Below are positions 1 to 64,000 of a DNA stretch of 64,000 bases, piece by piece (the stretch's first letter is position 1; every line of letters starts with the position of its first letter). The DNA is from Candidatus Rifleibacteriota bacterium (lineage in GTDB: Bacteria; Muiribacteriota; Ozemobacteria; Ozemobacterales; Ozemobacteraceae). The stretch lies in the NCBI GenBank assembly GCA_012520995.1, contig JAAYNI010000049.1, forward strand, positions 1 through 64,000, written 5' to 3'. The notes below the pieces were generated by a model. It saw nothing but the letters and a program-made list of their open reading frames with translations. It was not told the origin of the DNA and did not search any database. Made by a program: the position numbers and the translations under genes.

Positions 1-263
1 AGATTTCATTAAGAACTTTTTTCCTGAATTTAATACTATATGCCATAACACATTTTCCTTTCTCCTTCACGAAAGGGGAAATATTGTCGGAAAATGTGTT
101 ACCTTTTTGGGGTCCGGATCAACAGGGCGTAGGGAATGGGGAGGTGACGAGGACCAAATATCCAAGACAAAAAACCAAAAACTCCAAAAACCTTTCTAAA
201 CCACGGAACACACAGAATACACAGACATAGGTTAAAAATTACGCCAAAACTTCGTTTTCGCTA

Positions 264-325
264 GTCTCCGATTAAAAGAGCTTATTAGCAAAGAACTTTG
301 CTAATAAGCTCTTTTAATCGAAGAC
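264..325. repeat. Long inverted repeat: 25-bp perfect arms (269-293 / 296-320) with a 2-bp spacer, extending 4 bp further past one mismatch
   Basis: cgattaaaagagcttattagcaaag-aa-ctttgctaataagctcttttaatcg read directly. Confidence 0.95.
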
Positions 326-545
326 CTGAACAAAATCTTGGTTCATTGCATTGTCTAATGATTTTACTCGATTTTTACCATTTAAAAACTAGGGAAGTAA
401 TGACAAAGCACTTGTTGCCTTCATATCGGAGTTCATAAACATTCAACACGCCGACCCGTCACTCACCGCTCATCACTAAGCCCACTCCCTCTGCGAAGCA
501 ACAGGGTATTTCGTGCTTGAAAAAGGTTTCGGGCATTTTATCTTT

Positions 546-1514
546 CTATCTGAAAAACTTTGCGAAAATATTTTTTTGCCAGAACTCGGCTTTCTCAGGA
601 GTATCAAAATTAAAAGAAATACCGACTTTTTCCCCTTCTTTCACAAAGGAAAGAATACCATTTAAGCATTTAATATCCGAATTCCCACCCTGCCCTGTCT
701 GAGCCTTTTTCATAATATCTTTCTCAAAGGCTGCCGCATCAATCTTAATAAGACTTTCAAAATCTGATTTGGTTTCATTATTATGAAATTCGGCAAGAAT
801 AGAAAAGAAAGTTTCCGACAGTGAAAATTCCAGATTTTTCACTTTACGAAGCTCATTGTACACAGCCTGATTTTCAGCAAGCCCTTTCTTATTAAATAAA
901 TAGGGAAAGCGTGCCTCGCAAACATCTGCAATCTTGCTCCAAGCAATTCTAGCATTAAACAATAGAGACTTTGCACTGTCTGAAACCTCAGGCGGTAAAG
1001 TAATTTCCTTTCCCCACTTAAGCACTGTGCTTGTCACTTCAATTTTTGGAGCAGCTTTTGCATAGGTGATTAGCACCGAATCTTTTTCCTTGTCATATTC
1101 TATAAATTCGGCAAAATTATCGGATTTACATTTTTTGAAAAACTCAGACGGAAGACTCTCTATATCAACTGATAAAGCTTTACTGAAGTCAGAAAAGATA
1201 GAGCATCTTATTGAGCCTGAAAAAGAAAAATACTCCTCCTCAAAAACTATAAGCTTCTCATGAAGAGTTTTAAGATTCAGTTTGAGATAGAGTCCCTTGG
1301 TTTTTGCATATTCTGAAAACTTCTTTTCAAAGTCTGCTGTTTCTTGAGGAAAATTTTGAAAAGCATTGCTTATAACAGCTTTAAACAGAGGTAAAGTTGT
1401 TTTGGCATCTAAAGTAACAAAAATTATTTCATTAGTTTCTGCATTAACGGGATTGAGAGAAAAGCTAAAGAGAACCAGGAAAAAAATTATGCTATTAAAA
1501 ATAAAGCGTTTCAT
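546..1514 (-). CDS. Secreted hypothetical protein (Sec signal peptide)
   Basis: 322 aa ORF, hydrophobic N-terminus ending NPVNAET. Confidence 0.8.
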   Translation of the reverse strand: MKRFIFNSIIFFLVLFSFSLNPVNAETNEIIFVTLDAKTTLPLFKAVISNAFQNFPQETADFEKKFSEYAKTKGLYLKLNLKTLHEKLIVFEEEYFSFSGSIRCSIFSDFSKALSVDIESLPSEFFKKCKSDNFAEFIEYDKEKDSVLITYAKAAPKIEVTSTVLKWGKEITLPPEVSDSAKSLLFNARIAWSKIADVCEARFPYLFNKKGLAENQAVYNELRKVKNLEFSLSETFFSILAEFHNNETKSDFESLIKIDAAAFEKDIMKKAQTGQGGNSDIKCLNGILSFVKEGEKVGISFNFDTPEKAEFWQKNIFAKFFR

Positions 1515-1582
1515 TTTTCCTCCTTTGCTCTTCTAATAATATTCTAATTTTTTCAGTGAATAAAAACAACTCCGCAAAAAGT

Positions 1583-1607
1583 AAAAAAAAAGAGGCTTAA
1601 CGCCTCT
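1583..1607 (-). terminator. Intrinsic terminator for minus-strand transcript
   Basis: AGAGGC-TTAAC-GCCTCT hairpin with A-tract on + strand (U-tract on - strand). Confidence 0.75.
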
Positions 1608-1611
1608 TATC

Positions 1612-1740
1612 TCATCCATTCAGCTTAAAACCTGCCGGATCTTTTAAATATTCGTAAAGAACACTTTCAGCCTTATGTTTTTTGCCAACATCTTTACCGT
1701 CCAACATAATTTTACCGTTTGTGAATATTTCTATCAGCAT
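1612..1740 (-). CDS. Small 42-aa protein MLIEIFTNGKIMLDGKDVGKKHKAESVLYEYLKDPAGFKLNG (absent from the supplied ORF track)
   Basis: ATG preceded by GGAGAG; stop immediately before the 1583-1607 terminator. Confidence 0.6.
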   Translation of the reverse strand: MLIEIFTNGKIMLDGKDVGKKHKAESVLYEYLKDPAGFKLNG

Positions 1741-1792
1741 AGACTCTCCTGTAACAGATTTGATTTAATCCGGCTCAAACCGGAGGAACAAC

Positions 1793-3622
1793 TTAAAATT
1801 CTTCCTCCTCCTCTGGAATTCTACAATCACCGAAGGAATCATCAACATATGGAGTTTCTTCCTCTACATAGCTATTCTGATAATTCCCTTCGCTGTCGTA
1901 GTAACCGCCCTCATGGCTTTCATTGGGCTCACTTACGGGGCGATTTCCCGCTGTTTCAGTTTCTCCAAAGCCTTCCTGCACAACAGCGCCATAAGCTCCA
2001 GAGGTATCAAAACCGCTGCCGATAGAATAATATTCGGCAGTTATCCCGTCAGTGTTTAAAAGATTTAATTTATTTTTTAATTGTTCTTCTGCAATCGCGG
2101 CCAAATAACTATTTTCAAGTTTTTCCTCAATCGCCCTTACAGCTTCATCTTTGCGTCCAGATAAACTGGCTGCATCACACCACATCAAAAAGGCTCTCTG
2201 ATTGTAAGGATTATCGGAACAAACCTCCTCTAACATCTGAGCGGCAACTTGCGGCGCTGATGCCATATAAAAATAAGCAAGTTCTATTCTGGCATTCTCA
2301 GCATCAGGAACTTGATTCACAAAGTTTTCAAGTGAATCATAGGCATCTTGATACATTCCCCATCTATTTAGCTGAGTTACCAATTTTGAAAAGCTTTCCT
2401 CATGCTCCTTAAAAAAGTGAACCTTTTTTAAAGCTTCTTTAGCTTCACTAACCTTATCAGCACGTCCTCTTACAACAGCAAGTCTGTAAAGATCCATAAG
2501 AACTTCCGGACTAACTGTTACAAGAGCGGAATAATTTGCTCTATTGAGCAACTCATCTGCCACATCTTGGTAGAGATTGTCTTTAGCTGAGATTTGCTTT
2601 AAAAACTCACTTGACTGTACCAAACGCAACCAGAGATTGATCCAAAGGCTGTAAGAACGTATATCAGTCTCAAATTCGCGCAATACTGTCTGAGCCGTAT
2701 TGAGAGCGTCCATATAAAATCCGCGGCCAGCTTGTATTTGAGCATAATACATATGATCCTCGAAAGTTTTTCTGCTTCTGGTTTTCATTATTTCGCTAGC
2801 AAGCTCAAATTCTTCACGGTCTATCAAGTATTTCAAAAGCTCATCTTCCAGCTCATGAGCAGCACCAGGATTTTCTTCCGACTCCATTTGCACAAACTTA
2901 AAGTATTCTTCTGTTGCTTCCTGTTTAATTATCAGATCCTTCAAAATCTTCTTAACATGAGAGGTTTTAAGCTCAGGATGCTTTAAATTCAACAAAAATC
3001 TCATTTTATCCCGCTCTTTTTCACGTGAAGAAAACATGGCCGCCACAAAAGGCTCTAGAATACTCTGGCTTTTGCTCACTCTTGAATGCATAGCCGCATA
3101 CTTAAATGCTTTTTCTTTGTCGCCAATCATAGTAGCTGCATATGCAGCATTAAAAATAAAGTCTTCCATCTGCGGAGCTTTTTCCAAAACCTCTTCGGCT
3201 ATCTTCAAGCCTTCGCGGAACATGCCTCCCTTGAGATAGATCTTCATACTCGAAAGCTGCTTGGCAGAAAGTTCTTTCAATCTTATATCTGCTATAAAGG
3301 ATTTAGCTTGGTTAGAATAAGGACTGCTAGACCTAATTCTGCTTAAAAAAAGCTCTGCCTCTTTTTGCTTTCCGATTTCATAAAATAATTTTCCTGCATA
3401 AAAAAGCCCTCCCTCGTGTGCGGGATTAAGCTTCAAAAGGTTTCTTATGTCCTCTTTAGCAGGCACAAGAGTGTTCTTTGTGTCTTGAGCAGCTATTCGG
3501 TCTAAAAATATTTTTTCCAAGGAACCATCTGATGAACATACCCTCAAATCGCTCACTGAAAGGCTTGCCAGAAACATAGCTGTCAAGAAAAAGAAAAATC
3601 TCTTGTTAAAAAAGTTTTTCAT
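1793..3622 (-). CDS. TPR-repeat protein with signal peptide and acidic C-terminus
   Basis: 609 aa ORF, tandem helical repeat pattern, EEEEEF tail. Confidence 0.8.
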   Translation of the reverse strand: MKNFFNKRFFFFLTAMFLASLSVSDLRVCSSDGSLEKIFLDRIAAQDTKNTLVPAKEDIRNLLKLNPAHEGGLFYAGKLFYEIGKQKEAELFLSRIRSSSPYSNQAKSFIADIRLKELSAKQLSSMKIYLKGGMFREGLKIAEEVLEKAPQMEDFIFNAAYAATMIGDKEKAFKYAAMHSRVSKSQSILEPFVAAMFSSREKERDKMRFLLNLKHPELKTSHVKKILKDLIIKQEATEEYFKFVQMESEENPGAAHELEDELLKYLIDREEFELASEIMKTRSRKTFEDHMYYAQIQAGRGFYMDALNTAQTVLREFETDIRSYSLWINLWLRLVQSSEFLKQISAKDNLYQDVADELLNRANYSALVTVSPEVLMDLYRLAVVRGRADKVSEAKEALKKVHFFKEHEESFSKLVTQLNRWGMYQDAYDSLENFVNQVPDAENARIELAYFYMASAPQVAAQMLEEVCSDNPYNQRAFLMWCDAASLSGRKDEAVRAIEEKLENSYLAAIAEEQLKNKLNLLNTDGITAEYYSIGSGFDTSGAYGAVVQEGFGETETAGNRPVSEPNESHEGGYYDSEGNYQNSYVEEETPYVDDSFGDCRIPEEEEEF

Positions 3623-4236
3623 CGATCTTTAAAACCTGCTAACTGCTGTTTCAGCATTTTAGGTCTCAGATGCTGTGCTATGACTTCGTTAAGCTCTTCC
3701 TTGGCTTTGCCTCTCAAAAACTTATTTTCAGACACAGCCAATATATGTTCCAAATGAATCCTGGCATTCTCAAAATCTCCGTTTTGACGACAAAGAAGAG
3801 CCAGATTGTATCTGGCAGGCAAATTGTCAGCCAATATGATGGCCTGTCTGTATTCGTCCGCCGCTAGAGCAGCAAAGTCAGTTGTATCACCGAAAAGACC
3901 CTCATTCTGGCGCTTCTCGTAAGCACAGCCTAGAAGATATCGGGCTTCATCTGCTGCAGGTTTCAAAGCTTTAGCTTTTCTGAAAGCAAGTATCGCCTGC
4001 TCGTATTCTTTGCGCTTCATATAATTTCTGCCGTCTTTGACCCAGAGTTCATATTCTTTTTGCGAAGCACTCAAATAGCCATAAAGATCCTCATAAGAAC
4101 TCTCATCCCTGCCATCGTAAGGAGGCAAGGAACCATTTTCGAACTGGTTTTTACTCGCCATATAAGCTTTGGAAGTCGGCACAAATAGAGCAACCCCTAG
4201 GGATAATGCGAGAAGAACTTGTTTTGTTTTTTTCAT
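3619..4236 (-). CDS. TPR-repeat protein with signal peptide
   Basis: 205 aa, TPR-like repeats (AILAFRKAKALKPAADEARYLLGCAYEK); overlaps 1793..3622 by 4 bp. Confidence 0.8.
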   Translation of the reverse strand: MKKTKQVLLALSLGVALFVPTSKAYMASKNQFENGSLPPYDGRDESSYEDLYGYLSASQKEYELWVKDGRNYMKRKEYEQAILAFRKAKALKPAADEARYLLGCAYEKRQNEGLFGDTTDFAALAADEYRQAIILADNLPARYNLALLCRQNGDFENARIHLEHILAVSENKFLRGKAKEELNEVIAQHLRPKMLKQQLAGFKDR

Positions 4237-4541
4237 ATTTACACACCCTTAGGAATAATTTCGGCATTTCTCCCATCAGAACTTAGAGGAAAAAAACAGT
4301 GACAAGTGGCCGATGGCGTACAGCGAGCTTTAATAATGCAAACTGTATAGTGAAGAATGTAAAAATGAACCTCGAATACTTCTCTTGATATTAAGAGCTA
4401 ATAAATCTTATTTGCCATTATTCTCCGTCTTGCCTATTAATAATTTCTAAACCGCGATGTTTTTTATTTGTTTTGCATTTTATCTGAGAAAATCGGCACA
4501 ACCTGAGATTTCATTTTTTTATCATCAATTAAAAAACTTAA

Positions 4542-4574
4542 AAAAGGCAGCTATGCTAAGCATAGCTGCCTTTT
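4542..4574. terminator. Bidirectional hairpin terminator
   Basis: AAAAGGCAGCTATGCT-A-AGCATAGCTGCCTTTT, 16-bp perfect arms. Confidence 0.7.
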
Positions 4575-4668
4575 GCTTTAAAAGTATTTCTAGCTGGGTA
4601 AAACTGAACTCTATCTCAAAAAAAAGAAGAAAAGTTTTACCAAAGTGTTTACCGCTTCATTCGTTTGC

Positions 4669-5157
4669 CTATTTTTGCTGCGGCCTTTTTCTGCTATAAA
4701 CTACAGTTGTTCTTGGCAGCATTCCTGCCATTGGATGATAAAGTTGGAAATACTGCCCAACAGCGAAGTTACCTTCGATAGTCAGTTCGCCATTTTCAAC
4801 TTTATATTTTCCTTCAACAGGTTTTGCAGATCTTTGAGTTGTCGTTAATTTACCTGAACTGCAGGAATATTTTACATTATCTTTAAAGGAATCTTTGTTA
4901 TATGGCTGCCAAGCTTCGTCTTTATAGCGAACCTGATAATGAAGCATATCAAAAGTTCCATTGTCATTAAAAGTTATTTGACTATCTTTGCCTTCCGGGT
5001 CTGCCAGCACAGGATAGAATTGTCCACCCTTTGTAGCCCTTACAAGATACCATGTTCCCAAAAGCTCCTTGTCATTTCCGCAACCAGTAAGTGAAAAGCT
5101 GATAATCAAAGCTAATACTAACAGAACAAAAAGATTTTTCCTCATTATATCCTCCAC
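4669..5157 (-). CDS. Small lipoprotein (lipocalin-like/DUF-type)
   Basis: LTGC lipobox at N-terminus; true start probably MRKNLF (5145). Confidence 0.75.
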   Translation of the reverse strand: MEDIMRKNLFVLLVLALIISFSLTGCGNDKELLGTWYLVRATKGGQFYPVLADPEGKDSQITFNDNGTFDMLHYQVRYKDEAWQPYNKDSFKDNVKYSCSSGKLTTTQRSAKPVEGKYKVENGELTIEGNFAVGQYFQLYHPMAGMLPRTTVVYSRKRPQQK

Positions 5158-5368
5158 AACTAATATATATGAATATTAAATTAATAATAACATAATAAAA
5201 ATCGAGATCCAAAGCATAAAAAAAACAGGGTCATGCTTGAAGCACAAGCGCTGTATTGAATTAGAATCTAAAATTTTTAATCCAGATTGAAAAAAAGCCT
5301 GGCAATTTAAGAAGTTGATTTTTGTTCTCGCTATCCCCTACAGCCTACCCTCTACTCCTAGTTTTGCG

Positions 5369-6172
5369 TCAGTCGCAGCCTCCACAATTTGCACAGTCTC
5401 CGTCGCAATCGCTCTTATCCTCTTCTATAGAGAAAGTATCGTCAGAATTGTTACAACTAGGCTGTCCGCTATCTTTGCAGCAAACTTCGCTTCCGCTTTC
5501 TCTGCAACAGACACCATCTTTGCGTTCACTGCAACAGGTTTGCTTGCTATGAGCATGTCCGTGACCGTGACCGTGGCCGTGAACATGGCTATGCTCATGT
5601 CCATGACCGCGACCTCGGCCGCATCCGCTGCCATCACACGCTCCGCTGGCAAAGTTTTCACAATCGCTTTCACTCATACATTCAGGATGTTCTTCATGAT
5701 CGTCGTCATGCTCCGGAATAAAATGCCCATCAAGCAACAAAGAGTTATCATCCAAAACTTTTTTCAGTTCGTAAAGGGACCAGTTGCCTTCATGACGGCC
5801 TATTCCATGCATGAATGTAGGAAATTCATAAAATAGAACAAGTTTGCCGCCTATTTTTGCGGCAGTTTTTCCGTTAATTACCACAGCAAAAGGAAAATGG
5901 CTCTCAGGAAGACCGTATTTTTTAATCAGTCCTTCATTAGTTTTATCTGTAATCAAATGATACTTAATCTCATAAGTGTTTTGATAATACTTAAGCAGCT
6001 CATTAACCCTTGCCAAGGTTTGTAAAGAAGGCGGTCTGTTTTTATGAAAAACTTCAATTAAAGGGGTCTGAGCTGAAGATGCAGCTTGTGAATATGACTT
6101 GGCCACAGCCGGTTCTGCAAAAGCAAAGATATTCAAAAGTATTATAAGAATAGAAAGTGTTTTAGCAAACAT
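5369..6172 (-). CDS. Secreted metal-binding protein with His-rich (HGHGHGHGHAH) and Cys-rich C-terminus
   Basis: Signal peptide, thioredoxin-fold-like middle, HGHEHSHVHGHGHGHGHAH and CC/CGGCD clusters. Confidence 0.75.
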   Translation of the reverse strand: MFAKTLSILIILLNIFAFAEPAVAKSYSQAASSAQTPLIEVFHKNRPPSLQTLARVNELLKYYQNTYEIKYHLITDKTNEGLIKKYGLPESHFPFAVVINGKTAAKIGGKLVLFYEFPTFMHGIGRHEGNWSLYELKKVLDDNSLLLDGHFIPEHDDDHEEHPECMSESDCENFASGACDGSGCGRGRGHGHEHSHVHGHGHGHGHAHSKQTCCSERKDGVCCRESGSEVCCKDSGQPSCNNSDDTFSIEEDKSDCDGDCANCGGCD

Positions 6173-6290
6173 AAAAGCTCCGTTTAATTATATAAAATCT
6201 CGTAAATCACTATAAACAATAATTTTCAAATAAAAAAGACGCCTGGAGAGGCTAGCAAGTCCGACCAGACGCCCATAAGATACAATTATT

Positions 6291-6509
6291 TTATTTTCCG
6301 CAACCGCCGCCGTTGCAACCGCCGCAGCCGCCGTTGCCGCCCTGGTCTTGATCACTTATGCATCTTTCTATTGTTTGGTCACTGCTGGAACCGCCGCATC
6401 CTTTTTTCTTTTTAGAGCAACCGCTGCAGTCACCGCCGCAAGCGAATGTGGGAGCAGCAGCAAAAGTAAAGACCATAAATGCAACAAAAAGGCTGACGAA
6501 CTTTTTCAT
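6291..6509 (-). CDS. Small secreted Cys/Gly-rich protein (metallothionein-like composition)
   Basis: Signal peptide then CGGDCSGCSKKKKGCGG...CGGCNGGGCGK. Confidence 0.7.
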   Translation of the reverse strand: MKKFVSLFVAFMVFTFAAAPTFACGGDCSGCSKKKKGCGGSSSDQTIERCISDQDQGGNGGCGGCNGGGCGK

Positions 6510-6623
6510 GTAAAAACCTACGAAACTTATTTACTTATTTTGAACTTATTCAGTATTTACTGACGATGAGATTAGATAACACAAATTAAATTAGATTTTA
6601 ACAATTAAGTTTGACACTTCTAA

Positions 6624-6824
6624 TTAATAATTATAATTCTGTCGATAACCACCTCCCTCTGAGCTGTACAGTTTGAAATTGCTATGTTGTTCAAGAACAT
6701 TTTCCTGAGAAGAGCCGGCATCAAGCTCTTTTCTGAAAGAAACACTGCTATTGGCGGAAGATTTATATGTAAGAGCAATTGAAAAAATCATTAAAAGAAA
6801 CAAAGTAAGAAATGTTTTTTTCAT
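6624..6824 (-). CDS. Small secreted hypothetical peptide, divergent from the P-type ATPase
   Basis: 66 aa, signal peptide, RBS-like GGGGG upstream. Confidence 0.6.
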   Translation of the reverse strand: MKKTFLTLFLLMIFSIALTYKSSANSSVSFRKELDAGSSQENVLEQHSNFKLYSSEGGGYRQNYNY

Positions 6825-6844
6825 TTATCAACCCCCGTTTAAAG

Positions 6845-6858
6845 TTAGATTTGTCTAA
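6845..6858. promoter_or_regulatory. TTAG-N6-CTAA palindrome (DtxR/IdeR-like box 1)
   Basis: TTAGATTTGTCTAA. Confidence 0.55.
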
Positions 6859-6893
6859 TTAAATTTAATATAGCCTTTCTGAATATACAAGAA

Positions 6894-6912
6894 TTTAGTT
6901 AGAATAACCTAA
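6894..6912. promoter_or_regulatory. DtxR/IdeR-like box 2
   Basis: TTTAGTTAGAATAACCTAA; 14/19 positions match TTAGGTTAGSCTAACCTAA. Confidence 0.6.
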
Positions 6913-6939
6913 TTTTTTTTACGAGCTTTATGAAATAAC

Positions 6940-6975
6940 TTGAAAACCACAAGTAAAAGAATTAGATTGTCCTAA
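6940..6975 (+). promoter_or_regulatory. Promoter TTGAAA-N17-TAGATT with overlapping box 3 (TTAGATTGTCCTAA, 6962-6975)
   Basis: sigma70-like hexamers; palindrome covers the -10. Confidence 0.55.
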
Positions 6976-7040
6976 AATATAGGAGATAAATCTAATAATT
7001 AACCAACTTTATAACAAAAGTGATTTAAGGTTCTTCTTTC

Positions 7041-9266
7041 ATGGTTATAAATAAAATGAAACAGCAAAAATTTACTATAACCGGCATGAGCTGTGCAGGG
7101 TGTGCAGCAAATGTAGAAAAAACCGTTTTAGCTCTTGATGGCATCAAATCCGCAGCAGTAAATTTGATGCTGGGCAAGCTGTCAGCAGAATATGATTCTC
7201 AAAAACTTTCCGCAGAGAAAATAGCCGAATCAGTGCAAAAACTCGGTTTCGGTGTAACAGTCGACGAGGAAGAGAAACAAGCGACAATCCGCGAAGAACA
7301 ATCTGAAGAAACCGGCATATTATTAAAAAGACTAAAGCAATCTGCAGTCTTCTCCATTTTACTGATGCTCGTTTCCATGTTGCCGGAATCTATATTGCCA
7401 ATATCAACTATAGCAAACGGGTTTATTCAGCTTTTATTGCTGATTCCTATATTATTCATAAACAGAGCTTATCTGACAAAAGGCTTCAAATCCCTTATCA
7501 AAGGTTCGCCCGACATGAATTCTCTGATAATGCTGGGTTCCGCCGCTTCCCTGTTCTACGGTTTATCTGTTCTTTTAAAAAACATCTTCGGAGATCCTGC
7601 TCTGCCAAAGCAAACTGCCTACTTTTTTGATTCGGCGGGCATGATTCTGGTCATAGTTACTTTGGGCAAATACATTGAAGGCAGATCGAAAGCTTCAGCA
7701 ACATCTGCCATAGAAAAACTCATAAAGTTAGCTCCTGACACGGCCATAATAGAAATTGACGGAGAAGAAAAAGAAATAGCCGCATCAGCTTTGAAACCAG
7801 GCGACATAATAATAGTCAAAGCCGGCAGCGCTGTTCCCATTGACGGAATAGTCTATGAAGGCAACGCCTCTATGGATCAGTCTGCAATAACAGGCGAAAG
7901 TATTCCGGTTTTCAAGCAAAAAGGCGACCAAATCTTCTCCGCTACGACAAACGTAAACGGATACATAAAAGTTCAAGCGGTCAATGTTGGCAAAGACACT
8001 GCTCTTGCCAAAATCATAGACTTAGTCGAAAACGCTTCTTATACGAAAGCCCCTATAGGAAGATTAGCAGATAAAATCAGCGGCATATTTGTCCCGATTG
8101 TTCTTCTCCTGGCTCTCATCACCTTTACAACTTGGCTTCTCAAATCAGTCCCCTTTGATATTGCTTTAATGCGAGCAGTTGCCGTACTTTTGGTCTCATG
8201 CCCTTGCGCCATGGGGCTAGCTACGCCAGTAGCCACTATGTACGGAACTTCAAAAGCAGCATTCTCGGGAATACTGATTAAGTCAGCTCAAGACTTGGAA
8301 TCCTTGGCTCACGCTGAAACAGTCATTCTGGATAAAACAGGTACAATCACCGAAGGCAAGCCAGCAGTCACAGATATAATAGTCGCTGACAATACTTACA
8401 ACCAAGACTCTTTTTTAGCTCTTGCAGCCTCTCTGGAAAAACTTTCGGGCCACCCCTTGGCATCAGCTGTTTTGAATGAAGCCGAAAAACGTTCTCTCAA
8501 ACTTGAAGAAGCCGAAGACCTCAAACTCTGGGCAGGGCAAGGCATTTCAGGCAAAATAATCGGCTCTGAAATTATTGCCGGCAACAAATCCTATATGGAC
8601 AATTCATCGGTAGAGCTCGGAGAATATGCTCAAACAGCCGAAAAGCTTGCCAAAGAAGGCAAAACCCCCTTGTTCTTTGCAAAAGAAAATAAGCTTTGCG
8701 GCATTATAGCAGTTGCGGATCCCATCAAAGAAAACAGTATAAAAGCTGTTGAGATGATGAAAGAAATGGGCTTGGAAACAATCATGCTTACTGGCGACAG
8801 CAAAATAACAGCAGAAGCGATAGGCAAACAGGTGAAAACCGACAAAATTATTGCAGAAATCCTCCCTGAGGGCAAAGAAGCTGAAGTCAGAAAACATATG
8901 AAATCAGGCAAAACCACAGTCGTTATAGGAGACGGCATAAACGACGCCCCCGCCTTGACAGCTGCCGATGTCGGAATAGCGGTCGGAGCCGGCAGCGACA
9001 TAGCCATTGACTCGGCAGATATTGTGCTTGTAAAAAGCGATCTTGGCGATGCAGTGACTGCAATTAAAATCGGGAAAGCTGTCATAAAGACAATAAAACA
9101 AAACCTGGCTTGGGCTTTTTCATATAACTTTATTATGCTGCCTGTAGCCGCAGGGGTTTTCTCAAGCTTCGGCATTGAGCTCAACCCTATGCTCGCATCA
9201 GCTCTCATGGCTATGAGTTCTATTACTGTGGTGTTCAACTCCGCACGACTTAAAAACAGCCACTAG
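7041..9266 (+). CDS. copA: Copper-type P1B ATPase
   Basis: HMA domain GMSCAGCAANVEK, SCPCAMGLATP, DKTGT, GDGINDAPAL; start may be 7059. Confidence 0.95.
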   Translation: MVINKMKQQKFTITGMSCAGCAANVEKTVLALDGIKSAAVNLMLGKLSAEYDSQKLSAEKIAESVQKLGFGVTVDEEEKQATIREEQSEETGILLKRLKQSAVFSILLMLVSMLPESILPISTIANGFIQLLLLIPILFINRAYLTKGFKSLIKGSPDMNSLIMLGSAASLFYGLSVLLKNIFGDPALPKQTAYFFDSAGMILVIVTLGKYIEGRSKASATSAIEKLIKLAPDTAIIEIDGEEKEIAASALKPGDIIIVKAGSAVPIDGIVYEGNASMDQSAITGESIPVFKQKGDQIFSATTNVNGYIKVQAVNVGKDTALAKIIDLVENASYTKAPIGRLADKISGIFVPIVLLLALITFTTWLLKSVPFDIALMRAVAVLLVSCPCAMGLATPVATMYGTSKAAFSGILIKSAQDLESLAHAETVILDKTGTITEGKPAVTDIIVADNTYNQDSFLALAASLEKLSGHPLASAVLNEAEKRSLKLEEAEDLKLWAGQGISGKIIGSEIIAGNKSYMDNSSVELGEYAQTAEKLAKEGKTPLFFAKENKLCGIIAVADPIKENSIKAVEMMKEMGLETIMLTGDSKITAEAIGKQVKTDKIIAEILPEGKEAEVRKHMKSGKTTVVIGDGINDAPALTAADVGIAVGAGSDIAIDSADIVLVKSDLGDAVTAIKIGKAVIKTIKQNLAWAFSYNFIMLPVAAGVFSSFGIELNPMLASALMAMSSITVVFNSARLKNSH

Positions 9267-9460
9267 TGCTCAGTGGGCGGTGGACAAGTGGGATTGTTTA
9301 GACTCAATCGCTAAAACTGACAACTGCTTTAAGATGCTAATTAACAGATGAAACTTTTAGGTCTGAAAAACAGAATAAAAATTCAAAAACTATATTTGAT
9401 AATCAACTTTTAGGTGCAATTGAAATGGGCAGCAAACAGGATAAAAAGGACACAAACGTA

Positions 9461-9892
9461 ATGAGCATTAAAGTTATAGATGACATACAAATCTTAGTTC
9501 CGACTTTCATAGGAACTTTCAACAAAGAACCTTGGAATGAACATTGGACAGCAGAGACAGCAAAGAAAGCATTATAAGAACTATATAACACGCCGAATTT
9601 TTACGGTTTATCATTTTTCAATAATGAAAAACCAATAGGAGCTATTTTAGGCTATATAAGAACCTACGATACTTCTCAAACGTTTTACATCGAACACTTA
9701 TTTGTCTTGCCTGATTATCGCAGGCAAGGCATAGCAACCAAACTTTACTTAAAGGCTATAGAAGAACTCAAAGCCAAAGGTGTCAAAGGCTCCTTCTTCA
9801 CAACCCTCAGAAACAGCAGCGCTTATAACTTCTATACTAAACATGGAGCTATAGATCTTACAAACAGCTCAGTCATGTTCCACCCCTTCTAA
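9461..9892 (+). pseudogene. GNAT N-acetyltransferase interrupted by an in-frame TAA (9575-9577)
   Basis: MSIKVIDDIQILVPTFIGTFNKEPWNEHWTAETAKKAL*ELYNTPNFYGLSFFNNEKPIGAILG...LFVLPDYRRQGIATKLY continues in the same frame. Confidence 0.75.
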
Positions 9893-9919
9893 TTATACCT
9901 GCGAATAAAAGAATAAATT

Positions 9920-10582
9920 ATGCACAATAAAATTGACAACTCTTACAAACAATCCAAGTATATTTATGACGACGTGATAACCCACAGCAAATGGTGGAGC
10001 AAACTATACATGAAATTGTTTTGGGGCGGAGTTGACGACAACAAGATTGCCGAGAAACTATTATCATATATACCCAAAGACTTTTCAGGGAAGCTGCTAG
10101 ATGTCCCAGTAGGCACAGCCGTTTTTACTCACAGAAAATATAAAGAGTTAGAAAACGCAGAAATCATTTGCTTAGACTACAGCTTGGATATGCTTGAACT
10201 AGCAAAGAGAAGATTCAGAGAGAATTCAATCAACAATGTAAAAACTATTCAAGGCGATGTAGGAAAACTTCCATTTAGTGACGAAGTTTTTGATATTCTA
10301 TTATGCATGAACGGTGTTCATGTGTTCCCAGAAAAAGAAAAATCCTATGAGGAAATACATCGTGTTCTGAAAAAGGGAGGTAAACTTCTTGCGAGCTTCT
10401 ACATCAAAGGAGAATCCAAAATTTCAGACACTCTTGTAAAAATTGTATTAGCCAAAAAAGGATGGTTTAACCCGCCTTTTGAGACAGCTACGTCTTTAAA
10501 AACCAAGTTGCTTGAAAACTACGTATTGGAAAACTTTTATACAGACGGAGCAATAGCATATTTCCTCGCCACAAAAAAATAG
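9920..10582 (+). CDS. Class I SAM-dependent methyltransferase
   Basis: Motif I LLDVPVGTAVF, motif II/III pattern, Methyltransf_11-like. Confidence 0.85.
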   Translation: MHNKIDNSYKQSKYIYDDVITHSKWWSKLYMKLFWGGVDDNKIAEKLLSYIPKDFSGKLLDVPVGTAVFTHRKYKELENAEIICLDYSLDMLELAKRRFRENSINNVKTIQGDVGKLPFSDEVFDILLCMNGVHVFPEKEKSYEEIHRVLKKGGKLLASFYIKGESKISDTLVKIVLAKKGWFNPPFETATSLKTKLLENYVLENFYTDGAIAYFLATKK

Positions 10583-10651
10583 CATTCCTAACAGCTTTAC
10601 TATCCGCCGACTGTCTCGTCTCTCTTTCCAGATAATTTATTTATTTTGATA

Positions 10652-10701
10652 TTGACAAAAACCAAATCAATGTTAGAATAGTCTAAGTTAGATAAAGCTA
10701 A
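10652..10701 (+). promoter_or_regulatory. Promoter TTGACA-N16-TAGAAT overlapped by tandem TTAG-N6-CTAA palindromes (10673-10686, 10688-10701)
   Basis: TTAGAATAGTCTAA G TTAGATAAAGCTAA read directly. Confidence 0.6.
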
Positions 10702-10771
10702 TTATAGTTTGCAGTTACTAATATTTTCAAACAGATTTTTTTGGTTACAGCACAGAAAGAGAAAAAAACTT

Positions 10772-11335
10772 ATGAGCGAATGCTGTCTTAATGAATCCTT
10801 AATAATTCATTCAGCTCCCACATTGGCAGGTATCAAAACAGGAAATCTTTTCGCTGTGCCGCAAAAGTTTGATCAGAGTTTGCGAGATTCAATTACTGAG
10901 TTCAACTCAAAAGCGATAAAAAAGAATCTCCGTTTGGTGCCTATAAAAGCACAAACAGAAAGAACATTGCTCTATGTTTATCGCCCTCGCTTTCTGGACA
11001 ATGATTTCAAGTGCGAGAAATGCAGATGTTTCTTGAAGGAGTTGGGCTATCCCATCCCGGAAACCTCAGCTTGCGTAAAAGAGTACATATCAAGACTTTC
11101 TGAAAGCTCTGAGTTTCTGCATGAAATCGGCTTCTTTCTCGGTTATCCGTCTGAAGACGTGATTGCATTTATAGAACGCGGTTCCAAAGAAGCAAAGTGC
11201 AACATGGGATGGTGTATTTACTCGGATGTTTGCTGTGCAAAACGAAAAGCTGAAGCCTACAGGATTTGCAGCAAAATATATTATGAAAATTGGCGTAATG
11301 GGAAAAGTATAGACAATTTAATTGTTACTACATAA
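10772..11335 (+). CDS. DUF3793 family protein
   Basis: HSAPTLAGIKTGNLF...LVYRP-like segment and C-rich centre; adjacent flavodoxin is typical. Confidence 0.8.
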   Translation: MSECCLNESLIIHSAPTLAGIKTGNLFAVPQKFDQSLRDSITEFNSKAIKKNLRLVPIKAQTERTLLYVYRPRFLDNDFKCEKCRCFLKELGYPIPETSACVKEYISRLSESSEFLHEIGFFLGYPSEDVIAFIERGSKEAKCNMGWCIYSDVCCAKRKAEAYRICSKIYYENWRNGKSIDNLIVTT

Positions 11336-11354
11336 ACAACTTGGAGGTTTAATC

Positions 11355-11777
11355 GTGGGAAAAATAGCAGTTATTTATTGGAGCGGCACAGGCAACACCG
11401 AAAAAATGGCTTTTGCAGTAGCTGAGGGAGCTAAAGGCAAAGGCGGAGAGGTTGATATCTTTGAAGCCGCCGGTTTCAATGCATCACTTATGCCTGCATA
11501 TGAAGCATTTGCATTAGGCTGCCCCTCAATGGGTGCAGAAGTATTGGAAGAAAGCGAATTTCAGCCTATGTACGATTCAATAAAAAATGATCTTTCAGAC
11601 AAGAAAGTCGTTCTGTTCGGTTCATATGGCTGGGGCGACGGCGAATGGATGAGAAACTGGGAAGAAGAAGTCCGCTCGCTTGGAGCCAATCTCTTAAGCG
11701 AAGGTCTGATTATAAACGAAGAACCTGACAATGAAGGACTTGCATCATGTAAAGCTCTAGGAGAAAGCCTCCTTTAA
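11355..11777 (+). CDS. Flavodoxin
   Basis: YWSGTGNTEKMA FMN loop; GTG start with GGAGG upstream. Confidence 0.9.
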   Translation: MGKIAVIYWSGTGNTEKMAFAVAEGAKGKGGEVDIFEAAGFNASLMPAYEAFALGCPSMGAEVLEESEFQPMYDSIKNDLSDKKVVLFGSYGWGDGEWMRNWEEEVRSLGANLLSEGLIINEEPDNEGLASCKALGESLL

Positions 11778-11813
11778 TATATCCATAATCAGTTTTACTT
11801 TTAAAAGTTTAGC

Positions 11814-11855
11814 AATACAGCCGTTATGCTAAGCATAACGGCTGTATTTTTTTAC
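11814..11855 (+). terminator. Intrinsic terminator
   Basis: AATACAGCCGTTATGCT-A-AGCATAACGGCTGTATT plus T-tract. Confidence 0.85.
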
Positions 11856-12112
11856 ATAATCCACTTTCGATTTATATTGTGTCTAGCAAGCAAAAATAAT
11901 GCTGCAGAAAAAAACAGCAACATACCGAAAGACAAAACCGGATAAAGAATATTCACTCCTGTAATAGCACCTCTAAGCATATCTGCTCCATAAGTGAGCG
12001 GCAAAAAATAGGAAATCGGCCGCAAAAACACAGGCAAATCCGCAACAGGTATGAATAATCCGCATAGAAACAGCATCGGAAAGCGAAAGAAGTTTGACAA
12101 AGTTTGTGCTTC
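11852..12112 (-). pseudogene. ABC-2 type permease, C-terminal fragment
   Basis: AQTLSNFFRFPMLFLCGLFIPVADLPVFLRPISYFLPLTYGADMLRGAI; homology stops at the repeat junction. Confidence 0.7.
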
Positions 12113-12140
12113 AAATTTAACTCGTCACCCGCCACTCGTC

Positions 12141-12228
12141 ACGGTGCGATCTTAGCAGCTGCCAACAATGATTCGTTGTAAATCAAGATGTCTGGAAAAA
12201 GGAATTTTTAGCTGCAACACAGCATTAA
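12141..12228 (-). repeat. Degenerate copy of the CTAGTGC/GCACTAG MITE-like element
   Basis: GGTGCGATCTTAGCAG...TTTTTAGCTGCAACACAGCATTA resembles 24102-24189. Confidence 0.5.
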
Positions 12229-12398
12229 CCACTGCTCTAGTCGGTCCTTCTGGCAGCGGAAAAACAACTCTCTGCAAACTGCTTGCCAGATTCTGGGATG
12301 TACAAAAAGGCGCTCATCACGAACTTCTGAAACAAGACGGTATTTACAGCCGATTTGTCAACGCCAGACGGCAAGCCATCAGTTGGAAAATCTCCTAA
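12226..12398 (+). pseudogene. ABC exporter ATPase fragment: Walker A joined directly to the extreme C-terminus
   Basis: [27 protein letters not shown] then [28 protein letters not shown]-loop, signature and Walker B missing. Confidence 0.75.
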
Positions 12399-12444
12399 TG
12401 CTTTGTTTCAGCTGAAGACTTTTGAAAGAGGAGAATTTATTAGC

Positions 12445-12478
12445 AGAACAGCCGCTATGCAAGCATAACGGCTGTTCT
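12445..12478. terminator. Hairpin terminator, same family as 11814
   Basis: AGAACAGCCGCTATGC-AA-GCATAACGGCTGTTCT. Confidence 0.6.
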
Positions 12479-12570
12479 CATTAGCATCGACATAAAGTCA
12501 GTGTATTTCTGTTTCAGCGGTTAAAAAAGGTTTTGGTTCTTGAGTTTTCCTGCGGTTTTTGTCCTCGCTA

Positions 12571-12596
12571 CCCCCGACGCCCTACCCTCTACTCCC
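12571..12596 (-). other. Putative G-quadruplex motif (minus strand)
   Basis: CCCCCGACGCCCTACCCTCTACTCCC. Confidence 0.6.
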
Positions 12597-12606
12597 TGAT
12601 TTTTCG

Positions 12607-13677
12607 TTATCTGAAAAATAGAGTCATACCGAAAACAACCCTATAGTTTGTTCCATATCTCTGGTCGTTTGTAATTGTTACAGGAACAGCCAGATCGCAT
12701 GAAAAGTTCTCGGTTGGAGTATAGCGCAAGCCAGGTACAATGTCGACTTTGATTCCTTCTGCACCCCAGTCTTCGCCGACCAGTTCAGCCATGACGCTTA
12801 CGCCTTCCGTATGAGGATATTCTATACCGATGTTGTAGAAGAATTTATCGGCAAGACCGTTAGGATAAAAAGCTGTATTAGGATCACCTGTCATAGTGTA
12901 CCCTAAGTTCAGATGAGCTATTATCTTCTCAAAGTTTTTGCTGAAAGCTGTAAATACCGTGAAATCTGTTTCACCCGTTCCAAGTCCTTTGTCATCACTT
13001 CCTGTAGGGAACTTGAAATCAACACCGACCGCACCGCGCATCTGAAACTCCGGATTGTCGAAAACTCTGTATTTAAAGCCTAAGTTGCTGTCACCTAAGC
13101 CTGATTCAGAAACGTCATTTGCCCAAAGAATTCTGGATCTTACGGTATAATCCACAACAGGCAATTTAAAAACGACTTCCAAATCGTCTGTTACTGCATA
13201 GTTGAAGAAAATCGGCAAAGTAAGCATATCGCCGCTTTCATTGTTTGAAAGCTGTCTGTCATATACTCGATCAATATCAAACCAGTTAGCATGGAAACCA
13301 AGTTTGAAAGAAGTTTCATTGCTAACGTCAGCACTAACAGTGTGAATAAGCCCAGTATAACCGTCAAGAGTGGCTCCCAAGACTCTCGGCACAGCATCGT
13401 TAACAGGTGAACTGAGGATATCCTCCGAGTAAAGCGGAGGCAAAGTGGTATTTGAAATAGTTGGCAAGGTGTTAACCGGAGGCAATCTGACTGTCTGAGT
13501 AGGATAAGCGCTCATACTCGGACTCATTCTCATAGGCTGAGCCGTCTGGCTTTGATATTGATTGTATCCGCCCGTTATTGGCGGAAGTGTTCCTCTGGCT
13601 TGAGCTCCTTGCGCATAAGCTACATTCAAGCATGCAGCAAAAAGCAAAATTAGCAGAATAAATCTAGCTTTTTTCAT
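12607..13677 (-). CDS. Outer-membrane beta-barrel-like protein with signal peptide
   Basis: 356 aa; alternating aromatic/polar strands; terminal ...VVFGMTLFFR. Confidence 0.65.
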   Translation of the reverse strand: MKKARFILLILLFAACLNVAYAQGAQARGTLPPITGGYNQYQSQTAQPMRMSPSMSAYPTQTVRLPPVNTLPTISNTTLPPLYSEDILSSPVNDAVPRVLGATLDGYTGLIHTVSADVSNETSFKLGFHANWFDIDRVYDRQLSNNESGDMLTLPIFFNYAVTDDLEVVFKLPVVDYTVRSRILWANDVSESGLGDSNLGFKYRVFDNPEFQMRGAVGVDFKFPTGSDDKGLGTGETDFTVFTAFSKNFEKIIAHLNLGYTMTGDPNTAFYPNGLADKFFYNIGIEYPHTEGVSVMAELVGEDWGAEGIKVDIVPGLRYTPTENFSCDLAVPVTITNDQRYGTNYRVVFGMTLFFR

Positions 13678-13775
13678 TCTATCGACTCCAATCGATGCTA
13701 ATTGAACTAGAGTGTCATAAAGCTGACACCTCTGTCATTCGGAGTAATCGGCAGAATAAAATATTTAGTTTATGA

Positions 13776-16373
13776 TTAGGAAAAACTAAAGAAAAGAGAA
13801 TCTTTACGTAAGCCCAGGCTCACTCTCGCAGACTTTTTCTTGAGCTTGCCAAAGAGAATTTCATCTGCAAGCTTTTCGTTAATTTCCGTTTGTATAAGCC
13901 TGCTGAGAGGTCTGGCTCCGAATCTTGGCTCATAGCCCTTTTCAGCCAACCAAGTTACAGCTGCCGGGGAAACTGAGAATGCAATATTTCTTTCTTTAAG
14001 CTTATCTTCGAGTTCCGCGAGGAACTTGCGAACTATATTCTCAACCGACTCGCGTTTGAGAGTATCAAATGTCAAAATTCCGTCAAGTCTGTTTCTGAAC
14101 TCTGGAGAAAATAGCTTTTTTAAAGCTTCCTCGCCCTTCCATCTGACACTGTCGTCATTAGCGGCAAAACCTAAAGGGGGTTTCTCCATCTCGCGTGCTC
14201 CAGCATTGGAAGTCATAATAAGTATGACATTATGGAAGTCGGCTTTTTTGCCCATGTTGTCAGTCAAAATTGCGTAATCCATAATTTGAAGCAATATATT
14301 GAAGATATCCGGATGAGCTTTTTCTATTTCATCAAGCAAAAGCACTGAATAAGGGTGTTTTCTTACAGAATCCGTAAGAGAACCGCCTTGCTCATAACCC
14401 ACATATCCCGGAGGCGCCCCTATAAATCGTGAAACTGCATGTTTTTCCATGTATTCACTCATGTCAAAACGCAAAAAGGAATAACCCATGGCATAGGCCA
14501 TCTGCTTGGCCAATTCTGTTTTGCCCACACCTGTAGGACCTGTAAATAGAAATGAACCCGTAGGTTTATCCGCTCTTCTCAAACCTGCAGCTGAGATTTT
14601 AACGGTCTGAACCAACTTTTCGACAGCCTCATCCTGACCGAAGATTTTGCTTTTAAGATTCTCCTCAAGACTTTTCAACTTCTGCGCTTCATCTTTGGAA
14701 ACCTGTGTCAAAGGCACTCTTGCAACTTTTGCGACAACTTTCTCCACATGTTCGCGCTTAATCTTTTCCCAACGTTTTTCAGCTGCAGCCCCTACCTCAT
14801 CCATAATATCTATAGCTTTGTCAGGAAAGCTGCCTTCATTTATATACTTGGCTGAAAGCTCTACTATGGCATCAAGAGCCTCGGGAGAATATTTAGCCTT
14901 GTGATGCTTTCCATAGGCTTCATGCAAACCATCTAGAATTCGGCGTGTTTCTTCTGAAGCAGGTTCCTGAAGTTCAATTTTTTGGAAGCGTCTTGCCAAA
15001 CCTCTGTCTTTTTCGAATTGCTTGTATTCTTCATAAGTAGTGGTGCCTATACAGCGGACTTTGCCCTCACTTATAACAGGCTTGAGCAAATTTGCAGCAT
15101 CAACACTTGAAGAGTTGCCAGAACCTGCCCCTATTATGGTGTGTATTTCATCGATAAAAAGTATTGCATCAGGGATTTCTTGAATTTTATGTAAAACCGC
15201 CTTCATTCGGGCTTCAAAATCGCCTCTGAACTGGGTGCCAGCCAGCAAACTGCCCACATCCAAGGAATATATAACAGCATTCTCCATATGTTTAGGTGCT
15301 TTTTTAGCTTCTATAAGTTGAGCTATGCCTTCAACTATGGCTGTTTTACCTGTACCTGGCTCTCCTACAAAGACCACATTATGCTTTTTACGTCTCTTTA
15401 AAGCCAAGAAGGCTAGTTCCAATTCTCTTTCTCTGCCAATTAAAGGATCCAATATGCCTTTTTGAGCTTTTTCGTTCAAATTTTCCGTAAAAGCGCCAAG
15501 AGGGTCTCTAAGAGCTTCATTCATCCCAGGTCTTTCCGGATCTTGAAAGAAAAGGGGTATATCTCCTGAATCAGGCATATCTGCTGAATTAGGCGGAAAT
15601 GGCATTCCAGGAAGCCCCGGTATATTTGGCAACCCTGGTATTCCAGGCATTCCAGGCAGAAGAAAGGCACCGTGAAAGACGAATGGCGACTTTTTCCCAG
15701 AATCATTATCAGAATGAAGGTTATTATCATTGTACAGACTTTTCAATTCTTCATCACTGAACATTTCAAGAACTGTTCCAAGTTTATGTTCCAACTCATC
15801 ATTATGAGGTTTAGACTTTGTCTTGGGAGTTTTAGCCGGAGTTTTTTTAGTCTTTCCCTTTGACTGCTTATTGGAATCCTTCAAGTATTTTAATGACTCT
15901 GAACGGCGTTCTTCATCAAAGTCTGCAAGAAGAACATTGCTGCCGCCTCCATCTATGATTCCTCTGATTTTTTCAAGAAGCGGAACAACATGCTCGGGCT
16001 CCATTCCGTTCTTTCGCAACAAATAGTTTGTATAGAGCCTTTCATCTTTGCACATTTCATAAAGCAAAGTGAGATATGTGTAGGCGTAATCTCCATCGTC
16101 ATCGGCTGGCGATAAAAATATTTTTTTCATCAGAGAAGTTATTTCAAAAGTGCCGCCGCTCTCTTTCAGAATTGGATAGCCATCCTCAAAATAGTCCTGC
16201 AAATCATCCAGCAACTGCTCTGTGTTTATACCTATTTTATCAAAAAATGCTCTTACCGGCCCCTCATTCATAAGCTTAAAAAGCAGATGCTCTGTACTTA
16301 CGAAAGCGTGACCATAAGAAGTCGCCACCTCTGTAGCTTCCAGAATCAAATACTGAAGCAGTCGGTTATTCAT
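13776..16373 (-). CDS. clpA: ATP-dependent Clp protease ATP-binding subunit ClpA
   Basis: Clp N domain, two AAA+ modules (GEPGTGKTAIVEG, GPTGVGKTELAKQ); start MNNRLLQ at 16373. Confidence 0.95.
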   Translation of the reverse strand: MNNRLLQYLILEATEVATSYGHAFVSTEHLLFKLMNEGPVRAFFDKIGINTEQLLDDLQDYFEDGYPILKESGGTFEITSLMKKIFLSPADDDGDYAYTYLTLLYEMCKDERLYTNYLLRKNGMEPEHVVPLLEKIRGIIDGGGSNVLLADFDEERRSESLKYLKDSNKQSKGKTKKTPAKTPKTKSKPHNDELEHKLGTVLEMFSDEELKSLYNDNNLHSDNDSGKKSPFVFHGAFLLPGMPGIPGLPNIPGLPGMPFPPNSADMPDSGDIPLFFQDPERPGMNEALRDPLGAFTENLNEKAQKGILDPLIGRERELELAFLALKRRKKHNVVFVGEPGTGKTAIVEGIAQLIEAKKAPKHMENAVIYSLDVGSLLAGTQFRGDFEARMKAVLHKIQEIPDAILFIDEIHTIIGAGSGNSSSVDAANLLKPVISEGKVRCIGTTTYEEYKQFEKDRGLARRFQKIELQEPASEETRRILDGLHEAYGKHHKAKYSPEALDAIVELSAKYINEGSFPDKAIDIMDEVGAAAEKRWEKIKREHVEKVVAKVARVPLTQVSKDEAQKLKSLEENLKSKIFGQDEAVEKLVQTVKISAAGLRRADKPTGSFLFTGPTGVGKTELAKQMAYAMGYSFLRFDMSEYMEKHAVSRFIGAPPGYVGYEQGGSLTDSVRKHPYSVLLLDEIEKAHPDIFNILLQIMDYAILTDNMGKKADFHNVILIMTSNAGAREMEKPPLGFAANDDSVRWKGEEALKKLFSPEFRNRLDGILTFDTLKRESVENIVRKFLAELEDKLKERNIAFSVSPAAVTWLAEKGYEPRFGARPLSRLIQTEINEKLADEILFGKLKKKSARVSLGLRKDSLFFSFS

Positions 16374-16695
16374 TAGAGGTCTCCAAGGTGATTTTAAGAG
16401 GAATCTTCTTGTTTTTTGCAGCTTCCTCAGCCAAACGGTGCTTGGTATCCGCCAGTTCAAAGTAATTCTCGTAAAGCACAAATTTGACGCCAGTTCCAGC
16501 TCCTTTTAAAAAGGCTGCCGCTTCAGTTCCTTCAAATCCGAAATGGTCGCATAAGAGATCATACAAAAACAGAATTTGATCAGGGTTCTTTTCTGGGTGA
16601 GCTACGACAGAAAATTTCCGAGGAAATGGAATCTGCTGTTTTTGTCCGCGCTTGGGAGCAGTTTTTTTCGAATCTGAAACTTTGGATTTAGGCAT
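16366..16695 (-). CDS. clpS: ClpS adaptor
   Basis: 109 aa; position overlapping clpA and adaptor-like C-terminal half. Confidence 0.75.
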   Translation of the reverse strand: MPKSKVSDSKKTAPKRGQKQQIPFPRKFSVVAHPEKNPDQILFLYDLLCDHFGFEGTEAAAFLKGAGTGVKFVLYENYFELADTKHRLAEEAAKNKKIPLKITLETSNE

Positions 16696-16819
16696 CTGAG
16701 AGATACTCCTTGTCGCCCAAAAGACAGGGAAAAATTATAACTTGGGCACAAATTTCGTCAGGAATGATTATGACATATTCAGCAAGCTAATTCAAGACCT
16801 ACTAAAAGAACAGGCATCA

Positions 16820-16913
16820 CTCTAGTGCTTTGTTGCAGCTAATACTTCTCTGCTTGATGACAAGCAAGACAACAAATTATTCATGGTTATTTGATGCAAC
16901 AATCGCACTAGAG
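16820..16913 (+). mobile_element. MITE-like element, 94 bp, with terminal inverted repeats CTCTAGTGC...GCACTAGAG
   Basis: CTCTAGTGCTTTGTTGCA...TGCAACAATCGCACTAGAG; close copy at 36725-36820. Confidence 0.65.
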
Positions 16914-16939
16914 GGAGTAGGGCGTAGGGGGGTAGAGGG
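16913..16939 (+). other. Putative G-quadruplex motif
   Basis: GGGAGTAGGGCGTAGGGGGGTAGAGGG. Confidence 0.65.
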
Positions 16940-17069
16940 TAGTGAAATACTTTTCAACTCGCATTACAGCCAACGACTGCTTTAAGATATTATTAAATGG
17001 TTAAAACTTTAAGATAAAAAAACAGAGAACCAAAGCATAAAATAAATTCTTCTTCTCCAAGAGAAAGAT

Positions 17070-18080
17070 TTAATTACAACAGTTCAGCACTTCAGCAATT
17101 TGCTTTGCAATAAGCTGCAACACATCTACCACCACAGAATTTCCGAGCTGTTTATAAGCTTGATTGTCACTTGGATGTAATTTGTAGCTGTCCGGAAATC
17201 CCATAAGCCTTGCACATTCACGAGGATGAAGCTTTCTGGTTTTGCCATCTATCAGGTAACCGCCTGTTTTAGAAAAAACGCCTCCGCCATAGGCCGAGAG
17301 GGTTACAGCAATACCTTTCGGCGAATAAATTCTTTCGCCTTGCCCGCCCTTACCTACCGTTCCCACGCGTATTGTTGAGCGGGAATTGCGAGTCACTGAA
17401 GCCTTATCATTTAACACTAGGTCATCTCGTTCAACAATGAGGCTTTTCACCTCATCGTTTGGCAATAAAAAATCTTCCAAGTATCTGTTTAATTCAAAGG
17501 GTTCAGGAAAAGAAAAGGTTCCTATTTTAAGATCTTTGCTAAAGCAGACCATATATATGCGTTCCCTTTTCTGTGGAATGCCGTAATTCAGAGAACTTAG
17601 CACAGCGCTGTCGAAGCTGTATTCTAATTCAATAAATGTATTTTTTACAATTTCCAATGTATTGCCATTATCGTGAGCAGCGAAGTTTTTAACATTTTCT
17701 AAAAAAACGACAGAAGGCCTTTTTTCTTTTACAATTCTTGCCACATCAAAGAACAGGGTACCTCTGCTGTCATCAAAACCTTTCTGTTTACCGCTGATTG
17801 AAAAGGCTTGGCAGGGAAAGCCGGCACATAAAATATCGTGGACGGGAATATCTTTTTCATCTACTTGAGTTATATCGCCATCAGGCATATCGCCAAAATT
17901 TATGCGGTATGTTTGCTGAGCATGCCTATCCCATTCGCTGGAGTAAACGCATTTTGCTCCGAAAGATTCGAGCGCAAGCCTGAATCCGCCCATCCCGGCA
18001 AATAAATCTATAAAGGTATATCCTCTTAATGTTTTGTCTTTTATTTCAATCATGTTTTCTTCTAACTTTTTCAGATTCAA
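17070..18080 (-). CDS. DNA (cytosine-5-)-methyltransferase
   Basis: DLFAGMGGFRLAL, GFPCQAFS, ENVKNF, RECARLMGFPDSY motifs. Confidence 0.95.
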   Translation of the reverse strand: MNLKKLEENMIEIKDKTLRGYTFIDLFAGMGGFRLALESFGAKCVYSSEWDRHAQQTYRINFGDMPDGDITQVDEKDIPVHDILCAGFPCQAFSISGKQKGFDDSRGTLFFDVARIVKEKRPSVVFLENVKNFAAHDNGNTLEIVKNTFIELEYSFDSAVLSSLNYGIPQKRERIYMVCFSKDLKIGTFSFPEPFELNRYLEDFLLPNDEVKSLIVERDDLVLNDKASVTRNSRSTIRVGTVGKGGQGERIYSPKGIAVTLSAYGGGVFSKTGGYLIDGKTRKLHPRECARLMGFPDSYKLHPSDNQAYKQLGNSVVVDVLQLIAKQIAEVLNCCN

Positions 18081-18210
18081 GTGCTTTAATTTTTACACTC
18101 TGCATTTTACAATTTATACTACTTTAAAATTTATACTTTATTTTTAAATTTCTCGACCTTTGCTATCAGATTAAAATCCTTATATAAGAAACTTGAGAGG
18201 AGATAGTGAA

Positions 18211-18573
18211 ATGGAGCTTATACTTGAAGAAGAATCTATATCAGCCAATAGCATGAAGAATTGCCATAAAATCATGCTGGATATTTTCGGTGACGATGTC
18301 AGACTTGTTAAATATTGGGGTCCAGTCCAAATGAACGTATTTTATCTGGAATATCATTACTCTCCCTGTGATTACAAAATAATACTGGAATGTGAACGCG
18401 GATTCATTGTTATAAAAGTGCAAAATACTGATGGAGATGTTTTCCGCCCATCAATGCTATTCCCTGAAGCAAAACATTTTCATTATGCTGCCGTTGAAAA
18501 AGATGTTTTGCAGCTGACAGAATTAACCCGCAAAGCCATAAAAGAAAATCTGATTATTTTCGAACCGGCTTGA
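18211..18573 (+). CDS. Hypothetical protein
   Basis: ORF with GAGAGGAGAT upstream of ATG 18211. Confidence 0.65.
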   Translation: MELILEEESISANSMKNCHKIMLDIFGDDVRLVKYWGPVQMNVFYLEYHYSPCDYKIILECERGFIVIKVQNTDGDVFRPSMLFPEAKHFHYAAVEKDVLQLTELTRKAIKENLIIFEPA

Positions 18574-18612
18574 ACAACGAAATACAAAGAATCTAGGACA
18601 AGTAAAGACTTT

Positions 18613-19245
18613 TTGAAATTAGAAAAAATCTATCAAATATTATTTAAAAAGTATGGCGATCTTCACTGGTGGCCTGCAGACACCCCTTTTGAAGTCATCA
18701 TCGGAGCGATTCTCACGCAAAACACCGCCTGGACGAATGTAGAAAAGGCTCTTGAACGTTTTGAGGGAAATTTGTCGCCAGAACGCGTTTTGAACATGCC
18801 CTTGGAAGAACTTCAAGAAATAATCCGTCCGTCAGGCTTTTACAAACAAAAATCTCAATATCTCAAAGCCGTAACCGAATGGTTTGCCGGCTATGACTGT
18901 GAGATAAATGAGATAAAAAGCCGCCCGCTAACAGATATACGTTCAGAGCTTTTAAAAGTAAAAGGCATCGGCAATGAAACAGCTGATTCTATTATCCTCT
19001 ACGCTCTAGAGTTGCCAAGTTTCGTCATAGACGCTTATACCATGCGCCTATTCAAACGCATTCCAGTAGATGCGGGAACAACTTACATGGAAGCCAAAAA
19101 CTTCTGCGAAAGAGAACTGCCTCGCGATGCACAACTCTACAAAAATTTTCACGCCCTGATTGTTCAAAACGCCAAGGAGCATTGCAGGAAGAAAGCTCTC
19201 TGCACAGCTTGCCCGTTAGAGCAAGTTTGCCAAAAGCTTTTCTAA
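18613..19245 (+). CDS. Endonuclease III-like DNA glycosylase with FeS cluster
   Basis: HhH LLKVKGIGNETADSIILYAL, C-terminal C-x6-C-x2-C-x5-C. Confidence 0.9.
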   Translation: MKLEKIYQILFKKYGDLHWWPADTPFEVIIGAILTQNTAWTNVEKALERFEGNLSPERVLNMPLEELQEIIRPSGFYKQKSQYLKAVTEWFAGYDCEINEIKSRPLTDIRSELLKVKGIGNETADSIILYALELPSFVIDAYTMRLFKRIPVDAGTTYMEAKNFCERELPRDAQLYKNFHALIVQNAKEHCRKKALCTACPLEQVCQKLF

Positions 19246-19427
19246 AACATTTCCAAACCGCGAAACACACTGGATTTTTAAGCTTCGCTTAAAAACCAGT
19301 GGCGAGTGGGATTGTTTCGAATCCAGCCACTGAGTTGAATAATGCTGGTACAGGGCACTGGCAATAGCTTCTAACTGTCAGCGACAAGCAATTTGACACC
19401 ATAGTATCAAAATGATATTATCTATAT

Positions 19428-19637
19428 ATGCCGCCTAAAATTCGTGAACTCATTAAAATTTTAAAGGAAAATGATTTTGTTGATCGCGGCGGCAAAGGGA
19501 GCCATCGCAATTTTTTGCATCCTTCCGGAGCAAAAATTACAATTTCAGGCAATCTTGGCGATGATGCTAAACCTTATCAAGAAAAGGAAGTAAACAAAGT
19601 TGTCAGAGAGGTTCAGGAAAGTGAACAAAAGCGATAA
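19428..19637 (+). CDS. hicA: HicA family toxin
   Basis: RGGKGSHRNFLHPSG. Confidence 0.85.
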   Translation: MPPKIRELIKILKENDFVDRGGKGSHRNFLHPSGAKITISGNLGDDAKPYQEKEVNKVVREVQESEQKR

Positions 19638-19971
19638 ATATCTGAAAATTGTTGAATGGTCTGATGAAGACAATTGCTATATCGGGTCTGTCCCAGGTTT
19701 TTTAGGACCATGTTGCCATGGCGACAATGAGTTAGATGTTTACAAACAGCTTTGCCAAATTCTGGATGAATGGCTGGAAATTCATGATAAAGAGCAAATT
19801 CCTTTGCCTGAAGCAACATTAAATAAAATTTTTTCAGGCAAATTTGTTCTAAGAATAGACAAAGATCTGCATAAACTATTGGCAATCAGAGCCTTACAAT
19901 CAAATTTAAGCCTTAATCAATTGTGCGAAAATATATTGAAAGACTCAATTCTGGACAAAAAACCCGCCTGA
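19600..19971 (+). CDS. hicB: HicB family antitoxin
   Basis: HicB-like N-terminal fold plus C-terminal RHH; possible GTG start 19621. Confidence 0.85.
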   Translation: MSERFRKVNKSDKYLKIVEWSDEDNCYIGSVPGFLGPCCHGDNELDVYKQLCQILDEWLEIHDKEQIPLPEATLNKIFSGKFVLRIDKDLHKLLAIRALQSNLSLNQLCENILKDSILDKKPA

Positions 19972-20049
19972 CAAATATAAAGACCAAGAACCTTTTTTGG
20001 GTCCGGATCACACAGAGCAATAAACAGAACTGCTTATTTTCAGAATTTG

Positions 20050-20472
20050 CTAAATCTCGTTCGTGTCATTCAAAATTATATTAAGCATTTCCCTTGGGGT
20101 AACTATATAAGGAGTCTGCGGAAAATGCTTGATATTTCCTGTCACTAAGTAGGCTTCATTCTGTTTTCTGTCGCTCATAAGTATTTGATAGAAAACAAGA
20201 TCGTCAGGATCAGGCAAATTTATTCTTAAGGGCTCTTCTTCTATAAAAACTGAATAACAGCGAAATTCGTCTATGATATCTTTCACAATCTCTGAGGCAA
20301 GACGAAACTTTGGACGTAAAAGCACTTCCTCATATTCTGTTAGAATTTTATCATTCAGCAAAGGGATAATTATATTATTAAATGCCAAGTCAACAATGCT
20401 TCCTGGTACAGAGTCGCGTTTTATGACTGCTGAAACCAGAACATTGGTATCAATGACAGCTCGGTATTTCAA
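20050..20472 (-). CDS. PIN-domain toxin (VapC-like)
   Basis: AVIDTNVLVSA, LPDPDDLVFYQI, YLVTGNIKHF. Confidence 0.9.
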   Translation of the reverse strand: MKYRAVIDTNVLVSAVIKRDSVPGSIVDLAFNNIIIPLLNDKILTEYEEVLLRPKFRLASEIVKDIIDEFRCYSVFIEEEPLRINLPDPDDLVFYQILMSDRKQNEAYLVTGNIKHFPQTPYIVTPREMLNIILNDTNEI

Positions 20473-20759
20473 GAACCAGCCTGCTTTCTGGCCGCAGTAA
20501 TTTCTGCGTTAATTTCATCCAAGGTCATTTCCGATATGCCCTCTTCTTCTGCAATCAGACTTGCTCTTTTAAGAGCTTCGATACCTTTATTGCCAGAAGC
20601 ATCCAGTTTCATACTGAAAGGAACGCCTTTTTCTTTAACAAGGCGTGTAATACACATTCTCAAATAAGTCGGCAAATCTATTCCCAAACGTTCGCATATT
20701 CTGATCGCTTCCAAACGCTCTGTTTCATCCGCACGAAATTGCACAAAAGCTTTCGCCAT
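20469..20759 (-). CDS. RelB/DinJ-type antitoxin
   Basis: RADETERLEAIRICERLGIDLPTYLRMCITRLVKEKGVPF; 4-bp overlap with PIN toxin. Confidence 0.8.
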   Translation of the reverse strand: MAKAFVQFRADETERLEAIRICERLGIDLPTYLRMCITRLVKEKGVPFSMKLDASGNKGIEALKRASLIAEEEGISEMTLDEINAEITAARKQAGS

Positions 20760-21161
20760 AATGAGTGACCTCCAAGAGATTCTTCTTTCATTTTACTTAA
20801 AAAATCATAAGTCATCAATTGATTTTTATTCAGCCACGAAACACACCGTAAGAGGCAATGACGTGTGGCGTGTGGCGGGTGGCGAGTGGAATTGGTTAGA
20901 ACTAAATTGCTGAAACTGATAACTGTTTAGTAAGTCATAATAAATGACTGTAATCTTAATTTTACACAGAAACATCCATTTTTACATTTTACACTATCCA
21001 TGTTTCATTATTTAGAATTCGCAGATGACGCAGATAAGCACAGATTTTTCTTTAATTCTCTAGTTTTCTCTTTATTTATCTTGTCTAAATTTATTAAGAA
21101 GGACACGAAATTGCTCAATAAGAAAATCTGAGGTACAATTAGGCAAGTTAAGGAGACTCAT

Positions 21162-21395
21162 ATGACAGAAGCAACTGCCAAGTTGGCTGACAAATTACTT
21201 TCTTTGCCATGCGAAGAACGGATTTACCTGGTCGACAAACTTTTAAAAAGTCTAAATGCACCCAGTAAGGAAGAAATTGCCAAAGCATGGGCGGAAGAAT
21301 CAGAACGAAGAATTGATGAGATTGAATCTGGAAAAGCACAGACAATCCCAGGCGAACAGGTTTTCCGAGATATTAGAAAGCAACTCAAAAAGTGA
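21162..21395 (+). CDS. Addiction module antitoxin (TIGR02574-like)
   Basis: LADKLLSLPCEERIYLVDKLLKSL...AWAEESERRIDEIESGKAQTIPGEQVFRDI. Confidence 0.85.
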   Translation: MTEATAKLADKLLSLPCEERIYLVDKLLKSLNAPSKEEIAKAWAEESERRIDEIESGKAQTIPGEQVFRDIRKQLKK

Positions 21396-21691
21396 ACTTT
21401 GATTTTCATAAATCTGCATCTGAAGAATTAAGCAACGCTGTTAATTATTATGAAGAATGTGAACCTGGTCTAGGTAACGATTTTTTAGAAGAAGTCTACG
21501 CAGCAATAAAACGAATTCTAGCTTATCCAGAAGCTTGGACCAAATTCTCTTCAAGGACTCGCCGTTGCTTAGTGCATCGATTCCCTTTCAGCATTATTTA
21601 CCTTGTGAAAGAAAACGAAATTATAATAATTGCCATCGCTCATTCTCACCAGAAACCTAATTATTGGAAACAACGACTCTCAGAAGATTAG
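21392..21691 (+). CDS. RelE/ParE family toxin
   Basis: FHKSASEELSNAVNYYEECEPGLGNDFLEEV. Confidence 0.85.
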   Translation: MNFDFHKSASEELSNAVNYYEECEPGLGNDFLEEVYAAIKRILAYPEAWTKFSSRTRRCLVHRFPFSIIYLVKENEIIIIAIAHSHQKPNYWKQRLSED

Positions 21692-21733
21692 GAAAAAGAG
21701 TTCGATTTGTTTTAGAAGTTCTTATTTTTAGAG

Positions 21734-21775
21734 TTGCTAAATCTCATTCGTGTCATTCAAAATTATTTTAAGCAT
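21734..21775 (-). repeat. Duplicate of the 3' end of the PIN toxin gene (20047-20088)
   Basis: ttgctaaatctcattcgtgtcattcaaaattattttaagcat; encodes MLKIILNDTNEI* versus MLNIILNDTNEI*. Confidence 0.85.
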
Positions 21776-21861
21776 AAAAAGTCGGAGAAAATAAAAAAAT
21801 CTGTTCTTTTTTCCGTGTGTTCCGTGTGTTCTGTGGTTTAGAAATTTCTGTGGTTTTGTGC

Positions 21862-23847
21862 TTAAGATTTCAGTTTTTGCAGAGCTTCTTTCGTTTCTTC
21901 GTATTCCAAGTTCAGCTCTTCCCATGCAGACATTTTTTGCTCAAGATGTTTGCTGGCTAAATCGTATTTTTCCGAGAGCTTTACCAGATAATCAGTATCA
22001 GAGGCTTTCTTTGGAGAAGCAAGCTCATTTTCAAGCTCGGCGAGAGCTTCTTCGGCTTTCTGGATATCCTCTTCAGCATCGGCTATATCACGCTCAAGCC
22101 GCCCCACCCTATTTGAAAGCCGCTTGGTTTCCTTATACAGCTCCTGAGCTGTTTTTTGAGAGTCAGCCTCAGCCTCTTGAGAAGATGATGACTGTGCAGC
22201 GGCAGCTTCATCATTAGCGTAAAATTCATCTCTTCGTTTGCGAGCCGCGAGATAGTCCGAATAAGAACCCATATAAAGCTCAGCCTCTCCATCTCTGATA
22301 GCAAGAACTTTGGTTGCTATCTCGTCCAGGAAGAACCTGTCATGCGAAACTATCACAATTGTTCCCGGATAATCTTCCAGCGAAGAAAGCAGAGCCTCTC
22401 TGCTGTCTATATCCAAGTGGTTGGTAGGCTCGTCAAGCAGCAACAAATTCGAGGGTCTGAGCAAAAGCCTTGCCAGCCCAAGTCTGCTCTTTTCTCCGCC
22501 TGACAAATAGCTGACCTTCTTTTTCAAATCATCCCCTGAAAAAAGCAAAGCGCCCAGCAGATTTCGCACTTCAGGCACAGCATCTAACGGAGCATCACGC
22601 ATGATTCGTTCTTCGATAGTTTCATCGCCCTCAAAGCTGATTTCTTCATCTTGAGCAAAGTAAGCGGGAAAAACTCTATAACCTGGTATCAAGCTGCCGG
22701 AAAAGCCTCTATCTTCGCTTGCCAGAATTCGCATGAGCGTGCTCTTGCCTGCACCGTTTTCTCCTACAATCGCAAGCCTGTCACCCTTCTCCACTCTGAA
22801 TGAAATATCTTTCAGAACATCAAGTTCAGCGAAAGAACGGCTGATACTCTCGCCCGTCAAAACAGTCTCGCCGCTCGGCTCGCATTCGGGAAACTTGAAA
22901 TTCGGCTTAGGCAAAGCCCTTGGTCTTCTGATTTGCTGAATTTTCTCCAAGCTTTTGATGCGGCTTTGTACTTGCGAAGCCTTTGAAGCCTTATATCTGA
23001 AGCGTTCTATAAACTTCTCGGTCTTGGCTATTTCCTTGTCTTGGCGTTTACGCTCTTTCTCGGCATCTTCTGCCCATTGGCGGCTGGCTTCTAGAAAATC
23101 GCTGTAGTTACCCTTGAAAGTTTTAGCACCGTCAGGAGTCAGAGCCACAACATAAGAAGCCAAGTTGTCCAAAAACATTCTGTCGTGCGAAACGACTAAA
23201 ATACCGCCTCTGTACCCCTTTAAAAACTCTTCCAGAAAACCGATCGACTCAATATCCAGATAGTTGGTCGGTTCGTCTAGCAATAAGTAATCGGGCTTTG
23301 AAAGCAAGAGCTTTGCAAAGTGGGCTCTCATCTGCTTGCCGCCCGAGAAATTCTTTAAAGGCTCATCAAATCGCTCTTCAGGGAAACCTAAGCCTTTCAG
23401 TACTCTTACTGCCTGAGAACGCCAAGTATAGCCGCCCTTGTATTCAAACTCTTCCAAAAGCTTGTGATGCTCAGCATAGAGTTTGGTATCTGAAGGGTTG
23501 GCGCCGAGCTGCTTTTCAAGCTCATCAATAGAAGCTTTTATATCTTTTAAATCATCAAAGGCTTCAGCAACTGTTTCAAACAGCGTAAGCTCTCCCGAGG
23601 GGTGAGTTGCCGCATCATCCAAGAAGATTTCCTGGGGCAAATACCCTGCCCTCGCCTGCTTCGGCATAGTAATATTGCCATCATCGGCATGTTCAAAGCC
23701 CATGATAATCTTCATCAGAGTAGATTTGCCGGAGCCGTTGTGACCGACCAAGGCCGTGCACTCGCCTTGGTTAACGAAAAATGTCACATTGCTGAAGAGG
23801 CTTCTGGCAGCGTATGATTTGGCTAGGTTGTTAATTTGCAAGGACAC
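21862..23847 (-). CDS. ABC-F family ATP-binding protein
   Basis: Two Walker A (GHNGSGKST, GENGAGKST), two LSGGE/FSGGK signatures, coiled-coil C-terminus, no TM. Confidence 0.95.
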   Translation of the reverse strand: MSLQINNLAKSYAARSLFSNVTFFVNQGECTALVGHNGSGKSTLMKIIMGFEHADDGNITMPKQARAGYLPQEIFLDDAATHPSGELTLFETVAEAFDDLKDIKASIDELEKQLGANPSDTKLYAEHHKLLEEFEYKGGYTWRSQAVRVLKGLGFPEERFDEPLKNFSGGKQMRAHFAKLLLSKPDYLLLDEPTNYLDIESIGFLEEFLKGYRGGILVVSHDRMFLDNLASYVVALTPDGAKTFKGNYSDFLEASRQWAEDAEKERKRQDKEIAKTEKFIERFRYKASKASQVQSRIKSLEKIQQIRRPRALPKPNFKFPECEPSGETVLTGESISRSFAELDVLKDISFRVEKGDRLAIVGENGAGKSTLMRILASEDRGFSGSLIPGYRVFPAYFAQDEEISFEGDETIEERIMRDAPLDAVPEVRNLLGALLFSGDDLKKKVSYLSGGEKSRLGLARLLLRPSNLLLLDEPTNHLDIDSREALLSSLEDYPGTIVIVSHDRFFLDEIATKVLAIRDGEAELYMGSYSDYLAARKRRDEFYANDEAAAAQSSSSQEAEADSQKTAQELYKETKRLSNRVGRLERDIADAEEDIQKAEEALAELENELASPKKASDTDYLVKLSEKYDLASKHLEQKMSAWEELNLEYEETKEALQKLKS

Positions 23848-24101
23848 TTAGAACTCCAGAACCACAAAATTTTTCGAACCACGAAACACACGAAAGGTGC
23901 GAAAAAGAACCACATACATTTATTAAACCACAGAACACACAGAATACACGGAAAAAGAAAGAACTGATATTTTTTTATTTGCTAGATTTTCTTCGTTTTT
24001 TGTATCTATTTTAAATCTGAAAGTTTTAGTTATTTATCAGCATCTCTAAGCAGTTTTTGGCTGTAATATTTAGTCTAAACAATTCAACTCGCCACTCGCC
24101 A

Positions 24102-24189
24102 CTCTAGTGCGATGCATACTTTTTAGCAGATATTGTTTTGTGAATTTTGAAAGGCTAGCAGGAAAGTTTTAGCTGCAATCCAGCACTAA
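24102..24189 (-). mobile_element. MITE-like element copy
   Basis: CTCTAGTGCGATGCAT...TAGCTGCAATCCAGCACTAA; overlaps the stop codon of 24186..25781. Confidence 0.6.
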
Positions 24190-25781
24190 TCAGCTTGTTT
24201 GTAGAGCGTTTTGCCATCAGTTTCGGTTCTGGTCAGAATTCCAGCTCGAACTAGCCCAGCTAGAACCTTTTGAAGCTTCTTTCTGGACATTCCGGTTTCT
24301 TGCAAAAGCGTATCAAAGTCTTTTACAGCATTTCTTCCGAGAGCTGATTGAGCTTTATAAGCGTCATCCAGCTTCAATGCCTCAGAGATTTTTTTGAATT
24401 CCGCCCTGCCCTCTTTGAGCGTCACGGTTCGACAATAAACTCCTTTTGAGTTTTTTCGCCCTTCAGAAGCTTCAAACAAAGCATCAAATTCAGCCTTAAA
24501 CCTTCTAATGACATCTGCATGGCCTTCAAAAGCCCCATTAAAGAATACTAAATTCTCGTAATTTATGTATTCAGCCGAGTTGGACCAGTTATAGCTGCCT
24601 ACTATCATTTCAGAGTCATTTACCGTGATATTCTTATGGTGCCAAAATTTGCTGAGATAGCTCAGAAGCTCTGTTTTTCCTGTTTCAGGATTATAAGAAT
24701 AGGCATTTTTTCTAAAACGGTAGCGTATTTCGATGTTTTCAATACCGAGTCTTTCAGCCTCGCTTTCAAGCCAAGGAGCAAGTTTGCTTTCATCCGGGTT
24801 TTCATCGTGCATTTGAGCATGATCTAACAGAATGCGGAATTTCGCTTCCGGATATCTCTTAGCTTGAGCCAGCAGAGCTTGTGCCAGCTCTGGTCTTGTA
24901 AAACTGAACATGCCCAAATCAAGGGAAGTTTCGGTTCTTGAAATCAGCTCCATAATCTTGGAGTCAAGCCTGGTTTGAGAGAGCTCGTTTTCCGGCTCGG
25001 AATTGAAATAAATCGAAGCGTAGCCAGGCACAGGAGAAGCCTCGATATATTTTTCAGGTTTCTTTTCGCCCAGCAAAGGCTCGCCGTATTCGTTCCAGAG
25101 TCTTGCGAATTCTTCAGCCAACTGCCTTGCGACTGCCGGCTGATCTTCAAAGAAGACCCTGTTTTCGCCGTATATTTGGTCTGAGGTTACAGATATGTTG
25201 GCGCTTCCGGAAAAGGAGTCGAATGGCACTTTGGTGCCTGGTTCATAGAAAATGCCGAACTTCTCGTGCATTGTACCCACTATCAAAGTGCCGTCATCTA
25301 GCAGATAACTGCGGCCATTTCGTATCATAAGGTCTTTTGAAACGCCGGCTATTATGAACTTGAAATCAACGCCTTCTGCTTCAGCTTTTTCTTTAGCCTC
25401 TGCAACCCTTGTAACTATTCTGGCAACGCTTTCGTTGGCCCAAGTTGTAACATTGTCCAAAAGAAGCCTTACTTCCACGTTTTTCTTGTAAGCCGCATCT
25501 ATCATAGCATCCAATGCGACAAAGTCGCTCATGGAATACATGGCTATTTTGGCCAAACTTCCCTCTTTCAAACTGTCAAATTTATGAATAATCGAGTTTG
25601 AAAGAGTCGCAGGAAGCCTTTCGCCATTCTGCAGAACGAGAGTTCTCGCATTGTTAATAGTCGCAAATCCGCCCAAGGGCCCGAAATAAATTCTCGTAGT
25701 TCCCGCGAAAGAAGGCAGGATCGCAGCAAGAATAAGACACAGAGACAAAAACAAGGTTTTAAAATGCTTTTTTAAACTCAC
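24186..25781 (-). CDS. Secreted phospholipase D-like protein
   Basis: Signal peptide; HKD-type HEKFG..GSANIS and [21 protein letters not shown]-terminal winged-helix-like. Confidence 0.85.
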
Positions 25782-27904
25782 AAGTCCACTCCACGCAAAT
25801 CTATTATGCCGCCGCTTCTGAAGAGCTTAAAAGACTTGGCAGACATCATAGTTGTTTGACCGCTCACAGGCGTTTCTTTTAAATGGGGGTCACAGGTATC
25901 GACCATTAAACGCCAATCAGCCTTGACAGCAGGAAACACAAAGTTGATATCCTGATCCGAAGCGTTCATCATCAGCAGGAAGTTGTCGTCCTGTAGAGGA
26001 ATGCCGTTCTCGTCAACGTCGTCTATGCCTGTTCCAGCCAAGAAAATAGTTACATATCTGGTATTATGGCTTGTCCAGGTCGCATCATCCATTTCGTGTC
26101 CGTCAGGTTTAAGCCAAACTATGTCTCTGATTTCGCTTCCGCGGATTTTTCTGCCTTGGAAGAATTTGGTGCGTCTCAAAACCGGATGGGCTTTTCTGAT
26201 TGCAATAAGTTTTTTGGTAAAAGCCAGCATTGTTTCAGCTTCAGACGAAAGATTCCAATCAAACCAGCTGATTTCGTTATCCTGGCAATAGACGTTGTTA
26301 TTGCCCTTCTGGGTTCTCAGAATCTCGTCTCCGCCACACATCATTGGAGTTCCTTGCGAGAACATCAGAGTCGCCATGAAGTTTCTGATCTGTCTGAGCC
26401 TGATTCGGTTAATACGAGCATCATCCGTATCGCCTTCGTGACCGTAGTTATAAGACCTATTGTCGTTATGGCCGTCTCTATTGCCTTCCTGATTAGCCAG
26501 ATTATGCTTTTGATTATAAGAAACCAAGTCTCTCATGGTGAAGCCATCATGAGCAGTAATAAAATTGATGCTCATGTATGGTCTTCGGCCGTCATTTTCA
26601 TATAAATCGCTGCTGCCTGTGAAGCGATAACCGATCTCGCCGATACAGCCTTCATCGCCTTTCCAGAAAGAGCGCATAAGATCACGGTATTTGGCGTTCC
26701 ATTCAGCCCAGAGAACAGGGAAATTGCCAACCTGGTAGCCGCCTTCCCCTACGTCCCAAGGTTCCGCTATAAGCTTAACTCTGCTTATAACCGGATCTTG
26801 GTGAATAATAGTAAAGAAGCTGGAGAGCTGATTCCAAGCGTGCATTTCACGGGCGAGAGTCGAAGCAAGGTCGAAGCGGAATCCGTCAACGTGCATTTTC
26901 TCAACCCAATAGCGCAGGGAATCCATTATAAGCTGTAAAGTTTGCGGATTTACAACGTTGATGGTATTGCCTGTGCCGGTATAGTCTTTATAGAAGCGTC
27001 TTCTGTCAGGCATAAGACGATAGTAACCTATATTGTCTATGCCCTTGAAGCTCATAGTCGGCCCTTCGTGGTTTCCTTCGCAAGTGTGGTTATAAACCAC
27101 GTCTATAATAACTTCCAAGCCTGCCGCATGAAGTTTTTTCACCATTTCTTTGAATTCTCTTACAGGCCCGCCTGGTGTTTTATCTGAACTGTAGCGTATT
27201 TCGGGAGCAAAGAAAGAAAGAGTGCTGTATCCCCAATAGTTGGTCAGACCTTTTTCATAGAGAAAAGGGTCATCTATATGCTGGTGAACAGGCAAAAGTT
27301 CTATTGTGGTGATGCCCAGATCTTTGAAGTATTTGATCATCGGCTCCGAAGCCAAAGCTGCGTAAGTTCCTCTTATCTCTGCGGGGATATCTTCACGAAG
27401 AGCCGTGATGCCTTTGACATGCGCCTCATAAATTATAGATTTGTGGAAAGGATAATCGGGAGACTTATCCCCTTCCCAGTCAAATTCCTCTCCAGTTACT
27501 ATACCTTTAGGCGTTCCACAAGCCAGCTCTTTGCTAATCTCAAGATCCTTGTGAGGGCTATGGGGATTATGGGCAAAAAGTCCGGCTTCGTGATTTTCAA
27601 TGCCTGAAAGAGCTTTTGCATAAGGATCCAGCAAAAGCACTTTCGGGTTGAACCTCAAACCCCGCTCAGGGTCATAGGGACCGCTGACTCTGTAGCCATA
27701 GAACTGCCCCGGTTTTATTCCGACTATATAAATATGCCAAATAAAAGCGGTTCTGTGTCTAAGTTGTATCCTAGTTTCGTTGCCTGCAAGGTCAAAAAGG
27801 CAAAGCTCCACTTTTTCAGCATGCACTGAGTACAAAGCGAAGTTCGTGCCTTCGCCGTCATAAGTTGCCCCCAAAGGGAATGATCTTCCAGGTTTTACCA
27901 GCAT
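25778..27904 (-). CDS. glgX: Glycogen debranching enzyme / isoamylase
   Basis: [30 protein letters not shown]. Confidence 0.92.
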
Positions 27905-27912
27905 AGTCCAGC

Positions 27913-28644
27913 TCACAGAATATGGGGCAAGAAATGAGGAAGCATTATCTTCCACCATGGCCAATCGTGGTTTACATCGAATCCCCAAAGATCTACCCAA
28001 GCAGGTATGCCTTTTTGCTCGAAAATAGATTTTAATCTTTTGGTATCTTCAGGATATTCCCAAGGACCTTGTCCAGTACAAACTATAATCTTGCAATTTC
28101 TGATTTGATCAAGAATATGTCCATCGTTCAAATTTGGCAAATAAGCCAATGGGGAGTTGAAATAAGCGTTATCGTCCCAATAATGGTGTCCGATAATCTG
28201 TTTGATATCGTAAACGCCCGCCAAAGCTATACAGGCATCAAACACGTCAGGGTGTTTCAAAAGAAAGTTTACTGAGTGATAAGCGCCCATGCTGTTGCCT
28301 GTGAGAGCTATGCCGCATCTTCCGCCCTGATGATTATAAATAAATGGCACAACTTCGTTCATTATATAGGAATCATAAAGCTCATGCCTATATATGTTAT
28401 CACCCATGTGTCCATGGCGGTTCAAGAGACTTTCATTATCTATGCTGTCCACACAGTATATTTTAACTTTGCCGCTGTCAACAAACCATCTGACAATATC
28501 CAGCATGCCGAAATCTTCGAATTCATGAAAAGAGCCGCCAGCACAAGGGAAAACTAAAAGCGGGCGACCATAGTGGCCATAAACCTTGAGAGACATATCA
28601 TGTCCGATTGCGTGACTGTACCAAGAGTGAAATTCCGTATGCAT
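27913..28644 (-). CDS. Alpha/beta hydrolase esterase (COG4947-like)
   Basis: [15 protein letters not shown] nucleophile elbow. Confidence 0.85.
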
Positions 28645-28727
28645 AATGTAATCTCCGTTTAAAAGTGAATGGCAGTATATCATCATATAGTTTGACTTGT
28701 CAGGGTTTTATTTTTATAATCCACCCT

Positions 28728-29315
28728 ATGTTAATAGCAGGTCTCGGCAATCCAGGTAAAAAATACGAAAACACTAGGCATAATGCAGGCTTTAAAGCAG
28801 CAGACGCTCTTGCCTCTCACTTTGCTGCTTCTTTCAAGCAAGCTCCGAAACTCAAAGGTGCCCTAGCCTCTTTTGTTTACGGCGGAGAAAAGCACTATAT
28901 ACTGAAACCTGACACTTACATGAATCTCTCAGGAGACTCAATAGCTCTTGTTATGAACTACTATAAAATCTCTCCGTCAGAGCTTTTAACTATCACGGAT
29001 GATATCAGCTTGCCTGTAGGCAAAGTTCGTATAAGAGAAAGCGGCAGCGCTGGCGGGCACAATGGTTTGAAGTCTGTAATATCGCACTTGGGCTCTAATT
29101 TTGCAAGAATACGTATAGGAGTAGATCAGCCTGTCTTTCCTGACAAAGGTTTGCATCCTGAGAAAATGATAAATCATGTCCTTGGAGATTTTTCCAAGCA
29201 AGACAACGAAGTCCTGGAAACAGTGTACAACGACCTACCCGCAGCTGTCAGACTGATATTAGAGGGCAAAATTTTGGACGCGATGACTGTTTACAACGCG
29301 AAAAACTACACTTGA
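28728..29315 (+). CDS. pth: Peptidyl-tRNA hydrolase
   Basis: MLIAGLGNPGKKYENTRHNAGF, SAGGHNGLKS. Confidence 0.97.
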   Translation: MLIAGLGNPGKKYENTRHNAGFKAADALASHFAASFKQAPKLKGALASFVYGGEKHYILKPDTYMNLSGDSIALVMNYYKISPSELLTITDDISLPVGKVRIRESGSAGGHNGLKSVISHLGSNFARIRIGVDQPVFPDKGLHPEKMINHVLGDFSKQDNEVLETVYNDLPAAVRLILEGKILDAMTVYNAKNYT

Positions 29316-29399
29316 AACCACAGAAAAGACCGAGAACATTTCTAAACCACGGAACACACAGAATACACAGATATGATTTTTAAGCATAGCTTAAAATCA

Positions 29400-29426
29400 G
29401 GGGTTAGGGGGTGGGGTCTAGGGGGT
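29400..29426 (+). other. Putative G-quadruplex motif
   Basis: GGGGGTTAGGGGGTGGGGTCTAGGGGG. Confidence 0.7.
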
Positions 29427-29510
29427 AGCAAGAACCAAACACCTAGAACAAAAACTTCAAAATCTTTAAAATCCGCATATTACACAGATGAACGCAGACC
29501 CTTAAGGAAA

Positions 29511-29539
29511 GGGAGTAGGGCGTAGGGAGTGGGGGGGGG
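29511..29539 (+). other. Putative G-quadruplex motif
   Basis: GGGAGTAGGGCGTAGGGAGTGGGGGGGGG. Confidence 0.7.
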
Positions 29540-29691
29540 CGAGGACCAAATATCCAAGACAGAAAACCAAAAACTCCAAAAAGCTTTCTTTGCCACAGAA
29601 CACACGGAACACACTGACATGGGTTAAAAATTACAGAAGTAATGGCAAAGCAGTTATCAGTTTCAGCGATTGAGTCTGGTTCACCGCTACT

Positions 29692-29715
29692 CCCCGCGCC
29701 CCAGCCCCTATCCCC
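29692..29715 (-). other. Putative G-quadruplex motif (minus strand)
   Basis: CCCCGCGCCCCAGCCCCTATCCCC. Confidence 0.7.
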
Positions 29716-29764
29716 TAGGAGTTTTCGCCACTCAACATTGTTCTTTCCAAGGAGTTTTTAATTT

Positions 29765-30859
29765 ATGATTATTATTGCGGTAATACTGCTTATACCTGTT
29801 TTTTCAATAATCATCTTCAGGATTTTCAATGCCAATCTGTCCAAAGAACAAAAGCTTTCCAGAACGGACAGGTTTTTCAAGGAAAACAAATCGATTTTCA
29901 GCGGGTTTGCAGAAATCTATTCCGAGGGCGGCAATTTGCTTCACAGATGCGAGAAAAATATGAAAGAGAATGACTCCTTTTTCATTGCTTCTATCACCAA
30001 GCTTTACACCCATGCCCTAATTTATATTTTAGCGGATGAAGGCAAAATCACTCTTGATGACAGAATCTCTCAAATTTTGCCGGAAAATGTATGGCAGGGT
30101 ATAAATGTAAAAGACAGAGAGGACTTCAGTGCTCAGATCACTATAAAACATTTGCTGGATCAAAATGCAGGGCTGCCTGACTATGAAGCGGAAAGAATCA
30201 ATGATGAAGACTCACTTATGCATCGCCTCATTCTTGAAGACTTTTCCTTAAGTCCTTCAGAGATTATAGAGATTGCCAGAAAGTTCAATGGCAGAAGTAA
30301 ACCTGGAGGTTCCAAGTCTCATTATTGCAACCTTAACGCTGTGCTCTTGGGAATGATTATAGAGGAAAAAGCTGGCATGCCCTTACAAACAGCCATGGAA
30401 AAATATATTTTTACTCCTTTAGAACTTAAAGAAACAAGAGCTGTATCCGCAGATGAAAAAATCATACCCTTCTATTTTGTCAAACACAAACTCAAGCGGG
30501 TCGAATACATGAAATCAGTTTTCGCAGCAGGCGGCTTAGTTTCTACGAACAAAGATATTTTTAGATTTTTGCAGGCGTTTTTTACTGGCCAATTATTCTC
30601 TGTACAACATATTAAAAATCCAAAGTTCCGCCCGATACAGTTCATTCCTCTTGAATACGGAGCAGGAATGATGAGGATGAAACTTTCATTTCTCATATCG
30701 CCATTTATAGATTGTCCTGAAATAATCGGACATTCAGGCATGACAGGCTCTTTTGCTTTTTATTGTCCCAAAAGAAAACTATACATTATAGGAACAACAA
30801 ACCAAATCAAACCGCAGCCATTCAAGATTATATACAAATATTTAGACGCACTTAGCTAA
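29765..30859 (+). CDS. Beta-lactamase-superfamily serine hydrolase (PBP-like)
   Basis: SITK (SxxK), YCN motif, HSGMTG. Confidence 0.85.
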   Translation: MIIIAVILLIPVFSIIIFRIFNANLSKEQKLSRTDRFFKENKSIFSGFAEIYSEGGNLLHRCEKNMKENDSFFIASITKLYTHALIYILADEGKITLDDRISQILPENVWQGINVKDREDFSAQITIKHLLDQNAGLPDYEAERINDEDSLMHRLILEDFSLSPSEIIEIARKFNGRSKPGGSKSHYCNLNAVLLGMIIEEKAGMPLQTAMEKYIFTPLELKETRAVSADEKIIPFYFVKHKLKRVEYMKSVFAAGGLVSTNKDIFRFLQAFFTGQLFSVQHIKNPKFRPIQFIPLEYGAGMMRMKLSFLISPFIDCPEIIGHSGMTGSFAFYCPKRKLYIIGTTNQIKPQPFKIIYKYLDALS

Positions 30860-31093
30860 CAAACAGCGGACAGAACAAAAAGCTGGTGATGAGTGGCGAG
30901 TTGAATGTTTGGAACTCAATCGCTGAATCCAATAAACGCTTTGAGACGCTAATAAATATATATTGTTTATTTTTTGTGGTTCTGCCTGTGCTTTGTTTTT
31001 CGCCACCCCCGCCGACTAGACCCTACTCTCTGACTTTAAGCTATACCCTCCTTTGTGTAATCTGCGAATAATTTTCTCTTCTTTAAAATTTGA

Positions 31094-31123
31094 TTGACGT
31101 ATCAAAGCATGATCTGATATAGT
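31094..31123 (+). promoter_or_regulatory. Promoter for rpmF-plsX operon
   Basis: TTGACG-N18-TATAGT. Confidence 0.55.
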
Positions 31124-31157
31124 GTTTGCGTTCATTTTTATATAAGGAGAATTTATC

Positions 31158-31346
31158 ATGGGCGCATGTCCAAAAAATAGAGTCTCAAAACTCAGAGGAC
31201 GCAAACGCAGAACGCATTACAAGGCAACGGTACCCACGCTTGCCAAATGCACTCAGTGTTTCCAGACAAAGTTGGCCCACAGAGTATGCCCGTCTTGCGG
31301 ACATTACAACAGGGGTCTTAAAGTATTAGAAGTAGCTGAAGCTTAA
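31158..31346 (+). CDS. rpmF: 50S ribosomal protein L32
   Basis: PKNRVSKLRGRKRRTHYKA, CxxC zinc ribbon. Confidence 0.93.
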   Translation: MGACPKNRVSKLRGRKRRTHYKATVPTLAKCTQCFQTKLAHRVCPSCGHYNRGLKVLEVAEA

Positions 31347-31361
31347 CGCCAGAGCGGAATT

Positions 31362-32363
31362 TTGCACATGAAGATAGCTATTGATGTGATGGGGGGCGAC
31401 TTCGCTCCTTCCGCGTTGCTTGACGGAGCAAAACAATACAAAGAATCAGGCGGACAAGCCCACTTGATTCTAGTAGGCGGCAAAGCAGTAATCGATAAAC
31501 ACTTCGGCGGCAACCTGCCTAACGGCTGTACAGTTGAGCACACTGAAGAATATGTCGAGATGGGTGAACATCCGGTCATGGCTCTCAGACGCAAGAAAAA
31601 AGCTTCTGTAGCTGTTTGTTCGGCTTTAGTGAAAAACAAAGCGGCCGATGCCATGCTGTCTGCCGGTTCCACTGGTGCGCAGATGGCCTCCTCTTTGTTG
31701 CAAATAGGCAAAATAGAAAGCGTAGAAAGACCCGCAATATCTGTCATGCTGCCATCACTTGTCAGCGATGACGGAGTTTTAATGCTTGATGTCGGAGCAA
31801 ATGTCGATGTCAAACCAAAGCACCTCGTGCAGTTTGCTTTGATGGGTTCCATCTATTATTCTCACCTCTATAAAGTCGAAAAACCGCGAGTAGCTCTTCT
31901 CAACATAGGCTCTGAAGAAGCCAAGGGCAACGATCTGACCAAGGAAGCCTATACACTTCTCTCGGAAGAAAAATCTATAAACTTTGTCGGCAACATTGAA
32001 GCTGACGCTGTTTACACTAATGAAGCTGACGTGGTTGTTTGCGACGGTTTCCCGGGAAACGTTTTCCTGAAGACCAGTGAATCAGTTGCTCATTTTATGC
32101 AGGAACGCTTTATAAAATTCGTAAAAAAAGCCAATCTACCTGCAGAACTTATGCAAGCCTTTGCAGAACAAAGCAAAAGATTCAGTCCGGAAGCCCCTGA
32201 ATATAGCGGAGCTCCCTTGCTGGGTTTAAATGGAACCTCCATAGTTTGCCACGGTAAAGCCAAAGCTTCGGTAATAGCCAACGCTATTTCTCTTGCAGCA
32301 GATTGTGCCGAAAGCGGAATAATTGACTCAATCAGGTCAAATCTCGCAGGTTCAGCCACTTGA
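31362..32363 (+). CDS. plsX: Phosphate acyltransferase PlsX
   Basis: KIAIDVMGGDFAP, MLDVGANVD. Confidence 0.97.
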   Translation: MHMKIAIDVMGGDFAPSALLDGAKQYKESGGQAHLILVGGKAVIDKHFGGNLPNGCTVEHTEEYVEMGEHPVMALRRKKKASVAVCSALVKNKAADAMLSAGSTGAQMASSLLQIGKIESVERPAISVMLPSLVSDDGVLMLDVGANVDVKPKHLVQFALMGSIYYSHLYKVEKPRVALLNIGSEEAKGNDLTKEAYTLLSEEKSINFVGNIEADAVYTNEADVVVCDGFPGNVFLKTSESVAHFMQERFIKFVKKANLPAELMQAFAEQSKRFSPEAPEYSGAPLLGLNGTSIVCHGKAKASVIANAISLAADCAESGIIDSIRSNLAGSAT

Positions 32364-32497
32364 AGAGTACACATACTTCAGCGAGCAGAGCAAATGCTTT
32401 TTGTTCTGCCGCATTCTGTTGTCTTTTAGACTTGACAAAAAAAGCAAAATAAGATAAAAAAGGCATTCCTTTTTCAGTAAACAAGTGAGGTGAAAAC

Positions 32498-33250
32498 TTG
32501 AGCAATTCGTCTGAGAACTCCAAAGTTGTCATAGTGACAGGTTCCGCCAGAGGAATTGGTTTTGCTACAGCAAAAGCTTTCGCTTCTGAAGGCTATAAAG
32601 TCATGCTTTCAGGCAGAAACTCCGCAGCTCTTGAAAAAGCGGCGGAAGACCTTAAAGCCTCAGGTTCGCAAGTTTCCTTTTGTTCAGCCGATGTATCTAT
32701 AGCTTCAGATGCTGACCGCTTAGTTCAGCAAACAATTTCAGAATTCGGCAGAATTGACGTTCTTGTCAACAATGCAGGCGTAACCAAAGACAACTTGCTG
32801 CTTCGCATGTCTGAGCAAGACTGGGAAACAGTAATAGATATAAACCTCAAAGGTGCTTTTTTGATGTCAAAAGCGGTAGCCAAACAAATGCTTAAGCAGA
32901 AATCCGGCGCCGTGATCAATATAGCTTCGGTTGTCGGTCTTACAGGCAATGCGGGACAAGCTAACTATTCCGCCAGCAAAGCAGGACTTATAGCCTTGAC
33001 CAAGACATTCGCCAAAGAATTCGGGAAAAAGGGACTCCGGGCAAACGCCGTTGCTCCGGGATTTATTAATTCGGACATGACAGAAACTCTTCCCGATGAT
33101 CTCAAGGAACAGATAAAGCAGCAAACAGCACTGAAAAAGTTCGGCGACGTTTCCAACGTTGCTGATGCAGTAGTCTTTCTCGCCTCAGACAAGGCGGAAT
33201 ATATCACAGGGCAAGTTCTCACCGTTGACGGCGGCATGGTGATGGCCTGA
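32498..33250 (+). CDS. fabG: 3-oxoacyl-ACP reductase
   Basis: VTGSARGIGFATA, NNAGVTKDNLL, YSASKAG. Confidence 0.97.
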   Translation: MSNSSENSKVVIVTGSARGIGFATAKAFASEGYKVMLSGRNSAALEKAAEDLKASGSQVSFCSADVSIASDADRLVQQTISEFGRIDVLVNNAGVTKDNLLLRMSEQDWETVIDINLKGAFLMSKAVAKQMLKQKSGAVINIASVVGLTGNAGQANYSASKAGLIALTKTFAKEFGKKGLRANAVAPGFINSDMTETLPDDLKEQIKQQTALKKFGDVSNVADAVVFLASDKAEYITGQVLTVDGGMVMA

Positions 33251-33275
33251 AAATCTCTATGGAGGAAAAAAATCA

Positions 33276-33527
33276 ATGAATAACGAATATTTTGACAAGG
33301 TACAAACCATTATTACTGAAAAACTCAGCGTAGACAAAAATCAGGTAACCCCTACCGCCAACTTCATCGAAGACCTTGGCGCAGACAGCCTCGACACAGT
33401 AGAATTAGTCATGGCTTTGGAAGAAGCCTACAACCTCGACATTCCAGATGATCAAGCTGAAAAACTCAGAACAGTTCAGGATGTCGTCAACTACATTGAG
33501 AAGGCAGTAAAAGAAGCAGAAGCTTAA
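33276..33527 (+). CDS. acpP: Acyl carrier protein
   Basis: EDLGADSLDTVELVMALEE. Confidence 0.98.
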   Translation: MNNEYFDKVQTIITEKLSVDKNQVTPTANFIEDLGADSLDTVELVMALEEAYNLDIPDDQAEKLRTVQDVVNYIEKAVKEAEA

Positions 33528-33550
33528 TTAAAATCAGCATGAACCTTCAT

Positions 33551-33592
33551 ATTCGCAACACTCCTTTTCAGTCTGTGTTGCGAATAATTTTT
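33551..33592 (+). terminator. Intrinsic terminator between acpP and fabF
   Basis: ATTCGCAACAC-N13-GTGTTGCGAAT then T-rich. Confidence 0.75.
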
Positions 33593-33618
33593 ATACAGAC
33601 ACAAAGGATTCCTACTAA

Positions 33619-34860
33619 ATGAAAAGAGTATTTGTCACAGGAATGGGTGTAATAGTTCCCAACGCTATGGATATTAAAGAGTTTTCTGAAGCCTTGAGAG
33701 CAGGAAAAAGCGGTATAGGAAAACTTTCTTGTTTTGACGCATCTGAACTGCCTGTCCAAATAGGCGGCGAAGTTAAAAATTTCATACCTGACAAATACTG
33801 TGATCCCAAAACTATGCGACGACAAGACCGCTTTTCACAGCTGGGTCTTGCAGCAACAGAAATGGCAGTCAAACAAGCTGGACTGGACAATCCTTCTAGC
33901 TTTATTCCAGAAAGAGTCGGTGTTATTTTCTCATCCGGTATAGGCGGCGTAATCACCCTTATTGATGAGCACAAAAAATATCTTGAAGCCGGTCCTAACA
34001 GAGTGAACCCTTTCTTAGTTCCAATGATGATTACCAACATTACTTCTGGCATTATAGGCATGCTTTACGGATTTACTGGTCCCAACTTTTCTATCACTTC
34101 TGCCTGTGCTTCAAGCATGCATGCAATAGGTGAAGCCTACTTGAAAGTAGTCAGAGGCGATGCAGACATCATGATAACAGGCGGTTCTGAGGCTGCTCTT
34201 CTGCCTTTGACCTATATGGGCTTTGCTAAAATCAAAGCTCTTTCAAAACGCAACGATGAACCTGAAAAGGCTTCAAGACCTTTTGATCGCGACAGAGACG
34301 GTTTTGTTATGGGCGAAGGCGGCGGAGCATTAGTTATAGAATCAGAAGAAAGCATGATAAAACGAGGAAGCACTCCCTTAGTCGAAATTGTAGGTTATGG
34401 TTCGTCCGCAGACGCATATCACCTGACGGCCCCCCATCCAGAAGGAATCGGAGCAGCCTCGGCAATGCAACAAGCTTTGAATTTCAATAGCTCCAACCCG
34501 CAAGATATAAGCTATATAAATGCTCACGGTACAGCCACACCATTGGGCGACGCAGTTGAAATCAAAGCCATCCATAATGTCTTTGGCGACCATGCTCGCA
34601 ATATCAGCATAAACTCGACTAAATGCATGATCGGGCACTTGCTCGGCGGTGCAGGCGTTTGCGGAGCCATAGCGACAATTCTGCAAATGCACGAAGGCTT
34701 CTTGCACCCTAACATCAACTTGGAAAACTTGGATGAAGAGCTTCTTGAAATGCGCTTTACTGGACAAACTGCTGAAAACAAAGATATTAAACTTGCTCTG
34801 GTAAACTCTTTCGGGTTTGGCGGACAAAACGCATCCGTTATTCTAAAATCCTTAAATTAA
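33619..34860 (+). CDS. fabF: Beta-ketoacyl-ACP synthase II
   Basis: ITSACASSMHAIGEAY, NAHGTATPLGD, GFGGQNAS. Confidence 0.97.
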   Translation: MKRVFVTGMGVIVPNAMDIKEFSEALRAGKSGIGKLSCFDASELPVQIGGEVKNFIPDKYCDPKTMRRQDRFSQLGLAATEMAVKQAGLDNPSSFIPERVGVIFSSGIGGVITLIDEHKKYLEAGPNRVNPFLVPMMITNITSGIIGMLYGFTGPNFSITSACASSMHAIGEAYLKVVRGDADIMITGGSEAALLPLTYMGFAKIKALSKRNDEPEKASRPFDRDRDGFVMGEGGGALVIESEESMIKRGSTPLVEIVGYGSSADAYHLTAPHPEGIGAASAMQQALNFNSSNPQDISYINAHGTATPLGDAVEIKAIHNVFGDHARNISINSTKCMIGHLLGGAGVCGAIATILQMHEGFLHPNINLENLDEELLEMRFTGQTAENKDIKLALVNSFGFGGQNASVILKSLN

Positions 34861-34970
34861 CAAGAAAAAAGACGCTTTCTTATTCAGAAAACGTTTTAGC
34901 CCTTGCCTTTAAAATATTATCTAGTTTATAATTAAATCATTAGTCAGACAACAAGACAGGAGAGGTTACA

Positions 34971-35231
34971 ATGGAAATACTGAGAGTTGCATCATCTTCA
35001 AGCCCCAAGTCAGTAGCTGGCGCAATAGCAGCAGTTATAGAGCAAGACGGAAAAGTTGTCCTTCTTGCTGTAGGAGCTGGCGCTGTTAATCAAGCTGTTA
35101 AATCCATCGCCGTAACTAGAGGCTACGTAGCTCCTAAAGGCATAGATCTTTCTACCATGATTGCTTTCGCCAAGATAGATATAGACGGCAACGAAAAAAC
35201 TGCGATCAAATTCCTTGTTGAAGCTCAGTAA
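34971..35231 (+). CDS. spoVS: Stage V sporulation protein S
   Basis: MEILRVASSSSPKSVAGAIAAVI...GAGAVNQAVKSIAVTRGYVAP. Confidence 0.95.
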   Translation: MEILRVASSSSPKSVAGAIAAVIEQDGKVVLLAVGAGAVNQAVKSIAVTRGYVAPKGIDLSTMIAFAKIDIDGNEKTAIKFLVEAQ

Positions 35232-36717
35232 AAAGTTTTACCGAAAATTTAAGGCTAAAAAAGACCTTTTGATGCTGGCGCTTATAATAAGCGTCAGCTT
35301 TTCAGTGCCTTTGTTAGCTCAAACAAGCGAAGTATTAAAATACCAGAAACAAATTTTAGACAACCCGAAAGATGTCGCAGCTCATCTTCGCCTTGCTTTA
35401 GCCTATACGATGGAGAAGAACTATGTGGGAGCTGTGCGTTCTTACTTTGATGTTTTAAAACTTGAACCGGATAACTTCCACGCTTACAACAATCTGGGCA
35501 TACTTTATAAACAAAGCGGGCAATATCAAGACAGCATCCAATGTTACCTGCAAGCTCAACGCCTAAACCCAGACTCATATTGGGTACCATATAACATGGG
35601 CTTATGCTACGAAGCCATGCTTCAATTCAACAACGCGAAAGAGTCATATGGCAGAGCCCTTTCATTAAATCCCTCTTTTACCCAAGCCCTCAATCGCCTC
35701 CGAGTGCTTAACGACCCAAACTTCGACGGCAGAGTAGCCAACTTGCCTCCCATAAGCGCAGTTCCGGAACAGCCTCAAACTCCTGTACAGGCAACTCAAC
35801 AAATGACAATTGCCACAAGTTATACTCAGAAAACTTCTAGACCTGTACAAGAGACAAAACCCGCTCAAACACAACAAATACAGAAAAAAACTCCTGCAGA
35901 ACCCAAAAAACAAGAAAAAATCTTCCGTTTCACATCAAAAACCTCCGCAGCAGCTAAAATTTTTAACCAGGCAATGGAAGCTTTTAAAACTGACGACATG
36001 CCCTTGGCCATTCAGCTATATGTAACAGCTGTCACGTCAGAACCGCCTCTTCTAAGCGAATCTGATAACGGCTTAATCAAAGCTGCACTTACTTATCTTA
36101 AAGACCGCCCTAATCGCATCACAAATGGTCTTTATTACCGAGGCATGCTGATACATTTCTCCGGCTATACAGAGCTGGCTGTCGTAGACCTTAGAAGTTA
36201 TACGGCTACCCACGTTGAAGGTGAAAATCAATTCACAGAGCAATTCTTAAAAGAAGCCCAAAAAATACTAGACGTTTATGACCAAGAGCAGGCTCAAATA
36301 GCTGCAATCAAGGAAGAAAAGAGATTGAGAAGGCTTCAAGAACAGGAAGAGCGTGCTGCTATGGAAGCAGCGAAAAAGAAAGCTGAACAAGAAAGCTCTG
36401 CTCCAAGCTCATATACAGCTAAGCGAATGTCTGAGGATGAGATCCTTTATGAAGGCGACAAACTTTTACGAGAAACAAAACATGCTCAAGCTATTGAAGT
36501 TTTAAAAATCGGCTTAAGAAACTACCCTGACAGCATACCACTGCTTTCCAAAACAGCAACAGCCTACTCCGATCTTTTCTTGATTTACAGCGATCAGCAA
36601 GCAGGAAATGAAGCTGTTAAAATCTATCAGGAAATAGTCGACAAGGCTCCTTCAAGTTCCAATGAAAAAGCTATAGCCGAAGAAATGCTCAGAGAGTTGA
36701 GCAGGAGAATACGCTAA
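35215..36717 (+). CDS. TPR-repeat protein (start may be ATG 35272)
   Basis: NFHAYNNLGILYKQSGQYQDSIQCYLQAQRLNPDSYWVPYNMGLCYEA. Confidence 0.8.
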   Translation: MLKLSKKFYRKFKAKKDLLMLALIISVSFSVPLLAQTSEVLKYQKQILDNPKDVAAHLRLALAYTMEKNYVGAVRSYFDVLKLEPDNFHAYNNLGILYKQSGQYQDSIQCYLQAQRLNPDSYWVPYNMGLCYEAMLQFNNAKESYGRALSLNPSFTQALNRLRVLNDPNFDGRVANLPPISAVPEQPQTPVQATQQMTIATSYTQKTSRPVQETKPAQTQQIQKKTPAEPKKQEKIFRFTSKTSAAAKIFNQAMEAFKTDDMPLAIQLYVTAVTSEPPLLSESDNGLIKAALTYLKDRPNRITNGLYYRGMLIHFSGYTELAVVDLRSYTATHVEGENQFTEQFLKEAQKILDVYDQEQAQIAAIKEEKRLRRLQEQEERAAMEAAKKKAEQESSAPSSYTAKRMSEDEILYEGDKLLRETKHAQAIEVLKIGLRNYPDSIPLLSKTATAYSDLFLIYSDQQAGNEAVKIYQEIVDKAPSSSNEKAIAEEMLRELSRRIR

Positions 36718-36724
36718 CACTAAA

Positions 36725-36820
36725 CTAGCGCTTTGTTACACCTAATACTTCTCTGTTCAATGACAAGCAGTCAACATGGACTATTCATGGTTATTTGATG
36801 CAGCCGCCGCCGCACTATAG
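36725..36820 (+). mobile_element. MITE-like element copy
   Basis: CTAGCGCTTTGTTACACCTAATACTTCTCTG...ATTCATGGTTATTTGATGCA...GCACTATAG; nearly collinear with 16820-16913. Confidence 0.65.
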
Positions 36821-37108
36821 GGCGTAGGGCGTGGGGGGTGGAATTGTTTAGACTCAATTGCTGAAACTGATAATTGCTTTGAGATGCTAATAAATATACG
36901 TTGTTTATTTTTTTAGGTTTTGGCGAACATCATTCCTTTCTCATCACGCACCACCTGCCACTCATCACTGGCTGTTCGTTGCCCTCTCTACCCACTATCC
37001 ACTAATCCCTTGCCACTGTTTTTAGGTCTCTGTCCTTAATCAGAGGCTAGGTCAAAAATTGTGATTATGCGATAATAAAGTATGGCTTTGCTTTTTGATT
37101 TTGCTACT

Positions 37109-37130
37109 CCCTGCGCCCTAACCCCTTCCC
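37109..37130 (-). other. Putative G-quadruplex motif (minus strand)
   Basis: CCCTGCGCCCTAACCCCTTCCC. Confidence 0.6.
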
Positions 37131-37138
37131 TTGGAGTT

Positions 37139-38104
37139 TTACCATTTGGCGGTGACGCCCCCTTGAATCTTGCTGTCCCATCCGTAGCTTCTATATGTTC
37201 GCAGGTTGTTAAAGTATGCCAACTCTAAAGTCACTTTTTCGGTAACAGCAAACCTTGCAGCCATAACCATGTCCATAGTGTCTTTGTCGTCGCTCCCCAC
37301 TACCTCTCCTGCCAGCTCACCTATTAAAGCGACATGTTCTGTAACGGCATAGGCTATGCCGAATCTGTAAATAAAGCTGCTCTTTTCTTCACTCTTGTGT
37401 CTGAAAATTGTGCCTATTTCCAAGTTTGCAGTAGCTTTATCAGTTTCTTTAGTAGTCACACAGGTGAACAGTTTAAAGGTTTTATTTTCATCAGAGCCTG
37501 CGACTCCCATTCTCCCGCTATCGCCTGTAGCAAGCTTCAAGACACCGCCTACTGCGAAACGGTAATATTCATGTTCTCTGAGCCTTCGCTTAACGCCCAA
37601 GGTCATATTGCCAAGCCCTGTCAGGCTGTCATCAATCCCCATAGTCAGAGGAGCATCTAAATACCAGTCTCTGACAGGGATATTCACAGAGATTTCACCA
37701 TTCTCTGTTACCCAAAGCCCTGAAAACTCAAAAGAATGTATTTCGCCGCTCTCCACAGTGCGAAATGCTGCTCCTTTAGTAGAGTTGAGCTCGGAGTAGT
37801 TGTATCTGAAGCCTGTAACTAGTCTTCCTGCAGGAAGTTTGTGAGCTGTATTGCCCACAATCAAGCCTGTCATGCCTTCTTCATTCATCGCAACGCCTGT
37901 CATAGATTTAAGCAAAGGATCTGAGGAATTGGCTTTATATTTTTCTTCCATTTTCTGAACTTTGCCATCCTGAGAAGGCAGAGAAGAAAATATATCTCCT
38001 TCGTAAGTTTTGAGTCGAGGCGCTGCAAATACAACTTGCGAAAGCCCAATGAATAAGGCAGCAGCAAGAAGCTTTTTCTTTAACCTCTTAAAGCATAGCA
38101 ACAA
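37139..38104 (-). CDS. Outer-membrane-type beta-barrel protein
   Basis: Signal peptide, repeated amphipathic strands. Confidence 0.6.
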   Translation of the reverse strand: MLLCFKRLKKKLLAAALFIGLSQVVFAAPRLKTYEGDIFSSLPSQDGKVQKMEEKYKANSSDPLLKSMTGVAMNEEGMTGLIVGNTAHKLPAGRLVTGFRYNYSELNSTKGAAFRTVESGEIHSFEFSGLWVTENGEISVNIPVRDWYLDAPLTMGIDDSLTGLGNMTLGVKRRLREHEYYRFAVGGVLKLATGDSGRMGVAGSDENKTFKLFTCVTTKETDKATANLEIGTIFRHKSEEKSSFIYRFGIAYAVTEHVALIGELAGEVVGSDDKDTMDMVMAARFAVTEKVTLELAYFNNLRTYRSYGWDSKIQGGVTAKW

Positions 38105-41100
38105 ACTGTTTCAGCCTTTCTGAATGCGGGAAGGGTCTAGCTCCTGTGGACATGGAGCTAAGAATTTCTTTAGCCTCATTCAAATGTATTTTCTGCTTTG
38201 TCTGCATATAAAGCTGGACAGCAGCCTGAGCTTTATAAAATTCTTCCGTGCTTCTGCCTGAAGTAAGGCTTTTAACCGCATTGAATTCTATTACAGCTTT
38301 GGCAGGTTCACCCGAGAAGAGATAGATAACTCCAAGATTTGAGTGAGCATCAGCATCTTCCGGATCCAAGTCGACTATTTTCTTCCAAATCTCAGCCGAC
38401 TTGGAAAGAACGTTATAGTCAGCATCAACTATAAATTCCCCTTCTATAGCTTTCCAAAGTTTCACAGCAGCCTCGCCTTGCCCTCCCAGCCAATAGAGAT
38501 TGCCCAGAGCAAGTTTCGCCATATCTGACTCCGGATGTGCCGTGTGAGCTCTGGCATAAGCATCAAAGGCATCTTTGAAGTTGCCTTGCAGGGTACTTAC
38601 AAAACCTATATTCAGCAACAAATCCAAGTTGTCTGGAGAAGCTTTGCGAGCTTTGGCAAATTCAGCCAGAGCATCGGCGCTTCTGCCTTTAGATGCAAGA
38701 GATATACCGCTAAGGATGATTGTGTCCGCAGGGTCAGGCTTTCTCACATATTTTTTCTTTGTAGCCTTAATTCCATAGCGTTCCTCTTCGGGCAAATCAT
38801 ATTTGCCGACGCCTCCGCCAAATTTTGCCGCCTTATCATTAATCCACTGCTTATCTGCAGCTGACAAGGAAGTTTTAGCCATATTTTCATTGAATGTTCC
38901 AGAATTGACACCCGTCATTTTCGGAACACGTTTAAATTGACTCAAGGTACTGAGAACCATTCTCTTATCATCCTTGCTCATGCTTGGACCATAGGCATCT
39001 ATCAAAGTAGCTTCTCTGGGAGTTTTGGCTACGACATTCTTTTCAGATTCATTTATTCTCTTTACAACTTCTTCTTTATGCTTCATAGCAGCTGTCTGAG
39101 TCTCTTTTGCAGCCTGAAGCTTTGCTATTTGCCAGATTTTGCTTCTGGCGTGCTGCTTCATACGTGAATTAGCAGGAGCTGAGACATAGAGAGTTTCATA
39201 TATATCTTTGGCAGGCTCAAGTCTGTCTTGTTTTATTCTGGCCATACCAAGAAGAGCCATAGCCTTATAATATTTTTTATCAAGTTTCAGAGCATCAAGA
39301 GCATAGCTTTCAGCCGACTCAAAGTTGCCTGCTCCGTAACTTATCAAACCAAGATAGTAAGGAGGCTCAGCCATTTTGGGGCTGAGAGCCATAGCTCTTC
39401 TGAAATATTCTTCAGCATTGGCCGCTTTGTCCAGCTTTTGATACATTTTCCCTATATTGATGACTATAGGATAATAATCAGGTTTCAGACCCTCTGCAGA
39501 CTGCCATGAAGACAAAGCCGATGTATTCAAGCCCGATGCCGCATACATGAGACCCAGTTCATAATAAGGCTCGTATCGGTCAGGAGCAAGCCTGATACAC
39601 TCAAGATATTTCTCTTTGGCTCTGTTAACAAGACCCTTGGCTCTGAATTCATTCCCTTCTTGCACCAAACGCTCAACAGGAGCTGGAGATTTAATTTCGG
39701 GAACAGGAACTTCTGTCTTTCTCTCATAGGCGCTGGCCATTTTGTCGTGCATTTCTGTGGCCATCTTTTTGAGCTTTGAATTATCTGGCAGGTGCCTGTT
39801 CAATATAGTCAACGAATCCAATGCCTCTGGAACTCTGTTGATTTTGGCCAAGGCCATACTCTTGAAGATCAAAGCCTTTTCATGGACAGGATTATCAGCC
39901 AGCAAAGCGTCAAAATTATCTATGGCGCCTCTATAATTTTTCATAATGTAGAGAGACAAACCTAAATCGTATCTGGCCAACTTGTGCTTAGGATTGATTT
40001 CGATAGCCTTTTGGAAAGCCTGAGCTGATTTTTCTACCTCACCCAGCTTGAAAAGTATGGAGCCTTGAGTATGATAGAACTCACTCTTTGCAGGTTCTCC
40101 GGCAATTGCCTTGTTGACCGCAGATAGAGCATATTGAAGTTCTTTGTCTTGGGTAGAAAGCACATATGCCAAGCCGTTTAAAGCTTCGTAATGAGAAGGC
40201 TGCAAACTTATAGCCTTCCTGAAAGAAGCTTCAGCCTCTTTATATCTGCCCTGCTCTGTATAACAGTGCCCCAAAATTGCACTCACATCGGCAACATCCG
40301 GATGCTTGGAACGCAGATATACTAGACGTCTTATAGCTTCATCATAGTTTTGAAGCTTAATAAGCTTGCTGACTTCTCGAATTTCATCAAAAACTCCCAG
40401 AAGTCTTTCTTCCTGTCTTTTGCCGCCAAGAGCTTCAATATCATTAAACGGTATTCTTACTTTTTCAACTTCAGAAGGTTCCCGCATCTTAGCATAAGCT
40501 TGGGGATTATCACGTTTTGTCATTCTGTTCATCAGAAGAGTGATGCCTTGAACGATTTTTGCTGTTTTCGGGCTGTCAGGCTCAGATTTTGCCAAAAGCT
40601 TTTTCATAAGCTCCACAGCTTCTTCTAGCTTGCCTTCTGAAGCCATGACAACTGCTTTATTATATTCAGCCTGAGTAAAGTCGGGATCGTATTCCAATGC
40701 TTTGTCAAGAATATCCATATTGCCCCTGACAATACCTTTTTTTGTATTTATCAAAGACATAGTATAATAAGCGAGAGCAAGATCTTTTTTTAGTTTTCTC
40801 TGTGCCAACTCAGCCTCAACAGCTTTATCACTCTTATTTGATTCCAAAAGACGCAGAGCCTCTCCTGAATTAGCTCGCAGCATTCTTTCTTTCAAGCCAA
40901 TTGTCTGTTTTATGGAGTTGGATGCTTGGTTGAGCATGTTTCCGTGATAAGAAGCTACTCCTAATGCAAACCAAAGGTCTGCATTTTCCGACTCGGCTTT
41001 TATTGCCAAAGTCAAAGGCTCTATAGCTTCGCCATATGCTTTTCTCTTGCTTAAGAGCAGACCCAGCATGACATTGGCTCGCCCAACATTTTTGTTCAAA

Positions 41101-41801
41101 AGTTTAAGACGCTTTGCTGTTTCAGTGGCTTTTGCATTTTCTCTTTTTTCTCTTTGACTGGCAAAATCCTTCTTCAAGATTTCAGAAAGCTTTTCTGCTT
41201 CAGTCAAAAAATCTTTGCAATATTTTTCAGTAATCTGATTTTTTTCAAGCTCATAGCTGAGAGCAGCAACGTAATACAAAGCTCTGTCATGTTTAGGATC
41301 TTTAGTTAAGGCAGTTTTGAAAGCCTCAAAAGCTGCTTTTTTATTCCCGCTTTGTAGATAAGAATAGCCTTGCTGATAATATGAAGCGGCATTGCCTTTT
41401 TTTAGCCTATGAGCTTGCTCCAACATTTGAGCCGCTTCGCTGTAGCCACCTTTTTTCATTGAGGAAACGGCATTTAGATAAAGGGCTTCACCATGTTCTT
41501 CTATTTTCTTGGCTTCAGCTCGCTTTTTGTTGTTCAATATTTCATTATTTCTGCCTTGAACAGACAAAAGCACCAAATCTTTGGCTCTCATTTGTGCCGG
41601 ATGACCTTGAGGCGCATCTTTTAAAATGCCTTGTCCTGTCTTGATAGCCTCATCCCATCTGCCTCTGCTATAAAGAGCTTCCATCTTGGTGAGAGAAGCT
41701 TCTAAGCTTTGGGAGAGCAAATCCGACGGAACAGCCCAGCTAAGCGAGGCTGCAAAAATGAAGAAAGAGAGGATTGTTGCCTTTTTTATATAATTTTTCA
41801 T
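38088..41801 (-). CDS. Giant TPR-repeat protein (1237 aa) with signal peptide
   Basis: More than ten TPR-like motifs across the length. Confidence 0.9.
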   Translation of the reverse strand: MKNYIKKATILSFFIFAASLSWAVPSDLLSQSLEASLTKMEALYSRGRWDEAIKTGQGILKDAPQGHPAQMRAKDLVLLSVQGRNNEILNNKKRAEAKKIEEHGEALYLNAVSSMKKGGYSEAAQMLEQAHRLKKGNAASYYQQGYSYLQSGNKKAAFEAFKTALTKDPKHDRALYYVAALSYELEKNQITEKYCKDFLTEAEKLSEILKKDFASQREKRENAKATETAKRLKLLNKNVGRANVMLGLLLSKRKAYGEAIEPLTLAIKAESENADLWFALGVASYHGNMLNQASNSIKQTIGLKERMLRANSGEALRLLESNKSDKAVEAELAQRKLKKDLALAYYTMSLINTKKGIVRGNMDILDKALEYDPDFTQAEYNKAVVMASEGKLEEAVELMKKLLAKSEPDSPKTAKIVQGITLLMNRMTKRDNPQAYAKMREPSEVEKVRIPFNDIEALGGKRQEERLLGVFDEIREVSKLIKLQNYDEAIRRLVYLRSKHPDVADVSAILGHCYTEQGRYKEAEASFRKAISLQPSHYEALNGLAYVLSTQDKELQYALSAVNKAIAGEPAKSEFYHTQGSILFKLGEVEKSAQAFQKAIEINPKHKLARYDLGLSLYIMKNYRGAIDNFDALLADNPVHEKALIFKSMALAKINRVPEALDSLTILNRHLPDNSKLKKMATEMHDKMASAYERKTEVPVPEIKSPAPVERLVQEGNEFRAKGLVNRAKEKYLECIRLAPDRYEPYYELGLMYAASGLNTSALSSWQSAEGLKPDYYPIVINIGKMYQKLDKAANAEEYFRRAMALSPKMAEPPYYLGLISYGAGNFESAESYALDALKLDKKYYKAMALLGMARIKQDRLEPAKDIYETLYVSAPANSRMKQHARSKIWQIAKLQAAKETQTAAMKHKEEVVKRINESEKNVVAKTPREATLIDAYGPSMSKDDKRMVLSTLSQFKRVPKMTGVNSGTFNENMAKTSLSAADKQWINDKAAKFGGGVGKYDLPEEERYGIKATKKKYVRKPDPADTIILSGISLASKGRSADALAEFAKARKASPDNLDLLLNIGFVSTLQGNFKDAFDAYARAHTAHPESDMAKLALGNLYWLGGQGEAAVKLWKAIEGEFIVDADYNVLSKSAEIWKKIVDLDPEDADAHSNLGVIYLFSGEPAKAVIEFNAVKSLTSGRSTEEFYKAQAAVQLYMQTKQKIHLNEAKEILSSMSTGARPFPHSERLKQFVAML

Positions 41802-41875
41802 AATTTCGTCTGATTTATCGGCATAGATCAGAGAAAAATTAAGATGTTCAAGAGATAAAAAAATGCTACCCTATA

Positions 41876-41966
41876 CTAGTGCTGTGTTGCAGGTACAAGC
41901 AGCCTGTTTAATGCCAAACGAGCCAACAAAGTCTTTATGCTTTCTGATACTGCAGCTGCACTAGAG
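41876..41966 (+). mobile_element. MITE-like element copy
   Basis: CTAGTGCTGTGTTGCAGG...CTGCAGCTGCACTAGAG. Confidence 0.6.
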
Positions 41967-42329
41967 CAACGAGTGGTGCGTGGCAAGTGGCGAGTTAATT
42001 GTTTAGACTCAAATTGCTGAAACTGACAATTACTCTAAGCAGCTAATAAAGAGCTGAAGCTCTGATAAAAAAACACATCTTGATAATGCTTATATGCTAT
42101 AAATGAAAAGAAAATATTGCAAATTGCCCTTTCTACCCACTACCCACTGTTGCTAGCTATCTGTTCTTAATCAGAGGCTAGGACAAAAATTGAGATTATG
42201 CGGCAGCAGAATGCAATTTTTGACCAATTTTGCCCTCATCTGTGTGAATCTGTGTCCATCTGCGGATAGAAAAAAAATCTGTTCGATAATAAACATTTAG
42301 ATAAAACGAACTAATAGGCGAAAAGAAAC

Positions 42330-42986
42330 ATGAAAAGAAAACTCGTTATATTGTTGTTATTAGCAACAGTTGTTTTTCAATTGCCTGCAAAGGCGGCAAA
42401 AGAATGCTCCGTTGACGACATTCTCTTTAACGGCAGCCTTCCTATGATGAAAAACCGCTCGGGAGTCCGTTTTGAAAAAATGCAAACTCCCGAAGACGGC
42501 TCTATTTTTTATTATCCTGAAACTGCCTCAGGAACCTCTTTTATATTCAAAGGCTGTGAAATTATACCTTCCCAGGGATGTATCCTTAAAATATATAGAG
42601 GAACTTTACAACCAATGCTAGGACGTTTCACAGCTCAGATACAGAAAGAAATCCCCCGCCCTCTTCTTCTGCTAGCAAAAACTGCTGAAATCAGGCATAA
42701 AAGCGGACTTTTATTTATTGAGAAAACACCCGAAGGCAAGCTTTATGTATTTCTAAAAGGCGAAGGGGACACAACTATTAAAACACAAAACAGAGTCACA
42801 ACCCAACTGACACCTGACAATGAAGTCATTATTTCTGACTATGAAGACGCTGTTTTTTCTCCTTCACCTTCTGATATGTGGCAAACCAAGCCTGCTGATT
42901 TCTCAAACCTCAAACCTGAACCGCAGAAAAAGGCAGAAAACGATTTGTCCACAGATTCCACAGACGGCACCGATGAAACCAAATAA
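42330..42986 (+). CDS. FecR-like secreted hypothetical protein
   Basis: Signal peptide; beta-rich KTQNRVTTQLTPDNEVIISD. Confidence 0.5.
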   Translation: MKRKLVILLLLATVVFQLPAKAAKECSVDDILFNGSLPMMKNRSGVRFEKMQTPEDGSIFYYPETASGTSFIFKGCEIIPSQGCILKIYRGTLQPMLGRFTAQIQKEIPRPLLLLAKTAEIRHKSGLLFIEKTPEGKLYVFLKGEGDTTIKTQNRVTTQLTPDNEVIISDYEDAVFSPSPSDMWQTKPADFSNLKPEPQKKAENDLSTDSTDGTDETK

Positions 42987-43467
42987 GGGGCTGAAAAGAA
43001 TCGAAATCTATAAGCCAAACCTTAATGACCTATGGTTTCGCAAAGAACTTCTGAGTGACCCTGAAACCATGTCTTATAACCATAGTTATGGAGGAACCGT
43101 TTCATTCTTGGAAGAGCAATGGACACCTTGGTATGATTACTGGCTAATCAAGCATGAAAACAAGCGTTTCTATCGCTATATTACAGATGAGAATACAAAA
43201 AAATTTGTCGGCGAAATCGCCTATCACCTTGATGAAAAACAAAACATATATCTCGCCAACGTGATTATACATGCCAAACATAGAGGAAAAGGATACGGAA
43301 GACAGGGACTGCTCCTTTTGTCAGATATTGCAAAGAAAAACGGAATTGATTACTTATACGATAATATTGCGATTGATAATCCAGCGGTAAAGCTATTTGT
43401 AGAAAATGGTTTTATCGAAGAATATAGAACTGACAAGATTATCATGTTGAAAAAAGCTTTAGATTAG
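42973..43467 (+). CDS. GNAT family N-acetyltransferase
   Basis: ANVIIHAKHRGKGYGRQGLLLL; start ATG 42973. Confidence 0.85.
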   Translation: MKPNKGLKRIEIYKPNLNDLWFRKELLSDPETMSYNHSYGGTVSFLEEQWTPWYDYWLIKHENKRFYRYITDENTKKFVGEIAYHLDEKQNIYLANVIIHAKHRGKGYGRQGLLLLSDIAKKNGIDYLYDNIAIDNPAVKLFVENGFIEEYRTDKIIMLKKALD

Positions 43468-43557
43468 TTGAAAAACTCCTATTGTAACTTTTTCATTTTC
43501 TTTTGCCGATAGCCTCCTTAATAGCTACGTTCCAGAATAAAATCCGGGAGGTTTCGC

Positions 43558-43626
43558 ATGCTGTTCTTTTGGAGTATACTCTTTGTAGCCTTGGTTCTCC
43601 TTTATAAGGAAGCCACGTATGTTTAA
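43558..43626 (+). CDS. 22-aa hydrophobic micro-ORF MLFFWSILFVALVLLYKEATYV
   Basis: GGGAGG Shine-Dalgarno just upstream. Confidence 0.4.
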   Translation: MLFFWSILFVALVLLYKEATYV

Positions 43627-43690
43627 AAAAATATTTTGGTTTTACGGCAGTATGTTTTTAACAATTTTTACTCTTTCAGGATTCAGATAA
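43619..43690 (+). CDS. 23-aa hydrophobic micro-ORF MFKKIFWFYGSMFLTIFTLSGFR
   Basis: Overlaps previous micro-ORF (ATGTTTAA). Confidence 0.3.
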   Translation: MFKKIFWFYGSMFLTIFTLSGFR

Positions 43691-43718
43691 CTCCAGTTTT
43701 TAATAGAAAGGCCTGAAA

Positions 43719-45671
43719 ATGGCAGGCAACGAAACGCAAAAAGAACAGGAAGAATTTTTTGCGATTGATATAGGAACCTATGCCTTAAAATGCGCCTTTG
43801 TCCAATATAAAGCAGATGGCACGCCGGAGCTTAAGACATTGGCGCAGTTTGTTCTCCCCAATTTTGAACTGGCAATTCCTCCAGAGGAAAAAGAATTGCT
43901 GGACAGAGAACAAACCAAAGAACGCTGTTTAAAAGACTTACGACAATTTTTAACAACCAAAGTCACCGAATTGCTTTATGACAATCAGATTCAGACGAAA
44001 ACAGCAGTTCTATGCGCTTCCAGCAAGGACGTTACAATCAGGTGTCTAACAATAGACCCGACACCAGATGAATTACAAAGAACTCAGGCAATTCAAGCTG
44101 AATCCCATAAGCAAATGCCATTCTCCGTAAACAATGCCATTCTTGGATGGAATCTTGAAGGAAGCATCAAACAACAAATCAACGAAGAGGAAATTCCTCC
44201 TGGCACAGCACATCAAGCCAAGGATGGAGAAACACAAAAATCTCCTGAAAAAGAGATGACTCAAGTTATGGTGGGAGCTCTTCAAAGAGATGCTCTTGAA
44301 GAGATACAAAAGCATCTCTCCGGAGCTGGTCTTAGCTGTGCTGGAATACTAGTATTACCCCAAGTGTTGCACTTGTCATTTGGCAGGCAGATAGACAGTT
44401 TCTCTGCTTTGGGAAAAAACTTGGCTTTGGTTCATATGGGCCACTCATCCACTTCTGTAATTATTTTCAAAAACAGCAAGGTTCAATTTTACCGTGATAT
44501 AAACATGGCTGGTGCTGAAATTACTAACGCAGTATATGAAGGTCTTGTAGAAAATGGTGCCCCCTCAGGCGAAGAAACCTACAATAAAGCAACATTTCTC
44601 AAGCATTCTATAGGCATAATACCGCCTGACGATATTGAACAAATGCAAGGTGAAGAAAAAATCGCAGCTGAAAAGATTTTTGACAGCATAGAGAAAATTT
44701 TTCAAAACATTCAGCTTTCTATCAGCTTTTATATAGCTCAGAACAATGAGCACAAAATAGATGCGATTATTTTATCGGGCGGTTCAGCCGTAATGAAAAA
44801 CTTTAAAACTTTTATTGAGGAAATTACTGAAACGCCAACTCATTTTGCCGAGCCTTTTAACGATGAACTAGCGATAGGAAATATCAAATACGACATTGGA
44901 AAAATGCAAGAAGATGCTGCTGCTTTGGCCAGCTTGATAGGAGTTGCTCTTTATCAGCGCTCAAGCACGATTATAAACTTTATAGAGATACTCAACCCTA
45001 ATAAAAAGGCTCTCAAAAAAGAGTCTCAACTTGGCGCATCAGTGACTGTTGCGATATCCAACCTCACTTCTAAACTTTTCACAATGAGCGACAGAAAAGT
45101 TAAGATTGTCACTATGCTCGCAACTATTCTGATAGTTTTGCTCCTATTATCACCCACAATATATATTTTGGGAAAAGAAAAAAAAATAAATGCTGATATT
45201 AAGAAAACGTCAAAAGAACTGAGAACATTGAGAAGCAGTGAAAGCGAAGTCTCAGCTATTTTGGATAAAATCAAGCAAACAGAAGCTCTCAGAGGACTTG
45301 AAACATCTTTGAATGCTTTAAAATACAACAACTCCGAGATGTTAATGGAAATAGCCTCACTCACACCTGCTACTATTTTCTATACATCCGCCAATTTTAA
45401 TATAAGCCCACAAAAAGCCAACGTCAGACTTAGCGGACACTCTAATTCTTCTGACAATGTATTTTTGCTTATCAGTTCTTTGGAAAAGTCCGATTTTTTC
45501 AACAGCGCCAAGCTTGAATCTGTAAACGAAGAGATAATAGATGAATCACGATATTATATAAAATTCTCAATGACTGCTGAAATGGATATGAACGCATTTA
45601 CCAACGCCTCCCCCCAGAGTTCTTCAGGAAACCTTGATGAATTCGATGATTTTTCAGAGGAAGATTGGTGA
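43719..45671 (+). CDS. Type IV pilus assembly PilM-PilN fusion (GspL-like layout)
   Basis: N-terminal actin-like PilM domain (FFAIDIGTYALKCAFV), then TM and PilN-like C-terminus. Confidence 0.8.
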   Translation: MAGNETQKEQEEFFAIDIGTYALKCAFVQYKADGTPELKTLAQFVLPNFELAIPPEEKELLDREQTKERCLKDLRQFLTTKVTELLYDNQIQTKTAVLCASSKDVTIRCLTIDPTPDELQRTQAIQAESHKQMPFSVNNAILGWNLEGSIKQQINEEEIPPGTAHQAKDGETQKSPEKEMTQVMVGALQRDALEEIQKHLSGAGLSCAGILVLPQVLHLSFGRQIDSFSALGKNLALVHMGHSSTSVIIFKNSKVQFYRDINMAGAEITNAVYEGLVENGAPSGEETYNKATFLKHSIGIIPPDDIEQMQGEEKIAAEKIFDSIEKIFQNIQLSISFYIAQNNEHKIDAIILSGGSAVMKNFKTFIEEITETPTHFAEPFNDELAIGNIKYDIGKMQEDAAALASLIGVALYQRSSTIINFIEILNPNKKALKKESQLGASVTVAISNLTSKLFTMSDRKVKIVTMLATILIVLLLLSPTIYILGKEKKINADIKKTSKELRTLRSSESEVSAILDKIKQTEALRGLETSLNALKYNNSEMLMEIASLTPATIFYTSANFNISPQKANVRLSGHSNSSDNVFLLISSLEKSDFFNSAKLESVNEEIIDESRYYIKFSMTAEMDMNAFTNASPQSSSGNLDEFDDFSEEDW

Positions 45672-45675
45672 ACCG

Positions 45676-46305
45676 ATGGACAAGATACTTGACCACTTCG
45701 ATCCTAAAAAATGGCTGGAAATACTAAAAGAAGATCCCAAGCAGCTGGGCTCCGTTCTGGTAATAATATTCGGTTTGCTCTTTTTACAATACAGGTTTAT
45801 TTACCTTCCCAAAAACAAAAACATTCAAAAACTTCAGCGCACCCTCAGCAGCAATGCACGCGAACTGCAGCATATAAAAGACTCTGTTGACAGTAAATAT
45901 GACACGCAAATTCAACTGGCGGAATCTACTGTAGAGGCTAAAAATGCTTTGGAAAAATGCTATAAAAAATCAGAAGCTACGGACTTTTTCCGCAGAATTC
46001 CCGTATTGGCCAGCTTAGCGGGAATTAAACTAAGAGGTATAAATCCGCAACCATCGAAACCTATAAAGCTTGGAACTCTGGATGCAGAACAGCTAAGCAC
46101 AGCTATTAAGTTTTCTGGAACCTTCAAAGAACTTATTCTTTTTTTACGATTAATTGAGCTGGAGAAAAAAACTACTTTCTTGATCCTTCCCTCTTTAACT
46201 ACTACCTCAAACAATAATTATGAACTGGAACTTTATCCGACAACCATAATTATCCCAGATGCTCTCGTTAATTCTGTGTTAAGTGAAGATAATGAAGATG
46301 AATAA
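45676..46305 (+). CDS. PilO-like pilus assembly protein
   Basis: Single TM, coiled coil, operon position after PilN-like domain. Confidence 0.65.
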   Translation: MDKILDHFDPKKWLEILKEDPKQLGSVLVIIFGLLFLQYRFIYLPKNKNIQKLQRTLSSNARELQHIKDSVDSKYDTQIQLAESTVEAKNALEKCYKKSEATDFFRRIPVLASLAGIKLRGINPQPSKPIKLGTLDAEQLSTAIKFSGTFKELILFLRLIELEKKTTFLILPSLTTTSNNNYELELYPTTIIIPDALVNSVLSEDNEDE

Positions 46306-46320
46306 AGCAGGTATGATTTC

Positions 46321-47106
46321 ATGATTGCCAAAAAAATGTTTTTCATCAGCCTGCTTATACTATCTCTGGCAATGGGAGCAGATTATTTTAAAAATCCTTC
46401 CCGCAAACGACGCATACCTCAAAAGCAACAAGAACAGCAAACTGCCAAAAAACCGGAAGTTGAGCGAACCGTCTTGGCGCTTAAAGACTTAGGATTAGAT
46501 TTGGAAGAAGAAGAAGACTATTTAGAAGAAGAACCGGGAGAAACTGAAAAACCTCAGAAAGAAGAAAAAGAAGAAGCGAAAACTGAAACCTCCACATTAG
46601 AGGAGCAAGCAGATTCGAAAACAGAAGAACAGAAACCAACAACTCAACCTATTGCAAGCTCCGAAGGTTTTTTGGTAGGAGAAATCCCTTTTTCAGATCC
46701 TTTAGCCAACGATCCGGTAATACAAAGCATCGCAAAAATGAAAAATACGCCTTTTCAAGAATCTCCGTATATTAAAATCATTGCTATGTTAAAAGAAGAA
46801 GAGGAAAAAAAGAGGCGACAACAAGAAGAAAAACAAGAAGAAGTTTTACGAGTCCGCAAGGTTGCTTCCTTAAACGGCAAATTCACAGCCACAATCAGAA
46901 TAGGCGATCGTCTCTGTGCCATTATAGACTCAGATACCTATGAAAAAGGTGACATTTACCAAAACAGAAAAATTACTGATATCACAGATGAGCTGGTAAT
47001 ATTCGAGGAACCCGAGCAAATATGGCTTATACCCAAAACAGGCGTAAGACTTGACATAAACACTAACTACGGCACATATACCTTCGACGACTCTTTCCGC
47101 AAGTAA
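46321..47106 (+). CDS. PilP-like pilus assembly protein
   Basis: N-terminal TM, Glu/Lys-rich linker, small beta domain; operon position. Confidence 0.55.
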   Translation: MIAKKMFFISLLILSLAMGADYFKNPSRKRRIPQKQQEQQTAKKPEVERTVLALKDLGLDLEEEEDYLEEEPGETEKPQKEEKEEAKTETSTLEEQADSKTEEQKPTTQPIASSEGFLVGEIPFSDPLANDPVIQSIAKMKNTPFQESPYIKIIAMLKEEEEKKRRQQEEKQEEVLRVRKVASLNGKFTATIRIGDRLCAIIDSDTYEKGDIYQNRKITDITDELVIFEEPEQIWLIPKTGVRLDINTNYGTYTFDDSFRK

Positions 47107-47142
47107 TCTATTAATTAAAGAAAAAAAGTCTTTTTACCGATA

Positions 47143-47652
47143 ATGATTCCTATGGGAATCATTTTTAAAAAGGCTATTATATTGTCTGCCATTTTGGCGC
47201 TCTTCTGGATCTCCGGATGCGCCTCCTCAACCTTTTTTATTCCAAAGGCTGACGCAGAAGTTGTAAGTATCGATCCTTATCAAATAGTAGTTTCAGATGC
47301 ACTCCCTACTACTTTGCCAGAAGTAACGGTCAATATACTTCCTCTTAACAATATAAATTTCAGTTTGATTTCCTATGATATGCGTTACTACACAAGAATA
47401 GAAGAGGAAATAAAGAGCCTTGCTTATATCAACAAGCCCATGACATACAAATTTCCTATTTCTGAAGGCGAGCCATCCGAAACCTCTATAAGCTTTACTC
47501 CTTTTACCCCTGACCTCTATGAACTTTTTCAAACAACTCAATCACAAATTTCACCTGTCAGAGCTGAAATTACCATGTATTTTGAGGACATAAACAATCA
47601 CAAGTTCTCTAAAACATTCAGTCTGCTCTTGTACAAGCCAGGACTATACTAA
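47143..47652 (+). CDS. Lipoprotein in pilus operon
   Basis: WISGCASS lipobox. Confidence 0.65.
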   Translation: MIPMGIIFKKAIILSAILALFWISGCASSTFFIPKADAEVVSIDPYQIVVSDALPTTLPEVTVNILPLNNINFSLISYDMRYYTRIEEEIKSLAYINKPMTYKFPISEGEPSETSISFTPFTPDLYELFQTTQSQISPVRAEITMYFEDINNHKFSKTFSLLLYKPGLY

Positions 47653-47658
47653 TAAAAT

Positions 47659-49563
47659 ATGAATTATTTTAGCGAAAAACTGAAAACCGCCCTGATTTTT
47701 GCCGTTTGGACGGCAGTTTTCGCTGTTCAGCCGTTAGCGGCACAGTGGCAACCATTAAGAAAATCTTTTTCTCACCCGCAAACTCCCGCTATTTCAAGGC
47801 CTCAATATGGCGGAATTAACAGTTTCAACCAACTTCCGCCCTCAAAATCCATTTCAAGCTTCTCAAAACCTCAGATACCTGTCAAAGAAACACAAAGAGG
47901 TCTTTCACCGGAAGTTTTGGAAACCATCAGAAATCTGAAGAAAAACAAAACAGAAGAAAGAAAACAGATGACAACTCCATCGCCTGTAACAGGTCTATCT
48001 TCTGAAAATCTTATCAATCCTAATTCTAATTTTTACAATCAAAACATGGAAACAAGCAGTTTTGAGGTAAAAAGTTCCTATTTGACACTTCCGCCAGAGA
48101 AAAATGTGATGTTAACATCTTTAGACTTCAGACGCACAAATGTAACGGATGCTCTGACTTCTCTTGCAACCATAGTAAACATCAATCTCATGCTCTCACC
48201 CAATATTCAAGGCGAAGTGAGCGTTCTTTTCAACAATGTCTCCATGGAAGAAGCTTTTAATACTATTCTGACCAACTACGGCTTAGCCTTTTCCTGGAGT
48301 GGTTCTATTTTGAGAATTTTCCCGGAGTCGGCAGCGCCAACCAGCATAAGAATATTCCCGATACAGCATACCAATGCGGCTGACATACAGCCTATTATTC
48401 AGAGAATTCTTGAGGGGCGTGGAACCTGTGATATTGATGCCCGCACCAATTCTCTGATGGTGAGCGCTACCCAAGCAAAGCTTGCCGAAATAAATAATCT
48501 GCTTCCAAAATTAGACATAACTGAAAGCACTGTAGATATTACTTCAAGACCTGTAACTGAAGTCTTCTATCTAAACTATGCCGATGCCACAGCTTTGGCA
48601 GAACCGATCAGAATGCTTTCTTCAGGAGCCAGTGTACTTAACTTTTCCTCCAGCCAAGCTTCGCAAGCAGGTATGGCAGGAGGAACGGGACAAGGACGCA
48701 TGGATATGATGATAATTACCGATACCCAAGTAAACTTGGATCGTATCAGAGAATTGATCGAAAAACTTGATTCACCCCCGATTCAGGTTACTATAGATGC
48801 TCATATTTATGAACTGGATAAAAACAAAGAAGCCAATCTAGGCATCAACTGGCAAAAAGCCATACCCAACAGAGGCGGAATGCCAGGAAATCTCTTTGAT
48901 ATAAATATTTCTCCGATGGGCAACGATGCAGGCGGAACAGGTGTCTTCAGATTCGGCAGTCTGGATATGCACCAGTTCTCAGCAGTACTTTCAATGCTTA
49001 ACACAAGCACCTTTGCGAAAGTCTTGAGTAATCCTGTAATAACTACCCTTAACAACCGTCCTGCAAATATAACGGTTGGACAAGCCATTTCATATGTTTC
49101 AGCTTCACAGGTGAACGCAGAAACCGGACAAGTCACAAATACTATTGAGCAAGCCAACGCAAACATTGTTTTGGATGTAACACCTTCTGTTACAGGAAAC
49201 GATGAAGTCTTTCTGGACATAAGGCCGACAATTTCAAGTGTTTTAGGCTATACAACACTTGGGGGCAACTCCACACCGAATCTCAGCAACCGAAGCGCTC
49301 AAACACAAGTTATATGTAAAAACAACCATACTATTGTCATAGGAGGCATGATTAAAACTGACAAAAACGTCTCCGTTAATAAAGTGCCTATTCTCGGCGA
49401 TCTTCCCGGGATCGGAAGATTATTCAGAAGCAAGAACACGAAAGAAGTTCAAACGGAACTTATAATCTTTATTACACCTCACATTGTGCGAGGCACTGCC
49501 AATACTCAGCAAAGATCTTATCAATCATCCTCTAATGCCTTGAGAAGCAGACTTCTTGAATAA
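47659..49563 (+). CDS. Secretin PilQ/GspD
   Basis: VAGLLSP-like NVNIQGEVSVLFNNVSMEEAF N0/N1, secretin core VTPSVTGNDEVFLDIRPTISSV...VIGGMIKTDKNVSVNKVPILGDLPGIGRLFRS. Confidence 0.95.
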   Translation: MNYFSEKLKTALIFAVWTAVFAVQPLAAQWQPLRKSFSHPQTPAISRPQYGGINSFNQLPPSKSISSFSKPQIPVKETQRGLSPEVLETIRNLKKNKTEERKQMTTPSPVTGLSSENLINPNSNFYNQNMETSSFEVKSSYLTLPPEKNVMLTSLDFRRTNVTDALTSLATIVNINLMLSPNIQGEVSVLFNNVSMEEAFNTILTNYGLAFSWSGSILRIFPESAAPTSIRIFPIQHTNAADIQPIIQRILEGRGTCDIDARTNSLMVSATQAKLAEINNLLPKLDITESTVDITSRPVTEVFYLNYADATALAEPIRMLSSGASVLNFSSSQASQAGMAGGTGQGRMDMMIITDTQVNLDRIRELIEKLDSPPIQVTIDAHIYELDKNKEANLGINWQKAIPNRGGMPGNLFDINISPMGNDAGGTGVFRFGSLDMHQFSAVLSMLNTSTFAKVLSNPVITTLNNRPANITVGQAISYVSASQVNAETGQVTNTIEQANANIVLDVTPSVTGNDEVFLDIRPTISSVLGYTTLGGNSTPNLSNRSAQTQVICKNNHTIVIGGMIKTDKNVSVNKVPILGDLPGIGRLFRSKNTKEVQTELIIFITPHIVRGTANTQQRSYQSSSNALRSRLLE

Positions 49564-49632
49564 AGAAGCTAAACAAATTACAATATACAATACGAGAAAG
49601 CCTAACCATCATCTCCAGAGGAGGAAAATCGC

Positions 49633-51981
49633 TTGTCTTTATCCGACCAGGAAAAACATTTGCTAGAAAAGCTTAAAAGCGGCAAAAAGCCCGAAAAGCT
49701 TCAAGCGATTATTAAACTCCACAATTTTGGGAAATCAGAACAAATTCTCCAATCCTTGCTTTCTGCAATACAAACACACAGAGACGACAAGGAACTTATA
49801 TTTTACTCTGTCAGAGCAATCGAACAGATTGTACAAAGAGAACGTTACCCAATGCCTGATCTCGGCAAATATCTCAATCAGCCATCTAAATCAGGTAAAG
49901 AACACTATCCTGACAGCAAAACGCTTATAAAACCTTCCCCCGAAGATATTCAGAAAATTTTTTCTATTATACGTTCCTATGACTACGAACCTCCAAAAGA
50001 AATAATCCCGGCTTTAGGGTCTTTCCTTTCCAAACATGCAACTGCTGAGGATGCTCCATATTTGAAGAGCTACATGCTCAGGGATGAAATGAATGCCACA
50101 TTGCCCTTGCTGACAGCTGCAAGGTTAAGACTCCCTCAATTGCTGCCCGAGATACTTCCTTTTTTGCTGACTTCAAAAAACCCTACTATCAGATGTCGAG
50201 CAATCACTGTTTTAAAGGCAATAAATCCGGAAGATGCAAAAAAACACTTTCTATCTATGGTCGCTTCTCACCGCATTGAGGATAAAATCGCAGCCTTGGA
50301 AATAGCTTTTATGTTCCCATTTGAGTTTGTGTGCGACTATACAATTAAGCTTGTTGCGACAGAAACAGATCATGAGCTTTTAAGCAGAGCAAATATTCTC
50401 ATAGCTTCAAACCCTTCTATCGAAACAGCTTTGAAAATACTGGATCATGCTGAAACAGTCAACGGCGCCAAAAAAAAGCTTCTTAAACAGATGTTTACCA
50501 CCGTCTGTAAAGCTTTGATCATAACTCACAAAGGTGACCCGCAAGAAATAACTCCAGCCGCCATTATAAAACGTTGGCAAGAACAAAAGCTGGACAAATT
50601 TTTAGCAAATATTGAAGTTAGACTTGTTTTCAACGATCTGGAAGAAAATAAAAGAATTGTCGCCTGGCTCCTGAAGAATCAAAAAGACCCGAAAATCCGT
50701 CCTTTTATTGATTCGTTGGCAGACAACCCACAAACAGAATCCATATACCGCCAAGAAATTTTGCCGAACCTGCAACCGCTTGAAAAGTCTCAAGACGCTG
50801 ATGAATCTTCAGACACTTCTGAAGATAGTGAAACCTTGATATTTCTCAAACAAGTAGATCTTCCTGCTCTTTTGCAAAACAAGAAAATGATTCTTGATTT
50901 AGCAAACAATGCAAGCGGCAGTCTGAAAGCTGAAGCCATAAATGCCCTATCACGAAACGAACCTCTTTTGGACTATGCCAACTTGGCTGTAGATGCACTT
51001 AATGAAGAAAATTCAGAGGTAAGAATCGCAGGCTTCAACCTGCTACAGAAAGTTAACAAAGACAACCTCAGACTTAGAATACCAAAACTTCTTAATGATG
51101 AAGAGCCAATGCTCAGATTCAGAGCTGTCAGCTTTGCCCTCACTTATGACAAAACAAATGCCAGAGCCTCGCTATTCTCCCTTTTGAAGTCCCCTGAGCC
51201 GAGAGTGCGTTCTAACGCTATTTCGGCTATTATGCTATTCCCGTTTGAAAGCGTCAAAACAGCTTTAATAAATCAACTCAAACAAGAAGACAATCAATAT
51301 CTTGCCGAAAAGATTTGTTTTATATTCTCAAGCAATCCTTCAGCTACCCTGTTAAATGACCTTTATAAACTGCAAGGCACTCTTAGAGGAGATATAGAAA
51401 TATATTTGGCTGAAGCTATCAACAAAATATCCGAGTTGTTGCCTTATCTGCCTCCTGAATTGCAAAAAGAACCCAAAAAAGAAGCTGCCGACATATCGCA
51501 ATATTCTCCTGAAAATATCAGAAAATTATCTTCCAAAAAGACTCAGCCCCATGTCGATAGAAAAGAGCTTTATAAAAACGAATCATTAAAATTCATATTA
51601 GCTCTTGCAGCCCTTATATTTTTTATTGCCGTTCTCCCCTCACTTTTCATGGGAAGAACCTCCACAAAGACGCCAACCTATAAAGCCCCTAAAAGCTCCA
51701 AAACGCCAACTCGCACTTCTGAAAGGAAGCGCAAGTTTGCCAAGGCAGCAGTGCCTAATAAGTTCACAATGAACCGTGCTTGTGAAGTTACGGGAGAAAT
51801 TAAAGCCCTGAAATCTGAATTTTCTTTAATCCTAAAAACAAGCGATATTCTCATGGAAATATCCTTTCAGGAAGGAATGCCCGAAGACCTCTCCGTTGGC
51901 GATGTAATTAAAGTAAAATGCGTTCCTTACAGACAAAATTCACGTGACATAATAATAGCAAAAGGTATGGAAATTAATTAA
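49633..51981 (+). CDS. HEAT-repeat protein with C-terminal TM and small beta domain (TTG start)
   Basis: Repeated helical pairs SEVRIAGFNLLQKV / PMLRFRAVSFAL / PRVRSNAISAIM. Confidence 0.8.
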   Translation: MSLSDQEKHLLEKLKSGKKPEKLQAIIKLHNFGKSEQILQSLLSAIQTHRDDKELIFYSVRAIEQIVQRERYPMPDLGKYLNQPSKSGKEHYPDSKTLIKPSPEDIQKIFSIIRSYDYEPPKEIIPALGSFLSKHATAEDAPYLKSYMLRDEMNATLPLLTAARLRLPQLLPEILPFLLTSKNPTIRCRAITVLKAINPEDAKKHFLSMVASHRIEDKIAALEIAFMFPFEFVCDYTIKLVATETDHELLSRANILIASNPSIETALKILDHAETVNGAKKKLLKQMFTTVCKALIITHKGDPQEITPAAIIKRWQEQKLDKFLANIEVRLVFNDLEENKRIVAWLLKNQKDPKIRPFIDSLADNPQTESIYRQEILPNLQPLEKSQDADESSDTSEDSETLIFLKQVDLPALLQNKKMILDLANNASGSLKAEAINALSRNEPLLDYANLAVDALNEENSEVRIAGFNLLQKVNKDNLRLRIPKLLNDEEPMLRFRAVSFALTYDKTNARASLFSLLKSPEPRVRSNAISAIMLFPFESVKTALINQLKQEDNQYLAEKICFIFSSNPSATLLNDLYKLQGTLRGDIEIYLAEAINKISELLPYLPPELQKEPKKEAADISQYSPENIRKLSSKKTQPHVDRKELYKNESLKFILALAALIFFIAVLPSLFMGRTSTKTPTYKAPKSSKTPTRTSERKRKFAKAAVPNKFTMNRACEVTGEIKALKSEFSLILKTSDILMEISFQEGMPEDLSVGDVIKVKCVPYRQNSRDIIIAKGMEIN

Positions 51982-52823
51982 TGGATAAAATTTTAGACAA
52001 ACTTGAATCAAAATATGGCAAATATGCCATTCCAAACCTGATACAATATATCTCTGTTTTGATGTTCATGGTCTTTTTGTTAGATTCTGCTGGAATCATT
52101 TCTTATCAACAATTAGTTTTATCAGGATTTTATGTCATAAAACAATCACAGTTCTGGCGAATATTCACCTTTCTGCTTGTTCCTATGAGCAAAACGCCAG
52201 TGGCTCTCTTTTTCGAAGTCATGATTTTATTTTTATGCGCAAGAGGCGTTGAAGCGGCTATAGGCACTTTCAGAATGAACGCCTACTATTTTTTAGGCGC
52301 ATTTATGATAATTCTGGCATCTTTCATATTTCCTCTTAATGTTTTTAACAGTCACTTTCTCTATTTGAGCTTCTTTTTTGCTTTTGCAACTCTTTACCCT
52401 GATTACGAGTTGTTGCTTTTCTTTGTCCTGCCTGTAAAAATTAAATATCTTGCCTATTTTTCAGCATTTCTTCTTCTTTACGCAGTTTTTTCCTCGACAT
52501 ATGGCCTTGCAGGCGTACTTTACCAGCTTTTAAACTTGGGTCTTGCCCTATTCAACTATTTCCTCTTTTTCGGGACTCAGCACGTAAAAAACAAAATAGG
52601 CGATGTGCAACAAAGAAGACGCTATAACGCCTATGTTAAAGAGATTGATAAAGCAACTAGACCCATAAACAAATGTTCCCGCTGTTCCAAAAATGAAAAA
52701 GACAATCCTGACGAGCAATTTAGATATTGCACCTGCAAAGTTTGCGGTGAAGATGGAGTAGCTTTTTGTGCCGAACACCTGAAGGAACATAAAGAAGAGA
52801 TTGCAAAAAAGAAAGGAGAATAA
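51981..52823 (+). CDS. Rhomboid-like (apparently non-catalytic) membrane protein with C-terminal zinc-binding tail
   Basis: Multi-[12 protein letters not shown]; no Gx[26 protein letters not shown]. Confidence 0.65.
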
Positions 52824-52824
52824 T

Positions 52825-53298
52825 ATGGACAAGCCAATGAAAAAAGTTGAACTTTTTACAGACGGAGCTTGCAGCGGAAATCCTGGCCCTGGCGGTTGGG
52901 GAGTACTTTTAAGATACAAAACAACTGAAAAACAGCTCTCAGGCGCTGAGGAAGACACTACTAACAACCGAATGGAGCTTATGGCCGTCATAGCTGGCTT
53001 AGAAGCTCTGACACAGCCATGTGATGTCACAATTACCACTGACAGCAGATATATTGCAGACGCCTTTAACGAAAATTGGCTTGATACTTGGCTAAGTAAC
53101 GGCTGGAAAACTGCCGGCAAAAAGCCCGTTAAAAATCGAGAACTTTGGGAACGTCTATTGGAAGAAACCGCAAGACACAAGGTAACCTGGCAGTGGATTA
53201 AAGGTCACAGTGGTCATGAAGAGAACGAAATTTGCGATCGTTTGGCCGTAGAAGCCCGTACAAAACTTGAAGAGGAAATAAAAAACAGAGAAAGCTGA
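52825..53298 (+). CDS. rnhA: Ribonuclease HI
   Basis: [46 protein letters not shown]. Confidence 0.97.
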
Positions 53299-53305
53299 TA
53301 AACAT

Positions 53306-55384
53306 TTGAAAAGATTTAACATAACAATTTGCGCAGGATTATTTATCCTGATTTCTATCTATTCAGCTTATGCAGAAGTTTCTCTGGAGGAACTTCTTAG
53401 AAAGCTGGAAGCGCCGCAAGTTGATTACAGCTCCGCTCTGAACGAAAAACAATACGAATACCCTGACTTAATCTCCCCCAACAGCCTTTACGAATCTGAA
53501 AGCTCTACAGCTCCGATAATCCATCAACCAGCTTCATATTCATATTCTCAAGGTTATTATCCGCAAGAACAATGGTATCCGCTGGAAAACAGCTATACTC
53601 CGAAACCTGTCCAAAACCGCTATTCCGCTAACGAACCACCTTTTGAAGTATATGAACAGCCTCTCCAAGCAAAACAGGAAAAAAAAGCGACAAAACTTCC
53701 TTCAAAACATGAAAAAAAAGAAAATACACCTGATGTAACAAGCAAAACATTGCAGCCCTTGCCCAAGAACCCACAAAAAATTTCGCATACTCTTATTTCA
53801 GAAACCCCTTTAAAACCCGAAAAAAGCTCTAACACCGTGATTTCAGCAGAGCCCTCTATGCCTTTCTCTGATGAAATAAATAAAGTTTCTCAAGAAACAC
53901 CTGGACAAACTTTCTCCCAGCAACATTTGCCTCATTTTGAAGAAATAAAGCCATATATACAACAGACATCTGCTAAATCTGCTGAACCTGCTGTTTCAAA
54001 AGTGCAACAAACTACTCTTCAAGAACATCCGGAAACAGAAACGCCTCAATTGGTAAAAGCTGAACCAAAACAATCCATACCTATTGAAAGCATAGAAGAA
54101 AATCTTCAGTCAGATATAATTGAACCTTCTTCACACTTTGAAGAACAACCCCCATCTCAAATTATTGCTTACTCCCCTCCAGATAACGATGAATTTTCAG
54201 TTGAAACATTCAACGAAAAACAAGAAACTTTCCATTACGAAGAAGCGGAAGCAACGATTGATTCTAATTCCTTCTCCTCAGAAGACTCACCCTTGTCTCC
54301 ACCTGCTTCAACAGCTGACAAAACACTTTATGAGCCCAAAGTGTTAAAGTTGGAAGCTGACATGCAGCCTGAAAACAAACTTCAGCAAGATTCTAACAAC
54401 CCCATACAAAAAAAAGCAGCAGCAGCAGAAGAAGAAGAAGAAACAGCACTGCTGGAAGAAGAATCTGAAGACTTATACGAAGAGGAACTGGAGGAAATCG
54501 ACCCTCAGCCGATAAAACAGCGAAGAAAAAAAACGGGATTTTTGAAGAAAAATGCCTCCAGATTGCTCATTATGTTCATTACTGTCTTAGGAGCTATATT
54601 AGCAATAGCAGCCAGCAGATATTTTAAAAAAAGACAAGCTGAAAGCCTTCAAAAGCCAGTTTCTAACCTTACTGCTACAACTCCAGTCATAAGCGAAAAA
54701 CCTCAAATTAAAGCCCAAAAACCGTCAATCGAACCCGCAGTATTAGAGGTCAATCAAAACATAACCTCTTTGAAAGCACATCCTGCTACAATAATAGAGG
54801 TTTCAACGGCTATTACTGAAACCAGCTCTCTTCAGACGCCTGAAATTGCTCAGACAGCCCATTCTCCTATTCATGAGCTGGACAACAAAACAAGCTCTTT
54901 GCATGTTCCAGAAACAATTGAAGACGCGGCTTCTCTCTCACAACCAGCTTTATCATCTTACCAAGAAAACGCTGACAAATTAGACACAGCCAAATCACCT
55001 GTCTCAGACAATCTTGAGATTTTTGAAACTCCAGAAATTACACAAACTCTTGAACATAACAAAACAACAGAAAACCATAAGAAACAGAAAATAACTCAAA
55101 AGCAGAAGACATACCAAGAAACTCTCCCTGAACCTGCTCCATCAACACTTTTGAAGCCAATCAGGCAAAAAACTCCACGAAATCTTAACATAGAATACGT
55201 CTATGAAACAGCAGAAACAGACGCTTCAAACTACGAAGACAACGTAGCGGAAATAATAGAAATCTACGATGAACTTCCAGAAAACATGCTCTCATCAGGC
55301 CAAAAGGTGGAATATGTTTATGAGGACATCCATATCAACGAAGATGACCCCGCTCTAGCCGATCTGCTTTCCAGCTTGATTTAA
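53306..55384 (+). CDS. Large low-complexity membrane-anchored protein
   Basis: 692 aa Pro/Glu/Gln-rich; internal TM; repeated EYVYE. Confidence 0.7.
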   Translation: MKRFNITICAGLFILISIYSAYAEVSLEELLRKLEAPQVDYSSALNEKQYEYPDLISPNSLYESESSTAPIIHQPASYSYSQGYYPQEQWYPLENSYTPKPVQNRYSANEPPFEVYEQPLQAKQEKKATKLPSKHEKKENTPDVTSKTLQPLPKNPQKISHTLISETPLKPEKSSNTVISAEPSMPFSDEINKVSQETPGQTFSQQHLPHFEEIKPYIQQTSAKSAEPAVSKVQQTTLQEHPETETPQLVKAEPKQSIPIESIEENLQSDIIEPSSHFEEQPPSQIIAYSPPDNDEFSVETFNEKQETFHYEEAEATIDSNSFSSEDSPLSPPASTADKTLYEPKVLKLEADMQPENKLQQDSNNPIQKKAAAAEEEEETALLEEESEDLYEEELEEIDPQPIKQRRKKTGFLKKNASRLLIMFITVLGAILAIAASRYFKKRQAESLQKPVSNLTATTPVISEKPQIKAQKPSIEPAVLEVNQNITSLKAHPATIIEVSTAITETSSLQTPEIAQTAHSPIHELDNKTSSLHVPETIEDAASLSQPALSSYQENADKLDTAKSPVSDNLEIFETPEITQTLEHNKTTENHKKQKITQKQKTYQETLPEPAPSTLLKPIRQKTPRNLNIEYVYETAETDASNYEDNVAEIIEIYDELPENMLSSGQKVEYVYEDIHINEDDPALADLLSSLI

Positions 55385-55641
55385 CAACATCTAGTAGTCT
55401 GTAAGATCTAAAGCTTTTTTCTATCCACAGATTACACAGATTTTCATTTGATAATAAATTAGCAATGTGTTTTCTCTTGATTTATTCCATATAAGTATTA
55501 TCAGGATTTTTTTTGAAATATGTGAGTTTCAGCTATTTATCAGCATCTTAAAGCAGTTGTTGGCTGAGTAATATTGAGTTGCTAAACAATTTTACTACTC
55601 CCCTCACCCTACCCTCTATCTCCATGATTTTTAAGCTTTGC

Positions 55642-56262
55642 TTAAAACTTCTCTAATATTTCAGGAGCTTCTTCTGCAACCTCTGGCCAAAAATATAAAA
55701 GCAAATTTTTGTTAAAAGCAGTAACCTTGAAGCCTCCTAGGGGTCCAGCTGATTCGCCTTTAGTAACAATAGCGTCAAAAGCTTCTCTGCCGCTTTTCCC
55801 TTTTGAACGCAAATATTTGCCTATAACAGCGCCTGTTCGGTCACATCCCCACATGCACTGAACATAGGCCTTTTCATTAATCATAGAGAGAATCTGCTCT
55901 GTTTCCAGTGCCGTGGGAACCTTTTTGGCATGCATCTTCATCTCTGTAACTTTAATATCTTTAAGAAGTGCCAGCTTCTTTAATCTTGCATTAAGAGGGT
56001 CATCCTTTGGAACATGCAAAAGCACTATATGTTTGACACCAAAACTCTTAAGCAAATCCAAATATTCCGAAACTTTTTGATCTGAATTGGCCTTAGTGAC
56101 AGGGTTAAAAAGACTGCCGCCTGCAAAAAGCTCGGAGTTTATAATCCTGAAATTATAGGGATAAGCCCCGCTGCCGCCAGCATCTGCAAACTTTAATGTT
56201 TCAGCAAAAATGCCGAACGGCAGCAGCAAAAAAAGACTTATCAGAAAAAAACGTTTTAACAC
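55642..56262 (-). CDS. Secreted protein tyrosine phosphatase-like protein
   Basis: Signal peptide; CX5R loop CMWGCDRTG. Confidence 0.75.
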   Translation of the reverse strand: MLKRFFLISLFLLLPFGIFAETLKFADAGGSGAYPYNFRIINSELFAGGSLFNPVTKANSDQKVSEYLDLLKSFGVKHIVLLHVPKDDPLNARLKKLALLKDIKVTEMKMHAKKVPTALETEQILSMINEKAYVQCMWGCDRTGAVIGKYLRSKGKSGREAFDAIVTKGESAGPLGGFKVTAFNKNLLLYFWPEVAEEAPEILEKF

Positions 56263-56270
56263 CCTTTAAA

Positions 56271-57020
56271 TCAAAGCTCAGGAATTTGCAAAGTCATTCC
56301 TATTTTCAGATACTTAGGATCGCTGATTCCGTTGTAATCTGCAAGCTTTTGCCATTTAGCGGTAGTTCCATACATAAGCTTGCTGATTTTGCCTAATGTA
56401 TCACCTGATTTAACTACATAAGTCTTGGGGCCAACAGCTTCATCTTTCGCTATGACAACAGGTTCATCGTCATATTCATCAAAAATAGGCTTATAGGCTT
56501 CAGGTTCTTCATATTTGGAAATCAAAACCGGCTGTTCCAATATAATTGGAGGAGCTATTTCGATTTCGGAAATCTTCTCAGGTTCCAAATAAGGTTCAGG
56601 CTCAGGATAAGCTGAAGCAGGAGGATAAAGAATATCTGAGCGGTCTTCTTGTATGCTGACTGATGGAAGCGGAACTATCTCAATAATTTCTTCTATAGCG
56701 GCAGAAGGAACAGCTTCCAGAATTCTGAAGTTTCTCACTCTAATGCCACCCAAAGGATATTTTTCGTCACTTTTAATAACGTTTCCAAAAACTCGCAATT
56801 TCAATCCAATGTTTTTGGCTGCAGCTTCTGCTTTTTTGCCTGTCAAAATCAGATTTTGTCCGTCTACGGCTTCAAAAACTATTCTGTCTTGGTTAGCAGA
56901 GACTATTCGTCCTGTAACAGTAGTGGAATTTACTTTTTTCTTTCCAAACAAGCCAGCATAAGAAACAGAAGGGAATACGAGTATTGCTATAAGCAACGAC
57001 ACAGCAAATTTATTTTTCAT
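56271..57020 (-). CDS. LysM domain protein
   Basis: C-terminal TYVVKSGDTLGKISKLMYG...LKIGMTLQIP. Confidence 0.9.
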   Translation of the reverse strand: MKNKFAVSLLIAILVFPSVSYAGLFGKKKVNSTTVTGRIVSANQDRIVFEAVDGQNLILTGKKAEAAAKNIGLKLRVFGNVIKSDEKYPLGGIRVRNFRILEAVPSAAIEEIIEIVPLPSVSIQEDRSDILYPPASAYPEPEPYLEPEKISEIEIAPPIILEQPVLISKYEEPEAYKPIFDEYDDEPVVIAKDEAVGPKTYVVKSGDTLGKISKLMYGTTAKWQKLADYNGISDPKYLKIGMTLQIPEL

Positions 57021-57084
57021 AGAATTTCTCCATTAAAGAAAGATACAGGTTAGTTATAGTTTCTTTAGCAAATTATTTCAAGAG

Positions 57085-59259
57085 CTAAGAAATGTTTATT
57101 CTCAAGCTGCTCAAAATTTTACGAATTAAAGGTTCATAGGATGAAATATTATCCGTTGGAAGAACAAATCTTATCCAAGCTCCTCCATTTTCCAATTCTA
57201 TTAAGTAATCAAGAAAATGAACAGAAAAGCCGTCTGGTTTTCCAAAGTCCCACAAATACTGATATATCTTCTTAGGTTTCAAAAGATTTTGGAAATTGTC
57301 TCCGAGCAATGATGTGCCAGTTTCTTCTTTTGCCTTCAAAACGGCCATTTCGGCTATTTTTTCAAATTCAGCAACAAAGTCCTCATCGAGGGTATCTCCG
57401 AAGCGAAGAAAATGAAATGAATCGCCGAAAGAACCATCAACAGAAAATGTCCAAATATTTTCTTTCTGCCTGAGATGCCAAGATTCGGGAAATTCCGCAG
57501 CATAACGGTTTTCTGGAGCAGAAATAGTTTTGTAGCCATCAACTTTAAAAGGATAGAAACCATTATTAAATCCTAGATAAAGGTGTTGTGAAAAAGCTAA
57601 CAACATTATTCCAAGAGAAATCGTCATCAAAGTTTTTTTTACTAGATTAGCCTTAGTTTTGAATATCTTAAAAAGGAGTATTACAAGGCAACCTGATAAG
57701 AAGCCGCCAAACGTGCCTCCCAAATGGGAATAAATGTCTATATTAGGAAAAACGAAGGTTATAAGAACATTTATAAAAATAAGACTAAATACATTAGCCT
57801 TTGTAAAAACCTTTGAATAATATTTATAATTCGGAGCCTTGGCGTAATAAAAAATTATACCGGCAGCAAACAGGCCAAAAATAGATCCGGAGGCTCCCAC
57901 TGTAAAAGTCTCAGGCCTAAAATAGACAGAGCATAGTCCTCCAAGTGTTCCAGAAAAGAGAAAAATAAAATACATGGCTCCTGCCCCTGCCATATTCTCA
58001 ACTATTACGGCAAGAGTCACAAAGGCTAAATAGTTGAGAGCAAAATGAAGCCAATTTAAATGTATAAACTGGTATGCTATCAGGCGAAAATATTCTCCCC
58101 AAGCCAATAAACGAGAATGAAGAGAACCTGAATTTATAAGCTGCAGAAGATCTTGAATGCCAATACTCAGAAACAAAGCGGTTGGAACTGTTATAAAAAA
58201 ACCAAACCACATAGTCCCAAAGCTTTTGTTTTTCAAGGGCGGCAAAAGCTCCATTTTCTCCTCTAAACCTATAGGAAAGCTTGATGCAAATTCATCATAG
58301 AGGCGTTTATGAACAGGAATCATTTTTTCGCCTAAAAAGTTTTGATTTTCCAGCAAAGAGGCATATCGGCGTTGCATTGAAGGCAAAAGATGCTCTTCTT
58401 TAACACTTAAATTAGCTATTACAGTCTGCATGCCAGAAGAACCCGCTTCAAAATCACCTGAGTTAAATACAGAGACAAAGCGCCAAAAACTTAAAAGAGA
58501 AGAGGGTATCTTGGTGAGAATCACCATACGTTCCGACATCAATTCGTCAAATTTTTCTTTCCACCCGAGAAAAGAAAACAGCGTCATACGGCTAATAATA
58601 AGACTGACTTTGTCATGTATGTTTGTGAGCTTTGACGCCTGATTTTCCAAAGTGAGCTGAGACTTAACAGCCGACTCGCTGTCGCCTATCTCCAAATAAG
58701 CTCTGGTAAGCAAAACATAAGCCTGCGGAGGCAGCTCTTTTTGCATGTCTTTAAAGGAGAAGGCCTCTATGACCCCGTCATAATCACTTCTATGAAACCT
58801 GAAAATAGCAAGAAATAATGCTGGCAAGATGTCATCTGATTCGCTATTTTTAGCCTCCTCCGCAAGATGAAAATCCAACATTTCGGGATTTTCCATGCGG
58901 TCAAATACAAGCTTAGCCAAAGAAGCCAAATTCTGATTTTTATCAGAAGGAGCCAGCAAAGCAAGGAGTCTAGCTGGCCGATAAATTATGTCAGGACGAT
59001 TTTTAAGTATAAGATTTTCAACAAAACTTGAGAGAGCATCAGGAAGAGTAATCTGCAAAAATTGAAGCAGAACACCGGCAAGAGCAACATAGCCCAATCT
59101 GTCGCTCTTATAAAAAAAGCCTCCAAGCAAGGAAGCGGCAAAGAACACTTGGGCAATATAAAAACGGTTTCCCTTAATATCATTCGTAATGAGAGAGATT
59201 ACTCTGCCAATCAAGGAGAGAAGGGAAATCCAAATTACAATCAGTAGAAAGTCCGACAT
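57085..59259 (-). CDS. Rhomboid family intramembrane serine protease with large N-terminal domain
   Basis: HLNWLHFALNYLAF, TVGASGSIFGL, IDIYSHLGG. Confidence 0.88.
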   Translation of the reverse strand: MSDFLLIVIWISLLSLIGRVISLITNDIKGNRFYIAQVFFAASLLGGFFYKSDRLGYVALAGVLLQFLQITLPDALSSFVENLILKNRPDIIYRPARLLALLAPSDKNQNLASLAKLVFDRMENPEMLDFHLAEEAKNSESDDILPALFLAIFRFHRSDYDGVIEAFSFKDMQKELPPQAYVLLTRAYLEIGDSESAVKSQLTLENQASKLTNIHDKVSLIISRMTLFSFLGWKEKFDELMSERMVILTKIPSSLLSFWRFVSVFNSGDFEAGSSGMQTVIANLSVKEEHLLPSMQRRYASLLENQNFLGEKMIPVHKRLYDEFASSFPIGLEEKMELLPPLKNKSFGTMWFGFFITVPTALFLSIGIQDLLQLINSGSLHSRLLAWGEYFRLIAYQFIHLNWLHFALNYLAFVTLAVIVENMAGAGAMYFIFLFSGTLGGLCSVYFRPETFTVGASGSIFGLFAAGIIFYYAKAPNYKYYSKVFTKANVFSLIFINVLITFVFPNIDIYSHLGGTFGGFLSGCLVILLFKIFKTKANLVKKTLMTISLGIMLLAFSQHLYLGFNNGFYPFKVDGYKTISAPENRYAAEFPESWHLRQKENIWTFSVDGSFGDSFHFLRFGDTLDEDFVAEFEKIAEMAVLKAKEETGTSLLGDNFQNLLKPKKIYQYLWDFGKPDGFSVHFLDYLIELENGGAWIRFVLPTDNISSYEPLIRKILSSLRINIS

Positions 59260-59289
59260 ATTTTACACACCATACTAACTAATGGATGA

Positions 59290-61452
59290 TTACTCTTCGG
59301 AAAGTTCGATTTTACCACTCTCAGAACTGAACTGCAAACGTCCGGCAACTTTTTTGCCATCCACAATAAAACCGCTTAATTTTTGAGTGGCTTTGCCTTC
59401 AATTAAGGCTTTTAAAGCAGTTTTAGTAAGCTTCTTTCCATAATATTCTTTCCAAACAACATAATTGCAGCCTTCTCTAAATCTATTGCATCCATATCCT
59501 TTATTTCCTTCGATAATCTGCCCTTTTTTGCATAAAGGACAAACGCCGACTACCTCACAGTCTTCAATTCGTTTGCCAGATGACTTTTTAACACGTCTTG
59601 GAGATTCTTTGACGACATTTCCTGTTCTATCTGAATAAGCAGCAAAGGAAGAACCCGGAGCAGTTTTAACGTCACTTATAACATTGGTCACAAAAACTGC
59701 TATGTCCTGCATAAAACCTTTTTCAGAATCTTGCCCTTTAGAAATATCTGACAAACGCTTTTCCCAAGCACCGGTCAACTCCGGACTTGTTATGCTCGGC
59801 GATACAAGAGTTATTAAATCCACGCCCTTTTGAGTCGGAACCAGACTTTTTTTATCTCTGTTCACATATTCCATTTTAACAAGCTTTTCTATTATTTCAG
59901 CTCTTGTAGCAGGCGTTCCCAAACCGCTGTCTTTCATTGCATCCCGTAACTCTTCGTCTTCAACCAGTTTCCCCGCAGTTTCCATAGTCTGAAGCAAGGA
60001 GGCCTCCGTATAGCGAGCTGGCGGCCTAGTCTTTTTAGAAAGCAATCCGCTCCCTTCAACTTTGAGAGTGTCGCCTTTTTTCAGGTCAGGAATCTCCTGT
60101 TCCGCACCCCCCTCATCCTGCTTTGCTGTTCGTTTTGCAGGGGGCTCAACCTTTCTCCAGCCATCATCTACAGGCGTTTGTCCTCCAGTCCTGAATTCAA
60201 GTTTTTCTATAGAAAGAATCAGAGAAGCTGATTTATATATATAATCCGGATAAAAAACTGCAATAAATCGCCTGGCAACCAAATCATAGATATCTTGCTC
60301 TTCGCGGCTCCAATTACGCATATCCTTGGCGTTTTTCTCTGTAGGTATTATTGCATGGTGATCCGTAATTTTAGAATTATTGAAAACTCTCTTTGTCTTT
60401 TTGGGTTTAACCTTTTCGAAATATTTTAAAAACTCGCTATACTCTGCCGGCAAAGAAGCCATTCGATTTTTCAAGGTCGGAAAAATGTCCTCCGAAAGAT
60501 AGCGGCTATCCGTTCGCGGATAAGTGAGAACCTTGCGCTTTTCATAAAGATTTTGCAAAATTGAAAGAGTTTTTGCCGCTGTTAAACCATATTTTTGATT
60601 GGCTTCTCTTTGAAGAGAAGTAAGATCATATAAAAATGGCGGAGCTTGCTTTTTTGAAGTTACAGAAAGCTTTTTAACTAAAGCATCCTTTCCTTCTATC
60701 AGTTTTGCTATAGCTTCAGCTTCTTCTTGTTTGTCTAGTCTGGAAGGATAATCTTTGTTTTTAGGATTATGGTAAAGAGCTTTAAACTTTTCAAAAACAG
60801 CCTCCACTTCCCAATAATCCTGTGGCACAAAAGAGTCGATCTCTTTTTGGCGATTCACTATCAAGGCCAAAGTCGGTGTCTGCACCCTTCCTACAGTCAA
60901 CATAGAATTATGTTTTTTAGTATAGGCTCTGGTAAAGTTTATGCCCACAAGCCAATCCGCTCTGCTGCGGCATACAGCTGCAGATGCAAGATTGTCATAA
61001 GCAGCGCCTTCTTTAATAGATGAAAAGCCTTCTTTAATAGCCTCATCTGTCATGCTGGATATCCAAAGGCGTTTAAATGGTTTTGTAGAACCGGAAAGCT
61101 CATATACCAGTCTAAAAATAAGTTCGCCTTCACGTCCTGCGTCAGCCGCATTCACAATATAATCCACATCATCTCTGTTAAACAGGCTCTTAACCTTGTA
61201 AAACTGCTCTTTTGAAGAAGGCAAAACACTAAGAGCCCATTTTTCCGGCAACATAGGCAAATCATAAAGATTCCATCTTTTCCATGCCGGATTTTGCTGC
61301 TCAGGCATTCCTAAGGCGACCAAATGCCCAAAACCCCAAGTCACTATATGATTATCGCCTTCGATATAACCGTCGCTGCGACGTTTTGCGCCTAAAATTC
61401 TGGCTATGTCCTTTCCAACGGAAGGTTTTTCCGCAAAAACCAAGACCTTCAT
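59290..61452 (-). CDS. topB: DNA topoisomerase III (type IA)
   Basis: VFAEKPSVGKDIARIL, NAADAGREGELIFR, YPRTDSRYL. Confidence 0.95.
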   Translation of the reverse strand: MKVLVFAEKPSVGKDIARILGAKRRSDGYIEGDNHIVTWGFGHLVALGMPEQQNPAWKRWNLYDLPMLPEKWALSVLPSSKEQFYKVKSLFNRDDVDYIVNAADAGREGELIFRLVYELSGSTKPFKRLWISSMTDEAIKEGFSSIKEGAAYDNLASAAVCRSRADWLVGINFTRAYTKKHNSMLTVGRVQTPTLALIVNRQKEIDSFVPQDYWEVEAVFEKFKALYHNPKNKDYPSRLDKQEEAEAIAKLIEGKDALVKKLSVTSKKQAPPFLYDLTSLQREANQKYGLTAAKTLSILQNLYEKRKVLTYPRTDSRYLSEDIFPTLKNRMASLPAEYSEFLKYFEKVKPKKTKRVFNNSKITDHHAIIPTEKNAKDMRNWSREEQDIYDLVARRFIAVFYPDYIYKSASLILSIEKLEFRTGGQTPVDDGWRKVEPPAKRTAKQDEGGAEQEIPDLKKGDTLKVEGSGLLSKKTRPPARYTEASLLQTMETAGKLVEDEELRDAMKDSGLGTPATRAEIIEKLVKMEYVNRDKKSLVPTQKGVDLITLVSPSITSPELTGAWEKRLSDISKGQDSEKGFMQDIAVFVTNVISDVKTAPGSSFAAYSDRTGNVVKESPRRVKKSSGKRIEDCEVVGVCPLCKKGQIIEGNKGYGCNRFREGCNYVVWKEYYGKKLTKTALKALIEGKATQKLSGFIVDGKKVAGRLQFSSESGKIELSEE

Positions 61453-61485
61453 TTTAAGCCCCCTAGATGAACAGACAAAAAGCCA

Positions 61486-62187
61486 TCAGGGCAAATACTC
61501 CGTGGACGAAATACGCGTAATTTGCGGATGCTTGTAAAGCCAGCTTGTCAGCTCTAGATTTGAGACATTTCCAGGAAGTGATACAGTAATATCATAAGAA
61601 ACATGCTGATTATCATCTTCAGTTTTAAGAGATATGTTGAGCATGACTACCCCTATTTCGCTCAAAAGGGTTTCCATCTGAGTGATCGTAGTATTGGCTG
61701 AGGTTTGTATGAACAAACGGCGGCTGTACGGAAAATAGGACCTGTAAATAGGCGAACGGGAAAAATAGTTGAGAAAAAGCAAAATAGTAGCCACTATTGC
61801 CGCCAAGCGTATATGCCCCACTCCGACTGCTATTCCTATAGCACAAGTGGTCCATATACCTGCTGCCGTGGTCAAGCCCTGAACAGAGCCGGTTCTGTTA
61901 AGAATAGTACCCGCACACAAAAACGAAATGCCGCTGACAATACCGGAGGCCATTCTGGAAGGATCTACAGAAACGCCAGTATAATGAATAACATCAAAAA
62001 ATCCATACTTGGAAATCATAGTCATCAAAGAAGCGCCTATAGCAACTATAGCGTGAGTTTTGAGACCTGCCGACTTAAGTTGGTTTCCGCGTTCCAAGCC
62101 GATTGACAAACCGAGCATTCCTGCTATGACAAGACGCAATAGAAGTTCTTTTTCGTTGATAGGCAAACCGGATATATTTGAAAACAT
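61486..62187 (-). CDS. MgtC/SapB family membrane protein
   Basis: MLGLSIGLERGNQLKSAGLKTHAIVAIGASLM. Confidence 0.93.
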   Translation of the reverse strand: MFSNISGLPINEKELLLRLVIAGMLGLSIGLERGNQLKSAGLKTHAIVAIGASLMTMISKYGFFDVIHYTGVSVDPSRMASGIVSGISFLCAGTILNRTGSVQGLTTAAGIWTTCAIGIAVGVGHIRLAAIVATILLFLNYFSRSPIYRSYFPYSRRLFIQTSANTTITQMETLLSEIGVVMLNISLKTEDDNQHVSYDITVSLPGNVSNLELTSWLYKHPQITRISSTEYLP

Positions 62188-62385
62188 TTTTTCCGTTCAG
62201 ATTAACAATTGACTTATAGTTGGCATTACAGTAAAAAAATAATATAATTACAAATGAAAGTCAAGAATCAAACTGGCATAAACCCTGTCAACAAGATAAA
62301 AAACGACATTTTACAAAATAAGCTTTAAATAATCGCCTAATTTGACGATACTACTGATGAATCATTAATTCTGGCAGAGCATAAC

Positions 62386-63477
62386 ATGTCAAAAAACTAC
62401 ATTCCGGTATTCGCCGAAGAAATCTTCATAGTCAACCTTTATGGCACAGATGAAGAAATAGACGAATTTAACGAGCTGATCAAACAAAAAGAAGCAGAAA
62501 AGAATCTGGTTTCCATCGCCCTGTTGATCGAGGAAATCAAACGACGCAATTTTCTAAAAATGGATTGGCAGTGCTGCGACAGATGCAGATACTATAAAAA
62601 CTGCAAAATCAATTGGTACAGAGGCGAAAGAGATTGCAAAACTAGACACTGCTGTACTTATTGTCAAAACTACTGGACTTGTTATAAAGAATTCTGTTCA
62701 CAAAATAACATGAAGTCAGAAGAAGCTCCCCACTTTGCGGAACCTGAAAAAAAAGCTGACCCTGACAACACTTTTCTCCTATCTATACTCATAGCCATAC
62801 TGATTCTGTTTCCTTCAATTGCCGAAGCTGGTCTCTCTCTCTCAGGAGCTACAGGCTACATAACAGTTCCCTCGCACGAAGTATCACAAAGGTTTGATTT
62901 AGCTGTATCTACAAGAATGCACACAACAAAAAGCGGCTCAGACGAGTTTCTCACAAACCTTGCACTCACCTTTTCTCCATTTGAAAACTTTGAAGCTGGA
63001 ATCCAAGCTCCAATTGATTCAGCAAAAGACAGCACTCAAATAGACCCGGTTTTACATTTTAAAGCTTCCATGAAAGGCCTTCTCCCAGGAGACTTTTCAA
63101 GACTCGCTTTCGGAGGAATCTTTGACACCAATCCTAACAACTGGCACAGTCTTTATCTGACAGCTGCCGGCTTTGGTGTCGCGTACAACTTTGGCGGAGA
63201 AAAATACTCTGGAACATCTCACTTTGGGAAGTATAAAAACAACCGCCCAAACTCAGTTTCGATTATAGCAGGCGCTCAAGGTGATAACGCGCTGCCTGGG
63301 GAAACAGGCTACAGAACAGCTTGGATGCTTGATTACAACGGCGATGTGGTTTCCTTGGGCTGGAGACTATTTGCAGACAGGGGATTTTCTTTGCACATTG
63401 CCTTTCAGACACAAACAAGCTATGATGATTTCTATGACTTTAAACCTGTCTTGTTTGGATTCGGTGCAAACTTTTGA
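62386..63477 (+). CDS. Hypothetical: N-terminal Cys-rich cluster, internal TM/signal-like segment, YjbH-like barrel
   Basis: CCDRCRYYKNC...CCTYCQNYWTC; LLSILIAILILFPSIAEA; GLSLSGATGYITVPSHEV. Confidence 0.6.
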   Translation: MSKNYIPVFAEEIFIVNLYGTDEEIDEFNELIKQKEAEKNLVSIALLIEEIKRRNFLKMDWQCCDRCRYYKNCKINWYRGERDCKTRHCCTYCQNYWTCYKEFCSQNNMKSEEAPHFAEPEKKADPDNTFLLSILIAILILFPSIAEAGLSLSGATGYITVPSHEVSQRFDLAVSTRMHTTKSGSDEFLTNLALTFSPFENFEAGIQAPIDSAKDSTQIDPVLHFKASMKGLLPGDFSRLAFGGIFDTNPNNWHSLYLTAAGFGVAYNFGGEKYSGTSHFGKYKNNRPNSVSIIAGAQGDNALPGETGYRTAWMLDYNGDVVSLGWRLFADRGFSLHIAFQTQTSYDDFYDFKPVLFGFGANF

Positions 63478-63599
63478 TCTGAGCAGGACTTACAAAGATT
63501 GCTCATTACTTTCTTTTTATGATAAAATAGACCTTGTGCCGCTTCGCTTGGACTGGATGAAAATGCGAAGCAACAGAATGTCAGGAGGACTTTTTCTAA

Positions 63600-64000
63600 A
63601 TGCCAACCTTTCACTATAGAGCCCGAAATTCAAAAGGAAATATCGTATCTGGCGAAATAGAGGCTGACAGCCAAGAAGCCTGTATTGCTAAGTTACGTGA
63701 GAGAAACTTTTATGTTTCCTCAATAAAAGAAGTAAAAAAACGTGGCGGTAACATCGTTTTATTTGGTGGCGGTGTATCCGCTAAAGAAGTCTCAATCTTT
63801 GCTCGACAATTTGCCACCATGATTGGCTCTGGCGTGCCTATTGTCCGTTGCTTGACCATTTTGCAGGCTCAAGCGGACAACCCCGCTTTCCGAAACATCA
63901 TATCTCAAGTGCGTGTAGACGTTGAAAGCGGAACAACCCTGTCCAAAGCCTTGGAAAAATATCCCAAAACCTTTTCCAACCTTTTCTGCTCTCTGGTTAA
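63600..64000 (+). CDS. pilC: Type IV pilus/type II secretion inner-membrane protein PilC (truncated by window)
   Basis: MPTFHYRARNSKGNIVSGEIEADSQEACIAKLRERNFYV...FARQFATMIGSGVPIVRCLTIL. Confidence 0.9.
   Translation, partial: MPTFHYRARNSKGNIVSGEIEADSQEACIAKLRERNFYVSSIKEVKKRGGNIVLFGGGVSAKEVSIFARQFATMIGSGVPIVRCLTILQAQADNPAFRNIISQVRVDVESGTTLSKALEKYPKTFSNLFCSLV

Follow-up and report, generated by a model that had tools for sequence, protein, structure and literature searches.

The intergenic DNA that begins at position 16822 of the window raises the question of what kind of repeat it represents. A sequence-only reading had proposed a defined element family in which a MITE-like unit (here unit A), a variable G-rich tract and a conserved block (block B) follow one another in fixed order. 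The window is the whole stretch of 64,000 nucleotides that was analysed (bases 1-64000 of contig C8), from a 2.84 Mb assembly of 101 contigs with an estimated completeness of 96%. Copies were located with two profiles, R1 for unit A (90 positions) and R2 for block B (73 positions), and with an HMM of the full element (262 model positions), and those in the window are as follows.

16822-16911, + strand: A unit of the reference copy (CTAGTGC...GCACTAG), 90 bp, alignment A1; R1 E = 2.8e-22
16912-16946, + strand: G-rich heptanucleotide tract of the reference copy, AGGGAGTAGGGCGTAGGGGGGTAGAGGGTAGTG
16947-17015, + strand: block B of the reference copy; R2 match 16952-17015, E = 8e-12; HMM
17016-17095, + strand: right part of the reference copy with a degenerate right terminal repeat (AATTACAACAGTTCAGCACTTCAG); exact right boundary putative
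36725-36818, + strand: A unit of the second copy; R1 E = 6.3e-19
36819-36841, + strand: heptad tract of the second copy
36842-36907, + strand: block B of the second copy; R2 E = 1.1e-15
41876-41964, + strand: A unit of the third copy; R1 E = 3.9e-16
41965-41996, + strand: heptad tract of the third copy, GAGTGGC dialect
41997-42066, + strand: block B of the third copy; R2 E = 6.8e-15
42292-42317, + strand: candidate right terminal repeat AACATTTAGATAAAACGAACTAATAG of the third copy, weak PWM score of 13.1; the element would be 41876-42317, 442 bp
24104-24189, - strand: A unit of the reversed copy; R1 E = 6.8e-11
24085-24103, - strand: heptad tract of the reversed copy, AGTGGCGAGTGGCGAGTTG
24012-24084, - strand: block B of the reversed copy; R2 E = 1.4e-16
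9263-9366, + strand: A-less copy, CTAGTGC followed by tract and B (B 9293-9366); R2 E = 1.8e-18
12122-12228, - strand: degenerate A unit and heptad tract; HMM match
20865-20962, + strand: tract and B without A (B 20890-20962); R2 E = 7.4e-10
30888-30968, + strand: tract and B without A (B 30903-30968); R2 E = 1.0e-12
29646-29677, - strand: fragment of block B; R2 E = 2.8e-5
55514-55612, - strand: tract and B without A (B 55514-55591); R2 E = 4.5e-16

The best full-element HMM E-value within the window was 1.7e-56, and at the reference copy the match spans 16822-17085 (model positions 1-257 of 262). The four copies named in the sequence-only reading, each comprising A, tract and B, were all recovered (16822-17015, 36725-36907 and 41876-42066 on the + strand, 24012-24189 on the - strand). 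Its five partial copies also exist, as block B without a full unit A, though one further copy, a degenerate A with tract (12122-12228, - strand), had been missed.

A complete element reads, in order, CTAG-terminal repeat, unit A, an array of the heptanucleotide GTRGNGN, block B, a variable right part and an inverted terminal repeat ending in CTAG. Unit A is MITE-like, about 90 bp long, and runs from CTAGTGCTnTGTTGCA (fuller left sequence CTAGTGCTnTGTTnCAnCTAAAACTT) to GCACTAG, while block B is typified by ATTGTTTAGACTCAATTGCTGAAACTGATAACTGCTTTGAGATGCTAATAAATAGCTGAAACTTT. The conserved block is not where the element stops: complete copies run on beyond B to the inverted left terminal repeat (...AACTTTTAGCTGCAACAAAGCACTAG) and finish in CTAG. 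CTAG is present at both ends of complete copies, and the boundaries have the consistent form CTAG-TIR ... TIR-CTAG. A recognisable right end was identified for 28 of 118 left ends, about a quarter. Complete elements are 77-572 bp long, commonly 240-350 bp. In common with MITEs, complete copies have matching inverted ends, and the family is short, non-coding, dispersed and of high copy number.

The right part may contain other dispersed repeats, for example of the CACAGAACACACAGAATACACAGA type. Together with its reverse complement, CACAGAACACACAGAATACACAGA forms a second dispersed repeat that is common in intergenic DNA and, in several elements, is also present within the right part; in the window it occurs at 139-242, 29285-29388, 29531-29634, 23924-23957 and 21788-21840. 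A 70-nt repeat with TTAATCAGAGGCTAGGTCAAAAATTGTGATTATGCG, found at 37002-37071 and 42133-42202 (83% identical), lies 3′ of block B in both window copies and is present at other loci too. Further repeats were observed in the surrounding DNA. A near-perfect 30-bp hairpin, GTCTCCGATTAAAAGAGCTTATTAGCAAAG / CTTTGCTAATAAGCTCTTTTAATCGAAGAC, occupies 264-325 (97% complementary, 2-nt loop), and a 42-nt direct repeat occurs at 20047-20088 and 21734-21775 (95% identical, 1.7 kb apart). About 200 bp 3′ of the element at locus L009 there is an inverted repeat, GAGGCTGTCCGAAAACT...AGTTTTCGGACAGCCTC, that resembles a separate MITE.

Genome-wide searches bear out a defined family rather than a handful of chance resemblances. 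When up to 2 mismatches are allowed, the terminal motif TAGTGCTNTGTTGCA has 113 matches in the genome versus 2 for a reversed control pattern, and profile matches give at least 150 copies of A and at least 150 of B in 2.84 Mb, both lower bounds. Six contigs (C23, C39, C51, C32, C79 and C90) end within or beside an element; the repeats probably break the assembly, so that the true copy number would be higher. The proposed order also holds. The coordinates of 143 A and 150 B matches give 51 same-strand pairs in which A precedes B by no more than 100 nt; only 2 other arrangements occur within that distance, in both of which a downstream B lies on the strand opposite to A, and B was never found upstream of A. 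In loci extracted around matches, A-before-B order prevails by 55 to 8. Only about one third of A copies are paired with B, and about one third of B copies with A, the remainder being solo, partial or next to variant blocks. The family is thus modular and partly decayed, and not one rigid unit.

The G-rich tract had been described as simply variable, but it proved to be a phased, degenerate heptanucleotide array whose GTRGNGN dialects include GTAGGGN, GTAGTGG and GTGGCGA. Self-match within tracts is 0.68 at lag 7 and 0.64 at lag 14, with other lags at 0.23-0.37; shuffled tracts at lag 7 give a mean of 0.345 and a maximum of 0.38. The lengths of the A-to-B gaps follow 7-bp steps (chi-square p = 0.0013), and the window holds 11 heptad runs versus 0.2 expected under a first-order Markov control. 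Of the earlier picture of conserved flanks around a fast-changing core, the flanks stood and the contrast shrank: across 13 close copy pairs, mean identity is 0.88 for A, 0.91 for B and 0.83 for the tract. The tract is slightly more divergent than its flanks in such pairs, and the differences are whole units or single Gs. Replication slippage, which would add or remove 7-bp units and single Gs, is the simplest way for the array to change.

The least expected feature of the family is that its CTAG ends serve as stop codons. Among 135 intact left ends, 93 have a neighbouring ORF that points its 3′ end at the element, and in 51 of these the ORF takes its stop codon from the TAG within the terminal CTAG; the other two frames through the left end, which extend into the element, account for only about 4 cases. 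Left ends concentrate between 3 nt inside and about 8 nt past stop codons: 51 coincide with the stop, about 21 lie at +1 to +8, and the next 110 nt hold about 9. Relative to a baseline drawn from loci picked around elements, with simple ORF calls, CTAG is a stop codon at 41 of 103 element ends versus 12 of 107 other CTAGs (non-coding only; odds ratio 5.2, p = 2.6e-6). In the sampled loci, 60 genes end in CTAG. An element lies at the end of 44 of them, and among the remaining 16 about 10 adjoin variant ends.

Several examples lie in the window. The stop codon of a PLD-family gene (24186-25781, - strand) is the element-end TAG at 24186-24188, and that of a P-type ATPase gene (7041-9266) falls within the CTAG at 9263-9266 of the A-less copy; the A unit at 36725 begins 8 nt past the stop codon of a TPR gene (35215-36717). 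The genes checked at element ends (SpoIIE, Peptidase_M23, Usp, UDG, Bac_transf, YgjP and DnaJ_C) are complete, with domains that reach or nearly reach the profile end near the stop codon. At the right end of the reference copy, the stop of a C-5 cytosine DNA methylase ORF (17070-18080, - strand) lies within the degenerate repeat at 17070-17095, and the final codons of this ORF appear to derive from the element.

At three loci (L019, L050 and L057) the element sits between convergent genes whose two stop codons are its two ends; at L050 the pair is a CYTH-domain gene and rsmG. When the flanks of these loci are joined at one CTAG, the convergent genes overlap by exactly 4 bases. Because such genes take both stops from the element, the simplest history, as read from the gene ends, is insertion at a CTAG with duplication of that CTAG, an IS5-type target. 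Neighbouring elements with a single CTAG in common (L007, L012, L015 and L026) are what insertion of a new copy into the end CTAG of an old one would produce. Right neighbours are gene 3′ ends in 51 of 104 cases, versus the 93 of 135 for left neighbours, a difference that we treat as an artefact of anchoring on the left end, since both ends of complete elements meet stop codons about equally. An active preference for insertion at stop codons, with gene termini as a chosen niche, would fit the clustering of left ends there but is distinctly unlikely; passive survival explains the double role of the CTAG ends.

Searches for Y1_Tnp, rve, DDE_Tnp_1 and DDE_5 in the genome, which also covered the suggestion that a transposase might share the element's ends, yielded no transposase with such ends. 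DDE_5 is absent. The sole rve gene belongs to an IS3-type element with different ends, the sole DDE_Tnp_1 gene to an IS5/IS427-type element with unrelated ends, and where terminal motifs face each other at a distance, the ORFs between them are ordinary genes. The parent transposon could be unbinned, extinct or lost, or from another transposase family. Since an autonomous transposon with the same ends was not found in the genome among the families searched, we file the element as MITE-like and not as a proven MITE.

The family also appears confined to this genome. The sequence-only reading had suggested a search of relatives; in 39 other genomes of the phylum, including 23 from its own family, no convincing copy of unit A was found (best E = 0.005). 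BLAST returned no element in 95 relatives, and plasmids and phages gave no match. The exact terminal pattern was likewise absent from genome and viral contig collections, in scans of a type that misses divergent copies. A related end type does exist in another family of the same phylum, where one genome (G030) carries about 17 MITEs of 109-111 bp (loci L229-L237). These have CTAG ends and terminal motifs TAGTGGTCTGTTGCA / CTAGTGGTCTGTTGCA, or close variants, near-identical to CTAGTGCTnTGTTGCA; some stand in tandem, and three adjacent pairs have one CTAG in common. The likeness lies in the terminal motif (CTAGTGGTCTGTTGCA against CTAGTGCTnTGTTGCA) and the CTAG shared by adjacent copies. The G030 MITE is, in contrast, a long near-perfect palindrome (fold z-score -10.6 for one copy) with an unrelated interior and no heptad tract in the loci examined, and its terminal pattern was absent from viral contigs. 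Because these MITEs have the ends without the tract, the CTAG end type appears to predate the composite element.

We take the element to belong to a MITE-like family of composite DNA transposons that are non-autonomous, have by now decayed in part and are passively tolerated at stop codons, with a probability of roughly 0.78. An alternative is that A and tract-plus-B are two mobile elements and the composite a nested insertion, A preferring the CTAG on the tract side. Unit A does have two inverted ends of its own and occurs solo (L023 and L026), and there are A-less copies of tract and B, including one in which CTAG is followed directly by AGGGAGTAGGG (L013). CTAG is palindromic, however, so independent insertion should produce both orientations, and the same-strand excess of 51 pairs over 2 other arrangements speaks against it, as does the occurrence of several A subtypes that each precede tract and B; we consider this origin unlikely. 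REP/BIME-type repeats moved by a RAYT (Y1) transposase would also be small, intergenic, high-copy inverted repeats, and the tract contains GTAG tetranucleotides. Yet Y1_Tnp is absent from the genome, while the same search detects it in 5 control genomes, and in place of a tagged hairpin the element has long terminal inverted repeats with CTAG at both ends, which makes such an assignment barely tenable.

Could the host instead maintain the element at gene 3′ ends as a terminator, mRNA stabiliser or G-quadruplex switch under functional selection? The proximity to stop codons and the many left ends that face gene 3′ ends fit such a role, as do tracts that are G-rich on one strand, with a 3-tetrad G4 pattern in 8 of 50 and a 2-tetrad pattern in 29 of 50; G4-forming heptamers close to stop codons are known in Xanthomonas and Nostoc (PMC4692102). 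Nevertheless, neither conserved base pairing nor covarying RNA structure was found in A or B, the element has no Rfam match, and the terminator pattern was not found at the reference copy. Many copies are solo or decayed, and none occurs in the related genomes searched. Selection for a regulatory role is accordingly very unlikely, and no present-day cellular function would be needed to account for the element.

Under the transposon reading, a DDE transposase supplied in trans would recognise the terminal repeat and insert the element into CTAG, with a putative 4-bp duplication. Insertion at a gene's terminal CTAG would keep every stop, even for convergent genes that overlap by those 4 nt. CTAG carries TAG on both strands, and for this reason stop codons would stay intact and insertions survive.

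By its architecture, the element is best read as what may be a new variant among BOX/BrickBuilt-like modular MITEs. BrickBuilt of Porphyromonas gingivalis is described, in the passages cited here, as an intergenic MITE whose leader and tail segments enclose a 23-nt tandem repeat that varies in copy number; there are 19 copies of the element, up to 991 bp long, and it is restricted to its host and lacks its own transposase (PMC4596501). The architectures compare well: both elements are intergenic and host-restricted, have end segments around a tandem repeat, and come without a transposase. The present element differs in its 7-nt repeat, its at least 150 copies, and CTAG ends that act as stops; neither CTAG ends nor an overlap with stop codons is noted in those passages (PMC4596501). 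BOX elements of Streptococcus pneumoniae consist of modules of about 50 nt with predicted RNA stem-loops, and their over-representation between convergent genes has been read as parasitic tolerance (PMC3049150). They resemble our element in architecture as fixed-order composites with conserved end modules and a variable tandem middle, and are unlike it in that the latter has a heptad-array core and no conserved RNA structure was found in it (PMC3049150).

The tract itself recalls the G-quadruplex heptamer repeats GGGNATC and GGGGAYT of Xanthomonas and Nostoc, which are abundant intergenic G-rich arrays, often near stop codons; it departs from them in its degenerate GTRGNGN consensus and its place inside a larger element with terminal repeats (PMC4692102). 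IS5 duplicates YTAR, most commonly CTAG (PMC5493358), and the IS701 family duplicates exactly 4 bp of target (PMC2266710). The CTAG-type target and 4-bp duplication of the element, both putative, are similar, but a matching transposase or terminal repeat was not found in the genome. In the open-access literature we found no description of an element whose CTAG ends serve as stop codons, which is no proof of absence.

These findings unite, in one high-copy unit, a mobile element with inverted repeats and an array of G-rich heptanucleotides, which are usually treated separately. They also offer a simple, testable rule, whereby a palindromic CTAG target that carries a stop codon on both strands would allow a compact genome to be filled harmlessly. 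At the sampled loci, most genes with a terminal CTAG have an element there, and the repeat may in this way shape the stop-codon usage of the lineage.
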